DNA from: Methanosarcina vacuolata Z-761
Lineage (GTDB): Archaea; Halobacteriota; Methanosarcinia; Methanosarcinales; Methanosarcinaceae
Direction of reading: 5' to 3'
NCBI RefSeq assembly: GCF_000969905.1
Contig: NZ_CP009520.1
Location: forward strand, 2,852,001-2,916,000
DNA length: 64,000 nt
Part shown: piece after piece, positions 1 through 64,000 of the stretch
Layout of the letters: each line of letters opens with the position of its first letter
How positions within the stretch are numbered: the stretch's first letter is position 1
Position numbers and translations under genes: made by a program
The notes under the pieces: generated by a model
Database searches by the model: none
Told to the model about the DNA's origin: nothing
Seen by the model: the letters and a program-made list of their open reading frames with translations, nothing else

Positions 1-78
1 GTAATAACCGGCTTCTGCAAGTCCGTCGGTTACTTCTTCAGTCCATTCAGGACGTACTATGGCACGGACCATTTTCAT
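1..78 (-). CDS. nifI1: NifI1, PII-like nitrogenase regulator (5' part only)
   Basis: Only the first 26 codons lie in the window; the gene runs off the left edge. The translation starts MKMVRAIVRPEW and continues with a TEEVTDGLAEAGYY-like stretch, the N-terminal beta strand and helix typical of the PII relatives encoded inside archaeal nif operons. Proteins of this family sense 2-oxoglutarate and, with NifI2, switch nitrogenase off after ammonium addition. The start at 78 is favoured by an AAGGAGAA ribosome-binding site just upstream. It follows nifH by 18 bases on the same strand, the usual nifH-nifI1-nifI2-nifD-nifK order, so one transcript is expected. The assignment rests on this context and on the short N-terminal match. 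Confidence 0.85.
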   Translation of the reverse strand, partial: MKMVRAIVRPEWTEEVTDGLAEAGYY

Positions 79-96
79 TTCTCATTTCTCCTTGAA

Positions 97-1482
<1,386 letters not shown>

Positions 1483-1510
1483 ACCGTTATGTATAAATAT
1501 GCATAACGGT
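1483..1510 (+). promoter_or_regulatory. 28-bp palindrome centred on a TATA box
   Basis: The arms ACCGTTATG (1483-1491) and CATAACGGT (1502-1510) are exact reverse complements. The 10 bases between them, TATAAATATG, read as an archaeal TATA box and are themselves nearly symmetric. A repressor dimer bound here would cover the TBP site. Transcription would be expected to start about 25 bases downstream, leaving an untranslated leader of roughly 125 bases before the small gene at 1650. The palindrome is seen directly; its operator role is inferred. Confidence 0.7.
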
Positions 1511-1649
1511 CAAACCATTAAATTATAGTAATGCGGTATTTTGACACAAAAATAGAAGGACCATTACAATGTTGAATCCTGGTACATACCGCCTTGATAA
1601 AATATAGTATCAATATGCAAGAATAGACATAACGCTTAGAACTTAAAAA

Positions 1650-1862
1650 ATGAATAATGATGGTGTTTTAAACATAAAAAAGGTTAAAGCAACAAGTTGT
1701 AAAAAAACAAACACAGTTTTTCCGGAAAGGAATGTTAATTCAAAAACGCCCAAGTTAGGAAAACTTCAAATTATACGCGAAACTGGAAAACGAAAAGATA
1801 TTTCCTGCCATATAGTTCAGGATGGCTCCGGCTTCATTGTGGTATTATTTGAGGGAGGTTAA
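1650..1862 (+). CDS. Small 70-residue protein ending in Gly-Gly
   Basis: I do not recognise this protein. It has 70 residues, is Lys-rich in its N-terminal half (KKVKATSCKKTNT), contains two cysteines (C17 and C53) and ends FIVVLFEGG. Its stop codon directly abuts the ATG of the radical-SAM gene (TAA at 1860-1862, ATG at 1863), and the SD sequence GGGAGG for the second gene lies within its last codons, so the two are translationally coupled. A C-terminal Gly-Gly on a protein this size is a feature of ThiS/MoaD-type sulfur carriers, and a short peptide before a radical-SAM gene can also be a modification substrate. Neither role is shown by the sequence. It is probably expressed, given the promoter and coupling. 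Confidence 0.6.
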   Translation: MNNDGVLNIKKVKATSCKKTNTVFPERNVNSKTPKLGKLQIIRETGKRKDISCHIVQDGSGFIVVLFEGG

Positions 1863-3764
1863 ATGCAATGCAATGTATGCGAAGTCAGGTGCGAAATCGA
1901 TAAGCATAGTATGGGCAGATGTGGCACTTATGTAAGCACTGGCAATACTGTAATCCAGTACCCTGATATGGGATATCTGGGAGCACTTCCGGTTTCAATA
2001 GAAGCAGTTCCTTTACTTCATTTCTATCCATCAGGCAAGTTCCTGCAAGTTTTCAGTACAGGATGTAATTTTCAGTGCCCTGGTTGTATGGCACGGATGC
2101 CAGCATCAAGTAGACCTTCGGTCCAGCAAGCCTCACTCAGGCCGTCCAAGATAGTAGAAAAGGCCTTACAACAGGAGTGTCTGGGCGTAATTTCAGCAAT
2201 AAATGATCCTGTTGCTAATTACTATCTTTTCAGGGACCTTGCAGTACAGGCACAGGAAAAAAGTTTACTTGTAGGTTGTTCAACCAATTGTTATTTCACA
2301 AGTGAGACTTTAGAAGAGTTTGGACAGCTCGTTAACTTTGTAAACGTGGGAATTAAAGGTTATTCTGACAGGAGTTATAGAAATTGTGGAGTTAATTCAT
2401 CAGCTCCTGTTTTTCGCAACATCTCCAGACTTTTTGACATGGGAGTACATGTTGAAACTTCAGTCGTTTATTCAAAGGGAAATGAGGATGATGTTATAAA
2501 AGTCGCAGAGGCAGTGTCTGAGATTTCTTCTAATATTCCGTTGCATGTCATGAGATTCCTTCCCTTTGGCTATGCTCCAATAGAACTGGAACCATCAGTG
2601 GGAGACGCAGAAAAAATATGTTCCGGCTTGCGCAGATATCTGGATTTTATCTACCTCTTCAATTCGCCAGGCACGGAACTATTAAACACATACTGTCCCG
2701 AATGTGGCAGTCTCCTGATAGAGCGGGAATTTCACAGGCCTTTTGGCTCCAGGCTTGTGAAACCATGGGTGAGTCACACATGTAGCTGCGGTGGCAGCAT
2801 TCCAGTTCAGGGAAAAGCTTCCACTGAAAGTTTCAATGAAACAGGTTTCATGGACAGTTACAGTATAAGTCAGGATTTCAGTATGGTTCATGCAGTACTT
2901 ACATGTCTGGGAGTACGGGATGATTATAAATTAATGGATGTCTGGGGTGAGGATAAATTAATGGATGTCTGGAGTAAGGTCTCAGACTCCAAAACCCTTA
3001 CGCAAATACATAATATGATACGTCAGCCATATTCTTATCTTGAGTTCATCAGATTTATTGCTGAAATAGCTAATATGCCGGAAAAAGGAGAAGAACTTGT
3101 TTCTTTCATTCATAAGCGATTGAAAATTGTCCAGAATCTTTCAGCAGGAAAAAGCAGTTATAATGTGTATTACTGCATGGGATCTCCGCTCTTTGCCCTG
3201 AATGCCGGCAGAATGGAAAATAACCTTGTGACATTTTCCGGTGGTGTGAGTATCAATAAGCAGCTTCAAAAGGAAGGTAAACTGGGTGTAAATGTTTCCC
3301 CTTCCTTCATCAATAAGCACAATCCCGGGGTTATTTTTGTCTCCGGTTTCCTTTCTCGCCCTCTCGATGAGTTCTATGCTCTGTGCCAGAAATATGGAAT
3401 ACATGCCGATGCTGTGACACAGCATCGTGTCTATGAAATTCCGCCTTCCTGGGATTTCGGAAGCCCTCGCTGGATATTGGGATTATTGTATATAGCAGAC
3501 AAGCTGCATCCCGGAAAACTTGGAGTTGACCTGAGAAAGGAAGCAGATGATTTTTATTTGCAGTTTTATGGTATGCGGTTTAAGGAAGCAAGACCTAACA
3601 GGTCTTTCCACAGGCCTTCCTCTGGCATTTGGCCACACACGCAAACACTGTATAATGACCTCAAAATAGAGATTCCAAAGCAGGGCTCTACTAAAAATTT
3701 CGGCAATGAGATTATTCAACCTTTTAACATCCTGCCAGCTTCTAAAATCAAGCTCAAAGGATGA
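1863..3764 (+). CDS. Radical-SAM protein fused to a FepB-like binding domain
   Basis: A 633-residue protein in two parts. Residues 1-20 hold a Cys-rich start (C3, C6, C10, C20). The radical-SAM motif CNFQCPGC is at C68-C72-C75. A second metal-type motif, CPECG then HTCSCGG, lies near residues 275-310. This half resembles PflA/AmmeMemoRadiSam-type radical-SAM enzymes. From about residue 430 the sequence resembles iron-complex periplasmic-binding proteins (NPGVIFVSG, then GSPRWILGLLYIADKLHP), but there is no signal peptide, so this domain should be cytoplasmic. A 27-bp in-frame repeat (2926-2945 and 2953-2972) duplicates a KLMDVW segment. It is coupled to the 70-residue gene upstream and divergent from nifH. 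The substrate is unknown. Confidence 0.8.
   Translation: MQCNVCEVRCEIDKHSMGRCGTYVSTGNTVIQYPDMGYLGALPVSIEAVPLLHFYPSGKFLQVFSTGCNFQCPGCMARMPASSRPSVQQASLRPSKIVEKALQQECLGVISAINDPVANYYLFRDLAVQAQEKSLLVGCSTNCYFTSETLEEFGQLVNFVNVGIKGYSDRSYRNCGVNSSAPVFRNISRLFDMGVHVETSVVYSKGNEDDVIKVAEAVSEISSNIPLHVMRFLPFGYAPIELEPSVGDAEKICSGLRRYLDFIYLFNSPGTELLNTYCPECGSLLIEREFHRPFGSRLVKPWVSHTCSCGGSIPVQGKASTESFNETGFMDSYSISQDFSMVHAVLTCLGVRDDYKLMDVWGEDKLMDVWSKVSDSKTLTQIHNMIRQPYSYLEFIRFIAEIANMPEKGEELVSFIHKRLKIVQNLSAGKSSYNVYYCMGSPLFALNAGRMENNLVTFSGGVSINKQLQKEGKLGVNVSPSFINKHNPGVIFVSGFLSRPLDEFYALCQKYGIHADAVTQHRVYEIPPSWDFGSPRWILGLLYIADKLHPGKLGVDLRKEADDFYLQFYGMRFKEARPNRSFHRPSSGIWPHTQTLYNDLKIEIPKQGSTKNFGNEIIQPFNILPASKIKLKG
2926..2972 (+). 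repeat. In-frame 27-bp tandem duplication
   Basis: A 20-bp sequence at 2926-2945 recurs exactly at 2953-2972, a 27-bp period or nine codons. It duplicates a KLMDVW segment in the linker between the two domains of the radical-SAM fusion protein without breaking the frame. Confidence 0.9.
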
Positions 3765-3948
3765 CTAAGTAATCGAACGAGTTTCTGATGATGAAATGAT
3801 AGCTCCAAAGCTTTTGAGTTTGGAGGAAAAAATTGTACTCGAGCACTAATAGGTAGCGTTTCTGTAATTTAGGTTCGATCCTCTATCTGCACTCAAGAAG
3901 GAGAGGGGAATATGGTTTTGGGTATAAAATTTAATTAAATTTCATGCG
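3765..3948. other. Short intergenic stretch after the radical-SAM gene
   Basis: No gene is visible. A GGTTCGATCC string near 3871 resembles a tRNA T-loop, but no acceptor or anticodon stem can be folded around it. The following 175 bases belong to a dispersed repeat. Confidence 0.4.
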
Positions 3949-4128
3949 TCTTCGGTTAAGTTAGGAATCGTAATAAATTGCGCCAATCCCCTCAACATTT
4001 ATTAAATATTTAAATAAATTATGAGCTGGAACAGGATATCGATTTCATGTAAATAGGCCAAAATTTAAGGCCGGTTTCTAATGCAAAATCGATATTTTCA
4101 GGCAAGAAAATCCCTTAGCCGATGAACG
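3949..4128 (+). repeat. Dispersed ~175-bp element, copy A
   Basis: This stretch matches the reverse complement of 36195-36372 along nearly its whole length. Shared blocks include AATTGCG, GCTGGAACAG, ATATCGATTTCATGT, ATTTAAGG and CTAATGCAAAATCGAT. The ends form imperfect inverted repeats (CGGTTAAG on the left, CTTAGCCGATGAA on the right). It lies between two convergent genes. No reading frame is conserved, so a non-autonomous transposable element or a structured RNA are the two readings. Confidence 0.75.
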
Positions 4129-4139
4129 ATGAATTAAAT

Positions 4140-4652
4140 TTAACTTTTTTCGTTCTGGAGAGCTAGATCCAGAACATTTTCGTATACTTCTTTACCCTCT
4201 ATTTTTAAAATCCTGGCCGTTGACCTTTCAGTGGTAACGTTCCCATCTTGCTGCATATAAACATATGTCCCGTTTTCAATGCCCACGATTACAGAAGAGT
4301 CAGGGATTACATATATTCCAAAATAATCAGCAAGTGTCGGACTCTTGTCTATATCTACAGTCACGACTGTGGCTCTGCCTGCATAATCTGTTGCAACCTG
4401 AGCCAAAACAGGATTTAACTCCTGACACTCTTCACACCACTCAGCTCCGAGTTTCAAAAGAACTGGCCCTTTTTCGAGAGATGTGTTTATCTGATCCAGT
4501 TGGGTAATCTCTAAAACAGTACTGTTTTCCTGAGAATTTGTAGAATTTTCCTGTGCTTCCTGAGGACTCGTGACATTTGCCTTGCTATTAATACAGCCAG
4601 CTGTTAAGATTACAGCCGCAAGGAGAATCAATAGTATAACTGATTTATTCAT
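4140..4652 (-). CDS. Thioredoxin-fold lipoprotein
   Basis: A 170-residue protein with a signal peptide and lipobox (LTAGC, acceptor C20), so it is probably anchored outside the cytoplasmic membrane. A low-complexity Ser/Asn/Glu linker follows. The thioredoxin domain starts near residue 50, with the active-site motif WCEEC (C73, C76) in the context LGAEWCEECQELNPVL. The cis-Pro segment YVIPDSSVIV follows as expected. It is likely a membrane-tethered thiol oxidoreductase acting on secreted proteins; the partner cannot be told from the context. It is convergent with the radical-SAM gene, and copy A of the dispersed element ends just beyond its stop. Confidence 0.88.
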   Translation of the reverse strand: MNKSVILLILLAAVILTAGCINSKANVTSPQEAQENSTNSQENSTVLEITQLDQINTSLEKGPVLLKLGAEWCEECQELNPVLAQVATDYAGRATVVTVDIDKSPTLADYFGIYVIPDSSVIVGIENGTYVYMQQDGNVTTERSTARILKIEGKEVYENVLDLALQNEKS

Positions 4653-5148
4653 ATTTGTCGTCTACTATTACTGATTTTTTTTAAGCCCATAAAGGTTTTA
4701 AGACCTTAAAGGTGATACAGGTATAATATTCACACTGTTATATATATTGTATTTACATCAATTCTTTATTTAAACTATTTGGGTTACCATCTATCTATCT
4801 GTGTGTACTAAAATATGCCTCAAGGCACTAACAGCAGCACTTGTTTTCCTGGACATAAAAACGTTTGGTCTTTTGCTTAATTCTTTGGATTTCAGGTTTG
4901 AAAAAAAAGTAGTAGGTAAATCGCTAAAATCAACGACAAAACGGCTAGCTTTTGAACCTAAACGAGTCTTGACAACTTATTGTGTATTTCAAAAAACTAA
5001 AATTTAGCCCATAGTCCGAGGGATTAAATGACTACAGGAAAGTACTGAAATCATCTCTCCAAAAACACTTGAAGTAGAAAATAATTAAAAAAATAATGGA
5101 GAAAAAAGCTCTCCAAACACGTAATACTTCTAAACATAATCAGACAAC
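4653..5148. other. Intergenic region, no supported gene
   Basis: AT-rich. A 68-codon frame at 4801-5007 has no ribosome-binding site, family resemblance or convincing composition, and I do not call it. TATA-like sequence around 4735-4752 on the minus strand could serve the thioredoxin gene. Confidence 0.4.
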
Positions 5149-6810
5149 TTAGTCAACTATCCCGCCTGTGTTTGCGGAATGGACTGAGCGCTGGTACCTG
5201 GCAAGGTAACCTGTGATCTCGGTTTTCGGAGGCACAAAGGCAGCTTTCCTCTGCTTAAGTTCTTCGTCTGAAATTTTCAGGTTCAGGGCTCTTTCAGGAA
5301 TATTGATTTCGATCATGTCCCCATCTTTTACAAGAGCAATTGACCCTCCTTCAATAGCCTCAGGGGAGACATGCCCTATGCAGGGCCCACGAGTACCTCC
5401 GGAAAAGCGTCCGTCAGTTATCAGAGCCACAGATTCCAGCAGTCCCATACCTCCAAGTGCGGCTGTAGCTGCAAGCATTTCCCGCATTCCAGGGCCGCCT
5501 TTCGGACCTTCGTATCGTATGATAACAACGTCTCCAGGTTTCACATTGCCTGCAAGGATATTTTCCATAGCAGCTTTTTCACCGTCATAAACCCGCGCAG
5601 GGCCTGTATGAACATGCATCCCTGGATCAACTGCAGCCTGTTTTACAACCGAGCCTCCAGGGGCAAGACTGCCTTTCAGGACTGCAATTCCTCCCTGAGC
5701 ATGAATTGGATTTTCAAGAGTTCCAATAATTTCTTTATTAAGCTTCGGATTAACAATGTCCAGTTCTTTCAGATTCTCCCCGATAGTCTTGCCGTTAACA
5801 GTACGTTGTTCCAGATGCAGCTTAGGGGAAAGCCTCTGCATAATTGCCTGAACTCCACCTGCTCTGTCAAAGTGCAACATGAAGTTTGACCCTCCAGGAC
5901 GAAGTGAGATCAGATGAGGAGTTGCCCGGCTAAGTTCATCAAATTTCTCAAGAGGGAGATTCAGCCCGAATTCATGGGCAAGGGCAGGAAGGTGCAGAGT
6001 GGTATTTGTGCTCCCTCCGACTGCCATGTCTACCATTATCGCGTTTTCAAAAGATTTAAAAGTGACAAGCTTTCTGGGAGTCAGGTTCTCTTTAACCATT
6101 TCGACGATACGTTCACCGGATTCCTTGGCAATTCGGACCTTTTTTGCATCCACTGCATGGGCAGTTGCACAGCCTGGAAGGCTCAGGCCAAGCGCTTCAG
6201 TCATACACGCCATAGTATTTGCTGTAAACATCCCTGCACAGGACCCCGCTCCATTACATGCAAAATTTTCAAGCCTTTTAAGGTCGTCGTCTGAAATCTT
6301 GCCTACTCTATGAGCCCCGACTCCTTCGGAGACTGAGATGAAATCTTTGTGACCGTCATCTATGTATCCGGGGAGCATAGGCCCTCCGGTTACAACAATT
6401 GCAGGGATATCAAGCCTGCCTGCTGCCATAAGGTGACCTGGCACAATCTTGTCACATGTGGGAATGAGGACCATACCGTCAAACTGATGAGCTTTAACCA
6501 TCAGTTCAATTGTATCCTCAATAATTTCTCTGCTAGGAAGGGAATATTTCATACCCTCGTGTCCCATTGCGATTCCATCGCAGACTCCTATGGTATGGAA
6601 CTCAAAAGGAACTCCCCCCGCATTTCTGATTCCGGCTTTTACAGCCTCAGCAAGTTTTTTCAAGTGCATATGGCCAGGAATTATATCATTCCAGGAATTG
6701 ACAACTGCGATAAACGGCTTTCTCATCTCGGAATCTGTGACTCCGGTCGCTTTTAAAAGTGAGCGATTGGGGGCTCTTTCCGGTCCTTCTTTGATGATAT
6801 CGCTTCTCAT
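5149..6810 (-). CDS. ilvD: Dihydroxy-acid dehydratase
   Basis: A 553-residue IlvD, full length. It dehydrates 2,3-dihydroxy-isovalerate and 2,3-dihydroxy-3-methylvalerate to the 2-oxo acids in valine, isoleucine and leucine synthesis. The family motifs are present: [13 protein letters not shown] early in the protein, [10 protein letters not shown] and [14 protein letters not shown] with Cys ligands, and [19 protein letters not shown] near the C terminus. The first motif has no cysteine, as in E. coli IlvD, which favours an oxygen-sensitive [4Fe-4S] enzyme. The start at 6810 is supported by TGGAGAT upstream. It stands alone on the minus strand. Confidence 0.97.
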
Positions 6811-7032
6811 GTTAAATCTCCATATAATTTCGTGGTGAGGATAAAAGTTATAATGTATATACTACTTACGCGCTTGAGGTAAGTTAGAAGATTACATTCT
6901 CGAGAGAATAGATCATCCAAATATTAGGATTATTTGTACAGACCTCTAACCTATTAAATTAGAAGATAGGTTTATTAACCGTCAACAGTTATTGGGACTG
7001 GAAATCACTTATAGAGAATAGCCACCTCTGAG

Positions 7033-7323
7033 ATGATATCAATGGATTCAATGGAAAAAATATTTGGAAAAACCGCACAGATGACAGTTCTTAAGAACTT
7101 GATAGAAAACCAGGACGAGCCAACCTATCTTTCAGGGATAGCTGAAGAAACTGGCCTGTCTCATTCCAGCGTATCAAGGGTTATCACACCTCTGGTTCTT
7201 TCAGGCATTGTTCAGGAAAAACCCCTGGGTAAGCAAATCCGAACTTTTCAGCTGAATATGGACAATGAGGCAACTAGTGTTATTATAGATTTTTACAGCA
7301 AAATTAATCAGATGCTGAACTAA
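7033..7323 (+). CDS. Small winged-helix transcriptional regulator
   Basis: A 96-residue, single-domain protein. Residues about 15-75 form a winged helix: TVLKNLIENQDEPTYLSGIAEETGLSHSSVSRVITPLVLSG has the helix-turn-helix pattern of ArsR/MarR-type archaeal regulators, followed by a wing (VQEKPLGKQIRTFQLN). There is no sensory domain. In-frame ATGs at 7033, 7042 and 7051 are all possible starts. It is divergent from ilvD across about 220 bp, so ilvD or itself is a plausible target, but no operator is obvious. Confidence 0.75.
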   Translation: MISMDSMEKIFGKTAQMTVLKNLIENQDEPTYLSGIAEETGLSHSSVSRVITPLVLSGIVQEKPLGKQIRTFQLNMDNEATSVIIDFYSKINQMLN

Positions 7324-8002
7324 GTCTGAGTAGTAAGAATCAAGGGAAGTTAAAGCTTCCCAAAATTATTTTTTTATTTTTTGTTTCCTTTGTTTTTATT
7401 TCCTTTGTTTTCACGTAGTTTTATCGCTTGGCAGACAAAACTCCAGCAACCATGTTTATTTTCGGGGAAGTTTGACCTGATGTAGTCATTTATACTTTTT
7501 TAAAGTATGATTTGTTGCCCCAGAGGCCAGTAAATGATTTGGATTTTTAAAGTAGGTTTAAATTTTTAGAGTAATATTTGGATTTTAAAATGATTTTTGA
7601 ATCTTAGAGGAAGTTTTGAGTTTTAGAGGGGAGCCGAAAAATGACAAGTTCAATGGTATTTAGGGAACCTATAAGCATTCAGTACTTTATCAAAATCTCT
7701 ATTTTTATCACTTAGCCAGCCGGTAGCCAAAACAAACTGAAACCCATAAGATTAAATATGTTTTATCCTTATTTCCCTTGAAATCGGCGCTGGTAAGGCG
7801 AGTTAAAAACCAGCTAACGCCCAAAAATAAACAAAAGATATATTCGGGAAACCTACACTATAGTTCTCGCCAAAAAATAAATCAAACCCCTTATAATTAT
7901 TATAGTGCAAACTGAAATTTACCTATTTATTTAATCCCGCATTCGAGTCCCGAAAAGCGGGGACATTCAGTTAATTTCAAAATTTAAAATTGAGGCTTAT
8001 AA
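7324..8002. other. Intergenic region upstream of purS
   Basis: No gene is seen in these 680 bases. Most is AT-rich with TTTGTTTCCTTTGTTTT-type low complexity near 7380. Close to purS there is a small hairpin, CCCGC (7936-7940) with GCGGG (7957-7961), in what should be the purS leader. Confidence 0.45.
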
Positions 8003-8254
8003 ATGCAGTACCAGGCAACAGTTAGAATTGAACAGAAAGCAGGTATGCTTGACCCTGAAGGCACTACCGCAAAAAGGGCTCTCGGACAACTTGGCTATCA
8101 GGTCAGCAGCGTAAAGACCGCAAAGCTGTATGAAATCGTGCTTGAGGCCGAGTCTGCCGAGATTGCAAACCAGAAAGTTGATGAGATGTGCCAGAAACTA
8201 ATTGCAAACCCAATTATCCATAATTATACAATCGAGCTCAAGGAACTTAACTGA
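8003..8254 (+). CDS. purS: Phosphoribosylformylglycinamidine synthase subunit PurS
   Basis: An 83-residue PurS of normal length, beginning MQYQATVRIEQKAGMLDPEGTTAKRALGQLG, the characteristic strand-helix start with the DPEG turn. It bridges PurL and PurQ in the three-part FGAM synthase, the fourth step of purine synthesis. The purQ gene follows 63 bp downstream on the same strand. A GAGGC just before the ATG may serve as the ribosome-binding site. Confidence 0.95.
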   Translation: MQYQATVRIEQKAGMLDPEGTTAKRALGQLGYQVSSVKTAKLYEIVLEAESAEIANQKVDEMCQKLIANPIIHNYTIELKELN

Positions 8255-8317
8255 GGCGTGTGGATAAGCGATTGAGGCATAAGAAAAAGCCAAAGCTTTG
8301 AAAATTGAGGGAAAAAT

Positions 8318-9016
8318 ATGAAAATTGCCATACTTCAGTTCGGAGGCACAAACTGCGACCAGGACGTCCTGCATGTCCTTAAAGACGTTGTGGGTGTGGA
8401 CGCCGAGACTGTCTGGTACAAACAGGAAGATCTGACAGGTTTTGACGGAGTCGTCGTCCCTGGAGGCTTCTCCTATGGGGACTATCTCAGGGCAGGAGCA
8501 ATTGCAGCCCGCACTCCAATAATGAACTCAGTAAAAAAACTTGCAGCCGAAGGCAAGCCTGTGCTTGGAATCTGCAACGGCTTCCAGATTCTTACCGAAG
8601 CCCGGGTGCTTGAAGGAGCTCTGACAACTAACGAGTACCCGAAATTCCGTTGCCACTGGACTAACCTCAGGGTAGAGACCGTTGATACGCCTTTCACCTC
8701 GAAGTTCAGGAAAGGCGAGGTTATCAGAATGCCTATTGCCCATATGGAAGGTCAGTTCTATGCCGAAGAGAAAACTCTGGCCGAGCTTGACGAAAACGAG
8801 CAGGTTGTCTTCCGTTATGTGGATGAAAACGGAAAAGTAACGGATGCAGCTAATCCTAATGGTTCCCTAGAAAATATTGCAGGAATTGTAAACACTTCAA
8901 GAAATATCTTAGGTCTCATGCCCCATCCAGAGAGAGCCTCCGAGTCAATCCTGGGCTCAGACGATGGTCTGCGGGTTTTCGAGTCCATGGTGGATTATAT
9001 CTCTGAGAATTTCTAA
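8318..9016 (+). CDS. purQ: Phosphoribosylformylglycinamidine synthase subunit PurQ
   Basis: A 232-residue class I glutamine amidotransferase that supplies ammonia to PurL. The nucleophile cysteine is in GKPVLGICNGFQILTEA, the oxyanion segment is VPGGFSYGDYLRAGAIA, and the His-Glu pair is in LGLMPHPERASE. It is co-directional with purS and presumably co-transcribed. purL is not in the window, as is common in archaea. Confidence 0.97.
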   Translation: MKIAILQFGGTNCDQDVLHVLKDVVGVDAETVWYKQEDLTGFDGVVVPGGFSYGDYLRAGAIAARTPIMNSVKKLAAEGKPVLGICNGFQILTEARVLEGALTTNEYPKFRCHWTNLRVETVDTPFTSKFRKGEVIRMPIAHMEGQFYAEEKTLAELDENEQVVFRYVDENGKVTDAANPNGSLENIAGIVNTSRNILGLMPHPERASESILGSDDGLRVFESMVDYISENF

Positions 9017-9454
9017 GAACTTTTTAATATATATATAAAAATCTATAAAAATTTGGGATATTCCAATTTTATTTTCCTATATTTCCGCATTTTTCTTTAC
9101 TTTTATTTTTCTGGACTTCTTTGTTTTTAACATAATTTATCCAGTTTTACGAATTTGCTCTTTTACACTCCTATGTTACTCTCTTATATCTGTCTTGAAT
9201 TCCTTTTCATGACCTCTATTTTTTTCTTAGACAATCATGCTGGACTCAAAATTTAATATTTTTGACATTGTATTCAATTTTCGATGCCAAGTGGACCTAT
9301 TGATTATACAGGCAAAAACAAATTCAGGTTTATTTTTCAGAAAATATGTTTCAAAATCATTTTATTATTAGAGATTATTATTCATACGAGTTATTATAAA
9401 AACAAAAATTGTATTTCTATATATATAATTTAGAATTAAGGGGAGTATTAGTTC
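9017..9454. other. AT-rich intergenic region
   Basis: No gene or clear structure is visible. T-rich stretches directly after purQ (9020-9140) could terminate transcription. TATA-like sequence near 9417-9428 (CTATATATATAATTTA) with GGGGAG at 9440 fits the promoter and ribosome-binding site of the following surface protein. Confidence 0.45.
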
Positions 9455-10480
9455 ATGAAAGGGAAATCAATCCAAAAAATCTGTATAATCTTTCTTCTTG
9501 TGCTAGGTGCAACAGCTACCCAGGCAAGTGCTGCGGCTTTTACCGTAGGAATTAACGGGGGAGAAAATTATACTTCGATTCAAGAGGCTGTCAATAATTC
9601 ACAGAACGGGGATACGATTGTTGTAAGCCCTGGCATATACATAGAAAATGTAAATGTAACTAAAGAACTTGCAATTGTCTCAAAAACTGATGTTTCGGGC
9701 GACAGAGCGAACCGTACCTATGTAATAGGCGCAATCCCGGCAAATGACGTCTTCAGTATTAAATCAAATAATGTGAAAATAACCGGTTTCCATATTATGG
9801 GAGGTCCTTCAGGAATTGATGCTTATAAGGAAGTAGGGATTTACCTTGAAGGCGTTCAGGGCTGTTCCTTAAGTAACAATACCCTGATGTTAAATGATGT
9901 CGGCATTGGCCTCGAAAATTCTCAAGGCAATTTCCTTGACAACAATCAGATATGTCTTGGCTCGACAGGAATCATTCTTTCCAGATCAAACGAAAACAAG
10001 TTGTCAAACAACCTGGTAGAGACAAATGACGAGGGAATCCTGCTGGATAACTCTACTAACAATACTCTCATGAATAACACTGCAAAATCAAACGATATAG
10101 GACTCCTGCTTGGCACTTCAAGAACTAACATGCTTGAAAACAATTCCATTTCAAAAAACAGTTATGGAGTAGTACTTGAAAATATGGCAGAATCTAATAC
10201 TCTGACTAATAACAGCCTTTCCATGAATGGCCTTGGAATATATCTTAGAGGGGCTACCAGTAATATGATTTTCCTCAATAAATTCTTCAACTTCATCAAT
10301 GCAGTGGATGAAGGAACGAATTCCTGGAACAGCAGTTCAGCAGGCAATAAGTGGAAAGATTATAACGGAACAGATGCTGACGGAAACGGTATAGGTGACA
10401 CTCCTTATGTTGTTAACCAGACAACTGGAAGCATAGACTACATGCCTCTGGCAAATAACGTTTCCTCAAATAATCAATGA
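9455..10480 (+). CDS. Secreted parallel beta-helix (NosD/PbH1) protein
   Basis: A 341-residue protein with a Sec signal peptide (hydrophobic residues about 8-22, then TQASAAA). A start such as FTVGINGGENYTSIQEAVNNSQNGDTIVV is typical of NosD-like surface proteins of Methanosarcina. Residues about 95-290 are short repeats with the turn pattern NNxL/SxNxxGI that build a right-handed beta helix. The end, GNKWKDYNGTDADGNGIGDTPYVVN, is also usual for the family. There is no C-terminal membrane anchor here. It is probably an extracellular carbohydrate-binding or surface-layer protein; no catalytic residues can be assigned. Confidence 0.85.
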   Translation: MKGKSIQKICIIFLLVLGATATQASAAAFTVGINGGENYTSIQEAVNNSQNGDTIVVSPGIYIENVNVTKELAIVSKTDVSGDRANRTYVIGAIPANDVFSIKSNNVKITGFHIMGGPSGIDAYKEVGIYLEGVQGCSLSNNTLMLNDVGIGLENSQGNFLDNNQICLGSTGIILSRSNENKLSNNLVETNDEGILLDNSTNNTLMNNTAKSNDIGLLLGTSRTNMLENNSISKNSYGVVLENMAESNTLTNNSLSMNGLGIYLRGATSNMIFLNKFFNFINAVDEGTNSWNSSSAGNKWKDYNGTDADGNGIGDTPYVVNQTTGSIDYMPLANNVSSNNQ

Positions 10481-10654
10481 AATATGAGATCTAAGTAATG
10501 AAATATAAGTAGCAATTACACTGGAATGTTGTAAAGAGTACTAAATAAAGAAATCTGCTAAACTTTTGCTGGTGAGAGCTTAAAAACAAAAACAGCTTGA
10601 TTTCTTTTTAATTTTTTCTTTTTTTCAGCTCTCCTTTTTTAGTTTCCCGAATAC

Positions 10655-11326
10655 TCACTTCAGTTCGGCTTTTTTCAGTTCTTCCCTGATATTTTCTACA
10701 GTCTGCCAGGACTGCCTGACTATTTCAGGGAACTCCCCGGAGTGCTCTTTTCCCCAGTTCAACAGGAATTCTTTTGTCTTCGGGTCTGAGGGGTAACCGC
10801 TGCCGAAGTCGAGGCCCCATTCTTTCTTAAGCTCTTCGATAAGCTCATCCCTGCGCACCTTTGCAATAATAGAGGCTGCCGAGACAACAGGATAAATAGC
10901 ATCGGCCTGATGCATGGAAATTATATCTATTTCCTTTGCGTGGTCAGGGCTGGTTTTTGCGTACTGCCTGCGGAGGTTGGCTCCAAAACGCTCTGCATTG
11001 ACATCAGCAGCATCGGCATATAGGAGGTCAGGTTTTAGCTGTTCAAGCACTTTTGAAAAACAGACCACCATGATTTCATTCATTGTCATGATCTTGCGGA
11101 GTTCGTCAATCTGGGAAGGGCTGACCTCAAGAACAAAAAAGCCATCTGCATGTTTTTTAATCTGAGTTGCGAGCTGTTCCCTTTTTTTTGGTGTCAGTTT
11201 CTTGGAATCTGCGACTCCCAGGACTTTAAGGATATGGGCTCTGGACTCTTCAATTTTTACGCCTCCTATGCACATGGGCCCGATTACAGGGCCTTTTCCG
11301 GCTTCATCAATTCCTGCGATCATCAT
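10655..11326 (-). CDS. rnhB: Ribonuclease HII
   Basis: A 223-residue RNase HII that cuts RNA in RNA-DNA hybrids and removes single ribonucleotides from DNA. The family start MMIAGIDEAGKGPVIGPMCIGG carries the catalytic Asp-Glu of DEAGKG. The third acidic residue lies in LLYADAADVN, and the fourth near HQADAIYPVVSAASIIAKVRRD. The length is normal for archaea. It is a single gene, minus strand. Confidence 0.96.
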   Translation of the reverse strand: MMIAGIDEAGKGPVIGPMCIGGVKIEESRAHILKVLGVADSKKLTPKKREQLATQIKKHADGFFVLEVSPSQIDELRKIMTMNEIMVVCFSKVLEQLKPDLLYADAADVNAERFGANLRRQYAKTSPDHAKEIDIISMHQADAIYPVVSAASIIAKVRRDELIEELKKEWGLDFGSGYPSDPKTKEFLLNWGKEHSGEFPEIVRQSWQTVENIREELKKAELK

Positions 11327-11905
11327 TTTCCGGCTGCCTCCTGATTTGAAGAAAGAGAGCTTCTTATTATTTATAAAAGTAGGTAAAGGTATAGTTTACA
11401 AAGTATTAATATGGAGCTCTATTAGAATCCTATGAAAACAAACCTTCATTAATTTGAACTTAATAGCTTGATGCAGTTTCACTTCTCATTTTTAGTTTCT
11501 CACAGATAATTAGCAGGTTTTTTATGAAACAAATATTATAAAGTTTCAACTATATATAATGCGATATTTATATTTTTACTTTTAAATAAATACTAGGTGA
11601 AATAGAAAAACTTAACTGTTAAATATCTTAAAGGAAACTTACTTTATTATTTTAAAAGAAGACTGTGGAAGTTAAAGAGCCGAGGCAGATTTCAAGGTGT
11701 TTAAAGAATTAGGAAGCTTTTCCAATATAGTGACATTTCTTTCTTAGTTGGAATCCTGAATATCTTCTCATGTACATCCTTAAAAAATGATATTTTATCT
11801 TCCATATTTAACTTTTCACTCATGATATTTATATTAATTATATGGCCTGCCTCTGTATCATAAGAAGCAAAGTCGATGTACAAAAAAGAGCACAGTGAAA
11901 TAACT
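11327..11905. other. AT-rich region upstream of the cas operon
   Basis: A 60-codon minus-strand frame at 11701-11883 overlaps the upstream end of the cas3 frame but has no recognisable family, and I do not call it. TATA-like AT runs near 11550-11590 are candidates for the cas promoter. I saw no CRISPR leader or stray repeat here. Confidence 0.45.
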
Positions 11906-14206
11906 ATGTACTATGCCCACTCTACAGACAGACAAGATAAGTCTGATTGGCAACCCCTAAAAGTTCATCTGGAAAATGTAGCAGATATTGCCTCAGGATT
12001 TTCTAGAGAATTCAATGCAGAACAATTTGGATATGCTTCGGGTTTACTGCATGATATTGGTAAATATTCCCCCGAATTTCAGAGACGTTTAGACGGAGTC
12101 AAGATCAGAGTCGATCATTCTACTGCAGGCGCACAAGAAGCTAGAAAACTCTACGGAATATTTCAAAGTCGTATTCTGGAATATATCATAACCGGGCATC
12201 ATGGAGGCCTTCTCAATTATGGGACTAAAGAGTGTGGACTCGATGAACGCTTATCAAGGCCTATTTTATCTGATTACTCTGCATATAAAAGTGAAATTTT
12301 AGTTCCAGATCTGAACAAAGTTCGTCCCAGTCTTACACCTATCAACAATAAGATAGGATTTGCAATTTCGTTTTATACCCGTATGCTCTTCTCATGCCTG
12401 GTTGATGCTGATTTTCTTGATACAGAACGATTTATTTCACCTGACAAATCTTATTTCAGAGGACAGCATGAGTCGTTCGATAAGCTTTTCACAAAATTTG
12501 ATAACTACATGAAAACCAAACTTTCAACAGCTGCAGAAAATTCGATTAATAGATATCGAAGAGAAATCTATGAACAATGTATAGAGAAAGCCGAATTACC
12601 TCCACAGATGTTTTCTTTGACTGTTCCTACAGGTGGAGGGAAAACTCTCTCATCAATGGCATTTGCCCTGAACCATTTGAAAAAGCATAATTTGAACAGA
12701 ATTCTCTATGTTATACCATATACAAGCATTATAGAACAGAACGCAGATATATTCCGCGAAATTTTTGGAAACAAAAACGTGCTTGAACACCATAGCAACT
12801 ACGATCCGAAAAATGAAAAATCTGAAAATACTGATGTTGCACAGGAGAAATTGAAACTTTCATCTGAAAACTGGGATATTCCTATTATTGTTACAACCAA
12901 TGTCCAGTTTTTTGAATCTCTTTTTTCCAATAGAGTTTCTCGATGTCGTAAGCTGCATAATCTTGCAAAGAGTGTAATAATTCTTGATGAAGCCCAAATG
13001 CTACCTACGAGCTTTTTAAAACCATGTCTTGCAGCTCTTTCTGAACTGGTAGTCAATTATGGATCAACGGTCGTTATATGTACGGCTACTCAGCCTAATC
13101 TCAATGAGCTTCTGGACCAGCGCGTAAAGCCTGTTGAGATTATACACTCACCTCAGGAGCTGTACGAAGCTTTCAGGCGAGTTCATGTAGCAGATTTGGG
13201 AAATATATCCGACAGTGACCTTTCAGCCAGGCTAAAAGCACATAACCAAGTTTTGTGTATTGTTAATACTCGTAAACACGCACAAAATCTGTATGAGCAA
13301 CTTTCTAAATCAGATAACTGTTATCACCTGAGTGCAAGACTTTCAGCTAAGTTAAAAGCGCATAAACAAGTTCGGTGTATCGTTAACACACGACGTAAAC
13401 ATGCACAGAATCTGTATGGACAACTTTCTAAATCAAATAGTTGTTATCACCTGAGTGCAAGAATGTGTCCGGTTCAGAGGAGAAAGAAACTGAAAGAGAT
13501 CAAAGATTTACTGAGAAAAGGGGCTGAATGCCGGGTTGTTTCCACCCAACTGATAGAAGCTGGAGTTGATATTGATTTTCCCGCTGTGTATCGGGCAATG
13601 TCTGGAATTGATTCTGTCTGTCAGGCTTCTGGGAGATGTAACCGCGAAGGAAAATTGGCTTCTGGAGAAGTTTATGTTTTTCGATCTACTGAAGATTATG
13701 GAAAGGCAACGCACTGGCAGAGCCGGGTTGCTGAGATTGGAAGCATGGTCTTTGATGAATGGGATGACCCGTTATCGCTCCCGGCTGTGGATGGATATTT
13801 TGAGAAACTTTATTCATATGAAGGCGACGGACTTGATAAAAAGAGAGTTCTGCCCGCTTTTGAAGAGAGACTGAAGGATGTTGCATTTCCGTTTGAGGAT
13901 GTAGCCAATGTATTCAACCTTATTGAGAATGATACGCGAGATATCATTATTCCTTATGATGAGAAAGCCAGATCCATTATCAAACAGATTCAACAGACTG
14001 GATTGCCTGGGAAGTACATTCGAAATCTACAGGGATATACAGTAAGCATTTATGTAGAAGAGTTCAAGGCACTCGAAAAAAGCAATGCGATCTTTTCGAT
14101 AGATGATAGATTTTTTGTTTTGAAGAAATTGGATGACTATTATTCTGAAGATACTGGACTTTTAAACCGAAAATATAATGATGAAGACTTATTGCTGATT
14201 GCTTAA
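11906..14206 (+). CDS. cas3: Cas3, type I-C helicase-nuclease with internal duplication
   Basis: The effector nuclease of type I-C CRISPR interference. The frame opens at 11876, but the start at 11906 gives MYYAHSTDRQDKSDWQPL, the usual I-C Cas3 start. An HD nuclease domain is first (H49-D50 in GLLHDIGKYSPEFQ; HHGG further on). The SF2 helicase follows, with Walker A VPTGGGKT and DEAQ box ILDEAQML. Motif VI-like residues are in ASGRCNREG. Residues 439-478 and 479-519 are a tandem duplication of the start of helicase domain 2 (CIVNTRKHAQNLY and CIVNTRRKHAQNLY). This adds an extra strand-helix unit and may impair unwinding. The reading frame is intact. Confidence 0.93.
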   Translation: MYYAHSTDRQDKSDWQPLKVHLENVADIASGFSREFNAEQFGYASGLLHDIGKYSPEFQRRLDGVKIRVDHSTAGAQEARKLYGIFQSRILEYIITGHHGGLLNYGTKECGLDERLSRPILSDYSAYKSEILVPDLNKVRPSLTPINNKIGFAISFYTRMLFSCLVDADFLDTERFISPDKSYFRGQHESFDKLFTKFDNYMKTKLSTAAENSINRYRREIYEQCIEKAELPPQMFSLTVPTGGGKTLSSMAFALNHLKKHNLNRILYVIPYTSIIEQNADIFREIFGNKNVLEHHSNYDPKNEKSENTDVAQEKLKLSSENWDIPIIVTTNVQFFESLFSNRVSRCRKLHNLAKSVIILDEAQMLPTSFLKPCLAALSELVVNYGSTVVICTATQPNLNELLDQRVKPVEIIHSPQELYEAFRRVHVADLGNISDSDLSARLKAHNQVLCIVNTRKHAQNLYEQLSKSDNCYHLSARLSAKLKAHKQVRCIVNTRRKHAQNLYGQLSKSNSCYHLSARMCPVQRRKKLKEIKDLLRKGAECRVVSTQLIEAGVDIDFPAVYRAMSGIDSVCQASGRCNREGKLASGEVYVFRSTEDYGKATHWQSRVAEIGSMVFDEWDDPLSLPAVDGYFEKLYSYEGDGLDKKRVLPAFEERLKDVAFPFEDVANVFNLIENDTRDIIIPYDEKARSIIKQIQQTGLPGKYIRNLQGYTVSIYVEEFKALEKSNAIFSIDDRFFVLKKLDDYYSEDTGLLNRKYNDEDLLLIA
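13220..13462 (+). repeat. Tandem duplication inside cas3 (120 + 123 bp)
   Basis: Unit 1 (13220-13339) and unit 2 (13340-13462) both run from LSA to CYHLSAR. About 33 of 40 residues are identical, with one extra Arg codon in unit 2. Many silent differences separate the copies, so the duplication is not recent. Each unit contains the conserved VNTR strand of the second RecA-like domain. Confidence 0.93.
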
Positions 14207-14219
14207 GGAGGTGATTTGA

Positions 14220-14891
14220 ATGGGATTTGGAATCAAATTGAAAGTATGGGGAGATTATGCCTGCTTTACACGACCTGAAATGAAAGTTGAACGTGTAAGT
14301 TATGATGTCATAACTCCCTCAGCAGCGCGAGGTATTCTTGAAGCAATTTACTGGAAGCCTGCGATTTTCTGGAAAATTGATAGAATTCACGTTTTGAACC
14401 CGATAAAGTTTGACAACATCCGCAGAAACGAAAGGCCGGGAAAAATACTTGCAGGTAACGTGAAAGCTGCATTCAAAGGAAATGATGTTGCCCTTTATCA
14501 GGACTCCACCGAGGATACTGTTCAAAGGGCTTCCCTTGTTTTGCGTGACGTCTGCTATGTTATTGAGGCTCATTTTGAGATGACAGACCATGCAGGTCCC
14601 GACGATACAGTCGAAAAACACTACAATATCGCACTTAGACGGATGCGAAAAGGACAATGTTTTCATCACCCTTATTTTGGCTGTCGTGAGTTTCCGGTTC
14701 AGTTTGAGTTAATTGAGAATGAAGTTCCCGTGTCTTATTATTATGGAAAAAAAGAAGGAAAAAAAGATCTTGGGTTCATGCTTTATGATATTGACTTTTC
14801 TGACAAGATGAAAGCCGTCTTTTTCCGCGCCTGTATGGTGGACGGAGTTATTGATGTTCAGAAATGTCTGTCTAGCGGGGGAGTCTCATGA
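14220..14891 (+). CDS. cas5c: Cas5c, pre-crRNA endonuclease of type I-C
   Basis: A 223-residue Cas5 of the I-C (Cas5d) kind. In these systems it replaces Cas6: it cuts the repeat RNA and stays bound to the crRNA 5' handle in Cascade. The sequence begins GFGIKLKVWGDYACFTRPEMKVERVSYDVITPSAARGILEAIYW, typical of the family. Y44, and the Lys-His pair K133-H134 in TVEKHYNIALRR, match the catalytic Tyr, Lys and His described for Cas5d. A strong SD (AAGGAGGTGA) sits before the ATG. It follows cas3 by 13 bases and overlaps cas8c by four (ATGA). Confidence 0.94.
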   Translation: MGFGIKLKVWGDYACFTRPEMKVERVSYDVITPSAARGILEAIYWKPAIFWKIDRIHVLNPIKFDNIRRNERPGKILAGNVKAAFKGNDVALYQDSTEDTVQRASLVLRDVCYVIEAHFEMTDHAGPDDTVEKHYNIALRRMRKGQCFHHPYFGCREFPVQFELIENEVPVSYYYGKKEGKKDLGFMLYDIDFSDKMKAVFFRACMVDGVIDVQKCLSSGGVS

Positions 14892-16780
14892 TCATCCAAT
14901 CACTCTGCCGCTATTATGATATTCTTGCTAAAGACGAGAACGCAAATATTCCAAAGCTAGGATATAGCAGCGCTAAAGTCTCATTTTCCCTTGTCATTTC
15001 TCCTGATGGCATTCTTTCGCATATTATAGATCTTAGAAGTGATGACAAGAAGCCAAAACCCAAAGATATTAATGTGCCTATCCAGAAGTCCCGCGCTAAC
15101 GGTATATTTCCATATTTTGTCTGTGAAAATGCAAAGTATGTTTTTGGTGTCGAAAAAGTAAAAAAAAGTGAATTTGAGAAGAAATTTAGTTTGAATTCAA
15201 AGAACAGTACTGATGACTATAAAATACTTGAGGAAAATGATAAAGAAGTCACTCTTGTCCATCAGCGTTCCAGAGAGTGCTTTGAGGCTTTCAAAACACT
15301 TCACCATAGTATATTGGATGGTCTTAATGATCAAGAAGTCCGCGGATTCCTTTCTTTTCTGGATGGATGGAATCCAGAAGAGTTCCTCGAAAATCCAAAG
15401 ACCAGAGAGTACAAAGATGATATTCTTGCTGGCGGAAACTGTGTTTTTGAGTGTAACGGGAATTTTTTGCATGAAAAAAGTGCGGTTAGAAACGCCTGGG
15501 AAACTTACTCTCAGAATGAAACTGGCAGCACGTTTGCCCAGTGCCTGATAAGTGGAAAAGTAGAGCCGGTAGCCAAGATACATCAAAAGATAAAAGGTGT
15601 TGTCGGGGCTCAATCGGCAGGAGCTTCCATTGTCAGTTTCAATAACGATGCTTTCTGTTCTTATGGAAAAGAACAGAGTTTTAATTCTCCAATCAGCGAA
15701 TCCGCGATGTTTAAGTATACAACTGCCCTGAATCATCTTCTTTCAAGTCCCAGTAACAGGATAAGGATTGCGGATACTACAGTTGTTTTCTGGGCTGAGA
15801 CAAGTAAAAAATCCTGTGAAAAATCCTGTGAAGAACTTGTTAAATTCTTTTTTGACCCTCCAGAACCAGAGAAAAAAGAAGAAAAAAATGTAGAGGGCTC
15901 TCGAGTACAGGACATAACCACAGTCAAAGAAATAGAGGAAATTCTCAATAAGGTCAGAATCGGCAAGAAAGTAAATCAAGAGGACATTGGGGCAGATCCA
16001 GAGACGAATTTCTATATTCTTGGTTTGTCTCCCAATAATGCACGGCTTGCTGTACGTTTCTGGTATGTTGCCAGTATTGGGAGTTTGATTGAAAAAGTGG
16101 CTCGTCACCATCTGGACATGGAAGTTATCAGAGATGATTATGGTCCAAGATATGTCTCAGTATATCGCCTGTTGAATGAGACAGTCCCTCAGAGTTCTGA
16201 CAAAAAAACAGTTTCTCCACTTCTTGGTGGTCTTATTTTGCGCTCGATTCTTACCGACACAGGCTATCCTATCTCATTATATAGTGCAATCCTGAGCCGT
16301 GTTAAAGTAGATGGCTCAATAAATTTTGTCAGAGCTGGTTTTATCAAAGCATATCTACTCAGATTGAGCAGAGCTGGATTATCGAATTTGAGTCAGGATT
16401 TGATTACCATGAGTTTAAACGAGGAAAGTTCTAGTGTGCCATATCGTTTAGGAAGGTTGTTTGCCGCTCTTGAAAAGGCACAGAATGATACGAACAGAGA
16501 GATGAAGAGCACCATTAACAGTAAGTACTTTAGCAGCGCCTCGTCAACACCCGCTGTTGTATTTCCTGTGCTGTTAAAACTTGCACAACACCACATTGCC
16601 AAATCAGAATGGGGTTTCAGGTCTAATCAGTTGATTGAACAAATTCTGGAAGGCGTGGATGAGTTTCCTGCGTACCTGAATCTTGAAGATCAGGGTATGT
16701 TCATGCTTGGTTACTATCACCAACGTAAGGCTTTTTTCACGAAAAAAGAGGTTCCATCAAATAAGGAGGTGCCATTATGA
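14888..16780 (+). CDS. cas8c: Cas8c (Csd1), large subunit of type I-C Cascade
   Basis: A 630-residue Cas8c, the subunit that recognises the PAM and opens target DNA. It begins MIIQSLCRYYDILAKDENANIPKLGYSSAKVSFSLVISPDG, the usual Csd1 start. Later segments such as PNNARLAVRFWYVASIG and YRLGRLFAALEKAQ are also family-typical. In I-C loci an internal start often yields a small Cas11c from the 3' end; GTG and ATG codons exist in the last third, but I cannot choose one from sequence alone. It overlaps cas5c and cas7 by four bases each, so the genes are translationally coupled. Confidence 0.94.
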   Translation: MIIQSLCRYYDILAKDENANIPKLGYSSAKVSFSLVISPDGILSHIIDLRSDDKKPKPKDINVPIQKSRANGIFPYFVCENAKYVFGVEKVKKSEFEKKFSLNSKNSTDDYKILEENDKEVTLVHQRSRECFEAFKTLHHSILDGLNDQEVRGFLSFLDGWNPEEFLENPKTREYKDDILAGGNCVFECNGNFLHEKSAVRNAWETYSQNETGSTFAQCLISGKVEPVAKIHQKIKGVVGAQSAGASIVSFNNDAFCSYGKEQSFNSPISESAMFKYTTALNHLLSSPSNRIRIADTTVVFWAETSKKSCEKSCEELVKFFFDPPEPEKKEEKNVEGSRVQDITTVKEIEEILNKVRIGKKVNQEDIGADPETNFYILGLSPNNARLAVRFWYVASIGSLIEKVARHHLDMEVIRDDYGPRYVSVYRLLNETVPQSSDKKTVSPLLGGLILRSILTDTGYPISLYSAILSRVKVDGSINFVRAGFIKAYLLRLSRAGLSNLSQDLITMSLNEESSSVPYRLGRLFAALEKAQNDTNREMKSTINSKYFSSASSTPAVVFPVLLKLAQHHIAKSEWGFRSNQLIEQILEGVDEFPAYLNLEDQGMFMLGYYHQRKAFFTKKEVPSNKEVPL

Positions 16781-17625
16781 GCGAAATAATCAAGAATCGA
16801 TATGAATTTGTGCTGTTGTTTGATGTAGAGAATGGAAACCCTAACGGCGATCCTGATATGGGAAATATGCCCAGGGTTGATCCACAGACAGGTAATGGAA
16901 TTGTTACCGATGTTTGTCTGAAGAGAAAGGTCAGAGATTATGTTGATCTTGTGAAAAGTGGAAACGCAGGATATGAGATCTATGTTAAATCCGGTGCTGT
17001 CCTCAATAGTCAGCACAAGAAGGCCTATGATTACCTTGGAATAAACCCAGATTCCAAAAAACCCAAAGATGACGAACTGACAAAATTCATGTGTCAGAAT
17101 TTTTTTGACATTCGGACATTCGGTGCTGTAATGACAACAGAGATTAACTGTGGTCAGGTTAGAGGGCCTGTACAGTTCAGTTTTGCACGCAGCATTGATC
17201 CAATTTTCCAGCAAGAAGTAACAGTTACTCGTTGTGCCGTCACCAATGAGAAAGATGCTGAAAAAGGTCAGACTATGGGCAAAAAACAGATTGTGCCGTA
17301 TGGGTTGTATCGCGCAGAAGGATATGTCTCCGCTCATCTGGCTAAAAAGACCGAATTTACAGAAGATGATCTTGAACTTCTCTGGGACAGCCTGGTCAAT
17401 ATGTTTGAGCATGATCATTCGGCAGCAAGGGGAAAAATGTCTGCAAGAAAACTTATTGTTTTCAAGCATAACAGTGAACTTGGCTGCTGTCAGTCTCATG
17501 TCCTTTTCGATAAAGTGAAGGTGGAAAGGCTTTCCTGTGATATGCCTTCTCGTTCTTTTGCAGATTATAAAGTAACAATTGCAGATGACATGCCGAATGG
17601 TATTGAATTAATTGAGAAATTATGA
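16777..17625 (+). CDS. cas7: Cas7c (Csd2), backbone subunit of type I-C Cascade
   Basis: A 282-residue Cas7 that coats the crRNA. The start NRYEFVLLFDVENGNPNGDPDMGNMPRVDPQTGNGIVTDVCLKRKVRDYV is the classic Csd2 signature. FFDIRTFGAVMTTEINCGQVRGPVQFSFARSIDPI is also characteristic. An AAGGAGGTG ribosome-binding site precedes the start. Its stop codon overlaps an ATG (17622) that opens the remnant of cas4, so the original operon clearly continued into the adaptation genes. Confidence 0.95.
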   Translation: MSEIIKNRYEFVLLFDVENGNPNGDPDMGNMPRVDPQTGNGIVTDVCLKRKVRDYVDLVKSGNAGYEIYVKSGAVLNSQHKKAYDYLGINPDSKKPKDDELTKFMCQNFFDIRTFGAVMTTEINCGQVRGPVQFSFARSIDPIFQQEVTVTRCAVTNEKDAEKGQTMGKKQIVPYGLYRAEGYVSAHLAKKTEFTEDDLELLWDSLVNMFEHDHSAARGKMSARKLIVFKHNSELGCCQSHVLFDKVKVERLSCDMPSRSFADYKVTIADDMPNGIELIEKL

Positions 17626-17711
17626 TCGAAAAGAAATATGCCGAAGATGAGTTGCTCTCGTTGTCAGGCATACAACAGTCGCACCCTTCGCGGGTGTGTG
17701 GATTGAAATAA
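17622..17711 (+). pseudogene. cas4: cas4 remnant fused to the first CRISPR repeat
   Basis: The frame begins with an ATGA overlap with cas7, as between the other cas genes. It reads MIEKKYAEDELLSLSGIQ, which matches the start of type I-C Cas4 (normally continuing QH-x-x-FCPRQ with its Fe-S cysteines). After 56 bases, at 17677, the sequence switches at once into CRISPR repeat 1 (17678) and the frame ends 11 codons later. No Fe-S or nuclease motif is left. The rest of cas4, all of cas1 and cas2, and any leader are missing. The identification of the stub is from the N-terminal pattern and operon position. Confidence 0.82.
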
Positions 17712-18827
17712 CTCCCATTGGAGAATTACATCTTTTCCAGGTCGCACCCTTCGCGGGTGTGTGGATTGAAATTGGTGGACATGTGGGAAAAGTGCTCTCG
17801 GCGGGGCGTCGCACCCTTCGCGGGTGTGTGGATTGAAATATATAATGACCTCGCCTGGACATACGGTTTTGAGGTCGCACCCTTCGCGGGTGTGTGGATT
17901 GAAATTAAGGTAAGAAAATGAGATGTACATATATCCCATTTGTCGCACCCTTCGCGGGTGTGTGGATTGAAATAGGTGAAAAAAGACTACGTATACTTCT
18001 TTCTGACGTCGCACCCTTCGCGGGTGTGTGGATTGAAATTACAATTAAGGGAACGACAGTATCAAACTCTAAATAGTCGCACCCTTCGCGGGTGTGTGGA
18101 TTGAAATCAATATATAAGATTGATAGAACAGATCCCGCACTGTCGCACCCTTCGCGGGTGTGTGGATTGAAATTGAAATTACGGAGAAAGATATCAAATT
18201 CCGTTGTCGCACCCTTCGCGGGTGTGTGGATTGAAATCCTCAACATCCACATAAGAATAAGTCACGGAAGCGTCGCACCCTTCGCGGGTGTGTGGATTGA
18301 AATCTCTTTGCAGACCCATCATCCAGTAATTCCAGTTGTCGCACCCTTCGCGGGTGTGTGGATTGAAATTTTACTAGCTGGTGAGATGTGAGATAAAAAA
18401 CCCGTCGCACCCTTCGCGGGTGTGTGGATTGAAATTTTAAAAGGATTAACTCTTTTAGCTCTTCTATTGGTCGCACCCTTCGCGGGTGTGTGGATTGAAA
18501 TAGACCGATGCAAGAATAAACTACAGATTATACGTCGCACCCTTCGCGGGTGTGTGGATTGAAATACATCATGAAGCAAGATAACACCAGGTATTATTGT
18601 CGCACCCTTCGCGGGTGTGCGGATTGAAATATAAAAAGAGAGGGAAAGGCTTACTAATGGACGGTCGCACCCTTCGCGGGTGTGCGGATTGAAATTGGGT
18701 TGAAGGTCAAACCGTTGTCAAGAAACCTTATGTCGCACCCTTCGCGGGTGTGCGGATTGAAATTACTGCGTCTATACTGGTTACATGGGTCATTTGTCGC
18801 ACCCTTCGCGGGTGTGTGGATTGAAAT
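17678..18827 (+). CRISPR. Type I-C CRISPR array, 18 repeats and 17 spacers
   Basis: There are 18 repeats of 32 bp, starting GTCGCACCCTTCGCGGG and ending TGGATTGAAAT, with 17 spacers of 31-36 bp. The repeat contains a hairpin, CACCC-TTCGC-GGGTG, before the ATTGAAAT tail, as in I-C repeats cut by Cas5c. This orientation means transcription on the plus strand, the same direction as cas3-cas7. Repeats 1-14 and 18 are identical; repeats 15-17 (18599, 18664, 18732) have GTGTGCGG instead of GTGTGTGG. Such variants are usual at the leader-distal end. The array begins without a leader, directly inside cas4, so crRNA may come from read-through of the cas operon. pheT follows. Confidence 0.98.
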
Positions 18828-18985
18828 TAAAGGAGCGAAAGCGTACCAGGCTTTCTGCCTGCAGACTTCCAGAGCTTCAAATCCGCGTTGAGGTTCTTCA
18901 AACACCCTCCGAAACAAAAACATTAAATCTGAAGTTGAGTATGTTTTGGGTTAAGTTAGCGAGCAAAAGACGAGATGAATCACCT

Positions 18986-20614
18986 ATGCCAGTAATTACC
19001 TTACAGTACGACGACCTTGAAAAACTCACAGGAACCGATAAGGAAACCATCATAAAAAGAGCGCCCATGATAGGGGCAGATATCGAAAGAGTTGAAGAGG
19101 AATCTATAGATATCGAGTTCTTCCCTGACAGGCCTGACCTTTACAGTGTGGAAGGAGCAGCCAGGGCAATGCGGGGTTTTCTGGACCTTGAGACCGGACT
19201 GTCCGAATATGAGATAAAGCCGCCCAGGGTTTCGATCTCGGTCAGTGAGGAGATCCTTAGAATCAGGCCTTTTCTTGGGTGTGCGGTTGTAAGGGGCATA
19301 AAATTCACATCCTCGTCCATAAAATCCCTTATGGACCTTCAGGAAGACCTGCACTGGGGGCTTGGAAGAAACAGGAAAAAAGTGTCTATAGGCGTACATG
19401 ACCTCTCGAACGTTAAGCCGCCTTTCAGGTATATGGCCGTAGATCCGGGTTTTGAGTTCGTGCCACTGGACTACACCGAAAAAATGAGCATGACCGAAAT
19501 CCTGGAAAAGCACCCAAAAGGCACGAGATTTGCACATCTTGTCAGGGGCTTTGAGAAATACCCAATAATCCTGGACTCAAACGATAACGTGCTTTCCTTC
19601 CCGCCTATCATTAACGGGACACTTACAAGTGTGACCGAGCGTACAACCGACCTCTTTATCGATGTCACTGGACTTGGAGAAGCCGTTTATACCGCCCTGA
19701 ATATCGTTGTTACCGCCCTTGCGGAAAGGGGTGGCCAGATCGAATTCGTAAAGGTTATCAGGCCCGACTCCGGAGAACTTATCCTGCCTGACCTTGAACC
19801 GAAGACCAGGTTCATTACAAAGACTGAAGTAAAAGACCTTCTGGGCATGGAACTCTCCTTAGAAGAAATCGTTAAACAGCTTGAGAGAATGCGCTTTGGA
19901 GCAAAAGCCATTGACGAAGAAACCATCGAAGTAAAAGTCCCGGCTTACAGGGCCGATATTCTTCATAACTACGACCTTGTAGAGGATATTGCCAAGGGTT
20001 ATGGATATGAAAACATCAAAGTAAGTATTCCTGAAACTTATACCCCAGGAAAGTCTCACCCGATTTCCTTACTTCGCGCTCCCGTAAACGAGATAATGGT
20101 AGGGCTCGGCTACTATGAGGTCATGCCGTTTACGCTTACCAACGAAAAAATTAACTTCGATAACATGCGCAGGCCAAAAACGGATGATGTTACCTATGTG
20201 CTTCACCCGATCAGCGAAGACCAGACAATGATCAGGACAACCCTGCTTCCGAACCTCCTTGAGATTCTTGCCTTAAACCAGCACAGGGAATTGCCTCAGA
20301 AGATTTTCGAGTTCGGCGAGGTCGCAAATAACGAAATAACCGGCCAGCACGTAGCTGCAGTCTCGATTCACCCTCAGGCCAACTTTACCGAGATCTATGA
20401 GGTTGTAGACGCTCTGATGAGGGAAATGATGCTTTCCTACGAGGTAAAAGAGTCCGAAGATCCCGCATTCCTCGAAGGCAGGCGGGCTGATGTTTACGTC
20501 AGAGGCAAAAAACTCGGAGTCTTTGGAGAATTCCATCCTGAGGTCATAAACAATTTTGCCCTTGGATACGCAGTTGTCGGGTTTGAACTTGACCTCAATG
20601 ACCTTATTGGTTAA
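18986..20614 (+). CDS. pheT: Phenylalanine-tRNA ligase beta subunit
   Basis: A 542-residue archaeal PheT. The open frame extends upstream into the CRISPR array, but the family start is [18 protein letters not shown] at 18986, which gives the normal archaeal length. Segments typical of the subunit include [25 protein letters not shown] (B3/B4 region) and [48 protein letters not shown] (B5 and catalytic-like core). It forms the alpha2-beta2 enzyme with PheS, which is not in this window. Its promoter must lie in the 158 bp between the last repeat and the start, or transcription could come through the array. Confidence 0.96.
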
Positions 20615-20707
20615 TATTGGTTAAAAATTAGATTTTAAGTTGAGAAGAGACTCTTCTCTCTTATTTCCTTCACTTTTATTTCAGCACATTTTTATTTCAG
20701 CACATTT

Positions 20708-21328
20708 TTATTTCAGCATTTTCTCCATTTCGGCTGCGATTTTTTGGACTTCGGATATTTCTTCAGTCTCAGCTAGCCTGTAAGTAAGTTCAAGCAGCCT
20801 TTCTTTCAGGGAGCCAAGTTCATCAAGGGTACAGTTAAGCTCTTCAAGAAGGACCCCCAGGGTTTTTATCTCAGTTGTCTCTGAAAACTTTTCAGGGCCT
20901 GCTTCTATAAGGAAAAGTGTCTCAGGAGAACTGAGGTCAACATCGTATTCTTCCTCGAAATCTCCCTTCGGGATCGTTTTAGACCAGCTCACACTCCTGA
21001 TATGCCTGACAAAATCACTTATCTGCCGATACTCATAATCTCCGGTAACTTTTCCAATCAGCATCTCGTTCCTGGTTTTTAGTGGGACCGCCACAAGGTC
21101 TCCTTTCTTTATTTTTGTGATAAAAGAGTAAATCTCTCCTGCCCAGGCAGAACTACGCTCGTCCTGCATCCCGGGATATTTCTCAAGAATTAGTTTCTTT
21201 ACCTGTCCTTCGTCTTTAATACTGGACAAATCCGGAAGTTCAGACCACCCGATTGTAATTATGCTGTTTTCCAGAATCAGCTCTTCATCTTCCAGGGTGC
21301 CTGCAGCTTTAAGTAACCAGAATTTCAT
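20708..21328 (-). CDS. PUA/EVE-like domain protein
   Basis: A 206-residue protein. Residues 1-150 resemble the PUA-like/EVE domain found on its own or ahead of Mrr- and McrB-type restriction enzymes: MKFWLLKAAG, IITIGWSELPDLSSI, IYSFITKIKKGDLVAVPLK, IGKVTGDYEY and HIRSVSWSK. Such domains bind modified bases in DNA or RNA. Residues about 160-206 are a predicted coiled coil (LEELNCTLDELGSLKERLLELTYRL). No nuclease motif is present. It is convergent with pheT, some 2 kb from the CRISPR array. Whether it acts in defence or RNA modification cannot be decided here. Confidence 0.7.
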   Translation of the reverse strand: MKFWLLKAAGTLEDEELILENSIITIGWSELPDLSSIKDEGQVKKLILEKYPGMQDERSSAWAGEIYSFITKIKKGDLVAVPLKTRNEMLIGKVTGDYEYRQISDFVRHIRSVSWSKTIPKGDFEEEYDVDLSSPETLFLIEAGPEKFSETTEIKTLGVLLEELNCTLDELGSLKERLLELTYRLAETEEISEVQKIAAEMEKMLK

Positions 21329-21426
21329 GACTTTCCCCCTTTTCGTTTTAATTTTGCATTTTTCTAGAAATTCTACTTATATTCCCAATTTACCATTTTC
21401 CAGGTTCTTATAATTGGTTGTCAATC

Positions 21427-21665
21427 AACCGTTGCGCCGGTTGATCACGCCGGATAGGGTTGGGGGATAAGGTTCTCAAACCCAAATGATGCTCCGTCGT
21501 TTTCGCTCAAGCATTTTTTGAAAAGGATTGTGCCACAGCCGTTGCGCCGAGTTGATCACAAACCGTTGCGCCGGTTGATCACGCCGATAGGGTTTGGGGA
21601 TAAGATCCTCAAACTCAAATGCTGTCCCGTCGTTTTCGCTCAAGCATTTTTTGAAAAGGATTGTG
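21427..21665. repeat. Two direct copies of a ~106-bp unit with a hairpin start
   Basis: Unit 1 is 21427-21532 and unit 2 is 21561-21665. Both start AACCGTTGCGCCGGTTGATC and end AAAAGGATTGTG, with about 90% identity. A third, partial copy of the start lies between them (21538-21559). The beginning of unit 1, with its flank, is a perfect hairpin: ATCAACCG and CGGTTGAT around TTGCGC. Short frames here in both strands appear to be by-products of the repeat. The remainder of 21329-21810 holds no gene. Confidence 0.85.
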
Positions 21666-21810
21666 GACAAGCAGTTTTTGTCAAAAGGGTTTTTGAAAAG
21701 TCTTGAATGACATACTTGATGCGCTTGCGGTGGGCAGTTACTACAAAATTACATCCGTGTGATCTGTTACCGGAGATCTAAATCAGTACAATCGGAGCCT
21801 TAATCAGGTG

Positions 21811-22608
21811 CTACTGAAGGAAAGATTTCTCATTTAGAGGTTCGGCTGCTTCCATATAGTACTTGAAGAGCTCTTTTCCCCAGCACAGGGCTCTTTCCCC
21901 AAAAGACAGGATTAGCTGGTCTCTTAATTTTCCATTGTTTTCAAAGAGTTTAAATGCAACGACCTTATCCGTTACAATCAGAGATGGGATTGTTGTTGAC
22001 CTTCGTGATATAAAAAGCCTGGAGTTCATGGCTCTGGACAGTTTCTCTGCTTCTATACGATTATTTAAAAATAAACGCTGTGCAACACTTTCGGTCATAC
22101 AGAGTGCGATTTCAGCTCCACTCTCCGCAAGCTCTGTATAAAGTGAAGGAGCTTGAGGGTGAAAATAAGCTGCAAAGGTCAGTATCTCCCTTGAGCTTAG
22201 AATACTATCCCGGAGTATTTGTGGGGTTTCAAAAATGTGTCCGGCGTCAGGTTCCAGTAGCTCACAGTGCCCGAGTTCGCCTATTCTCTCCAGCAGGAAA
22301 TCAGGAATCGAGCTTAAGTCGTGGCTCAGCCAGTACTCAGTATTTTCTTCTAAAAGCCCAGCCATACTGAGCATAGGCTGCATATTTTCAACTATTATCT
22401 CCCCGATATCGGACAAACTGTATATTTTATTTTTTTGGGTTATCAGGCCGGAATCTTTCATTTTTTTCAAATGGAGCTGGATTGAACTGGAGGTCACGTT
22501 AAGTGATTCTTTTATCTCACCGAAGTCTCTTGATTTTTCATTTAAGAGTAGTAAAATATCTTTTCTTCTACCCGAAAAAAGAATCAGGTTAAGAAGGCAG
22601 TGTTTCAT
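21811..22608 (-). CDS. Msr-type (DUF1724) winged-helix regulator
   Basis: A 265-residue two-domain regulator. Residues about 15-75 are an ArsR-like winged helix (RKDILLLLNEKSRDFGEIKESLNVTSSSIQLHLKKMKDSGLI). The C-terminal part from about residue 95 is DUF1724-like, ending LFENNGKLRDQLILSFGERALCWGKELFKYY, the pattern of the Msr family in Methanosarcina. Some characterised Msr proteins control methyltransferase or acetate genes; the target of this one is unknown. It is divergent from the formylglycine-enzyme-like gene across about 220 bp. Confidence 0.85.
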   Translation of the reverse strand: MKHCLLNLILFSGRRKDILLLLNEKSRDFGEIKESLNVTSSSIQLHLKKMKDSGLITQKNKIYSLSDIGEIIVENMQPMLSMAGLLEENTEYWLSHDLSSIPDFLLERIGELGHCELLEPDAGHIFETPQILRDSILSSREILTFAAYFHPQAPSLYTELAESGAEIALCMTESVAQRLFLNNRIEAEKLSRAMNSRLFISRRSTTIPSLIVTDKVVAFKLFENNGKLRDQLILSFGERALCWGKELFKYYMEAAEPLNEKSFLQ

Positions 22609-22689
22609 TTTTGCTCACTTCCGGTCTCTACCTTTGCCTCTATACCAATATCATAAAAACTTTTTGATTATAAGCCCACTGTATTTAAC

Positions 22690-22780
22690 TATTTTATTGT
22701 ATTTTATGTTCTATGCAGGATTTGATTTGTCCAGTTTTATTGGTTTAAGAAGTAGCAACAACAAAAAAGATAAACCTTGA
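22690..22780 (+). repeat. Upstream flank repeated downstream of the FGE-like gene
   Basis: This stretch resembles 23911-23964 joined to 24126-24160. Shared words include GATTTG, GTTTTATTGGT and AGCAA. It contains the uninterrupted form (TTTTATTGGTTTAAGAAG) of the site that, downstream of the gene, is split by a 161-bp insertion. Confidence 0.7.
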
Positions 22781-22826
22781 AGTATATTTTCGATTTTTAG
22801 AGCAGGTTTTTGGTTATTAAATTAAT

Positions 22827-23852
22827 GTGGTGAGAACACTGATTCCTGAAAAAAAATTCTCTTTACATTACAAAGATTCTGAAGAAATTGAACCTCTTAA
22901 ATCTGGCTGTTTGGTTAATGGTTCAATCAGTAATTCAATCCACAGTTATGGTATTTCGGTGAATAACCCAATAGACAATGTAGTCCACAACTCAATGAGA
23001 AACTCAATAAATAACTTGGTCAATGACCCAATAATCTCGATAAATAACTCAATGAATAACTCAATGAATAACTCAATGAATAACTCAATGAATAACTCAA
23101 TGAATAACTCAATGAATAATTTGTCCGGTAGCTCAATAATTAACTCTATTGGAATGGAATTTGTCCTGATTCCTGCTGGAGAATTTAACATGGGTTCTCC
23201 AATGCGTGAAAAACGAAGGAAGCTCTGGGAAAGCCCTGTGCATAAAGTAACAATCGAAAGGCCTTTTTACCTTGGCAGGTACCCGGTCACACAGGAGCAA
23301 TGGCAAAAAGTCATGTGGGACAATCCTGCGTACTTCAAGGGCGAAAAGCACCCGGTTGAAAACGTTTCCTGGAATGAGATTCAGGTCTTTTTCCGGAAAC
23401 TCAATGCTCTGGAAAATGCAGATGGAATTTCCCGAATCTACCGCCTTCCAACTGAAGCCGAATGGGAATACGCAGCCAGGGCAGGAACTGAAACCGCTTA
23501 TTTTTTTGGAGATAATGAATCGAAACTTACAGAATATGCCTGGTTTCTGGAGAATTCAGGGTTTGAAACTCATCCTGTCGGCCTGAAAAAACCAAGTCCC
23601 TGGGGACTTTACGATATTTATGGAAATGCAGGGGAATGGGTACAGGACGAGTACCATATCAGCTACAAAGGCGCCCCGGAAGATGGAAGGGCCTGGGAAA
23701 ATCCTTTCCCAAACGTATCCACTCCAGTAAGGATAAGGAGAGGCGGAGGCTGGAATGGAAACGCAGGCTGCTGCCGGTCGGCTGAAAGACTTTTTGCGGC
23801 CCAGGATAAAAAGTTAAATAGCCTGGGATTCAGGGTGGTTAAGGAAGTTTAA
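22827..23852 (+). CDS. Formylglycine-generating-enzyme-like (SUMF1) protein with NSMN repeats
   Basis: The frame allows 341 residues from a GTG at 22827; there is no good ribosome-binding site, so the true start is uncertain. Residues about 110-340 form the SUMF1/FGE-sulfatase fold: GMEFVLIPAGEFNMGSP, RPFYLGRYPVTQEQWQKVM, HPVENVSWNEIQVFFRKLN, YRLPTEAEWEYAARAG and RRGGGWNGNAGCCRSAERLFA. In FGE the late cysteines oxidise a target Cys; a CC pair is present here. Many archaeal members have no known substrate. Ahead of the domain are six copies of a 12-bp repeat coding NNSM. A decayed second copy lies at 28154-28455. Confidence 0.8.
   Translation: MVRTLIPEKKFSLHYKDSEEIEPLKSGCLVNGSISNSIHSYGISVNNPIDNVVHNSMRNSINNLVNDPIISINNSMNNSMNNSMNNSMNNSMNNSMNNLSGSSIINSIGMEFVLIPAGEFNMGSPMREKRRKLWESPVHKVTIERPFYLGRYPVTQEQWQKVMWDNPAYFKGEKHPVENVSWNEIQVFFRKLNALENADGISRIYRLPTEAEWEYAARAGTETAYFFGDNESKLTEYAWFLENSGFETHPVGLKKPSPWGLYDIYGNAGEWVQDEYHISYKGAPEDGRAWENPFPNVSTPVRIRRGGGWNGNAGCCRSAERLFAAQDKKLNSLGFRVVKEV
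23044..23119 (+). repeat. 12-bp minisatellite in the FGE-like gene
   Basis: Six tandem copies of AATAACTCAATG encode repeated Asn-Asn-Ser-Met. The period is a multiple of three, so changes in copy number would alter linker length and not the frame. Degenerate NS-rich sequence continues on both sides. Confidence 0.93.
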
Positions 23853-23964
23853 TTCCAGTGAAATCACATCCTGTATCCTGCATCAGAGTTTGCCAGCACA
23901 ACTTTGATTTTTATTGCGTTTATGTCGTATACAGAGTTTGATTAATCCGGTTTTATTGGTCTAA

Positions 23965-24125
23965 CCTAACTTCCGCATTTTTAGGCGCATATATGCTTTT
24001 CTGTATCTCTGCGAGGTCATATGATTACGATTTAGAAATTTTTACCTTACATATGATGTGCTTAAGTTTAAGCACATGTATCGATATCAAACTACATTTA
24101 TGTGCTTAAAAATGCGGAACTAAGG
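23965..24125. mobile_element. 161-bp MITE-like element with 27-bp inverted ends
   Basis: Terminal inverted repeats at 23965-23991 and 24099-24125 share the core TTCCGCATTTTTA and extend over about 27 bp with few mismatches. The element is flanked by GTCTAA on both sides (23959-23964 and 24126-24131), a target-site duplication. The paralogous upstream site at 22733-22752 has the target without the insertion. There is no coding capacity. Confidence 0.85.
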
Positions 24126-24165
24126 GTCTAAGAGGCAGTAATAGCAAAATAAAGATAAAATTTTA

Positions 24166-24361
24166 GTAACTATTCAGCCTATCTAAATATGTCTATTGAT
24201 ATTGATTCTAGTGAAAGCAAGAAATCAAAGAAATAACCTATAGAAGAAGAAGAAACGCAGTCATTTGCCAACAGTTCCATAAAATCAATTTGCAGAAATT
24301 TGTCTATTGAATTTTTGCAAAGATGGCTATTGATTCTGTATTATATAGGCTGAATAGTTAC
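24166..24361. mobile_element. 196-bp MITE-like element with 8-bp target duplication
   Basis: Exact 17-bp inverted ends, GTAACTATTCAGCCTAT (24166-24182) and its reverse complement (24345-24361), are flanked by the 8-bp direct repeat AAATTTTA (24158-24165 and 24362-24369). The inside has no full gene. The size and ends suggest an internally deleted insertion sequence mobilised by a relative elsewhere. Confidence 0.9.
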
Positions 24362-24533
24362 AAATTTTAGAGTATATCTTCATTTGTATTCGATTAAGAT
24401 ACGATCTATTAAAAATGTGTTATTTTTGTTGTTTTTTCTGTAAACTTATAAATGTAAATCGAGATGCATAGATGATTGCAGTAGTCATTTTGACGTTAAC
24501 AGATTTCTTAACCGAATACAAATGAATTAGATT

Positions 24534-25895
24534 TCATTTTTCTTTTCTTTTTTTTAAAGAGATAATAATAACGGTTAACAAAATAATTAAAGCAACACCA
24601 ATAAAAATTAACTTTGGCAATATTTTACTAGTTGGGGCTTTTTCAATATCATTTTTATTATTTTTAAAAATATTACCACCTGTTATATTATCATTAGATC
24701 TTTCAATATAAAACCCGATGATATTATTATCTATCTCATTTATATTATATTCGTTATTGTCTTTACATTCACATGTGTCAATACCATATTTGTTAGAGTA
24801 TATTTTATTGGCGGAGAGTTTATTGCCAGGTGCGTTCTCTAGATAAATCCCTTCTGAATTTTTTAATATACTATTACTCTCAAGAGAATTATTAGTTGAA
24901 TCTTTCAGATAAGTACCAAAATAATTTTTTTCTGCAGTATTACTAATAAGTATGTTACTGCTGGAACTAGAGATCGAGACTCCACAATCCCGATTCGAGT
25001 AAACATAATTATTTTTTATATCGTTGTAATTTGATTCTGTAAGAGTAATCCCCGAATATTCAGTTGAATTTACAATATTATTAAAAAGAAGATTACTAGT
25101 TGATCTTTCAAGAAAGATACCCTCCATTTTATTTTTAATTGCACTGTTATTTTTTACATTATCTTTGCTACAATTACTTAGAGTAATTCCAGAAAACTCG
25201 TTTAAAGTTATAGAATTATTTTCAACTGTGTTATATGTAGAGGAATAAAGAGAGATGCCTGACCCTTTATTCAAATTTGCAATATTATTAAGAATTTCAT
25301 TTCTACTACAGTTATCTAGAGTAATTCCATCAAAACCATTTGAATTTGCTGTATTATTTTCAATTATAATATCTGTGGAACAATTGAGAAAAATGCCCTG
25401 ATTTCCATTAGAGCTTGCTGCATTGTTTAAAATTTTAGTATTGCTAGAAAATTCTAGCCAAATTCCGTCATTATTATTAAGAAGATCATTACTAACAATC
25501 GTTGAATTGTGACACTTATAAAAGTATATCCCAGCATAAGGTAACCTTGAGCCAGTTATAGTGAAACCGCTTATAGTTACATTATCTGCAGTAACGTTAA
25601 ATATAAAATCTTCATCACTGGAAGTTTTAATTATTGTATTTTCGGGTCCAGATACTGATCTAATTATCAAGCTTTTAACAATATCAACATTTTCTATATA
25701 GGTACCAGAGTTGACAAAAATTGTGTCACCTTCTGATGCAGAATCGACGGCTTTTTGTATCGACGAATAAGCAGCTTTTCCATCTTTGCTTACAGTTAAG
25801 GTAGAAGCCTTGGCACTTTCCGTAATCAGAAGTAGTATAAAGAGAAATAGCAGAATACGAATACAAATAGTTGTATTGTCTCTTAATTTTAACAT
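24534..25895 (-). CDS. Membrane-anchored beta-helix (NosD/PbH1) surface protein
   Basis: A 453-residue protein with an N-terminal signal peptide (hydrophobic IRILLFLFILLLITESAKAS). The family start ASTLTVSKDGKAAYSSIQKAVDSASEGDTIFV follows. Roughly fifteen 22-24-residue beta-helix turns with NNxxxxNxxGI patterns span residues 90-410. It ends in a transmembrane helix (ILPKLIFIGVALIILLTVIIISL) and a basic tail KKRKEK, so it should be displayed outside and anchored at its C terminus. The gene is very AT-rich. The role is probably surface structure or glycan binding. It differs from the 341-residue relative at 9455 in having the anchor. Confidence 0.87.
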   Translation of the reverse strand: MLKLRDNTTICIRILLFLFILLLITESAKASTLTVSKDGKAAYSSIQKAVDSASEGDTIFVNSGTYIENVDIVKSLIIRSVSGPENTIIKTSSDEDFIFNVTADNVTISGFTITGSRLPYAGIYFYKCHNSTIVSNDLLNNNDGIWLEFSSNTKILNNAASSNGNQGIFLNCSTDIIIENNTANSNGFDGITLDNCSRNEILNNIANLNKGSGISLYSSTYNTVENNSITLNEFSGITLSNCSKDNVKNNSAIKNKMEGIFLERSTSNLLFNNIVNSTEYSGITLTESNYNDIKNNYVYSNRDCGVSISSSSSNILISNTAEKNYFGTYLKDSTNNSLESNSILKNSEGIYLENAPGNKLSANKIYSNKYGIDTCECKDNNEYNINEIDNNIIGFYIERSNDNITGGNIFKNNKNDIEKAPTSKILPKLIFIGVALIILLTVIIISLKKRKEK

Positions 25896-26074
25896 ATTAA
25901 CACCATTAATCTATAATTTGGTAGCAATATTTCAAAAATATGATTCTCAACCTATAAGCGTTTAATATTTGAAAAATTATTTGATTTTAATTTATTATTT
26001 ATGTTAAACATTAGAAAAGCTCAAATATCTGATCTCTTACATTTCTTATATTAATATATTAGAAGGGCAAAAAG

Positions 26075-26596
26075 ATGAATTCAGATATAGTTGAGATTTG
26101 GTCCACAAAAATAGCAGAGGTTGCAGCGCCAGAAGAAGTAGATTTTGCTCCATTAATAACGGAAGCCTTCATCCAAGGTGGAAATGAAAGAGAAAGTCTT
26201 TTCTCCAAACAACAGGAAAATGTACTTGGAGGGTTTGGCGGCACAGAAGCTATAATGTTGTTTCCTTTGATATTGCAGGGTATAGCAAATACTGCTCAAT
26301 TGATTACTCAGATTCTATCTCCTGTATCTCCTATAAAAGATATACAGAGTATATTGAATGAAATGAAAGATCAGCACGAAACAACATCTTTTAATCAAAA
26401 GAGAATGGAAGTTTTGCCCGAGGAATTTCGTACAAGTTTAAAAAATTTCTTAGAGATTTTTACAGACGAGGTCTCAAAATCCGGGCTTCCAAAAGAGAAG
26501 TGTGAAATAGCTGCATATCATACTCTGTTGAGATTACTTGAAGAACCTTCAGGATCTATTTGTTTTGTAAAAGAAGTATCAAAGTCTAAAAAGTGA
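26075..26596 (+). CDS. Hypothetical partner protein of the M48-type protease
   Basis: I do not recognise this 173-residue protein. It starts at an ATG with AGAAGGG upstream. Residues 1-50 are acidic and soluble, 55-85 are hydrophobic (GGFGGTEAIMLFPLILQGIANTAQLITQIL) and may contact the membrane or form a helical bundle, and the rest is helical and charged. The stop lies eight bases before the protease gene, so the two form an operon. A membrane-adjacent regulator, substrate or inhibitor of the protease are possibilities; none is shown. Confidence 0.7.
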   Translation: MNSDIVEIWSTKIAEVAAPEEVDFAPLITEAFIQGGNERESLFSKQQENVLGGFGGTEAIMLFPLILQGIANTAQLITQILSPVSPIKDIQSILNEMKDQHETTSFNQKRMEVLPEEFRTSLKNFLEIFTDEVSKSGLPKEKCEIAAYHTLLRLLEEPSGSICFVKEVSKSKK

Positions 26597-26604
26597 ATTC
26601 CTAA

Positions 26605-27987
26605 ATGAGTAAAGAAATGCTTCAAAAGAACTGTGCGTTACCACCCTGGCTGTGGTTTTGGCTAATATCCTATTTGTTGATGTTTCCTATCGAGTTAAAT
26701 TATTGGAAATCGTACTCTATAGACCTCATTTATGTTTCAGACCCTTTATTTCTTGCAAACATCCCGGAACTATTGCCTTCATTAGCATTGTTTTTAGGGG
26801 TCATTACTGTATTTTTTCCAAAAATCCGTGCACATCGGCTAGAAAGAAGATTCTCTCTTGTTGAAAAAAATTCCGCTTTACTGAAATTGCCTGAAAGAAT
26901 GAAGCAGACAGGCGCAGATATTGAATATTTCTTGAAAGTTCATGTTCCAAATATACAGATTAAAGCTAATTTTGGCCTTTTTAATCAGAATTGTTTTTTA
27001 TACACTTCAGGATACCACAAAACCTCCCTAGCTCTATTCGGAGGCATTCTAATACTCTGGAAATTAGACCGAAAAGTTGCAGAATCTATTCTCTTACACG
27101 AAATTGGACACTATCGAAATGGAGATGCTTTCATAATAGGCGCAGGAAGCTTTTTTGAGTGGGTTCTTAGACACTGCTTAATTATTACTACACTTTTTTT
27201 CATAATTCCATTTATTTGGAATATGACTAACCAAGAAGTTACCTTTTTTTCTAATAATGTTAATCAAGAGCTCATTTTTTTAGATATTATGAAAGATAAC
27301 GGAATGCCTATAAAAGAGATTATTTTTAGTTTTCTAACTTTTTTATTTTCAACAATTATTTACAGATTTAAATATCACCTCTTTGTTACACTTCCTGGGA
27401 TATTATTACCCATATTCTGGTTGCTGTTATGGACAATTAACACTTTCATTCCACCTATTGCTGGAATTTGGTGTGCAGAAATGAATGCAGACAGATTTAT
27501 GAAAAGGAAGTCAACTTCTCCAGATGCTCCGGCAAAGGCTTTAGATAGAATCTCTGAAGATGTGTCGATTGTCAATTGGCTCATATCACAGGTTTCTCAC
27601 CCTCCAAAATGGCTCAGGAAATGGGCGATAAAAGACACTAAAAAAAAGGAAAGTACATTGGTATTTCTTTTAATATTTCCACTTGCTTACTTCATAACAC
27701 TGGTAGAGCCTTTTGTCCGGGTTTTGACAACTTATTCTATTGGGGAAAGAAAAATAACTGATGCTCTGGAAGTATTAGATATAAGTACAGGGAATTATTT
27801 ACGCATAGTCTATAATATATGGCTTTTTAGTGCTTTTTTTATTCTATTGTGGCCGACTATGTCAGTTTATTGGATCAATTTTTTTTCAGGAAAAGTTGAA
27901 CTTCCAAATTGGGAAGATTATAATGAATATATCTTGGGTGCTGGAGTTGTATTTTGCTTGTTTATTTTAGGATACTTTATTGCTTAA
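26605..27987 (+). CDS. Polytopic membrane metalloprotease, M48-like
   Basis: A 460-residue protein with about eight hydrophobic segments. The zinc motif HEIGHYRNGD is at H165-H169, followed much later by AEMNADRFM, where the glutamate would be the third ligand. This matches the HtpX/Ste24 (M48) plan. The N-terminal segments (residues 10-35 and 52-72) and the pair near 185-210 and 230-290 should be membrane helices, and three further helices follow the catalytic part. A catalytic role in cleaving membrane or damaged proteins is likely from the family. The substrate is unknown; the gene directly upstream is the obvious partner. Confidence 0.82.
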   Translation: MSKEMLQKNCALPPWLWFWLISYLLMFPIELNYWKSYSIDLIYVSDPLFLANIPELLPSLALFLGVITVFFPKIRAHRLERRFSLVEKNSALLKLPERMKQTGADIEYFLKVHVPNIQIKANFGLFNQNCFLYTSGYHKTSLALFGGILILWKLDRKVAESILLHEIGHYRNGDAFIIGAGSFFEWVLRHCLIITTLFFIIPFIWNMTNQEVTFFSNNVNQELIFLDIMKDNGMPIKEIIFSFLTFLFSTIIYRFKYHLFVTLPGILLPIFWLLLWTINTFIPPIAGIWCAEMNADRFMKRKSTSPDAPAKALDRISEDVSIVNWLISQVSHPPKWLRKWAIKDTKKKESTLVFLLIFPLAYFITLVEPFVRVLTTYSIGERKITDALEVLDISTGNYLRIVYNIWLFSAFFILLWPTMSVYWINFFSGKVELPNWEDYNEYILGAGVVFCLFILGYFIA

Positions 27988-28153
27988 TTTTATTAAAGTA
28001 TTCACTATTCTCTTTTGATATTATTTGAGAGCAAGTCATAGAGGGTTATACTTGTGGCCTTCTAGACTTAGTTTTTATTTCAAAATTTGAAGGGTCTTCT
28101 ATTCTAGCCATGTGAATTACAATTATAGGTATATGAAGTGAACGTATAGAATC

Positions 28154-28455
28154 AAAATGGGAATATTCAGCCAGGGCCAGAAACTCAACTACCTTAATCT
28201 TTCGGAGATAAAGAATCAAAACGCGTAGAATACGCCTGGTTTCTGGAGAATTCAGGGCTTGAAATCCATCCTGTAGGCCTGAAAAAACCAAGTATCTGGG
28301 AAAATCCTTTTCCAAGCGTATCCACTCCAGTAAGGATAAGGAGAGGCGGAGGCTGGAATGGAAACGCAGGCTGCTGCCGGTCGGCTGAAAGACTTTTTGC
28401 GGCCCAGGATAAAAAGTTAAATAGCCTGGGATTCAGGGTGGTTAAGGAAGTTTAA
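28154..28455 (+). pseudogene. Decayed 3' copy of the FGE-like gene
   Basis: From AATGGGAATATTCAGCCAGG to the stop the sequence follows 23462-23852 closely, and the homology continues past the stop (TTCCAGTGAAATC). About 105 bp (the FGE segment around PWGLYDIYGNAGEWVQD) are deleted after AAAAAACCAAGT. The 5' half of the gene is absent and the start part is frameshifted. It is a truncated duplicate, not a working gene. Confidence 0.9.
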
Positions 28456-28903
28456 TTCCAGTGAAATCGCATCCTGCATCGGAGTTCGCAAGCACAACTT
28501 TAATTTAAAAAAACCCAGAAGAAACTCTTGTTTTCGGCCAGGCGCAGGCGTAAGGACTTTTGGCCAACACCCCACGTCGTTTTTGCTATTTACCATTTCA
28601 AAAGTAGCCTTTTTGAAGATCTCATCACTTAAAGTGTACGAGTCGTTTGTTCATCAGGTAGAAGTGAAAGGTTTTTCTTTCTTTTCCCGGACTATTCATT
28701 TAGTTTCATAGATTTATTTCTGGCAGAGATCTTTGAGAGTCATAGTGTTGTTGCCATTCAGACAATAGCTTTCCAAGTACTCGACGACCAGCTAAGGAAG
28801 GACTTAAGATACTGACGCTCCACGTCATAGAGACGCTTAAATCCGTAATCAACTTTGGAGGTCCTCTTTTTCAAAAAAAATAAGTTTGCTGAGGTGCAAA
28901 TTT
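28456..28903. other. Intergenic region, no supported gene
   Basis: The first 60 bases continue the FGE duplicate's flank. On the minus strand, 28760-28870 can be read as a short protein-like stretch (VDYGFKRLYDVERQYLKSFL) broken by stops, perhaps a fossil. Nothing else is clear. Confidence 0.35.
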
Positions 28904-30310
28904 TCAGCAAATGTGGACCATACCGTCATCAGATGGGCAAGGTTTTTTTGTTTCGGATTTTCTACCATTTTCAAAAAACTGACATGCATTTTCAATATCG
29001 TTAACAAGAATTGCTGCCATGTCCGAAGTGAAGTTTTCTCTTACGACAATGCGCATTATCTCAATATCAGCCGCATTTTCCGGAAGACAGTATGCGGGAA
29101 CTATCCAGCCCTTCTCTCTCAGCTTATACGAAAGCTGCTGCAGGGAATAACCAGTTTCCTCTTTTTGTCTGAAAGCAATTATAGGAAGCCTTTCTCCTTT
29201 GTTCAAAATTTCGAAACGGCCCAGTCTATCAACCCTCTCGGCAAGATCCTGGGAAACCTCAAGGATATTTTTCATTATCCCAGTATAGCCAGCTCTTCCG
29301 AATCTTAAAATATTGTAATATTGGGCCACGACCATTGCACTGCCTCCTGAAAAGTTCAGGGTGTACGAATCTTCCATTTCTCCGAGGTAGTTCACATGGA
29401 AAATCAGGTCTTCGGGAAGGTCACTTTCGTCACGGAAAATCAGCCAGCCAAGACCCGGATAAGTTAATCCGTATTTATGTCCTGAAACGTTTATCGATTT
29501 TACTCTTTCCAGTCTGAAGTCCCACTCAAAATCAGGTTCGGTAAATGGCAATATGAAGCCGCCACTTGCAGCATCTATGTGGATGGGTATGTCCCAGTCT
29601 TTTTCTTTCTTGTATCCCAAAAGCAAATCATTAATATCCTTTACAGGATCGATTTCTCCTGTAAAAGTTGTTCCCAGAACGCAACCAACACAGATTGTGT
29701 TCTCATCAATCTGCTCTGAGACAGCATCTGCCGTAATTGTACGTACATCTTTGTCTATAGGAATTTTTCTAGCTTCAACGTCAAAATATTTGGCAAACTT
29801 ATCCCAGCAAACGTGAGCGTCATTTCCAAAAATTATGTTTGGCTTGCCTGTGCCTCGCCCTGAGTTTTTCCAGCTCCATTTGTGAGCCAGCAGACCCAGC
29901 ATTATAGCTTCTGAAGAGCCAGCTGTTGCCGTACCCATGAATTCGGTATGATGCCCATTAAAAAAGCGCCCAAGCATATTCACAATATTCCTGTGAATAA
30001 CTTTGTCAGTTTGAGGATATTCGAAAATATCTATGATGTTTTTATTTATGTTTTCCATGACAAGCTGGTCTGCTTCCGGTTCCATCCATGTGTTGACAAA
30101 ACTTGCCAGGTTCAGGAAAGGATTGCCGTCGAGGCTCTGTTCATCATGTACCAGTTGATAAGCAGCTCTTGGACTCATTCCCTTTTCAGGGAATTCATAC
30201 TTTGGAATTCCTTTTTCTTTGACCTTTGGGATATATCTGGCACTGTATGCTCCAACACGATACTTTTTAGACTCGTCTAAAGTTTCCAGATTTACTTTCT
30301 TTGAAATCAT
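28904..30310 (-). CDS. gadB: Glutamate decarboxylase-like PLP enzyme (GadB family)
   Basis: A 468-residue group II PLP decarboxylase. The frame can be read from a GTG at 30331, but that covers the ribosome-binding site TTAGGAGTT, so the ATG at 30310 (MISKKVNLETLDESKKY) is preferred. The PLP lysine lies in INVSGHKYGLTYPGLGW. HIDAASGGFILPF carries the pyridine-N aspartate, and TATAGSSEAIMLGLLAHKW the substrate/phosphate region. The length and motifs fit GadB more than MfnA, the shorter tyrosine/aspartate decarboxylase of methanogens. It is downstream of the dipeptidase gene on the same strand, with a 147-bp gap. Confidence 0.88.
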   Translation of the reverse strand: MISKKVNLETLDESKKYRVGAYSARYIPKVKEKGIPKYEFPEKGMSPRAAYQLVHDEQSLDGNPFLNLASFVNTWMEPEADQLVMENINKNIIDIFEYPQTDKVIHRNIVNMLGRFFNGHHTEFMGTATAGSSEAIMLGLLAHKWSWKNSGRGTGKPNIIFGNDAHVCWDKFAKYFDVEARKIPIDKDVRTITADAVSEQIDENTICVGCVLGTTFTGEIDPVKDINDLLLGYKKEKDWDIPIHIDAASGGFILPFTEPDFEWDFRLERVKSINVSGHKYGLTYPGLGWLIFRDESDLPEDLIFHVNYLGEMEDSYTLNFSGGSAMVVAQYYNILRFGRAGYTGIMKNILEVSQDLAERVDRLGRFEILNKGERLPIIAFRQKEETGYSLQQLSYKLREKGWIVPAYCLPENAADIEIMRIVVRENFTSDMAAILVNDIENACQFFENGRKSETKKPCPSDDGMVHIC

Positions 30311-30405
30311 GACTTCAACTCCTAAAAACACAATTGCAAAATACTTTGCCTTTTACAGCTTACTTTGAAAAATAACGAAAAAATGAGAAACAATTGAATG
30401 CAGAG

Positions 30406-30468
30406 TTTATGCTTCCAATTATTGTATTATTCACTTTTTATGCTTCCAATTATTGTATTATTCACTTT
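30406..30468. repeat. 31-bp tandem duplication at the end of pepD
   Basis: The sequence TATGCTTCCAATTATTGTAT followed by TATTCACTTTT occurs twice in a row, the second copy overlapping the last codons and stop of the dipeptidase gene. Confidence 0.85.
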
Positions 30469-32011
30469 TCTTAAAAAGTTCCTGAATAAGATTTGTTACT
30501 GCCTTGTAAAAAGTTTCCACTGTGTCTGCCTTAAGGCGTTCGCCCCCGGTATGAGGGTTCATTATAGTAGGCCCTATAGAAATGCAGTCTATAGAGTCAC
30601 CGTATTTTTCCACAATATAGCTGCATTCAAGGCCTGCATGGATTACGGTTTCCTTGTGGCCTTCAGGGTATATTTGCTTGTACACTCCATCTGCTTTATG
30701 AAGTAAGTCCGAATCGTCATTTGGTTTCCACGCCGGATAAGAATCACTTACTTCTACCGTGTGCTTGAAGAGTTCCCCTATTGATTTTTGTATTTGGATA
30801 AGGGAAGTCATGGAATCCATATCCGAACTGCGGTTTGAAGCCTTGATTAGCACGTTTTGCAGGATAATATTTGCCAGGTTACTTGAAGTTTCCACCAGAT
30901 CAGGTTTTTCCGGGATCATGCGGATGGCTCCATGGGGTATCCGCTGAAGCAGGCACAGAAGTGCATCTGTCGATGCTTCATCAAAAGAATTTTGAGTTAC
31001 CTCTTCAATCTCATAAATTAAATTCTCCTCTGGTTGAGACTGTACCTTTAAAGCTTCACAGTAAGCCTTAAAATCATTTACAAATTTTTCCTTATCGCCG
31101 CTAGGAATGGTAATTATGGCGCTGGCACAGCTTGGAATTTTGTTTGAGATAGGATCTTCATCTCTTTGCAATGAAATAAGACGAAGATCATAACTTTTAA
31201 TGCCCTCGCCATCAATATCAATATTTGTTAGCCGCTTATTGAACCTGATGAGGATTTCGGTGAGAACTTTGATGGCATTAAGCCTTCCACTATTGATGTT
31301 GATTCCGGAATGCCCTCCAAGAAGACCTGAGATTGATAATTTCAGGTTGATAAAACCGCCTGGAATACTTGATAAAGTAAAATTTCCTTCGTACTGGACA
31401 CTACACCCTCCTGCACTGCCATAAATAATAGTATCCACAACTTCAGCGTCAAGATTTATGTACCTTCTACCGATCAAGAGACTTTTATCAAAATTTGCAG
31501 CCCCTCCCATATCGGTCTCTTCCTGAACCGTGAAAAAACACTCAAGTGGATAGTCTTTGAGTTTCTCATCCTCCAGAAGGGTAAGGATGCTGGCTACCCC
31601 AATTCCGTCGTCTGCACCCAGGGTGGTACCTTTTTCTGGATTATCAATGCTGTCAGTATGCCCTGCTTTTATCCATTTTGCACCTTCGTTATCAAGATAA
31701 CCAAAGACATTTAATGGAAAAATTTTCTTATCAGGGGAACATACCATATCCATATGAGCCTGTAGAGTGACATAAGGCTCACTGGCATAATCCCCTGAGC
31801 CCTTTCTACGAAGGACGATTACTCTTTCTCCGGGATCTTTAGCTCCTGGATCATAATGAATGACTTCTACACCTTCTATTTTTTTGGCACACTCTATAAC
31901 ATACTCACGAACCTGGTTCTCCTCACCAGATGGGTGATATTTTGTTGTTAGTTTCATAAAATGGTCATGCACTGCCTTTGGCTCAAAAGAGTCATCTAAT
32001 ATTTCTGACAT
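30458..32011 (-). CDS. pepD: Aminoacyl-histidine dipeptidase-like peptidase (PepD, M20C)
   Basis: A 517-residue M20 metallopeptidase of the PepD type. Metal-site motifs are present in order: VTLQAHMDMVC, TLGADDGIGVA (bridging Asp), FTVQEETDMGGAANF (catalytic Glu and ligand), NLDAE and the C-terminal VIHAGLECSYIVEKYG. The lid domain lies between. PepD enzymes cleave X-His dipeptides such as carnosine and others in the cytoplasm; the specificity here is unproved. There is no signal peptide. gadB follows on the same strand. Confidence 0.93.
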   Translation of the reverse strand: MSEILDDSFEPKAVHDHFMKLTTKYHPSGEENQVREYVIECAKKIEGVEVIHYDPGAKDPGERVIVLRRKGSGDYASEPYVTLQAHMDMVCSPDKKIFPLNVFGYLDNEGAKWIKAGHTDSIDNPEKGTTLGADDGIGVASILTLLEDEKLKDYPLECFFTVQEETDMGGAANFDKSLLIGRRYINLDAEVVDTIIYGSAGGCSVQYEGNFTLSSIPGGFINLKLSISGLLGGHSGININSGRLNAIKVLTEILIRFNKRLTNIDIDGEGIKSYDLRLISLQRDEDPISNKIPSCASAIITIPSGDKEKFVNDFKAYCEALKVQSQPEENLIYEIEEVTQNSFDEASTDALLCLLQRIPHGAIRMIPEKPDLVETSSNLANIILQNVLIKASNRSSDMDSMTSLIQIQKSIGELFKHTVEVSDSYPAWKPNDDSDLLHKADGVYKQIYPEGHKETVIHAGLECSYIVEKYGDSIDCISIGPTIMNPHTGGERLKADTVETFYKAVTNLIQELFKKSE

Positions 32012-32490
32012 TTACACCTTACTCCTGAATATTTATCGCATAAGCTCTTTCGCTGTATTGATCATTCAGAAGTACATCTCAAAGAAACCAGCATTTGATC
32101 TTCTTTTATCTGGACAGAAAAATAGTTCAGAATTATTACAAAGTTGTTTATGGATAATGATTCCCCTGACATGTTATCCAATTGAACAAACAGCATTGTT
32201 TTAGTTTATTTTCGAGAACATCTTCATTACTACCGTTTTTATTTTGATATATTTCTATAATTTTGTAATAAGAATCCCGGAGGAATTGTTTAATGTTTGA
32301 TAATACTTGCGCGCCTGAAACCCAAAATAAAGCAAAACTGTGTTTATTTGAAAATGCACGTTTTAGATATTTTTAACGTTTTACCGGGTGACTTATGCTC
32401 AACCGTGTAAGTATTATTAAAAATGTGTGACCGTGTATAAAATACTTTCCGCTTTTTATTAATCATTAATAACTTCACTCCAAAATGAGA
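32012..32490. other. AT-rich intergenic region upstream of pepD
   Basis: No gene is visible. The region is AT-rich with no strong inverted repeats except short ones, and leads into a small repeated element at 32498. Confidence 0.4.
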
Positions 32491-32497
32491 AATTTAG

Positions 32498-32615
32498 TAG
32501 GACTTACGCACTTGAGGAACAAAATAAATAATAGCAAAGATTGTGGATTAAAGTCACGTATTAAACCGTTTACTGCCTGATGCTATTGATTTTTCAGTTA
32601 AACTGCGTAAGTCCG
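32498..32615. mobile_element. ~118-bp MITE-like element (GGACTTACGCA ends)
   Basis: Inverted ends GGACTTACGCA (32500-32510) and TGCGTAAGTCC (32604-32614) are flanked by AATTTAG on both sides (32491-32497 and 32616-32622), a likely target duplication. The inside, with TTGTGGATTAAAGTCACGT, recurs inverted at 33395-33487, and the right end recurs at 35989. There is no coding capacity. Confidence 0.78.
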
Positions 32616-32933
32616 AATTTAGGAAAGGAAGTTTAATCAAACAAGCTTTAATTAGACTTTGAAGAGTTTTAACCTCTGGTTTCAGTTCAAGTATATAGAA
32701 GTAGAATTTAAGACAACCAGTCACTAAGACAACCAGTCACGGAAAAAATGTAAAGTGGTATAGTTTCAGATTAATTCATACTTAGATAATTGAAGATTTA
32801 TATATGAAAAAACATAAATAACGCGTCATCAAAAAGAATACTTGAATTTAAATACTTCTATCTTATAGAAGAGTGTGTAAGAATATAGTTCACGGCTTAC
32901 AGTGGGGTAAAACACCTTAAATCTGATTTCTTA

Positions 32934-32996
32934 TTCTTTATTCAGCACCCTGCCCCTGTCTGTTTTACTCCGCAGGCAGGGGGCAAAAGAGATTCT
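32934..32996 (+). ncRNA. Candidate structured RNA or strong hairpin
   Basis: Between 32946 and 32996 a GC-rich hairpin stands out in AT-rich DNA: outer arms AGCACC and GGTGCT enclose GCCCCTG-T-CTG pairing with CAG-G-CAGGGG. It is followed by CTAGGAGGCG, a good ribosome-binding site, and a seven-codon frame from GTG at about 33031. It could be a leader/attenuator or a small RNA; no family is recognised. Confidence 0.45.
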
Positions 32997-33030
32997 GGTG
33001 CTTTCAACAATCTAGGAGGCGATTTAGATC

Positions 33031-33105
33031 GTGTCTATTCAGAGAGACACTTAGTTATGCTACTCGTGTCTGTTTGGTAGAGACACTTAATTATACTACA
33101 AACCA
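33031..33105. repeat. Two tandem copies of a GTGTCT/AGACAC hairpin
   Basis: Two consecutive units of about 35 bp each begin GTGTCT, close with AGACACTTA and continue with TTAT-CTAC. Each folds into a 6-bp stem with an 8-9-base loop. They directly follow the GC-rich hairpin and probably belong to the same transcript or element. Confidence 0.7.
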
Positions 33106-33394
33106 GTATTTAATACTTTTGATTTCTTTTTTACTACTTTGTATTACATATTATAATTATTGTTTTACTTAAGCTGAGGAAAATTCTTTACGGAATTATT
33201 TCCAAATAATTTTAGATGAACTTTTGATAATATGCGGTTGACAGAAAATTGCGTGACCGGAAATTTATCAACCGATAACAAGTTTCGGGAAATATTCAAA
33301 GAGCATAGATATGCCCTGCTTTTCAAGCTCAGGTATTCTGTGCAGGCTGTGTGAAAAATGCAGTGTGAAAACGGAGATCTTCCTCCATTCAAAT

Positions 33395-33487
33395 CTGACA
33401 GTATCATCCCGTTAACTGTCTAAAACGTGACTTTAATCCACAGTCTCTGACGTAATTGATTTTGGTTCTCAAGTGAATAAGTCCTAA
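33395..33487 (-). mobile_element. Inverted, diverged copy of the GGACTTACGCA element
   Basis: Read on the minus strand it starts TAGGACTTATTCACTTGAG and contains TGTGGATTAAAGTCACGT, matching 32499-32590. The second inverted end is not clear, so the copy is truncated or decayed. The rest of 33106-33554 has no supported gene. Confidence 0.72.
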
Positions 33488-33554
33488 ATATTTAGAACTC
33501 GGACAAAAAAGTTTTTAAACATTATTTTCTTCAATAGATTAGGGTGTTGTACAA

Positions 33555-33893
33555 TTGACAGATTCTAAAACTAATATTCAATGTAGCAAAAATAGTTCTA
33601 AATTTCTTTTTTTAAACAAAAAGACTATTATCAGGCTTTATATCGTTATAGTCTGGTTTACAATTGCGCAAATCTTATTGATTATGACTGAGATGGCATC
33701 TTATGAAGACATTAAGTATTTCTTCTGGATAGAATCAGTCTTAGTGCCATTATTTTTTGTGCTGTATATAAAGGGAGTACCAGATCACCTATCCAGAGAA
33801 CAAGAAAAAGAACAGAAAAAGGCAATCTTTGTGCTTGTCTTTTCTTTTGCATGTATGTTAATGGTGCTTTTTATGGCTATGTTAAATGGGTAA
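33555..33893 (+). CDS. Small membrane protein, unknown function
   Basis: A 112-residue protein from a TTG start preceded by GGGTG. Three hydrophobic segments are visible: IIRLYIVIVWFTIAQILLIM (about 24-43), YFFWIESVLVPLFFVLYI (about 55-72) and AIFVLVFSFACMLMVLFMAML (about 89-110). A charged loop with REQEKEQKK lies between the last two. I do not recognise a family. It may be real given its membrane-protein composition, but the upstream region is full of repeats. Confidence 0.5.
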   Translation: MTDSKTNIQCSKNSSKFLFLNKKTIIRLYIVIVWFTIAQILLIMTEMASYEDIKYFFWIESVLVPLFFVLYIKGVPDHLSREQEKEQKKAIFVLVFSFACMLMVLFMAMLNG

Positions 33894-33964
33894 TAAAATT
33901 TGTTCAAATGATGGCATCTGTGTACTTAATTCTTCAAATTAAGATGCCTGCTTAAGTGGCTCTG

Positions 33965-34942
33965 TTAATTTCCATTAAATACATAAGTTGTGCCTACAGT
34001 ATTGAGCAGGAACTGTTCTGGCATTGCTTCTTCAAGCCTGTTTATGGCTTTCCAGCCTGTACAGTGCATGGGTACGACATAATCAGGTTTTATCCTTCGC
34101 ATCTCATCAATTGTAGGCTGAATTATCGGGTCAAAAGTCCTGCCTGTCAGATGAAAACCTCCGAGCACTGCATGAACCTTATCCATTCCTGCAAGTTTTT
34201 TTGCGTATTCAACTGTGTTGATAATTCCGGCATGTGCGCAGCCGCTGATTACCACAAGCCCCTTGCCCTTAAGTTTTATCACAAGTCCCTGATCGTCCCG
34301 GAAAGGGTCAGTTGTCCATTTACCATTGATTTTTGCTTCAGCCCACGAAAACCCTTTTTCAAAAGCTGTTGTGCGTTCAACTTCTCCGGTTGTATAAATA
34401 AGGTCGTCTGCAACCGAGACAGGTTTTTCAGATTTTATTAAACTAACTCCTGCTGATTTCAGGGTGCTTTCATCAAGCGAAGGCACTGTGACCGGGCTCC
34501 CGATTGCGGGAACATTGAGACGCCTTTCAAGAAAGACATCGGGATGAAGAAAAAGCGGAATTTTAGTCTTTCCCTTTTCATTTAGAAACTTTAGGATTTC
34601 TTCTAGCCCGAAAAAATGGTCCGGATGTCCGTGACTGAGAATAATGGCCTCAAGCTCGCTCAGGTCGGCTTTCAAAAACCTTGCGTTACTAAAAAGGCAG
34701 GCTGGAGTTACTGCCGCATCCATCAGCAAGGTATGTTTCTCATCCCCGGCAAAGACTTTAATTAAACACGAAAACCCGTGTTCTGCAAGAAGTGTATGAG
34801 GAATAGGTAAATGCGGCCTTTTGCATATGTCAGTACTTTCTACCAGCATATCCGTATAATTATCTACCAGGATTGTTACTTCCAGCCGGTCAGCTTCCCG
34901 TATATTCAGCTTGTTCATATCGGTGTTATTCATATTAAACAT
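33965..34942 (-). CDS. Metallo-beta-lactamase-fold hydrolase
   Basis: A 325-residue MBL-fold protein. The metal motif is ILSHGHPDHFFGLEE; later ligands are in VISGCAHAGIINTVEY and the C-terminal VPMHCTGWKA. LGGFHLTGRTFDP is also conserved in this subgroup. The subgroup includes enzymes annotated as dihydropterin ribofuranosylaminobenzene 5'-phosphate synthase, a methanopterin pathway name often applied loosely; I do not assign that function. Three in-frame Met codons lie near the start (34942, 34933, 34921). It stands alone on the minus strand. Confidence 0.85.
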   Translation of the reverse strand: MFNMNNTDMNKLNIREADRLEVTILVDNYTDMLVESTDICKRPHLPIPHTLLAEHGFSCLIKVFAGDEKHTLLMDAAVTPACLFSNARFLKADLSELEAIILSHGHPDHFFGLEEILKFLNEKGKTKIPLFLHPDVFLERRLNVPAIGSPVTVPSLDESTLKSAGVSLIKSEKPVSVADDLIYTTGEVERTTAFEKGFSWAEAKINGKWTTDPFRDDQGLVIKLKGKGLVVISGCAHAGIINTVEYAKKLAGMDKVHAVLGGFHLTGRTFDPIIQPTIDEMRRIKPDYVVPMHCTGWKAINRLEEAMPEQFLLNTVGTTYVFNGN

Positions 34943-35098
34943 CAGTAACTTTTAGTTTCTCTAACCGTTTTTGTAATACTACAGGATTTATACAGGGGAT
35001 ATAGGATTTATATGGGAATATAAAATTTATAGAGAAAATATAAAATTTATACATGTGAATGGATGGAAATCTACTCATCTATATGTTCTTCTCCATAC

Positions 35099-35947
35099 TC
35101 ATTGTGCTTTCCTTGCAGCTATCGCTATCCAGTCCCCGCCTTTACTGTATAACTCTCCTGAGAGACTGTTCCATGCCTGTTCAACTTTAAACCCATTCTT
35201 TTCAAGAATCCGACTTATAATTTCAAGGGAATAGTCATGCAGCCATAGCCTGTAAACCTTTACAGTCCCATCTTCATCCACGATTATATACTGATTTAGC
35301 CAGGTATCATTTTCCGGATAATCAAATCCTTCTTCCAGCACAAAGTGCCTGCCCGGTCTCCAGAACCCGCCTTCGGAGAAATACCACCTGTTTTTGAGCC
35401 CTTCCCGCATGCGTAGCTCTCTTGTGGACACGTCAAAGATGAAAATTCCGTCGTCCTTAAGTGCTCTGCGAACGAGGCTCAGGAGCATGTCGCGTTTTTC
35501 ATCGGAAAAGGTACAGATTTCCCCATAGACCTGAAGAACGGCATCAAAAATCCCTTCATAATCGATATTGAAAAAGTCTGCACAAATATAATCGATATCA
35601 TGTCCATCTCTTTCAGCCTGAGCCCGCGCATAATCTATAGACCGTCTGGAAAGGTCGATGCCAGTTACTTTCATACCTTCAAAACACAGCCTACTGCTGT
35701 ACAGCCCTGGCCCACAGCCAAGATCAAGTACCCGATCTCCGGTTTTCAGGAATCCTGAGGTTACGAGATGGCAAACTGTTTTTTCGATCTCAGCATTTTT
35801 TCGACTAGCTCCGTCATGGGTCTGGTTAAGATGAGCTTCGAGCATGCTTTTCGAGATATATGGATCGTCCCAGAAACGAGGCTCACCGGGTTCGAAAAGA
35901 GGGGGTTTTAAAGGTTGAGAGAAAATAGAGAAAAGATTGTGGGGCAT
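35099..35947 (-). CDS. SAM-dependent methyltransferase (class I)
   Basis: A 282-residue protein. Motif I is RVLDLGCGPGLYSSRL (near 78-93), motif II VTGIDLSRRSIDYARAQAE, and DIDYICADFFNIDY and FDAVLQVYGEICTFSDEKRDMLL follow as usual for small-molecule methyltransferases. The N-terminal PHNLFSIFSQPLKPPLFEPGEPRFWDDPYISKSMLEAHLNQTHDGASR is typical of a group of archaeal and bacterial enzymes of unknown substrate. The gene is single. Confidence 0.88.
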   Translation of the reverse strand: MPHNLFSIFSQPLKPPLFEPGEPRFWDDPYISKSMLEAHLNQTHDGASRKNAEIEKTVCHLVTSGFLKTGDRVLDLGCGPGLYSSRLCFEGMKVTGIDLSRRSIDYARAQAERDGHDIDYICADFFNIDYEGIFDAVLQVYGEICTFSDEKRDMLLSLVRRALKDDGIFIFDVSTRELRMREGLKNRWYFSEGGFWRPGRHFVLEEGFDYPENDTWLNQYIIVDEDGTVKVYRLWLHDYSLEIISRILEKNGFKVEQAWNSLSGELYSKGGDWIAIAARKAQ

Positions 35948-35988
35948 TTAAATAAATTATTTGAGGTTCTTATATATAAAGTAAATAG

Positions 35989-36020
35989 GACTTACGCAGT
36001 TGAACTGAAGAATCAACATT
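35989..36020. repeat. Terminal fragment of the GGACTTACGCA element
   Basis: AGGACTTACGCAGTTGAAC followed by TGAAGAATCAA matches the right end of the element at 32498-32615 (reverse strand). The rest of the element is absent. Confidence 0.65.
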
Positions 36021-36194
36021 GTGTTATTCGATCAAACGAACATCACAAAACAGAGAGCATGACCTACAATTCCTAATATATGTCTTTCTATTGGAACACT
36101 GCCTGCCTTCAATTCTACCATGAAAAGCTTCATTTCTGTGATATTTTTAGCAAGCATAAAAGCAAAGGTCTTAATCTCAATAGTTTACCATTGG

Positions 36195-36372
36195 TCATCG
36201 ATTAAGGAATTTTCTTTCCTAAAAGCTATCGATTTTGCATTAGAAGCCGACCTTAAATTCTGGCCTATATACATGAAATCGATATTCTGTTCCAGCCCAT
36301 AACGGATTGAAATTTTTGATAAGTGTTGTGGAAATTGACGCAATTTGTCACGATTCCTCATTTAATCGATGA
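36195..36372 (-). repeat. Dispersed ~175-bp element, copy B
   Basis: This is the reverse-strand counterpart of 3949-4128. Here the ends are well kept: TCATCGATTAAGGAAT at 36195-36210 and ATTCCTCATTTAATCGATGA at 36353-36372 form inverted repeats apart from a three-base bulge. No conserved frame is seen. From 36373 to 36579 there is a short duplication of GTACAAATCAAAAT and a G-run/C-run hairpin near 36450-36477. Confidence 0.78.
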
Positions 36373-36579
36373 TCAAATGAATAAAAATTAAAATGGGTAT
36401 TATCCAATTGTACAAATCAAAATAGTGTACAAATCAAAATGGTGTACTTGACGGGGGGGTTAAAAACCGCTCGCCCCCAAATTAGCGGTATCTTTTACTC
36501 CTTTTTCTACAGAGAGAGAAGAGAATTATTTCTTTTTCTCTTTTCCTATAGTTATGCTTTTGTAAGGCTCGCCGGTTTT

Positions 36580-37737
36580 TTACTCTTTCTTTGTTCGTAA
36601 GTTCTTCCTGCTAATTTTTCTTATTTTCTCTTTTTCCTGACCCAGACTTTCCTTTATAATCTCACTTGTTGGCTTTTTTCTTGTCCACATACTTTTCTTC
36701 ACTTTCGGCTTTTCTTCTTCGGTTCTTTCTTCTTCGTCTTCATCGAGATCTATTCCGAGCTTAGAATTTACGGAAAACAGGGCTTTTTTAGCCTCGATAT
36801 GGTCTGGATTGAGCCGGAGGGCCCTTTCAAGAGCTCCGAGAGCTTCTTCATTTTTATCAAGGCCTGAAAGGGACATGCCTTTGCAGTACCAGGCATCGGA
36901 AGAATCAGGTTTGATTGAAATCGCTTTACTGCAGGCTGCAAGAGCTCTTTTGAATTTGCCGAGCTTGAGGTGGACAAGGCCTTTCCCTATCCAGGTCTTT
37001 GCATTATCAGGGTTTATTTTGAGGGCAGCGTCATAAGCTATCATGGCTTCCACAGGCCTGTCCAGGTTGTATAGAGCAAAACCTTTACCCACAAGGGTTC
37101 TTGCAAGGTTCGGGTTAAGATTAAGCGCGGCGTCATAAGCTTCTATGGATTCTTCATATCGGCCCAGATCCGCAAGCACAGAACCTTTTGCATGCCATGC
37201 TCCTGCAAGCTTCGGGTTTGCAGAAAGGGCTTTTTCAGAATCCGCAAGAGCTTTTTCGTGCTGCTTTAGCCTGCAAAGTACTGAAGTTTTTAGATTCCAG
37301 GATTTATCGCTGTCAGGTTTTATTTCGAGTAACCTGTCAAAGACCTGTAACGCATCTCCTTCCCTGTTGAGCTGCAGGAGCACAAAAGCTTTTTCGTAAA
37401 GGTAGTGAGGGTTTTCAGGCTCGATTTCAAGAGCTTTTTTAATCGCCTTTAAGGATTCACTATACCTTCTGTGCTTTAGAAACACTGCTGCCTTGCCAGC
37501 CCAGGCTGCGGCATCTTCAGGGTTTACCTTAAGGGCCTTTTCGTGTGCTTCAAGGGCTTTGTTCAGGCGGTCATAAGCTGTCACAGTAGTTCTATCGGTT
37601 CTGCCTGTTCTCTTGCCTGTTTTGCCTGTTCCACCCGCTCTACCACTTTTACCTGTTTTGCCTGTCCCATCTGTTTTGTTTGTTCTGCCCGGTTTTCCTG
37701 TTCGTCTGCTTCTATTTTCTTTAAAATCATTTGCCAT
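36580..37737 (-). CDS. Tetratricopeptide-repeat protein
   Basis: A 385-residue protein. The first 50 residues are a basic, low-complexity tract of Gly, Lys, Thr and Arg (KTGKSGRAGGTGKTGKRTG). Residues about 58-330 hold some eight TPR units of 34 residues, with the pattern AWxxKGxxLxxLGRYEESIEAYDAALxLNPN. The acidic then basic C terminus (DEDEEERTEEEKPKVKK) is probably disordered. It is a cytoplasmic scaffold; the partners are unknown. An 18-bp tandem repeat lies just upstream of the start. Confidence 0.88.
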   Translation of the reverse strand: MANDFKENRSRRTGKPGRTNKTDGTGKTGKSGRAGGTGKTGKRTGRTDRTTVTAYDRLNKALEAHEKALKVNPEDAAAWAGKAAVFLKHRRYSESLKAIKKALEIEPENPHYLYEKAFVLLQLNREGDALQVFDRLLEIKPDSDKSWNLKTSVLCRLKQHEKALADSEKALSANPKLAGAWHAKGSVLADLGRYEESIEAYDAALNLNPNLARTLVGKGFALYNLDRPVEAMIAYDAALKINPDNAKTWIGKGLVHLKLGKFKRALAACSKAISIKPDSSDAWYCKGMSLSGLDKNEEALGALERALRLNPDHIEAKKALFSVNSKLGIDLDEDEEERTEEEKPKVKKSMWTRKKPTSEIIKESLGQEKEKIRKISRKNLRTKKE

Positions 37738-37757
37738 AATATCAGTTCCATATGATT

Positions 37758-37829
37758 CGGTTTAGAGTGATGATACGGTTTAGAGTAATGATACGGTTTA
37801 GAGTGATGATTCGGTTTAGAGTGATGATT
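37758..37829. repeat. 18-bp tandem repeat upstream of the TPR gene
   Basis: Four consecutive copies of CGGTTTAGAGTGATGATA or close variants lie 20-90 bp upstream of the TPR start, in its likely promoter or leader. Confidence 0.9.
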
Positions 37830-38032
37830 CTTTGCAAAGGGAAGTCAGTAGAATCCTGTACACACCCCACCTCTCCTTATGAGTAGTAAATTTTTCGGGA
37901 AATTTTATTCCAAACTCCGTTTTCTTATTTCAAGCTGATCCTGTTAATATTAAATCCAGGGTAATAGATTGTCTTGCAGAAAGGGAGAACTCACCCTTGA
38001 GCGCAAATTTATCTATTCAAGCTGTCTCAAAA

Positions 38033-38173
38033 CTACATTTGATTCTACAAGTAAGATAATATGCTATGCTTCAAGGCAAATACATATCTGAATTTCAGAA
38101 TAATTCTCGATCTGAATGTAAAGTCAACAATTCCAATATATCCAATTGTAGAAATGGGTAGAATTTTGAGACA
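38033..38173. mobile_element. 141-bp MITE-like element (TGTCTCAAAA ends)
   Basis: TGTCTCAAAA (38033-38042) and TTTTGAGACA (38164-38173) are perfect inverted ends, and similarity extends inward to CTAC/GTAG. The element lies immediately before an IS4-type transposase fossil, which may be part of the same event. Confidence 0.65.
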
Positions 38174-38193
38174 ACCTGCAAAAAGATGTTTTG

Positions 38194-38409
38194 GATTCTG
38201 AAGACATTGCAAAGTTATACAGGGTAAGATGAGACATAAAACTTCTTTTCAAAGAATTAAAAAGTGAATATAACCTTGATGTTCCTCATACAAAAAATGT
38301 GCACATAATTGAATTTCTAATATGGACTCCTATATTAACGTTAATCGCTATCAAAAGAATATATTCTATTGTAAGGAACTCAATACAGGATCATAAAAAT
38401 GGATTATAG
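38194..38409 (+). pseudogene. IS4-family transposase fragment (fossil)
   Basis: The translation reads DSEDIAKLYRVR, a stop, then DIKLLFKELKSEYNLDVPHTKNVHIIEFLIWTPILTLIAIKRI. This is the C-terminal Y-R-E-K signature region of IS4-type transposases (usually LYRxRWxIELLFKELKSxxxL). The conserved Trp codon has become TGA, and the rest of the gene is missing. The rest of 37830-38580 has no supported gene. Confidence 0.82.
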
Positions 38410-38580
38410 AACAGTAGTTACTTAATCTCTTTAAATCCCGTCTCATTAGACTAAACTATTTCTTGAGAATCAGAAATAAAAAACATTGAAACAGTTAAGT
38501 CTGCAGGCGATAAACAAAAAAATTGATGTAACCACTTGAAATTTTCAGTATTATTCTTAACTCATTTTTACCTGAGCTTT

Positions 38581-39306
38581 TCAAGCGGTAATGTATTGCT
38601 CGTCAAGTAGCGTAAAATTTTCTTCATCTAATTTTGCGTTATGAAGAGTTTTTACTTTAGAGAGCTGGTCAAATGATAAGTTTTTCACGTTATTTAGATT
38701 AGCTCCTTGAAGATTTGCTTCATGAAGGTTAGCTTCTTGAAGGTTTGCTTCTTGAAGGTCAGACTTTTGAAGGTCAGCTACATAAAGATCAGCTGCCTGG
38801 AGGTCAGCCCCGCGCAGGTCGGCTCCATAAAGACTAGCTCCCTGGAAGTTAGTTCCTTGAAGATTAGCTCCTTGAAGGTTAGCCAGATGGAGATTGGATA
38901 GCTGGAGGTTTGCTCCTTGAAGGTTAGCCCCCTTAAGGTTTGCCCTTGTAAAGTTAACCCCTTGAAGATTAGCTCCTTGAAGATTAGCTCCTTGAAGATT
39001 AGTGCCTACACCCTCTAAAAGGTAAGAATTTGAGAGGTCGGCTCCTTGCATGTTTGCATCCTGGAGGTTTGCCTCCTGGAAGTTAGCCCCGCGCAGGTCA
39101 GCCCCGCGCAGGTCAGCTCTATAAAGATTAGCCCCTTGAAAATCAGCCTGTGTAAGGTTAGCTTTTATGAGATAAGCTTCCTGAAGGTTAGCTTCTTGAA
39201 AGTTAGCCCATATAAGGTTCTTTTTTTCAAGATGAGCGCCTGGAAGGTTAACTCCTCTATAGTTTTTTCTCTCTATAATGTTCATATGTAATAATTGGTG
39301 TTCCAT
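38581..39306 (-). CDS. Pentapeptide-repeat protein
   Basis: A 241-residue protein. Residues about 20-215 are nearly all pentapeptide repeats of the form A(N/D)LQ(G/E), for example ANLQGANLQGANLQGVNF, which would make a four-sided right-handed beta helix. A short segment at the C terminus (FDQLSKVKTLHNAKLDEENFTLLDEQY) caps it. There is no signal peptide, so it is cytoplasmic. Some family members mimic DNA and protect gyrase; nothing here shows that role. The start may also be at the ATG at 39285. Confidence 0.9.
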   Translation of the reverse strand: MEHQLLHMNIIERKNYRGVNLPGAHLEKKNLIWANFQEANLQEAYLIKANLTQADFQGANLYRADLRGADLRGANFQEANLQDANMQGADLSNSYLLEGVGTNLQGANLQGANLQGVNFTRANLKGANLQGANLQLSNLHLANLQGANLQGTNFQGASLYGADLRGADLQAADLYVADLQKSDLQEANLQEANLHEANLQGANLNNVKNLSFDQLSKVKTLHNAKLDEENFTLLDEQYITA

Positions 39307-39409
39307 AAAAATAAATATTACTATTCTAGGAAGATACCATCCGTTCTCCGAGGTTCATTCATCCGGAGCGAAATTTACAGGCTAACTGTGTTCAAAAAAA
39401 GGGAAATCT

Positions 39410-39510
39410 GGCTCTTCGTTATTCCCTATGGATAAGATGGTTTCAATTCAAGACCACGTTGGTTTTTATGAGAATACAATGAGGATATCCACACAAAACA
39501 ACGAAGAGCC
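39410..39510. mobile_element. 101-bp MITE related to the ISL3 element of this window
   Basis: The ends GGCTCTTCGTT (39410-39420) and AACGAAGAGCC (39500-39510) match the ends of the ISL3 insertion sequence at 54347-55672, and the similarity reaches about 25 bp inward (ATGG-TA). It is probably an internally deleted derivative. No clear target duplication is left. Confidence 0.75.
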
Positions 39511-39527
39511 TTTGTCCAGAGTCAGGC

Positions 39528-39666
39528 TTTCTGCAGGCTTTAATTCGATCTTTCTGCAGGCTTTAATTCGATCTTTCTGCAGGTTTTAATTCAATCTTTC
39601 TGCAGGTTTTAATTCAATCTTTCTGCAGGTTTTAATTCAATCTTTCTGCAGGTTTATAATTCAATC
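39528..39666. repeat. 23-bp tandem repeat, six copies
   Basis: Six copies of TTTCTGCAGG followed by (C/T)TTTAATTC(G/A)ATC. The last copy has one extra base and overlaps the stop codon of the 730-residue secreted protein. Confidence 0.93.
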
Positions 39667-41846
39667 TGCTTTTCAACGCCACCGATTATTACTTTAAAAC
39701 TGCCTGCCGGTATAGACTTAGTATTATATTCATAGTTGAGATTTCCTTCTGAATCTACTTCCACCTCTTGCACAGCTGTGATCTTGAGTTTGACAGTAGA
39801 ACCACTTGCCTTTCCATCGATCCTGATATTATATGTCCCTGGAGGAACACCCATCTGGGAAACAGTAGCAATCCCGTTTTGTGCCTTTGCGCTTTTTGTT
39901 AACCACAGAATAATCTTTGCTCTCACATTAAGGTCATCAGCTCCTGTTGCCTGCACCGTAAAACTGTTGTCGAACCCGGAGGGGATTATTATATTTTCAA
40001 GCATGTACTCGTATTCTCCATCCTGTACCGTTACATCTTTTTCGAAGGACACCTGAACTTTCGCAGTATCTCCCACAAAGCCGGTTCCTTTTATCTCTAT
40101 TACATCTCCAGCGGAATTCTCAGGAGTAAGTTCCCAACTGCCAGCTCCATCTGCTCCAGAAGACAGGTTTGAATTGTTGTAATCGATACGAATTGGGCCC
40201 GCGAAGGAATTGAAAATCAGATCATTATTTTCCAGGTACTCCAGCAATGCATATGCCCCGTTTCCGAAGTTCGCATCGCCAAAAATCGTTTGATGGACAG
40301 TTTCACCGGTATCCCAGTCAAGTCCGAGCACTTCCCAGCCATCTGGCAACCTGTAACCATTGATGAGGGCCATATTACCCAACTGGCTGTAAATCGGAAC
40401 CATGCTCGTCGACGAAACATCTGATCTTGCCCATACTGAAGACCATTCATTTGTTGATGTGTTCCATTGGAAGCGCTCGGCACCATATGCAGTATCATAT
40501 GCCGGGCCCATGAGCGAGACCTGAAGAATCTTGTTCTGGCCTAACAGGTCAGAGCTGACATTTTCCGGAATGTTATTCACAACAAAGGCCCCGTATCCAG
40601 ATACGACTACGGACTGCTCCGTCTGTATCCACTCGGGAAGGGTTGTAAAATTGCAAGTTACCGGAATCTGCCCTGCGATACGTTCGGATCCCTCAGGGAT
40701 TTCGTCGCGCCAGAATGCCACCAGGTTCATCTGTTTGGCACCATCGGTTATGGCCGCCAGCTTATCCTCATCGTCGCCGAATCCCATGAGCGTTGGAGTG
40801 GACCCTGTGCCATTGCCTACCTTGATCATAGGAGGTTGTTCCGAATTGGTATATGGGCTTGACCATGCACCATCAGCTTCATTGTCGGAAAGATTCTTGC
40901 CGTTCCAGACGAGCTTGTGCATGACACTATCACTTGCCAGATATATGCCATTGTTTTCATCTACAGCAACTGAGTTGCTAACGTACTCACCGCTCCCAAG
41001 CTTGTAAAAAGATGTAGAGGTTGTGTTGAGGTCGCGATTGATGACTGCCACTCCATTGCTAAAAGTGATAATAAGGTAGCCGTCGTATGTCATGGAAAGG
41101 CCAAATAATCTTGCGTACGGCGGGTGGTCATCGCCCTGGATAGCAGTGACTACATCTTCTAGCATGTAGAGTTTCTTTATGCCTGCAGATGGGTTGTTCG
41201 GATCGTTTAATGCAAACGCGTAGAGGTTATCTCCATAATTTGTATACAGCACGTTTTCGTTATCGACTACCGAGTACAGCCCATTCCCAAAGCGGTCTGC
41301 GTAATTTTCACCGAAAAGGCTTTTCAAGGAACTATTCATCGAGCTTGTGTTCATTCCCACCGCAGACGACTCGCCAAAGGTACTGAAATTTTCATCCGGA
41401 ACAGCCGGAGATGAGTTGTTTGACGCATCTGCAAGTGCCTCATATTTTGCCACCGCAGTCCAATTGTTGTCGGTCGCATTAACGTAGCTTACGCGATCGC
41501 TTCCAACTGCCCACATGTAACTCTTATTAGTGGATGCAAGAGTTATGATGTTTATCGGGCCGCCAGAGACAGTTGGTTGAGTCGTTGGGTCTACAGTGAA
41601 GTTACCGCGAGGAGGCCCGTAGGGTGTAGAGTCGCTCTGCGAAGAGTCAAAATGTGTGATGGCATAAAGTGAAGATGCCAGGTAGGGATTAACAGTGGGT
41701 CCGTTGACCACGTCGGATGTGGTATTTGCGGATTCCTCAGCATAGGCGTTTGGAATGACGCCAAAAAGCACGATAGCGCACACCGAGATTGCAACCGTTA
41801 ATACTAATCTTTGATTTGATTTCAGAGGATTTTCTATAGTCTTCAT
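39654..41846 (-). CDS. Large secreted protein, probable beta-propeller, unknown function
   Basis: About 730 residues from the ATG at 41846, which has AAAGGTG upstream (a GTG at 41855 is less likely). A signal peptide covers LVLTVAISVCAIVLFGVIPNAYAEE. The body is rich in Ser, Thr, Asn and Gly with many NxS/T sites. Repeated YGDNLYAFAL, YDGYLIITFSNGVAVINRD and ENNGIYLASDSVMHKLVW segments suggest propeller blades. The last 180 residues look like one or two Ig-like domains (VIEIKGTGFVGDTAKVQVSF). No C-terminal anchor is apparent. I do not recognise a named family. Confidence 0.75.
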   Translation of the reverse strand: MKTIENPLKSNQRLVLTVAISVCAIVLFGVIPNAYAEESANTTSDVVNGPTVNPYLASSLYAITHFDSSQSDSTPYGPPRGNFTVDPTTQPTVSGGPINIITLASTNKSYMWAVGSDRVSYVNATDNNWTAVAKYEALADASNNSSPAVPDENFSTFGESSAVGMNTSSMNSSLKSLFGENYADRFGNGLYSVVDNENVLYTNYGDNLYAFALNDPNNPSAGIKKLYMLEDVVTAIQGDDHPPYARLFGLSMTYDGYLIITFSNGVAVINRDLNTTSTSFYKLGSGEYVSNSVAVDENNGIYLASDSVMHKLVWNGKNLSDNEADGAWSSPYTNSEQPPMIKVGNGTGSTPTLMGFGDDEDKLAAITDGAKQMNLVAFWRDEIPEGSERIAGQIPVTCNFTTLPEWIQTEQSVVVSGYGAFVVNNIPENVSSDLLGQNKILQVSLMGPAYDTAYGAERFQWNTSTNEWSSVWARSDVSSTSMVPIYSQLGNMALINGYRLPDGWEVLGLDWDTGETVHQTIFGDANFGNGAYALLEYLENNDLIFNSFAGPIRIDYNNSNLSSGADGAGSWELTPENSAGDVIEIKGTGFVGDTAKVQVSFEKDVTVQDGEYEYMLENIIIPSGFDNSFTVQATGADDLNVRAKIILWLTKSAKAQNGIATVSQMGVPPGTYNIRIDGKASGSTVKLKITAVQEVEVDSEGNLNYEYNTKSIPAGSFKVIIGGVEKQIEL

Positions 41847-42465
41847 GAACCGCACCTTTTGATTTATTTATATTTGTATAAAGTTTAGGTGCTTGAAGTA
41901 TAAAATGTATCTTATTCAAGTTGTATAATAAAAAATAAATTTTTCATATATGATGAAAATTTAAAAATGTGGTCAAGTTTGAAAAACAGAATCTTAAGAC
42001 ATATTTTACTATAATGTGAATTTAAACTATAATGTTTCATGTACTTGATTTTATACATCGAGTGCGTAAGTCTTTGGAATTAAGTACTATTTTTAAGGTC
42101 ATTGTGTACATGAGTTTCGGAATAGTTTATGATCTTTCTATAAAGTTTACCTTATCAAGTATCCAATCCAGTTTCCACAGATATACACAGGTATGCGATC
42201 TATTTTCCCGATCTGTCAGTAATTCAAAAATGTACTTCCCGTTTATGTGCTCCCGGTTAAGGCAAAAATCTTTCCTGACAGCTTTCCTGAAAGTGAATTT
42301 TTAGTTACAGGTCTCAGTGTACGTTTGTAAGTTTAATATAAAATTTAGGACTTAATAGTTTGAAGATGGTGTGGACATAAATATGGAAAAGGATTGCATG
42401 AGACGAAAAGAGTTCCACAGCCGATGATCTATGAAAAAGAATGCATTGCTTTTGAAGAATAGAGA
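41847..42465. other. Intergenic region, no supported gene
   Basis: AT-rich with no convincing frame, apart from a 94-codon minus-strand frame across 42314-42598 that runs into the tRNA and is rejected. TATA-like sequence near 41870-41885 on the minus strand suits the secreted-protein gene. Confidence 0.4.
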
Positions 42466-42469
42466 ATAC

Positions 42470-42562
42470 AGGCAAAAGGCAGGCAAAAGACAGGAAAAAA
42501 TAGTAAAAAACAGGAAAAGACAGGAAAAAATAGTAAAAAACAGGAAAAGACAGGAAAAAATA
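42470..42562. repeat. Purine-rich tandem repeat downstream of tRNA-Arg
   Basis: CAGGAAAAGACAGGAAAAAA and TAGTAAAAAA alternate two to three times. On the minus strand, the sense of the tRNA, this gives several T6 runs immediately after the tRNA 3' end, fitting archaeal termination. Confidence 0.8.
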
Positions 42563-42568
42563 AGTTAG

Positions 42569-42662
42569 CGGGCCCGCCGCGATTCGAACACGAGTCAATG
42601 GGTATCTTCGTAATTATCTTACTTCGAAGCCCATTAGGATATCCTGGCTACCCTACGAGCCC
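42569..42662 (-). tRNA. tRNA-Arg (anticodon UCG) with 20-base intron
   Basis: Folded by hand on the minus strand. The acceptor stem is GGGCTCG with CGGGCCC and discriminator G. The T arm is TCGTG-TTCGAAT-CGCGG. The anticodon stem is ATGGG with CCCAT. The loop becomes CTTCGAA after removing a 20-base intron, giving anticodon TCG. The precursor shows a strict bulge-helix-bulge: central helix CTTC/GAAG, three-base bulges GAA and ATA, and intron stem GTAA/TTAC. The D stem is weak (a G-U and a mismatch). CCA is not encoded. Confidence 0.88.
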
Positions 42663-43135
42663 TTGGTGCAGCACTATTGATAGAAGCTATCCATATTAAA
42701 CTTTTCTCTCAAAATTAAGGCTGCAGGGAATACAGGTAGCGAGAATTAGGCCAGGAGTAGGATTTTATGTCTCTCAAACTATTTTGAATTTTAAATATCA
42801 TATCTGGGAAAAAAACATTTCTGAAAATTCAGTACAAAATGTTCAAATTGGATAAGGATGGCAGAGGAGTAAATAAAAATATATAGTAAGTGAAACAGAA
42901 TTAGCAGTACAAACTGAGTTAAAAAAATAAAGTAGATGATTTTCATGGAAGATGATTTTCATGAAATTACTGTAAAGCTAATGAAAAATAGTAAACCTTT
43001 CTCTATTTATAAACAGCTTCTAAATCTCAGGGTCATTTAGAGACTGTTCTAAGCCTTTAAGTTAAGAATCTTATATATATTCACAGTCCGGGAAGCTATA
43101 AGGGTAAAGTACAGAAAAAGTGAGGATTTACAAAA
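42663..43135. other. Intergenic region with the promoter of the KaiC-like operon
   Basis: No gene. A TATA box (CTTATATATATTC, about 43070-43082) lies about 55 bases before the KaiC-like start. The rest is AT-rich. Confidence 0.5.
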
Positions 43136-43843
43136 ATGGAAAGGGTTTCAACAGGCATAGAGGAGCTGGACAGGAAGCTGAGTGGGGGTTATCCTGCAAA
43201 TAAAGTAACCCTTATAACCGGTATAGCAGGAAGCGGGAAAACAATCTTTGGAATCCATTTTATTTATAAAAATTGTCTTGAAGGCAAAAAATGTATGATT
43301 ATCGCAACTGAGGAAAGTCCTGAAGATATTCTTTATCAGGCAAGCCTGCTAGGGCGCGACTTCACAACGTACTATGAGAGTGGACAGCTTATTATACAAA
43401 ATATCTTCGAAAGCCGTTCGGAAATAATAGAACAGACCAGATACGGTTTTAAGCCTGAAAGCCTGAACCTCGAAATCCCGAATCTTATAGAATTAATACA
43501 TGAAGGAACGGAATGCCTCGTAATAGATAATATAGGTACCTTTGCTCTCAGGATTTCCATAAAAAAGCTAAGAGACCAGTTTGACGCGCTAAACTACATG
43601 GTAAGGAAGAAAGGCTGTACAGCTCTTTTAATCATGGATGAGTCCGCACACAACATGACCTACCAGCTTGCTGAATATTCGGTTTATGGATCTATTCACC
43701 TTTTAGTAAGGGAAAATTCTTATCTTGGAAAAATGGAGCGCTACCTGAGCATACCCAAGATGCGCAGTACCCCTATTTCCCCTGAAATGTCTGTTTTTGA
43801 AATTACATCTGAAGGGATTGTAATTCGTGAGTCTAGGGGGTGA
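43136..43843 (+). CDS. KaiC/RadA-like ATPase
   Basis: A 235-residue single-domain RecA-fold ATPase of the KaiC family. It begins [43 protein letters not shown], with Walker A GIAGSGKT (residues 29-36). The next strand [12 protein letters not shown] carries the catalytic Glu pair, and the Walker B strand is [10 protein letters not shown]. It lacks the second domain of cyanobacterial KaiC. Archaeal single-domain KaiC proteins are thought to act in signalling. GTGAGG serves as ribosome-binding site. The response-regulator gene starts within or just after its stop, so the two are co-transcribed. Confidence 0.88.
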
Positions 43844-43847
43844 AACC

Positions 43848-44705
43848 TTGCAGAATGAAAATAACAAACCTAAAATCCTTATTGTCGATGATGTGCTTGA
43901 GAACATAGAGCTTATAGAGGCCTACCTTTCGGTGGAGCCATATGATCTTATTACTGCCAACAGTGGAAAGGAAGCTATCCAGAAATTAAAGGAAGAAAAG
44001 CTCGATATGATCTTGCTGGATATCATGATGCCTGAAATAAGCGGCTATGAGGTATGCAAAATTATCAAAAAAGACCCCGAAACTCAATTCATTCCGGTTC
44101 TGATGCTCACCGCTCTTTCTGAAATTGAAGACCGAATAAAAGGAATTGAGGCCGGGGCTGATGATTTTCTTACGAAACCTATAAACAGGCTTGAGCTTAA
44201 GACCCGGGTAAAATCCTTACTCAGGGTAAAATGCATGCATGACCGACTGGTAGCTGACCGCAACAGCCTTGAGGTAAAAAACCGGGTACAGAGTATTCTT
44301 ACCGCAATTATTCCCACTCTTCTAAGGGTTATTTCTAATGAGGAAAAAAAGGTCATAATTAACCAGATGACAGGCATGGTCGAAAAAATGCTGTTCGACA
44401 CATATCACCTTGAGAACAGGGAACTGGACTTCGCCTATGCAGGTGAGGTCTGTGCCGAGATAATGAATCAGCTGGGTGGAAGCTTTTCCTCTGAAAAGGG
44501 TGAAAAAGAAAGTTCATGGATAGTCAGGGGAACAAAATGCCCCTGGAAAGGAGAAGAAGCCCGTAAAAATCCTATTTTATGCACCTTGACCCGGAAAATT
44601 TTTTCGGACATAACTTTGAAAGTGGACTCTGATTTCAGTGTAGAGGCGCTGAAGACTATAGGGAACAGGAACGATTGCTGTGAATTCCTTATAAAGGTAG
44701 TGTGA
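43848..44705 (+). CDS. Response regulator with methanogen-specific output domain
   Basis: About 285 residues from a TTG at 43848, which has GGGGGTG upstream; a GTG at 43827 would overlap the KaiC-like gene. Receiver domain: [17 protein letters not shown] (acidic pair DD), phospho-acceptor Asp in [20 protein letters not shown], Thr in [13 protein letters not shown] and Lys in [11 protein letters not shown] helical linker leads to a C-terminal domain (residues about 180-285) with [32 protein letters not shown] and [13 protein letters not shown]. This resembles the output domain described for methanogen response regulators (MetOD1-like). It is not a DNA-binding domain I recognise. No histidine kinase is adjacent. 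Confidence 0.87.
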
Positions 44706-45262
44706 AATTTAGTTTTCCTGAAATCAGTTTTTTACTAAATTTCATGTTCAGCGAATGGCCATAGCTCGAAAGTTGCAATTTCATATTTTCAGCATTTAGA
44801 TTTTCTACCTTGACTCCGACTTTTTGTAGGGAATATATTGAGATCAATATTTTTTCATGAGTTTTTTTCAGTCTTTATGACTTTTCTTTCAAAAAAATGC
44901 GATTTTGACCATGATCTACAATAAATAAAAATAGCCTGTGATATCTTTATAGCTTGTGATATCTTCATAGCTTGTGATATCTTTATAAAATTATTTTTGT
45001 ATTGACTATTTTTCATATTCCAATTAAACGTATCCTGGAAATGTCCTGATTCGGAAGAATTTTCATGCATTGTAGACGAAATCATAAATCGGCTGACTGA
45101 ATTAAATATCTGTTCTGAAGATCTTTCGTTCTTTCCTTTTGTCATTCTTCTTTTCTGGTTATGACTTTTTGTTTTACTAATCTTAACAACACACGAACCT
45201 CAAAAATTTTATATAGTCTTGGGCCTGATTCTGTAGTACAAAATTAAGGGGGTAATGGTTAA
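44706..45262. other. Intergenic region with an 18-20-bp repeat
   Basis: A threefold repeat of TAGC(C/T)TGTGATATCTT lies at 44933-44993 and creates a spurious minus-strand frame with KISQA repeats. A TATA box (TTTATATAGT, about 45209-45218) fits the promoter of the next gene. Confidence 0.55.
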
Positions 45263-46120
45263 TTGAATAAGTTACGTCAGGCAGATCCCGAAGTCAGGGA
45301 GGATTTGCAGGGAAGAATCGAGGTTTTCGATCAGAGCATAAGAAGTTTTGAAAAACGACTCCGGGCGGTCGAGAGACGCCTTTCTATGGGAGCTTCTCCT
45401 GAAATGCAAACTGGCAGAGTTTTCTCAGGAAATTTTACAGGACTTTATCCGGGGGAAAATGCAGGAAGCATCGCTTCACACTCCTCAATTTATCCACAGG
45501 TGCCGTCGGTTTCTCCTGAAGCTTCTATTCACGGAAATTCTTTTTTTTCGGATTTAGTCCCTTCAGTTTCGGAAGGAAATATTTCAAATTTTGAATTCAG
45601 TGCAGTACTTCCTTCGAGCGAGCCTTCGAATTTTTCTACATTTTCCGGGGAAAATTCCTCCGAAATGTCCGGAGCCAATTCTAAAATCAAGAGCATAAAT
45701 GAGGTTTTTTCAAGCCTATCCGAAAGTCTCCGTTCCCTTCATGCTGCTCTATCCGAACTTTCGAATTTTACTTATAACAACCTCAAACCCGAAATCGAAA
45801 AACTGGATATGGAGTTCCGTAATCTCAAGGTTCAGCAAGATGAAAAAAGTGAGTATATAAAGGAACTTGAATCCCGTTTAGAAATCCTTGAAAACCAGAA
45901 CAGGTTTACCCTCGGCTCTATGAAAATTCCTTTTGAGATTTCAGGAATTGCCGGGTCTTCAGCGCTTTTCCTTACCGGCTTCCTTGTCTGGTCAGGTAGA
46001 TGGGATGTCATAAAATCTCCATATTTCTCTGCCGGGCTTGCCTTACTGATGGCAGGAGCCGTTTTCATGAAGTTTTACACGGCCAACCGCAGGAAGAAAG
46101 TACTGACAGACAAGTTATGA
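45263..46120 (+). CDS. Coiled-coil protein with two C-terminal membrane helices
   Basis: A 285-residue protein from a TTG start with AAGGGGGT upstream. Residues 5-45 and 140-215 are predicted coiled coils (EVFDQSIRSFEKRLRAVERRL and MEFRNLKVQQDEKSEYIKELESRLEILENQ). Between them is a Ser/Pro/Asn-rich linker. Residues about 228-246 (ISGIAGSSALFLTGFLVW) and 253-272 (SPYFSAGLALLMAGAVFMKFY) are membrane helices. The topology places the long N-terminal part on one side, probably the cytoplasm. The family and function are unknown. Confidence 0.75.
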   Translation: MNKLRQADPEVREDLQGRIEVFDQSIRSFEKRLRAVERRLSMGASPEMQTGRVFSGNFTGLYPGENAGSIASHSSIYPQVPSVSPEASIHGNSFFSDLVPSVSEGNISNFEFSAVLPSSEPSNFSTFSGENSSEMSGANSKIKSINEVFSSLSESLRSLHAALSELSNFTYNNLKPEIEKLDMEFRNLKVQQDEKSEYIKELESRLEILENQNRFTLGSMKIPFEISGIAGSSALFLTGFLVWSGRWDVIKSPYFSAGLALLMAGAVFMKFYTANRRKKVLTDKL

Positions 46121-46629
46121 AAAACAGACAAGTTATGAAAATATAGTCTCTACCGTAAAAATATACTTCAATATTTACTTCAATATTTACCTCATTTTTG
46201 GGAGAAACCAAAAGAAGACCCAGAGATGAGATCCAGAGAGAAAGCCAAGAGATGAGATCCAGAGAGAAGACCAAAAAATATATCGTTCCCAATTATTTGG
46301 TTGATTGTATTTCCAGAGTACCTTAATACTGTTCACAGCTTTTGTATCCTGTTTCGGTGAAGTTAAGCATATCTTAATCCCGTGAACCAAAAAATAATGT
46401 AACTATTCAGTCCAGGTAAGACCGCATCAATAACTTCCTTCATTCAGATTTAACTGGTAAATTTCAGTGATTTTGTCGTCTTTAATTATTATCAAATGAT
46501 CCTACTTTTTCTTTTTTCATCATTAGTTACCTGGCATATATTACTTCAAAACCAATAGAATCGAACTAATTTTAGATGATTTTTAGATGATTAATAGTTA
46601 CCAAAAAGATATAAATACTATATTACCTA
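46121..46629. other. Intergenic region upstream of the PadR gene
   Basis: It contains a repeated AGATGAGATCCAGAGAGAA (46222-46240 and 46252-46270). A TATA box (GATATAAATACTA, about 46608-46620) lies before the PadR operator. At 46400 GTAACTATTCAG matches the first 12 bases of the 196-bp element's end, without a partner nearby. Confidence 0.55.
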
Positions 46630-46656
46630 CCGATATATCACTTGCCGATATATCGG
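46630..46656 (+). promoter_or_regulatory. Probable PadR autoregulatory operator
   Basis: CCGATATATC occurs twice, 15 bp apart (46630-46639 and 46645-46654). The second is part of the perfect 12-bp palindrome CCGATATATCGG (46645-46656). The site begins about 20 bp after the TATA box and runs into the GGAGTG ribosome-binding site of the PadR gene, so a bound repressor would block initiation. Confidence 0.75.
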
Positions 46657-46666
46657 AGTGCGAACT

Positions 46667-47131
46667 ATGGAAGAAAGCATCGAGAATAATAAAATGTGTA
46701 CAGAAATCAGGCGGGCTTTTCTCAAGTATATCGTGCTGAAAATTATTAAAGAGAAACCTACTCATGGTTATGACATCATCAAGACGGTCGAGCTCCGCTC
46801 AAACGGGCGATGGACTCCGAGCGCAGGCTCGATCTACCCAATCCTGGAGAAACTTGAGTCAAAAGGATTCATCCAGAGCGAGGGGATCGAACGCAGAAAA
46901 GTATACACGATCACTCCCAAGGGAGTGAAAGGACTGGACCGCATGACACAGGAAAAACTGGAGCTCCTGAACGAAATGTCCCGGATCGTCAACAATGTGA
47001 TTGAAGGTGACGATAACAGTGATGCAAAAGGGGAGGTCGACGATACCCAGGGTGTTATGCAGCAGTCAAAGGCAGCGCAAGACTGTGATTTCCAGGATCA
47101 AGAAGATGATAACAATAAAAACGGAAGGTAA
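46667..47131 (+). CDS. PadR-family transcriptional regulator
   Basis: About 154 residues from the ATG at 46667, chosen because GGAGTG lies six bases upstream. The PadR winged helix covers residues about 15-90: [71 protein letters not shown]-terminal dimerisation helix follows, and then an acidic tail. PadR proteins often repress an adjacent drug exporter and release on binding its substrate. The next gene is such an exporter, four bases downstream, and the palindrome upstream fits autoregulation. Confidence 0.93.
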
Positions 47132-47135
47132 TAAA

Positions 47136-48908
47136 TTGAGTGAAAATCACAATGGTAAAAGTATTGCATACAAATGGGTTGCACTGTTTAATGTGACCCT
47201 TGCATCACTGATGGGCTCTATTAACGGCAGCATTATCCTGATCTCCCTTCCCGCAATATTCAAGGGAATCCATATGAACCCAATGGCTCCGGGTGCATTC
47301 CAGTACTTACTGTGGCTCCTGATGGGTTTTGGCCTGGTAACGGCTACACTGCTCCTCACTATTGGCCGGCTGGCGGACATGTATGGTCGGGTAAAATTGT
47401 TCCGGCTTGGATTCCTGATATTCGCTATCGGTTCAACCCTGCTCTATCTAACGCCTGGCACAGGCAATGCTGGTGCTCTTGAGCTAGTTATTTTCAGGCT
47501 CATACAGGCTGTAGGCAGTGCATTCACTATAGCAAACGGCTCAGCAATTATTACAGATGCATTTCCGGTCAGCGAGAGGGGAAAGGCACTCGGCATAAAT
47601 ATGGTTGCCTTCATGTCCGGCCAGTTCATTGGCTTGCTGCTCGGTGGTGTACTGGCAACGTACAACTGGCGCTATGTTTTCCTGGTCAACATTCCCTTTG
47701 CGGTTCTTGGAACAGTGTGGTCCTACTGGAAGATGAAAGATATTTCGTTCCGGGCATCCAGAACCAGCCTCGATATTGTGGGAAACTTACTTTTTGTCGG
47801 CGGGCTGACCTCGCTTTTGATCGGTGTCACTTATGCCCTGATGCCTTACGAGCATGATGGTATAACCGATGCAATGGGCTGGAACAACCCCTGGGTAATG
47901 GCAGCGTTAGGTATCGGGATCTTATTGCTGATCGCTTTCCCGTTTGTCGAGAGCAAGGTGAAGAACCCTATGTTCAAGCTGGAGTTCTTCAAGATCAGGG
48001 CTTTTGCCTACGGGTGTCTCGCCAGTTTTACTGCAGCTATTGCACGAGGTGGTGCAATGTTCATGCTTATTCTTCTGCTGCAAGGGATCTGGCTGCCACT
48101 TCATGGTTACAGCTTTGAGGACACACCGTTATGGGCAGGTATCTATATGTTACCTATGACTCTCGGCTTTATGGTCATGGGCCCGATTTCCGGGATGCTC
48201 TCGGACAAGTATGGTCCTCGATGGATCGCCACTACAGGGATGGCTATCGTTACATTTGTCTTCGTCGGGCTCTCGCTGCTTCCCTATAACTTTGACTACT
48301 GGGAGCTAGGAATACTGATTTTCTTCATGGGTATTGGTAACGGTATGTTTGCCTCTCCTAACAGCTCATCGATAATGAATTCTGTGCCGCCTCAAAACAG
48401 GGGTGTCGCGTCGGGCATGTTGTCCACGTTAGCGAACTCAGCCAGTACCCTGAGCATGTCCGTATTCTTCACCGTCGTGATTGTGGGAATTCAAAAAGCT
48501 TTCCCAGGTGCAGTTAAGGCTTCGTTAGCCAGCTTTGGGTCTGAACAGATTATCCCTGCTGTGCAACAGCTCGCCAGTTATCTAGCCAGTATGTCACCGA
48601 CCAACGCTTTGTTCTCTGCTTTCCTGGGCTACAACCCTATGGATTCAGTTCTGAAATCTATGGATTCGAGTATTGTTAGCTCAATACCGCAACAAATCGT
48701 GACCACACTGACAAGTAACTACTGGTTCCCGCAGACATTACAGCAGGCATTCATGCCAGCGCTGCGGATTTCGTTCATAATCGGAGCTTTACTCTGTGGT
48801 ATAGCTGCCGTGCTGTCGGCAATGAGGGGACAAAGGTATGTGTACGAGGCTCACAACTCGGTTAGCAATATTGGTGATCTTGCAGCAGTAGAGGAAACGC
48901 ATACCTAA
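47136..48908 (+). CDS. MFS drug exporter, DHA2 (14-helix) family
   Basis: About 590 residues. The frame extends back into the PadR gene, but the TTG at 47136 ([14 protein letters not shown]) has GGAAGGT just upstream and lies directly after the PadR stop. Fourteen hydrophobic segments fit EmrB/QacA-type proton antiporters. Motif A is [16 protein letters not shown], motif C-like residues lie in [26 protein letters not shown], and [11 protein letters not shown]-type motif A' is present as [15 protein letters not shown]. It is co-transcribed with padR. The last 216 bases were copied to 52240. Confidence 0.93.
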
Positions 48909-48949
48909 TGCATTGATTCCAAAGTATGTCAGGAATGAATTTTTTGAAA

Positions 48950-49027
48950 ACCACTGAAAGCACAGAAAACACAGAAATAAGTAGTAAAGGCGTGTTTCTT
49001 CCGTGCTTTCCGTGTTTTCCGTGGTTG
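48950..49027. repeat. Long hairpin of ACCACGGAAAACACGG type
   Basis: The arms at 48950-48975 and 49002-49027 pair over 26 bases with a few mismatches (AACCACTGAAAGCACAG against the complement of CCGTGTTTTCCGTGGTT). It lies 40 bases after the exporter's stop and could end its transcript. Sequences of this type occur as interspersed repeats in some genomes. Confidence 0.75.
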
Positions 49028-49146
49028 TAATATCCAGATAGAATCACTCTGCGACCGGCTGTGTTTTCCGTGTTACAGAATACCATGTGACTTGAAAATA
49101 ATATTTGAGTCGTAAGCCGTAATTATTTCCTTATTATGTACTTGGC

Positions 49147-49709
49147 AGGAATTATCGCAATGTAACAAGAATGAAAAAACAGGAAGTACGGAGAACAGAA
49201 AATAAGGAGAACAGAAAATAAGGAGAATTGGAAGTACGGAGAAATGATGCAGAAACAAGATCCAGTATTTTTTCTGCTTCAGATTCTTCCAGCATAAATA
49301 TATCCAGAGCAATTCAACTCCGAATCACCTTCAGAAAATAATCGCTGGTGAAATCTCTGTATCCTTCTCTCATTACTTTTATCTTGATGTATCCTTCAGC
49401 TTTTCCCGGAGGCAGTTCGGGATTCGAAATTTTCAATATTACATTTCCCTCGAGGTCGGTAACGCCTGAATAGGCTTTCTTCCTATCCAGACTCCAGGCA
49501 ATCACATTTGCGTCCCCTATACCGCGATTCTCGCTGTCAAACACTTTTACAAGCAAGCTCAGGTTTGTTTCCGTATTACTGCCTCCCTCAGTGGACGGTA
49601 AGGAAAGTACACTCATATTTGCTGTAGCATACATAGGTTTTGGAGGAGTAGGGGCATTGCTAAGGGCCGAGAGAACTGCGCAAAATCCTATAAGACCCAC
49701 AACAGTAAG
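49147..49709 (-). repeat. Segmental duplication, block A (pair of 52476-53101)
   Basis: It matches 52476-53101 at roughly 90% identity. It includes the AGTACGG/ACAGAAA tandem repeats and nearly all of a pilin-like gene except its start. Together with the exporter fragment at 52240 it shows that the order exporter 3' end - pilin-like gene was duplicated as a unit. Confidence 0.88.
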
Positions 49710-49739
49710 AAAGGGCAAGGGACACCAGAAGAAGCGCAA
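49314..49739 (-). pseudogene. 5'-truncated copy of a pilin-like Ig-domain gene
   Basis: Residues from TVVGLIGF onward match the protein at 52706-53167. The true N terminus with the class III signal is missing: homology stops at 49709, and the apparent start MRFFWCPLPF comes from unrelated sequence. Without the signal peptide it is unlikely to be assembled. The open frame has otherwise stayed intact, so the loss may be recent. Confidence 0.8.
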
Positions 49740-50344
49740 AATTATTGTTGTGTATCCCGGGTAGAAAACATGAGATTATATCCAGCAGGTAACCTCCGAG
49801 AACTGAAAAAAAAGTAAGAGTTAGGAGACGTCTTCTACTCAGCCAACTGCCCAGAATTTGATTCAAACTATAGTAAAGATACACCAGAGATCGCAATTAT
49901 AACTGTTTATAAATATTTTTAACGTCTTTGGTAAAGAGATTGTTCTGGTCGCGTTCGTGAGTTATTGATTAATTATGAAACTAATTTTCTTACTAAAAAT
50001 TCAGACAAGTTTTTCGAAAATACTTAATTCGAACATCTGAAAACTTCCTCAACGCCCGAATGCTCACGAAGTGGGCAGATATCGGGTGGCCACTGCAGAA
50101 AATAAGAAAAATTTGCATCGATACTATTGCGTTTACATGTTGGTACATATCAGAAGAAGCCCAAAGAGCTCAGTATGAACGGATACTCGGATATACGGGT
50201 TTATTGCAATTTTTATAACATATCATTTTTGACTTTTCGGATAGGCTCTAAATGAAAGTTGTGGGCTGGTGAAGATGTATAGTTTCGCCCTTGCTTGGAG
50301 AGGGACAGGATGAATCAATAAGGCCTGCACACGTAGCGCAATTG
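49740..50344. other. Intergenic region, no supported gene
   Basis: A 78-codon minus-strand frame at 49660-49896 overlaps the truncated pilin copy and is not credible. A small GC-rich patch at 50054-50092 (GCCC and GGGC arms) may fold. Nothing else stands out. Confidence 0.4.
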
Positions 50345-51034
50345 TTACTTCTTCTTTCTTACATACATGACTGCCCCAAGCACTGCTGCAAGTACCCAGA
50401 AAGAGCTTATAAAGGGAGTACTTTTTAATTTAGTATCATTGGATTTTCCTTCCTGCTTACCTGCTGTTCCTGTATTTTCCGTTTTTCCATTATCAACGGT
50501 CTTATTTTCGGTTACATTCTCTTCCTGCTTGCTTGCTGTTTGTGTATTTTCTATAGTTTCAGTTTCGTTCGTCTTATTTCCGGCCTGACCTTCTCCTTGC
50601 CATTTACCCTGAGCTTTCAACTCCTCGATTACTGCATCTCTATCTGAAAAAGGGTGTTTTCCTGGAACGCCGATACCAACACGGAAAAGTTGTTTATTGA
50701 GATCCACATCATTCAGCATTAAGAGAACTGACTCGTTCTGGATGAACTCAACTTCGACTTCGGTCTTTATATTAGTTCCCCTTTCAGATCTCACTTTTAT
50801 AGTTTCTGTAGGCAGGGGGTTATAAAGCCACTCGCTAACTGTAATTGTAGCAATTGTATGGTCACGAAACATATCAACATTACTTACTGTACCAATAACT
50901 ATACGGTCAGAGTTGTTTATCTGGTACGGGATTTCTAATGCTTCTGAAGCAAATGAAGCTACTGCGAGATTTAAAGTCAAAAAAAGTAGAACGAATGTAA
51001 ATAATAACATGGAAAATGAACTTAATCGTTTCAT
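50345..51034 (-). CDS. Secreted protein with C-terminal membrane anchor
   Basis: About 229 residues from the ATG at 51034, which has GGGAGAA upstream; a longer frame to 51088 exists but lacks a ribosome-binding site. A signal peptide (FSMLLFTFVLLFLTLNLAVASFAS) is followed by a 110-residue beta-rich domain with ALEIPYQINNSDRIVIGTVSNVDMF. A Glu/Thr/Asn/Lys-rich linker leads to a C-terminal helix PFISSFWVLAAVLGAVMYVRKKK, of the kind seen in PGF-CTERM-like surface proteins. It follows a truncated matrixin-like gene on the same strand. The function is unknown. Confidence 0.8.
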   Translation of the reverse strand: MKRLSSFSMLLFTFVLLFLTLNLAVASFASEALEIPYQINNSDRIVIGTVSNVDMFRDHTIATITVSEWLYNPLPTETIKVRSERGTNIKTEVEVEFIQNESVLLMLNDVDLNKQLFRVGIGVPGKHPFSDRDAVIEELKAQGKWQGEGQAGNKTNETETIENTQTASKQEENVTENKTVDNGKTENTGTAGKQEGKSNDTKLKSTPFISSFWVLAAVLGAVMYVRKKK

Positions 51035-51211
51035 CAAAATTCTCCCATTCCTTATTGTAAAAGATAAAATGATTAATCTCATATTCAACTTATTAATCCT
51101 AAAAAATTGTGTAGCCTTTGAAGGCTACTTGAATAGTTAAATTACTTTTAGATTGTACTCAGTAACTCTTCCTGACTAACAGTTTCATCAGGTCTTATAG
51201 CTTTTCCATCG

Positions 51212-51430
51212 TCAGTTAATGTGAATTTGCCCTGCATTGTTCCATGTATTTGTAGATACAGTTAAAGCGCTTGACCAAGAACTCGGAATTGTTGAATCCT
51301 TCTGGATATAAGGATGATGAGATTTCCACTTATATCCGGGATATGAATATGCTGATGCCGGAGCTGCCATATTTACTAAAAGAGTAGTTAATAAAAGTAC
51401 TCCTAACAACATTCTTTTATCATACTTCAT
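51212..51430 (-). pseudogene. N-terminal piece of a matrixin-like secreted protein
   Basis: 72 residues: a signal peptide (MLLGVLLLTTLLVNMAAPASA) and then YKWKSHHPYIQKDSTIPSSWSSALTVSTNTWNNAGQ, the substrate-groove start of archaeal matrixin-type metalloproteases. It then stops, before the HExxHxxGxxH zinc motif. The following 80 bases hold no continuation I can read. It is probably a truncated gene. Confidence 0.6.
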
Positions 51431-52239
51431 TTATTTCACTCCTAGTTATTTTCCCCTAGGAGGCAGAATCAGACAAGCTTAAATATACGCAAAGCTAACA
51501 TAATCACTGCCTCTTAGGCATACTTTATGGAGGTAGGGCGGTACCTGGAAAACACTTCTGAACTCCATAATCTCTTTTTTATTAAATCCTTTATAAGTTT
51601 TCTGTGTAAATATCAAACTGATTGTTTTTAGCATTCCTTTGAGTTAGTAAATGCTTTCTGATCTTTGATTGTTTGAGAGTTTGCACGGAAAGTTTATATA
51701 GTCCTGCATGCCGCGAGTATCCTCCAGGTATAACTAAAAAAGAAAGGTATAATTATAAATACTAACTAAGATAAATATTTATGAGATACTCCCTTAAAAT
51801 AAAAATACTTTTTACTATATTTCAATAAATTAAATAAAAATACTCTATAGATGACGAATTTTTAATAGGAATAAAATTTTTGAGTTTACTAATTTTTATT
51901 ACTTTAAACAACAAATTTTGGGTCGTATATTAGTAGATGGTTGATATTTTGTGTTTGAGTGTTTTTGCTCAAGTTACATCTGTTTTCTAAGCTTACCTGC
52001 ATATAGGAAATTAAGTGTACACAAAACAGAAAATGAGAGCGAAAAGCGAATTCGTGAGTACTAGAAGAAATATCAATTGATTATTAATGGACTATCGACC
52101 CTTGAAAGATGATTAGTTTTTTAATGGATATTAATCCTTATTTGCCCAATTAAATGTAGTGTCAGTCCTTCCCCAATTAAGATACGTTTGTTAAACAGTT
52201 TATTACTACGGGAGTGCAGAGGGTCACGAATACCCCATT
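51431..52239. other. AT-rich intergenic region
   Basis: About 800 bases without a supported gene. A TATA-like AGTTTATATAGTC (about 51690-51702) could start a short RNA, but no structure follows. The right edge is the breakpoint of the exporter duplication at 52240. Confidence 0.4.
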
Positions 52240-52458
52240 CAAATCGTGACCACACTGACAAGTAACTACTGGTTCCCACAGACATTACAGCAGGCATTCA
52301 TGCCAGCACTGCGGATTTCGTTCATAATCGGAGCTGTACTCTATGGTATAGCTGCCGTGCTGTCGGCAATGAGGGGACAAAGGTATGTGTACGAGGCTTA
52401 CAACTCGGTTAGCACTATTAACGGTGATCTTGCAGCAGTAGAGGAAACGCATACCTAA
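52240..52458 (+). pseudogene. Duplicated 3' fragment of the MFS exporter gene
   Basis: It matches 48693-48908 almost base for base (219 against 216 bases, one extra codon) and ends in the same stop. Only the last membrane helix and tail are encoded. It has no promoter of its own and is the left edge of the segmental duplication. Confidence 0.93.
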
Positions 52459-52505
52459 TATTTGGCATACCGGGTAGGAATTATCGCAACGTAACAAGCA
52501 TGAAA

Positions 52506-52632
52506 AACAGAAAATACGGGGAACAGGAAGTACGGAGAACTAGAAGTACGGAGAACAGAAAGTACGGAGAACAGAAAGTACGGAGAACAGAAAGTACGGA
52601 GAACAGAAAGTACGGAGAACAGAAAGTAAGGA
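52506..52632. repeat. 16-bp tandem repeat (AGAACAGAAAGTACGG)
   Basis: Seven to eight copies of AGAACAGAAAGTACGG with small changes lie directly downstream of a pilin-like gene. A shorter version is present at the paralogous place near 49180-49240, so the repeat has expanded or shrunk since the duplication. Confidence 0.9.
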
Positions 52633-52705
52633 GAAATGATGCAGAAATAAGATCCAGTATCCTTTTTGCCTCAGACTCTTCCAGCATAAATATATCCAGA
52701 GTAAT

Positions 52706-53167
52706 TCAGCCCCGAATCACCTTCTGAAAATAATCGCTGGTGAAATCTCTGTATCCTTCTCTCATTACTTTTATCTTGATGTATCCTTCAGCTTTTCCCG
52801 GAGGCAGTTCGGGATTCGAAATTTTCAATATTACATTTCCTTCGAGATCTGTAACCCCCGAATAGGCTTTTTTTCTATCCGGGCTCCAGGCAATCACGTT
52901 TGCACCCTTTATACCGCGATTCTCGCTGTCAAACACTTTTACAGGCAAGCTCAGGTTTGTTTCCGTATTACTGTCTCCTTCAGTGGAAGGTAAGGAAAGT
53001 ACACTCATATTTGCTGTAGCATACATAGGTTTTGGAGGAGTAGGGGCATTGCTAAGGGCTGTAAGAATCGTGCAAAATCCTATAAGACCCACAACCGTAA
53101 GCACGACAATCCTTATTGGAAGCCCCAGAGTTCCTGCTTCGTCATGTTTGAATTTATCACGCAGCAT
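52706..53167 (-). CDS. Type IV pilin-like protein with Ig-like domain
   Basis: A 153-residue protein with a strong ribosome-binding site (AAGGAGGAG). The N terminus LRDKFKHDEAGTLGLPIRIVVLTVVGLIGFCTILTAL resembles archaeal pilin-type (class III) signals: a charged leader, a small residue before the cut, and then one hydrophobic helix. Residues 60-150 form a carboxypeptidase-regulatory/Big-type Ig fold (VKVFDSENRGIKGANVIAWS, GVTDLEGNVILKI). It follows a second gene of the same design 41 bases upstream, in one operon. It is likely a surface filament or adhesion component; this is inferred. Confidence 0.8.
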   Translation of the reverse strand: MLRDKFKHDEAGTLGLPIRIVVLTVVGLIGFCTILTALSNAPTPPKPMYATANMSVLSLPSTEGDSNTETNLSLPVKVFDSENRGIKGANVIAWSPDRKKAYSGVTDLEGNVILKISNPELPPGKAEGYIKIKVMREGYRDFTSDYFQKVIRG

Positions 53168-53208
53168 GTACGGCTCCTCCTTTCAATTTTACTTTTGGAG
53201 ATGCACAA

Positions 53209-53691
53209 TCACCTGGTCTTGATGATCATTACAGCATCTTTTTTCTCGTAGTCATAAAAACCGTCAGCCACAATTTTCAGGTCCATTGTTCCCTCATTCT
53301 GGTTAGGGTCAAGCCTGACCTCTGCATTATCCGGTGTTGTCAGGGTAGTGAACCCATTAGCATCCGTAGTATTTGATGCTGCTCCACCAAGCCCTCTCAG
53401 AATAACGTTTGCATTTCTTACAGGATTTCCGTCGCTGTCAGTTGCCTTTACAACTACGGTTATTGCAAAAGGGTTTTCTGCAGTACTGGCATCAACTATT
53501 ATTGAGTTTCCGTCCTCGGTGCTTACACCAAGCCCTGCAGATTCCACAAATACCGACATGTCCTTTGTCGGGGTCGGCATGATCGAAATGAGTGTTGCAA
53601 GGGCAACCATCCCGACAACCAACATGACTACAATATTTATAGGGAGTTCCATAGCTTTCTCATCATGTCTGATAAATTTAAATTTCTTCAT
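53209..53691 (-). CDS. Type IV pilin-like protein with Ig-like domain
   Basis: A 160-residue protein from an ATG with GGGGGAT upstream. The start KKFKFIRHDEKAMELPINIVVMLVVGMVALATLISIM has the same plan as its neighbour: a charged leader, a possible cut after KA, and a hydrophobic helix. The Ig-like part is VVVKATDSDGNPVRNANVILRGLGGAASNTTDANGFTTLTT. It is the first gene of the pair. The two proteins differ enough to be distinct subunits. Confidence 0.8.
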   Translation of the reverse strand: MKKFKFIRHDEKAMELPINIVVMLVVGMVALATLISIMPTPTKDMSVFVESAGLGVSTEDGNSIIVDASTAENPFAITVVVKATDSDGNPVRNANVILRGLGGAASNTTDANGFTTLTTPDNAEVRLDPNQNEGTMDLKIVADGFYDYEKKDAVMIIKTR

Positions 53692-54346
53692 GTTATATCC
53701 CCCAAAAACTTTGTTAAATTATTAACACTGGACTTTATTAATATTTTGCTACAGCAGTGTTGTTATCTCTTGAAGCTCTAAAAAAATGCAGATAGGAAGC
53801 CTGTAGAAGAGCAAGGTTGTAACTCGGATCTTGAGAGGCCTGACCTGGCTGTATTTCTGAGTTTGAAGAACAAGACGAGCTCATAGAATGTACTTAGAGA
53901 CTGTAAGATGGTATTAGCTGTAGGCCTCAGGAGAAAACTGATCCACCACATTGATTTTATGTTTCTCTCAAGAAGACATAGGAGAGATCAGAAAGCAGTT
54001 TGAAAAGAAGTTTCCTAAAAGTTACTGTGCTTCCTGGAGATTTCTGCTCAGGAAAATTGTAGAAAGTTTGAAGCATCTCCTAATATCAAAACGTTAAATT
54101 GTTTTTTAATAAATGGAAAAATAGTCGATAAGAGATGCACTATTTTGGCAAAATCTGAGAGTGCATATAAAGAATTTACTGAATTGAACAAAAGTTACAT
54201 GGAAAGAATGGATCCAGGTAGTAAGACCGCCGAAGAGTAGCAGTTCATCGATTTGTAGAGTACCAAAAACTGAGAATGAACGCATCTGCCTGGATTCATT
54301 TTCATGTGCTATTTCTGGAGACTTTCTAACCTTCGTGTAAAAAATT
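53692..54346. other. Intergenic region with a decayed frame
   Basis: Around 54105-54240 a plus-strand stretch reads INGKIVDKRCTILAKSESAYKEFTELNKSYMERMDPGSKTAEE and then stops, without a clear start or family. It may be the end of a lost gene. The ISL3 element begins at the right edge. Confidence 0.4.
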
Positions 54347-55672
54347 GGCTCTTCGTCATTTCATATGGGTAGTTTGAAATCTAACTTTCCTAATTTTAGA
54401 TAGATCATAGTAATAAAATACTTAGTGTTTCGATACCCTCTCGCATTTCTTTTTATTAACTGTACAATACTGTTAATACCTTCCACAACTCCGTTAGTAA
54501 TCCTGGAATCAAAGTAGTTTAGAATTCCATCCCAATGACTTTTAATGGTTTTAGCAACCTCAATTATTGCCTCTAATCTGCTATGAGTTGCCCAAAAATA
54601 CCACTTTTTTAGATATTGTTCAGCTTCCTCTCGGCTTTTGCATTCCCAGAACTTTCTAAGACTTTCTTTTATATTATATGCTCTGAATGTATTCAGTTTT
54701 TTATTTTGGAGGTTTAAAAGCTTTTTTTTCTGTTTATCAGTTAGATTTTCCTTGTTCGTAATCCATATGAATTTGGTATTTTTGAGTTCCTTGGTTTTTT
54801 TTGTTCTTGTATCCTTACTTCATTTAATCCTTCATTCATCGCTTTCATCACATGAAATCTATCGAATGTAATTTTTGCATCTGGAAATTCTTTAGAAATT
54901 CCACTGATATATGAGGGAGACATGTCGCAACATACTGATTTAATGTTGCTTTTGTTTCCATTATGATCTTGCAGATCTTTGCTAAAACTGGTAATAGTCG
55001 AAGAGTCTTTTCCTTCACAAGCAAATATTACTTTTGAATCTTTTATATCAACAACAAGAGTTATGTATTCATGTCCTTTCTTGCATGAAGTTTCATCTAT
55101 ACCAACAACACATACATCCGATAAATCCTCTTTAGACCTTGCATTGTCAGTGTAATGGTTTATGACTCTCCAAAGTTTCGTGTCATTTTCTCCAAGCAAC
55201 TTCCCAATTTGTAACACTGGCATTCTTTTTGAGAGCTCCAGGATATGAGCTTCCATTCGAAGAGTAAAGTTGCTTTTTTCGCGAGCCCATGGAACTTTTA
55301 TTTGGAGAACTCCACATTTTTCACATTCTATTCTTGGAATTCTACAGTATAAATATGTAGAATATTGAAAGTAGTTAATGTGCCGTAACACTTTTTCCTT
55401 AGTATCATAAGCTGAGCAGTTTGGTTTGCCACACTTAGGACAGGGAAATTTGGAACCACGTGTAAAATCAATCCAAATATTAAGTTTTTCAGATGTTAAA
55501 TCAAATTCAGTACTGGTTATTTGCCAAGGGTCTTTGACATTCAAAGGTATTTCAAATGTTTTTTCGCAAATGGGATATCAAACTCCTGCAGTTATTTGTA
55601 CTAAATAATATAATACTTATTTATATTATATTACTAATATAATAACTTACCCATATTATACAGCGAAGAGCC
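54347..55672 (-). mobile_element. Complete ISL3-family insertion sequence (1326 bp)
   Basis: The terminal inverted repeats share GGCTCTTCG and, after a 7-base mismatch, ATATGGGTA. The element is flanked by a perfect 8-bp target duplication AAAAAATT (54339-54346 and 55673-55680), the size usual for ISL3. It holds one minus-strand transposase gene with a frameshift. A deleted relative is at 39410-39510. Confidence 0.95.
54361..55544 (-). pseudogene. ISL3 transposase, frameshifted at an A8 run
   Basis: The N-terminal part reads through position 54741 and includes a zinc-finger-like region (CPKCGKPNC and CEKCG), VVGIDETSCKKGHEYITLVVD and CCDMSPSYISGISKEFPDAKITFDRFHVMKAMNEGLNEVR. The C-terminal part continues in the -1 frame from about 54800 (KELKNTKFIWI, then FWECKSREEAEQYLKKW, NGVVEGINSIVQLIKRNARGYRN) to a stop at 54361. 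Restoring one base would give about 394 residues. The shift lies at eight A residues (54795-54802, complement), so programmed slippage is as possible as a disabling mutation. Confidence 0.88.
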
Positions 55673-55903
55673 AAAAAATTGTTTTATTTCCTCAAAAAAC
55701 GTTATAAAATGATTAATATTAAATTTCATTAATATTTTAATAATATGGTTTCACTCGTTTATTTTTAGCCATACATATCTCCCCATAGCAGAACTCCTTT
55801 ATATTTTCCTAAAAAAACTATGTATTTATATAGTTCTTTTAACCATAATTTACTTACTGTTGTAGAATAACCTTAACAATCAGAAACGAGGAGAAACAGT
55901 TTT

Positions 55904-56119
55904 TTGACTCAGGAATGCTCTGATGACTCAGACGAATCGGATCGTAACCGTAGTTTCTTGTGTTTTTTAGGACTGCATGAATGGAAGCGGAAAAGCGGTG
56001 CATTGTGCTTTTTGCCAACAGTGCTCGAAAAACGCTATGAATGTATACATTGTGGCAAATACAAGGTGACTTTTGAAAGGGAAAATAGCTCTTACAGCCT
56101 TCCTGCTGGGAGGTCTTAA
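55904..56119 (+). CDS. Small Cys-rich protein, unknown function
   Basis: 71 residues from a TTG with GAGGAG about ten bases upstream. After an acidic start comes SFLCFLGLHEWKRKSGALCF, then EKRYECIHCGKYKVTFERE. Cysteines at CF and CIHC could bind one zinc together with the histidine of LHEW. Small proteins with CFLGxHxW and a later CxxC occur in archaea and bacteria, but I do not know their function. It is co-directional with hisH, 157 bp ahead. Confidence 0.65.
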   Translation: MTQECSDDSDESDRNRSFLCFLGLHEWKRKSGALCFLPTVLEKRYECIHCGKYKVTFERENSSYSLPAGRS

Positions 56120-56276
56120 CTGCAAAAGATTTTACAATCCCTTTATATTTTGTCTAATTTTTTCGTTTCATTTTTATCTTTCTTTTAATTGGTTTCCTTC
56201 TGTCCTTCAATTATCTTCGTGCTGTACTTTTCGTTACGCGTAAAGTTAATCTATCTTAACTTAGTTTGTTAGAGCT

Positions 56277-56885
56277 ATGAAAAGAATTGTGATTCTCGAT
56301 TACGGGCTTGGAAACCTCCGCAGTGTTCAAAAAGGGCTTGAACAAGTCGGATCAAGTCCCGCAATCTCAGGGGATCCTGAGGAGATTCTTGCCGCAGACG
56401 GTTTAATTCTCCCGGGCGTCGGCGCTTTTGTGGACGCGATGAAGTGCCTTGACCCCATCAAAGGGACTATAGAAGAATACGCACAGTCAGGCAAGCCGAT
56501 GCTCGGGATCTGTCTTGGACAACAGGTTCTCATGAGTTCTTCGGAGGAAGGAAAGCTTACTGATGGGCTTAACCTTATTTCCGGAAAGGTGCTGCGCTTT
56601 CCAAAGTCCGAGCTAAAGGTGCCTCATATTGGCTGGAATAACATTAAAATCGAGCAGGACCACCCTCTGTTTAAAGGAATTCCTGACAACTCTTTCGTAT
56701 ACTTCGTCCATTCCTACTATGTGGACACAGCGTCTGAAAACACCCTTGCATCCTGCAATTATGGGCTGGACTTTTCAGCGTCTGTCGTAAATTCCAAAGG
56801 TAATGTTATGGGTACCCAGTTCCACCCTGAAAAAAGTGGAACTATCGGATTGAAGATTCTGAAAAACTTTGTAGACATGTGCTGA
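56277..56885 (+). CDS. hisH: Imidazole glycerol phosphate synthase subunit HisH
   Basis: A 202-residue glutamine amidotransferase that feeds ammonia to HisF in histidine synthesis. The start MKRIVILDYGLGNLRSVQKGLE is typical. The nucleophile Cys is in PMLGICLGQQVLMSSSEEG, and the His-Glu pair in VMGTQFHPEKSG. VPHIGWNNI is also conserved. hisF is not in the window. Confidence 0.97.
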   Translation: MKRIVILDYGLGNLRSVQKGLEQVGSSPAISGDPEEILAADGLILPGVGAFVDAMKCLDPIKGTIEEYAQSGKPMLGICLGQQVLMSSSEEGKLTDGLNLISGKVLRFPKSELKVPHIGWNNIKIEQDHPLFKGIPDNSFVYFVHSYYVDTASENTLASCNYGLDFSASVVNSKGNVMGTQFHPEKSGTIGLKILKNFVDMC

Positions 56886-57087
56886 AAGGATTTCTCTAAG
56901 GAATTTTCCTTGGCTCAAAATTTATTTTTTCATTTTTTCTGGTTATTTAATTCTGATTCCTGTGCACTTTACACTAAAGTATCTAAAATCAACAGAATAC
57001 CTAAAATAAATGGATTGATACTTGAATGCCAAACTATCCTGCCCTGCATACCTTTCAGGGCAGAAATATCTGCAAGAGATGGTTACT

Positions 57088-58413
57088 ATGGATATAGAAG
57101 GCTACGCAAAACGGGCTCTCAGGGAGAACCCCTCAAATGAAGCAGAGCTTGAGGCAAAGCTGGCTTCAAGAATTCTTGAAATTAAGCATATAAACCCAGA
57201 TAGGGCTCATGAGATCGCGGCTGCGGTTGTTTGTGAGGCAAAAGCAACACTTGATGTGACAGGTGATGTGTTAAGCCCCACTTTCTCAGGAGTTTCAATG
57301 GGAGAATTCGGGGTAGGTTCCAGGGGTACAGGGGATTTTTACGTTCATTCCAAGCTTGGAGAAGTTATAGGCAAGACAGGTGCTGTTGTGGATAGCTCTC
57401 AGCTTGATGACTCTGGAGTTGTCAAAATCGGCGAAGACTACCTCGTGGTTACAATTGACGGAATTCATTCTCGCCTGAGCGACTTTCCTTTTCTTTCGGG
57501 CTTTCACGTAGCTCGGGCAGCTCTGCGTGATATATACGCTATGGGAGCTCGCCCCCTGGCAATGCTTTCCGACATTCATGTAGCAGACGACGGAGATGTA
57601 GCAAAGATCTTCGACCATATTGCAGGAATAACCACGGTCTCGGAACTTACCGGAATACCTCTTATTACAGGAAGCACGCTTCGAATCGGCGGGGACATGG
57701 TCATAGGTGAACGCATGACAGGCGGAGTTGGAGCTGTAGGCATAACCTCTTCTCTGACCTCGCGGAACCGGACCGAAGCGGGAGACCTCATCCTTATGAC
57801 AGAAGGCGCAGGTGGGGGTACGGTTTCCACAACTGCACTTTACTATGGGATGCATGAAGTTGTGGAGGAAACCATTAATATCCGTTTCCTGGAAGCCTGC
57901 GAGGTCCTGTTGCAGTCCGGACTGCATAAGAAAGTCCATTCGATGACTGATGTAACCAACGGCGGGATCAGGGGAGATGCAAAAGAAATTTCAAAGACCG
58001 CGAGGGTAAAACTGGTCTTTGAAGAGGAAAAGATAAGGGCTCTTGTGAACCCAAAGGTGCTTTCAATGCTTGAAAGCCTGAAAATCGACTATCTTGGAGT
58101 TTCTCTCGATGCCCTGCTTATAATTGTTCCCCCTGCATATGCTGATGAAATTCTTGATACTGTCAGAGCTGCAGATATTAAAATTGATGTCATAGGGCGT
58201 GTTGAGGAAGGAAACGGAGCTGAAATCTTCTTAAATGGTGAATGCCGGGACTTCACACCAAGGTTTAGAGAGTCTGCATATACACCAGTTAAAAAAGTTC
58301 ATGGAGAAGAGAATCCCAGGGACTTTGAAGAAATGAAAGCAGCAATTGATAAGGCCGCTCTTGAAGCTATTGAAAAGAAACAGAAAGTCCTCGAAAAAAT
58401 AAGAAGCAAATAA
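57088..58413 (+). CDS. AIR-synthase-related protein (methanogen marker type)
   Basis: About 441 residues from the ATG at 57088 (MDIEGYAKRALRENPSNEAEL); upstream ATG (57079) and TTG (57022) codons are less likely. The PurM/HypE/SelD fold is clear: the Gly/Asp-rich ATP segments VVTIDGIHSRLSDFPFLSGFHVARAALRDIYAMGARPLAMLSDIHVADDGD and LILMTEGAGGGTVSTTALYYG, and HSMTDVTNGGIRGDAKE. In methanogens this group is one of the proteins conserved with methanogenesis, but its reaction is unknown to me. It lies after hisH on the same strand, with an unrelated gap of 200 bp. Confidence 0.85.
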   Translation: MDIEGYAKRALRENPSNEAELEAKLASRILEIKHINPDRAHEIAAAVVCEAKATLDVTGDVLSPTFSGVSMGEFGVGSRGTGDFYVHSKLGEVIGKTGAVVDSSQLDDSGVVKIGEDYLVVTIDGIHSRLSDFPFLSGFHVARAALRDIYAMGARPLAMLSDIHVADDGDVAKIFDHIAGITTVSELTGIPLITGSTLRIGGDMVIGERMTGGVGAVGITSSLTSRNRTEAGDLILMTEGAGGGTVSTTALYYGMHEVVEETINIRFLEACEVLLQSGLHKKVHSMTDVTNGGIRGDAKEISKTARVKLVFEEEKIRALVNPKVLSMLESLKIDYLGVSLDALLIIVPPAYADEILDTVRAADIKIDVIGRVEEGNGAEIFLNGECRDFTPRFRESAYTPVKKVHGEENPRDFEEMKAAIDKAALEAIEKKQKVLEKIRSK

Positions 58414-58455
58414 AGCCTTTTTTTCAAAGGCTTTTAAAAAAGGCTTTAGCGAAAA
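58414..58455. terminator. Hairpin terminator AAAGCCTTT/AAAGGCTTT
   Basis: Immediately after the AIR-synthase-like stop, AAAGCCTTT and AAAGGCTTT form a stem with a T-rich loop, and GGCTTT recurs downstream. Matching AAAAGCCTTTT sequences near 58500 and 58520 face the convergent nfeD gene, so the region can end transcription from both sides. Confidence 0.65.
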
Positions 58456-58565
58456 AAATGTTTAAATTAGATGTCTAAATTACTTAACACATTTTAGTCA
58501 AAAGCCTTTTCAAGTTTTTTAAAAGGCGTAAAAGAAAAAAAATTGAGCCGGAGGAGAGGGGATAA

Positions 58566-59894
58566 TTACATTTTTCTTTTTACTAAAAGGGTTTCCCTTA
58601 CTTTTCCAGTAATTTCGACCTCTACCTTCGGTTCAATTTCCTCTTCTGAATGAGCTTTCCAGTATTCTCCTTTATAGCGGACAAAGCCTGCTTTTTGAGG
58701 CCCTAAAGGGTCTATAGTTTCGGCAATTTCCCCTATAAACTCCCCAATAACCGGTTTTTTATTTCTGATCTCTGTTACTTTGTAGATTGCAAAAACCAGG
58801 AACAATCCGAAAACAACCGTTGGGGCAACGACGGTCAGGGCAAGAACCTTTCGAAATTCTGGGGTGTAAATATTTTCGCTTCCCATGGGTACAAGGAGTA
58901 TACTTCCTATTATGAGACTGATTAGGCCCGCAAACCCAAATATCCCAAATCCAGGTACTTTAATCTCAATGATCAGAAGTCCTATTCCTAAAAGAATAAG
59001 GAAAATTGCCCCTATATTAATATCAAAGCCTGTGCCTATCAACCCGAGTGCGATTGAGATGAGTCCAAAAACTTCTGCTCCTGCTCCCGGACTTGAGATT
59101 CCAAAAATTAGCCCGTAAATTCCCAGGGTCAAAAGAAGGGATGAGATAATCGGGTTTGAAATCAACCCTAAAAGGGAGAGAGAAAGTGGAGATTCATAAT
59201 TTTCTATCCCTGCATTTTCGGTTTGCAGGACTTTTCCTTTTACCTCCTGCCCGTCAATCTGTGTCAGCAAATTCGGGATAGAAGGTGCTACATATTCTAT
59301 TACGTTGCTCTTCAGAGCTTCCTGTGCGTCAAGATTTTTATTTTTCGTTATGACTTCTTCTGCAAAGGTCTCGTTTCTCCCGTGTTTACTGGCTGTTGCA
59401 ACCGAAAATTTGACAAGAGCATTTATTATTTTCTCTTCTGTTATGGGTTTTGTCCCTTCTGCCGACATCTGAACGGGCTGAGCTGATCCTATAACCGTGA
59501 AAGGCGCCATTGCAGCGATATCGGTTCCCATGAGGATGAGAGTCCCGGCTGACCAGGCTTTACCACTTTCGGGCACATACCCGATAACAGGCACGCTCGC
59601 ATTCTCAATTGCGCTTATGACTGTTTGAGTTTCATCCAGGCCTCCACCTGGAGTATTCAAGCTAATTACAAGGGCCTCAAAATTTTCATTTTCAGCTTTT
59701 TCTATGGCATCTGCTATAATATCATCTGAAGCTGGTGTAATAGCCTCGGATATTTCAAGCACAAGTACTTTCTGTTGAGGTCCTGCATCCACAGAGGGTA
59801 TAGAAACGGCTATGAGGATGAAACATAGGAAAAAAATAAAGAAGAGATTTGGACCTCTTTCTACAGACATGGTTACCGGTCTTTTCTTGCTCAT
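58566..59894 (-). CDS. nfeD: NfeD-type membrane serine protease
   Basis: A 442-residue long-form NfeD. After a signal anchor (FFIFFLCFILIAVSIPSVDA) comes a ClpP-like protease domain: VLEISEAITPASDDIIADAIEKA, ISLNTPGGGLDETQ, GKAWSAGTLILMGTDIAAMAPFTVIGSA (catalytic Ser in SAGT) and TKNKNLDAQEALKSNVIEYVA (catalytic Lys region). Four to five membrane helices span residues about 240-370, and a C-terminal OB-fold domain ends the protein. NfeD partners the stomatin gene directly upstream and cleaves hydrophobic segments of stomatin-type proteins in characterised archaeal pairs. Confidence 0.94.
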   Translation of the reverse strand: MSKKRPVTMSVERGPNLFFIFFLCFILIAVSIPSVDAGPQQKVLVLEISEAITPASDDIIADAIEKAENENFEALVISLNTPGGGLDETQTVISAIENASVPVIGYVPESGKAWSAGTLILMGTDIAAMAPFTVIGSAQPVQMSAEGTKPITEEKIINALVKFSVATASKHGRNETFAEEVITKNKNLDAQEALKSNVIEYVAPSIPNLLTQIDGQEVKGKVLQTENAGIENYESPLSLSLLGLISNPIISSLLLTLGIYGLIFGISSPGAGAEVFGLISIALGLIGTGFDINIGAIFLILLGIGLLIIEIKVPGFGIFGFAGLISLIIGSILLVPMGSENIYTPEFRKVLALTVVAPTVVFGLFLVFAIYKVTEIRNKKPVIGEFIGEIAETIDPLGPQKAGFVRYKGEYWKAHSEEEIEPKVEVEITGKVRETLLVKRKM

Positions 59895-59947
59895 TCATTT
59901 CCTTCAGTTCTTTTGCTGTTATTATCCTTTTTTAAGCTTATTTTTGT

Positions 59948-60730
59948 TTACTGCTCTTTTCTTTCCGCAATAGCCGTAGATAAAGCCGCTATATTTCCGG
60001 TTTCAAGAGCCTGGGATTGGGTAACTACTATGAGGTTCTTTTCCCTGGCAATCTCGGCTAAAGTTTGTAGCTCCCTCAGCTTGATTGCTGCGGGCACACC
60101 TTCATAGCAAATTGCAGCTTCTCTCATTTTCTGCGCAGCCTGGGATTCTCCTTCCGCAAGGATAATTCTGGCACGCTTTTCTCTTTCGGCTTCAGCCTGT
60201 TTGGCAATTGCTCTTTTCATCGTATCAGGCAGGGCAACGTCTCTAATTGTAACTCCTGTAACCTTGATCCCCCAGGGATCTGTAGACTTGTCCAGAAGCT
60301 CTTGAATTTGTTTATTGATACTTTCTCTTTCCGAAAGCAGCTCATCAAGTTCCATCTGTCCCATAACGTCTCTCAGGGTAGTCTGTGAGAGGGTAGAAGT
60401 CGCAAACATGTAATTTTCAACCTGAGTTATGGCAGCTCCAGGTTCTATGACCTTGTAATAAACAACCGCATCAACCTCAACCGTGACGTTATCCCTGGTG
60501 ATTACAGCCTGCTTGGGTACATCGATTGCAACAACTCTCAGATCTATTTTTAAGGCTCTGTCGACAATTGGGATAATCAAAAAAATTCCAGGGCCTTTTA
60601 CGCCACTGAGACGTCCCAACCTGAAAATAACTACTCTCTCATATTCGTTAACCATTTTTATTGATTGTGAGAGTATTAATATTACAACTAATAATACAGG
60701 AAGGTAGATTTGACTGGCAAAGATGCTCAT
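59948..60730 (-). CDS. Stomatin/prohibitin (SPFH) membrane protein
   Basis: A 260-residue stomatin. It has one N-terminal membrane segment (IYLPVLLVVILILSQSI), then the SPFH domain: YERVVIFRLGRLSGVKGPGIFLIIPIVDRALKIDLRVVAIDVPKQAVITRDNVTVEVDAVVYYKV and LRDVMGQMELDELLSERE. The C-terminal coiled coil is rich in Ala, Glu and Arg (KRAIAKQAEAEREKRARIILAEGE). It is upstream of nfeD by 53 bases, the classic pair. It probably scaffolds membrane protein quality control. Confidence 0.95.
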   Translation of the reverse strand: MSIFASQIYLPVLLVVILILSQSIKMVNEYERVVIFRLGRLSGVKGPGIFLIIPIVDRALKIDLRVVAIDVPKQAVITRDNVTVEVDAVVYYKVIEPGAAITQVENYMFATSTLSQTTLRDVMGQMELDELLSERESINKQIQELLDKSTDPWGIKVTGVTIRDVALPDTMKRAIAKQAEAEREKRARIILAEGESQAAQKMREAAICYEGVPAAIKLRELQTLAEIAREKNLIVVTQSQALETGNIAALSTAIAERKEQ

Positions 60731-61291
60731 AATTTTTATGACCTCTTATTCCATTAATATTTAAATTAGACTTAATAATAACTAAGTATTCTTTATTCGG
60801 ATAATCAATAATAAACTTTCTATAAAATAAGTATTCATAATTCAAAAATTTTGCACCCTGCACTCTAGAAACATCTGAAAAGCTTATATTATTATTGTAT
60901 TATTTATTATTTCTTCCTTCTCTATATCTTCATTGACCTCAGTTTTTCAGATTTTGAGCAATACCGGAGAAGGAAAAATGTCAAAAATGCAGATGCCTGA
61001 TTGGATGAAATTATGAAGAAACTTTGAGAGACTCATTCTGAGAAATACTTGTCTCTGAAAACACTTATATTTGGAACATAGAAAATATAAAACAGGGAAA
61101 AGTGAGTTAACAGGGAAAAAGAACCAGAATGATATTGATTTTTGGCCCTGATAAGGCCGCAGAGTTAGATCAGCATACTTAAAAGCTGACACTAAGAACG
61201 AGAAACACTGTCAGGTTCAGAAACTTATTCTGAGCCACAAACAGTAAGTCAAGAAAACGCAGGTTCGGAAGAACCATTGGTGTTGATACTA
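60731..61291. other. AT-rich divergent intergenic region
   Basis: No supported gene. The left part is AT-rich with TATA-like sequence near 60755-60770 on the minus strand for the stomatin operon. On the plus side no clear TATA box is close to the start of the next gene. Confidence 0.4.
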
Positions 61292-63424
61292 ATGAGTAAG
61301 GAATGTCCAGACTGCCACGGACGTGGCTATGAAGTTGTTTCAACTGAAATCTGCCCTCAGTGTAAGGGCAAAGGTAAATCAAAATCAATTGATTTCATGA
61401 AAATGTCAGAAAAAAATATTGACAGCATTTTAAAAAATGGTGCTGCCTGTGAGAAATGTAAAGGCGCTGGAAGTATCGAAGTAACTACTCCCTGTAAAAC
61501 CTGTAAGGGGCTGGGGAAGATATACACATGCAAGATTTGTGGAGCACGTATTGAGAACCCCCAGGATCCCGATGAAGAAGTATGCGATTCCTGTGCTCAT
61601 TCTCAGTATGTTTATGCCCTTGATGAGTCCTGCGACCTTAAAGATGTGGAAGCAGGAAAACTTTATCATGGGGTAGTGAGCAGTAAAGCGTCTTTTGGGG
61701 TATTTGTGGACCTTAACCCTCACGTAAGAGGGCTTATGCATTCTAGCAATGTCGGAGTTCCTCCAGAAGTGGGAGATGCCGTGATTGTACTGGTAAAAAG
61801 CATTAAGGCCGGAGGAAAGCTTGATCTGATCCCTAAAACCCTTAAAAAATACGAAACTGTCGAGATTGAAAAAGAGCTTCCGCTCAAAAATTCAGCTGAA
61901 ATCGACTCCAGTATGAAGGGCAGGCTCCTCAGAATTGAAGGAGAAGTAATTCAGGTAAAGCAGACCAGCGGGCCCACGATTTTTACAATTAGCGATGAGG
62001 GAGGCTTTGTGCCCTGTGCAGCCTTTGAGAGCGCAGGGAAAAGGTCCTATCCGCATATTGACATAGAAATGATTGTTTCCATTACCGGAGAAGTGACTTT
62101 GCGAGATGACCAGATCCAGATCGAGGTCATGAGCATGAAATTGCTGACCGGAGAGAAGGAAGCAATTGTCAGGGGCAGAGTTGAGAGAGAAATTGACAAA
62201 AAGGCAGCTCCTGCGGATATTCCTTTCCTTGTCAAAAGCGAGATTATGGAGAAACTTAAACCCAGGATGCTCCATGTAGCCAAAGAAATCAAAAGAGCTA
62301 TTCTCCATTCAACCCCGATTATTCTAAGGCATCATGCCGATGCCGATGGCATTACCTCGGCAATTGCAATTGAAAGGGCCATCCTGCCCCTTATTACGGA
62401 AATCGGAGGAATGGATGCAGAGTATTACTTCTACAAGCGTGCCCCGTCCAAAGCTCCTTTTTATGAACTTGCCGATGTTACGAGGGATATTTCGTTTGCA
62501 CTTGAAGATCTTTCCAGGCACGGTCAGAAAATGCCTCTTGTAATCCTGGTAGACAACGGATCAACGGAAGAAGACGTACCTTCAATGCGGCAGGCCAAAG
62601 TCTATGGAATCGACATGCTTGTTATCGACCACCACCATCCGGATGAGATTGTTGACCAGTACCTTATAGGGCATGTAAATCCTGCGCATGTGGGAGGAGA
62701 TTTCGGGGTTACTGCCGGAATGCTCTGTGCTGAAGTTGCTCGTATGATCAATCCCGATATTAGCGACACAATAAAACATCTTCCAGCGGTTTCGGCAGTT
62801 GGAGACCGTTCAGAGGCTCCGGAAGCTGAGAGGTATATCTCTCTTGTCTCGGACCGTTATAACCTTGAAGAGCTGAAAGAAATGGCTCTGGCTCTGGACT
62901 ATGAGCAGTTCTGGCTGAAATTCAGTAGTGGAAAGGGCATTATCGACGACATCCTGGATCTCGGGGATCATGAAACCCATAAAAACCTGGTTTCCCTGCT
63001 CTGCGAACAGGCAAATACCATGATCCAGGACCAGCTTGAGACCTGCCTCTTTAATGTAAAGTCTCAAAAACTGTCAAATGGAACTATCATGAACGTGATA
63101 GACGTTGAAAACTACGCCCAGAAGTTCACCTTCCCGCCACCAGGAAAGACCTCAGGAGAAGTTCATGACGTGCTTACCAAAAGATATCCGGATAAACCTG
63201 TGGTAACCATTGGCTACGGTCCTGATTTTGCGGTCATCCGTTCAAAGGGTGTGCTCATGAATATTCCGAAAATCGTCAGGGAACTCCGGGAAGAAATGAA
63301 AGGTGCAGGCGTCAGCGGAGGAGGACATCTGGTTGTAGGAAGTATCAAATTTGTAGAAGGAATGAGGACTGAGGTGTTATCAAGGCTTGCTGAAAAGATA
63401 GGAGCCACCGATGTCGAATATTAA
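61292..63424 (+). CDS. RecJ-like DHH phosphoesterase with zinc-finger and S1/OB domains
   Basis: About 710 residues from the ATG at 61292. Residues 1-110 carry DnaJ-type and rubredoxin-like zinc motifs (CPDCHGRGYE, CPQCKGKGK, CEKCKGAG, CKTCKGLGK, CKICG and CDSC). An S1 RNA-binding domain follows (LYHGVVSSKASFGVFVDLNPHVRGLMHSS), then an OB fold (RIEGEVIQVKQTSGPTIFTISDEGG). The DHH nuclease domain has ILRHHADADGITSAIAIERA, VILVDNGSTEED and the signature MLVIDHHHPDEI. DHHA1 ends with GAGVSGGGHLVVGSIKF. It resembles archaeal RecJ-family proteins linked to the replisome or RNA decay; the exact class is uncertain. Confidence 0.9.
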   Translation: MSKECPDCHGRGYEVVSTEICPQCKGKGKSKSIDFMKMSEKNIDSILKNGAACEKCKGAGSIEVTTPCKTCKGLGKIYTCKICGARIENPQDPDEEVCDSCAHSQYVYALDESCDLKDVEAGKLYHGVVSSKASFGVFVDLNPHVRGLMHSSNVGVPPEVGDAVIVLVKSIKAGGKLDLIPKTLKKYETVEIEKELPLKNSAEIDSSMKGRLLRIEGEVIQVKQTSGPTIFTISDEGGFVPCAAFESAGKRSYPHIDIEMIVSITGEVTLRDDQIQIEVMSMKLLTGEKEAIVRGRVEREIDKKAAPADIPFLVKSEIMEKLKPRMLHVAKEIKRAILHSTPIILRHHADADGITSAIAIERAILPLITEIGGMDAEYYFYKRAPSKAPFYELADVTRDISFALEDLSRHGQKMPLVILVDNGSTEEDVPSMRQAKVYGIDMLVIDHHHPDEIVDQYLIGHVNPAHVGGDFGVTAGMLCAEVARMINPDISDTIKHLPAVSAVGDRSEAPEAERYISLVSDRYNLEELKEMALALDYEQFWLKFSSGKGIIDDILDLGDHETHKNLVSLLCEQANTMIQDQLETCLFNVKSQKLSNGTIMNVIDVENYAQKFTFPPPGKTSGEVHDVLTKRYPDKPVVTIGYGPDFAVIRSKGVLMNIPKIVRELREEMKGAGVSGGGHLVVGSIKFVEGMRTEVLSRLAEKIGATDVEY

Positions 63425-63846
63425 AGGGCTTTAATAGCCTCTTTCCTTCCTTTGCTTCTATTCTGGATAGAAAAATTCTATTTTTAAATAGTCTATTTTT
63501 AAGAAATTGAGTTTTTAAGAAATTGAGTTTTTAAGATATTGAGTTTTTAAGAAATTGAGTTCTTAAGAAATTGAATTTTTAAGAAATTGAGTTTTTAAGA
63601 TATTGAGTTCTCAAAAAGTTATAATCTTAAAATATGCCCTCTTAAGAAGTTCTAATTTTTACACAAAATTTCCTTGAAAATGACTCGTTATTTGAAAATG
63701 ACTCGTCAAACTATTTTTCATAAAAAATAATAAAGACAATCTTAATTAAACACTAATTTTAAAAAATGCTGCAAGTTATGGGAAACCTCTCACTTGGAAA
63801 GGCTCCCATACAAAAGAGTATTAACAGTTTATCCTTGCTTTGCTTT
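63425..63846. repeat. Intergenic region with a 16-bp tandem repeat
   Basis: AAGAAATTGAGTTTTT and variants repeat seven times from 63501 to 63612, with an eighth weak copy. The remaining sequence to 63846 is AT-rich and holds no supported gene. GACTCGT occurs twice near 63681 and 63700. Confidence 0.85.
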
Positions 63847-64000
63847 TTAGTCCAGGCGTACAATCCTTACAAGAGACTGGATCGGGACATTAGCAATCAT
63901 ATCTGCGCCTTTTTTATCTACAAGAACTGCTACAGCTCTTGGTTTTGCGCCCATTTCCCGAAGCTGCTCAATGACTTCCATAGTTGTGGAACCTGTGGTA
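63847..64000 (-). CDS. Orotate phosphoribosyltransferase-like protein (3' end only)
   Basis: Only the last 50 codons are in the window; the gene continues past the right edge. The translation [33 protein letters not shown], then [12 protein letters not shown] and a stop, has the PRPP-loop Thr-Thr-Gly-Ser-Thr of type I phosphoribosyltransferases and the C terminus of the archaeal PyrE-like/GfcR group. Members with an N-terminal helix-turn-helix are regulators; whether that domain is present cannot be seen. Confidence 0.75.

Follow-up and report, generated by a model that had tools for sequence, protein, structure and literature searches.

The radical-SAM/binding-protein fusion encoded at positions 1863 to 3764 (forward strand) of the window, the 64,000-nucleotide stretch of the Methanosarcina vacuolata Z-761 genome that was analyzed here, appears to be a second, vnfH-linked copy of a fusion that belongs to a ModE-controlled molybdenum/tungsten (Mo/W) acquisition operon. 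We place the probability of this reading, which covers both the identity of the gene and its role in the Mo/W regulon, at approximately 0.7. The fusion is a real, conserved protein that is tied to Mo/W, and the chemistry it would carry out is proposed below on a more tentative footing. Its link to the Mo/W regulon is strong, and the regulatory evidence is the strongest functional evidence available for it. Our searches of the open literature found no paper on the fusion or on its operon. A type II import operon of the Mo/W type is of a known kind, and the fusion enzyme within it is, as far as the literature searched shows, unprecedented.

The fusion protein and its two halves

The fusion gene begins with the ATG at 1863 and runs for 633 codons to its end at 3764. 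The sequence-only reading had described its product as a PflA/AmmeMemo-like radical-SAM half joined to a binding-protein half, and both profile and structure comparisons bear this description out. The radical-SAM half (residues 1-320, positions 1863 to 2822, forward strand) scored 43 bits against PF04055, where the cut-off is 29.5, as expected of the radical SAM superfamily. Its cluster motif, C68-X3-C72-X2-C75 (positions 2064 to 2087, forward strand), is invariant in 33/33 sequences, and a further set of cysteines (C3, C6, C10, C20, C278, C281, C307 and C309) is invariant or nearly so in the same 33-row alignment. The nearest NCBIfam model for this half is TIGR04337 (AmmeMemo radical-SAM), although the score of 91.4 bits is below the cut-off of 220, and a 354-aa AmmeMemo-type paralog in the window genome is 28% identical to the fusion. 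The fusion shares the CX3CX2C motif, the N-terminal cysteine-rich motif and the PFL-activase fold with the PFL-activase/AmmeMemoRadiSam family, but differs from AmmeMemoRadiSam enzymes in its extra C-terminal half, derived from a substrate-binding protein (SBP), and in its setting in a transporter operon. No signal sequence was seen in the fusion, whose N-terminus reads MQCNVCEVRC, and its apparent location is therefore the cytoplasm, as had been suggested. Purifying selection acts on the fusion (dN/dS 0.16-0.28).

The structure of the fusion was predicted with AlphaFold2 from 33 sequences (pLDDT 83, pTM 0.84), and this model was used in place of a poor earlier one made from 15 sequences (pLDDT 62). 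Residues 33-265 of the model match the PFL-activase structure 3c8f (Z 18.1, rmsd 2.8, 222 aligned). Residues 338-579 match class III binding proteins, with Z values of 17.6-20.3 to 4hn9 (Z 20.3, rmsd 3.1, 225 aligned), MolA 3psa (Z 17.8, rmsd 3.0, 218 aligned) and 4pag. The closest solved relatives besides MolA are 4pag, 4hn9 and 4ovk.

Based on these fold and sequence matches, the binding-protein-derived half spans residues 335-577 (positions 2865 to 3593, forward strand) and consists of helices, a hinge helix (406-427) and a C-lobe (434-570). The PF01497 match to this part of the protein is weak (17.3 bits, below the curated cut-off of 27.5), and the similarity at the sequence level is confined to the hinge helix and C-lobe, where residues 371-565 align with 116-315 of 4pag and residues 383-564 with 141-324 of MolA. 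The AlphaFold2 model predicts no strands between residues 301 and 433, the place of the N-lobe core, and because of this the N-lobe core of the Fec/MolA-type fold seems to be absent. The predicted protein thus has the C-lobe and hinge helix of a class III (Fec/Btu-type, PF01497) SBP, but is not a two-lobed hinge-helix binding protein; it further differs from that class in having no signal sequence and in being joined to a radical-SAM enzyme. One may imagine that the radical-SAM barrel faces the C-lobe in place of the missing N-lobe. The SBP family from which the lobe derives also serves iron siderophores, heme, nickel and B12. A metal- or cofactor-related role, which had been proposed for the binding domain, is supported as a candidate role and is strengthened by the ModE-type regulon described below.

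The operon and the copy beside the vanadium nitrogenase

A second fusion in the window genome, at C2:3.796 Mb, is 71% identical to the one in the window and lies inside an operon. The gene order in Methanosarcina is a lipoprotein-like binding protein (~365 aa), a methyltransferase (~207 aa), the fusion (~590 aa), a FecCD permease (339 aa) and an ATPase (~260 aa), with gene ends that overlap or nearly abut. The gene directly 5' of the operon fusion encodes a 207-aa class I methyltransferase (PF08241), the frame of which is full length in 12 of the 14 operon loci in the genus and shortened in genomes G001 and G002. Elsewhere in the family, at 17 loci from other genera, every fusion is preceded by the binding protein and the methyltransferase. 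The ATPase was located in 16 of these, one contig being cut short, and simple ORF selection recovered the permease in 12. Across the order, the fusion is present in 34 of 186 genomes and in 7 of 27 genera. The ancestral unit comprises the binding lipoprotein, the class I methyltransferase, the fusion, the FecCD permease and the ATPase. The two-gene unit that is conserved is not the small ORF and fusion of the sequence-only reading; it pairs the fusion with the methyltransferase, usually within a transporter operon. The methyltransferase may nevertheless be dispensable, since it is shortened in G001 and G002 and gone from the second copy.

The transporter genes of the operon correspond to a MolBCA-type set, that is, a FecCD permease (PF01032, 304 bits), an ATPase and a MolA-like SBP, and molybdate or tungstate would on these sequence grounds be the likely ligand. 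The binding protein scored 82.9 bits against PF01497 and aligned over its full length (residues 47-352) with MolA HI_1472 (3psa) at an E value of 1.3e-28; MolA is the second-best solved relative, after 4pag (E 6.7e-59). MolBC-A (HI1470-1472) of Haemophilus influenzae is a type II Mo/W importer, the molybdate function of which is described in PMC4031551. The archaeal operon resembles that system in its FecCD permease, ATPase and full-length MolA-like binding protein, but adds the methyltransferase and the fusion of a radical-SAM enzyme with an SBP lobe.

In the window, the fusion is divergent from a nifH-type gene (positions 97 to 924, reverse strand; NCBIfam nifH, 456 bits), as had been noted. 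This gene is the first in a cluster that continues with two PII genes, vnfD, vnfG and vnfK, the products of which score above the equivalog cut-offs (VnfD 1010, VnfG 173.7 and VnfK 902 bits). Judged by these profile scores, the gene is vnfH, the iron protein gene of a vanadium (V) nitrogenase. In the tree, the six fusions linked to vnfH/nifH group together (SH-aLRT 99) as the sister clade of the operon copies of the genus. Of the genus genomes, 7 encode an alternative nitrogenase alpha chain; 6 of these have the second copy, and G018 lacks the fusion altogether. The remaining 24 genomes are without the second copy. The genomes with a second copy are exactly the six in the genus with a V-type nitrogenase, five of them forming one clade so that few independent events are represented, and in five of the six the fusion is divergent from vnfH. 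No remnants of other operon genes were found beside the window copy except for the tail of the methyltransferase. A candidate match to the binding protein gene at 3048-3569 was discarded, as it is the fusion's own lobe. A single duplication gave rise to the vnfH-linked copy, and the other operon genes were then lost. In this copy the fusion remains under purifying selection while the methyltransferase decays.

The decay of the methyltransferase accounts for a feature to which the sequence-only reading had given particular weight. A 70-codon ORF (positions 1650 to 1862, forward strand) ends in FEGG, and its TAA directly precedes the ATG of the fusion at 1863; both frames are present as it described. 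The product had been proposed to be a peptide substrate or a sulfur carrier. Instead, the 70-aa sequence aligns over its length to residues 141-207 of the 207-aa operon methyltransferase (two-sequence BLASTP, E 5e-12), a homology that leaves out the SAM-binding part. In each of the other five species that carry this locus, the sequence before the fusion is still recognizable as the methyltransferase tail, but the 70-codon frame is broken by stops or indels: two consecutive TAA codons lie inside the tail in G003, upstream stops are found in G029 and G004, stops together with a frame change in G005, and stops in G001. The frame is thus kept over its 70 codons in none of the five relatives, an outcome that the earlier reading had itself named as fatal to a small protein. 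The last 40-50 codons remain open in three relatives, and pN/pS over the last 40 codons (1.76, 0.44 and 0.94 for three pairs with few changes) shows no purifying selection on them. The fusion gene takes its Shine-Dalgarno sequence from the final codons, GAG GGA GGT, so that GAGGGAGGT (positions 1851 to 1859, forward strand) serves as the ribosome-binding site and also encodes the terminal E-G-G; before the fusion, this sequence is kept at loci L035, L037 and L038 and reads GGGGGAGGT at L036. No Pfam or NCBIfam family matched the 70-aa sequence above cut-off, PF11813 remaining below it at an E value of 0.2.

By the combined sequence evidence of methyltransferase homology, broken frames, pN/pS and Shine-Dalgarno codons, the Gly-Gly feature is therefore the pseudogene end of a methyltransferase together with a ribosome-binding site, and the ORF is no partner of the fusion. 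As a conserved 70-residue protein it is already refuted. A RiPP precursor, a peptide substrate and a ThiS/MoaD-type carrier were each considered and rejected, as the frame is unconserved, no carrier or leader family matches and the sequence is a methyltransferase C-terminus. That a functional small protein or leader peptide (a substrate, a carrier or a leader for translational coupling) is nevertheless encoded here is very improbable. The frame is intact in the window species, where it abuts the start of the fusion, and its end is open in the three relatives mentioned; however, its whole length is accounted for by the methyltransferase, the frame is interrupted in every relative, and the tail pN/pS of 0.44-1.76 compares with the far lower ratio of the fusion. 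What looks like a two-gene unit with an inviting Gly-Gly tail can thus be pseudogene decay together with a Shine-Dalgarno sequence.

Promoter palindromes and the putative ModE regulon

The intergenic region between vnfH and the fusion contains two palindromes of the form CGTTATGTT-N6-AACATAACG, which resemble the bacterial ModE operator. The one on the vnfH side (TGATATGTTTAGATAAACATAACA, positions 1170 to 1193) was found by pattern search with 3 mismatches and has a counterpart with 2-3 mismatches in 5/5 other loci. The one on the fusion side (CGTTATGTATAAATATGCATAACG, positions 1485 to 1508) overlaps a TATA-like TATAAATA at 1492-1499; a comparable site, with 2-4 mismatches, is present at the corresponding position in four other loci, and G001 has one with 2 mismatches at -503. 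The pattern is most regular at the operons. Each of the 14 operons in the genus has the palindrome 55 to 61 bases before its first gene, with 1-2 mismatches; none of 1400 shuffled windows came closer than 4 mismatches. It is also upstream at all 17 loci of the other family genera, with up to 5 mismatches. No known RNA element was found in the fusion leader, as the region 900-4200 gave no Rfam match up to an E value of 1.

A genome-wide pattern search of the window genome, allowing up to 3 mismatches and using the reversed pattern as a control, returned only 9 places, with none for the control. They are two fmdE/F/A/C operons (modB/modC lie divergent from one of them), modA and the vnfH promoter, the two copies of the fusion, Fec-type genes for binding proteins or permeases, and one further place, at a chaperonin-like gene, that is probably spurious. 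Sites in five more genomes precede modABC, fmd, nitrogenase and fusion-operon genes, alongside a few sites that are unexplained. The window genome has a ModE gene, assigned through the TOBE domain of its product (PF03459, E 2.6e-16), as the scores to TIGR00637 (ModE) are below the curated cut-off in the genus. The palindrome is therefore one that the fusion promoters have in common with modABC, in a genome with a TOBE-containing ModE, and from its position and the composition of the regulon ModE would be expected to bind it. For Methanosarcinales, PMC9765008 places modABC under the control of ModE and states that the different types of nitrogenase are affected by ModE as well. The set of genes described here resembles the molybdate regulons of bacteria and Methanosarcinales in its palindromes before modABC, fmd and nitrogenase genes and in its TOBE-containing ModE, but the open literature searched showed no radical-SAM fusion operon among the members of such regulons.

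A phylum-wide search recovered near-full-length fusions in several other families, as well as one in a Desulfurococcales MAG (33% identity); moaA is the divergent neighbor of the latter. Among 20 loci outside the family, most have the methyltransferase immediately upstream, often together with Fec-type transporter genes; no ModE-type palindrome was seen in promoter position at these 20 loci. One outside locus has the order modA-modB-modC-methyltransferase-fusion (ModA 156 bits against a cut-off of 62.5, ModB 232 against 182.6), and at another the binding protein and fusion adjoin two moeA-type genes and the gene for formylmethanofuran dehydrogenase subunit A (fwdA). Mo/W genes adjoin the fusion in only 3 of 21 loci outside the family, a frequency that alone is not far above possible expectation. 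These gene neighborhoods, though few, point to Mo/W.

Proposed role and alternative explanations

The regulatory step of the proposed mechanism is strongly indicated: when Mo is short, ModE would release the promoters and the fusion would be made. Import of a Mo/W species by the transporter is likely. The binding-protein-derived lobe could then bind, in the cytoplasm, either a Mo/W complex or the ligand of such a complex; the radical-SAM half would direct 5'-deoxyadenosyl-radical chemistry at the bound ligand, and the methyltransferase, where present, would use that compound as well. Most probably, the metal-ligand complex would be dismantled or converted after import, which would let its Mo/W enter cofactor pathways. 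ChuW and HutW, radical-SAM enzymes that open imported heme, offer an analogy for such a breakdown. The reverse is conceivable as well, with the fusion helping to build the ligand, and the vnf-linked copy may serve V. This assignment of a specific ligand chemistry is tentative. More doubtful is the broader proposal of an undescribed archaeal metallophore cycle, in which a radical-SAM enzyme with its own cytoplasmic metal-complex lobe remodels a Mo/W/V ligand and a duplicate has been recruited to V-nitrogenase.

An alternative is that the operon serves another metal complex (an iron siderophore, a corrinoid, heme or nickel), that the fusion acts there and that the ModE site tunes the system to the needs of nitrogenase. 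The best scores of the transporter subunits are indeed to models for B12, F420-0, heme and Fe-dicitrate, and the SBP fold family is common to BtuF, CeuE and heme binders. However, the operator is directly upstream of each operon examined and is common with modABC and fmd, the second-best solved relative of the operon SBP is MolA, and a gene set exists that joins modABC to the methyltransferase and fusion; we consider this explanation unlikely. About equally unlikely is that the fusion is a sensor or activase, the radical-SAM half of which modifies a protein, such as the transporter or a nitrogenase maturation factor, when its C-lobe is loaded with metal. In its favor, PFL-activase, the nearest fold match of the radical-SAM half, has a protein as its substrate, and NifB-like matches are present as well, but no gene for a protein target is conserved across the fusion loci apart from the transporter genes and the methyltransferase.

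In a refinement that is compatible with the Mo/W reading, and that we regard as rather unlikely in this specific form, the duplicate beside vnfH would have been recruited to handle a V complex on behalf of the V-nitrogenase, with Mo/W left to the operon copy. Consistent with it are the confinement of the second copy to the V-type genomes, its divergent position, the ModE-like sites on both sides of the vnfH-fusion intergenic region and ModE-marked Fec-type transporter genes near the same V-nitrogenase clusters. Against it, no V-specific residue change is known in the second copy, the number of independent events is small as noted above, and placement near vnf may merely reflect a common repression by Mo.

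The assignment of the fusion to Mo/W acquisition bears on the standing question of how anaerobic archaea are supplied with Mo, W and V in scarce or sulfidic settings, a supply that matters because these metals are required by formylmethanofuran dehydrogenases and nitrogenases. A metallophore cycle of the kind outlined, if true, would be the radical-SAM counterpart, for group 5/6 metals, of the anaerobic release of iron from heme. The ModE-marked operon is spread across seven Methanosarcinaceae genera, with relatives in several other archaeal families, and is open to genetic testing, as M. acetivorans and M. barkeri are tractable in the laboratory. At two of the loci outside the family, the methyltransferase position is taken by a different O-methyltransferase and a DUF364/DUF4213 protein annotated as 'putative heavy-metal chelation'.

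Features of the vnfH-linked fusion and its downstream gene

In the fusions linked to vnfH a short stretch is duplicated internally (KLMDVWGED / KLMDVWSKV; window 2937-2975, fusion residues about 359-371); the copies within the transporter operons lack this repeat. In a five-species clade the C-terminus of the fusion is longer by approximately 40 residues, an extension modeled with low predicted confidence. Downstream of the window fusion, a gene for a 170-aa thioredoxin-like lipoprotein lies on the minus strand (4140-4652), and it occupies the matching position in all five close nifH-linked loci.

Fec-type genes near putative ModE operators

Fec-type transporter genes marked by the ModE-like palindrome adjoin the vnf/anf region in M. 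vacuolata (L076:8340-11315, G000:C2:2838339-2841314) and in G001, another genome of the genus (L160:15870-19757 and L161:307-1395). Both sets comprise a FecCD permease, an ATPase and one to three related binding proteins, and in Methanosarcina they are candidates for an importer of vanadium or a vanadium chelate. A lone Fec/MolA-type binding-protein gene in M. vacuolata (L075:5753-6880, G000:C2:4248752-4249879) has its own ModE-like palindrome, and approximately 0.7 kb downstream of it lies the second of the two ModE-marked fmdE/F/A/C operons of this genome.

Variant fusion loci

At L203 and L204, two loci from another archaeal family, the usual methyltransferase is missing and its place is taken by two other proteins, an O-methyltransferase of another kind and a 'putative heavy-metal chelation' protein of the DUF364/DUF4213 type (L203:9297-11311; L204:2090-4104). 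Genome G324 (L212, G324:C1:14000-29000) has two neighboring fusion copies on opposite strands, one of which is apparently split into distinct radical-SAM (19689-20633) and lobe (20623-21426) frames.
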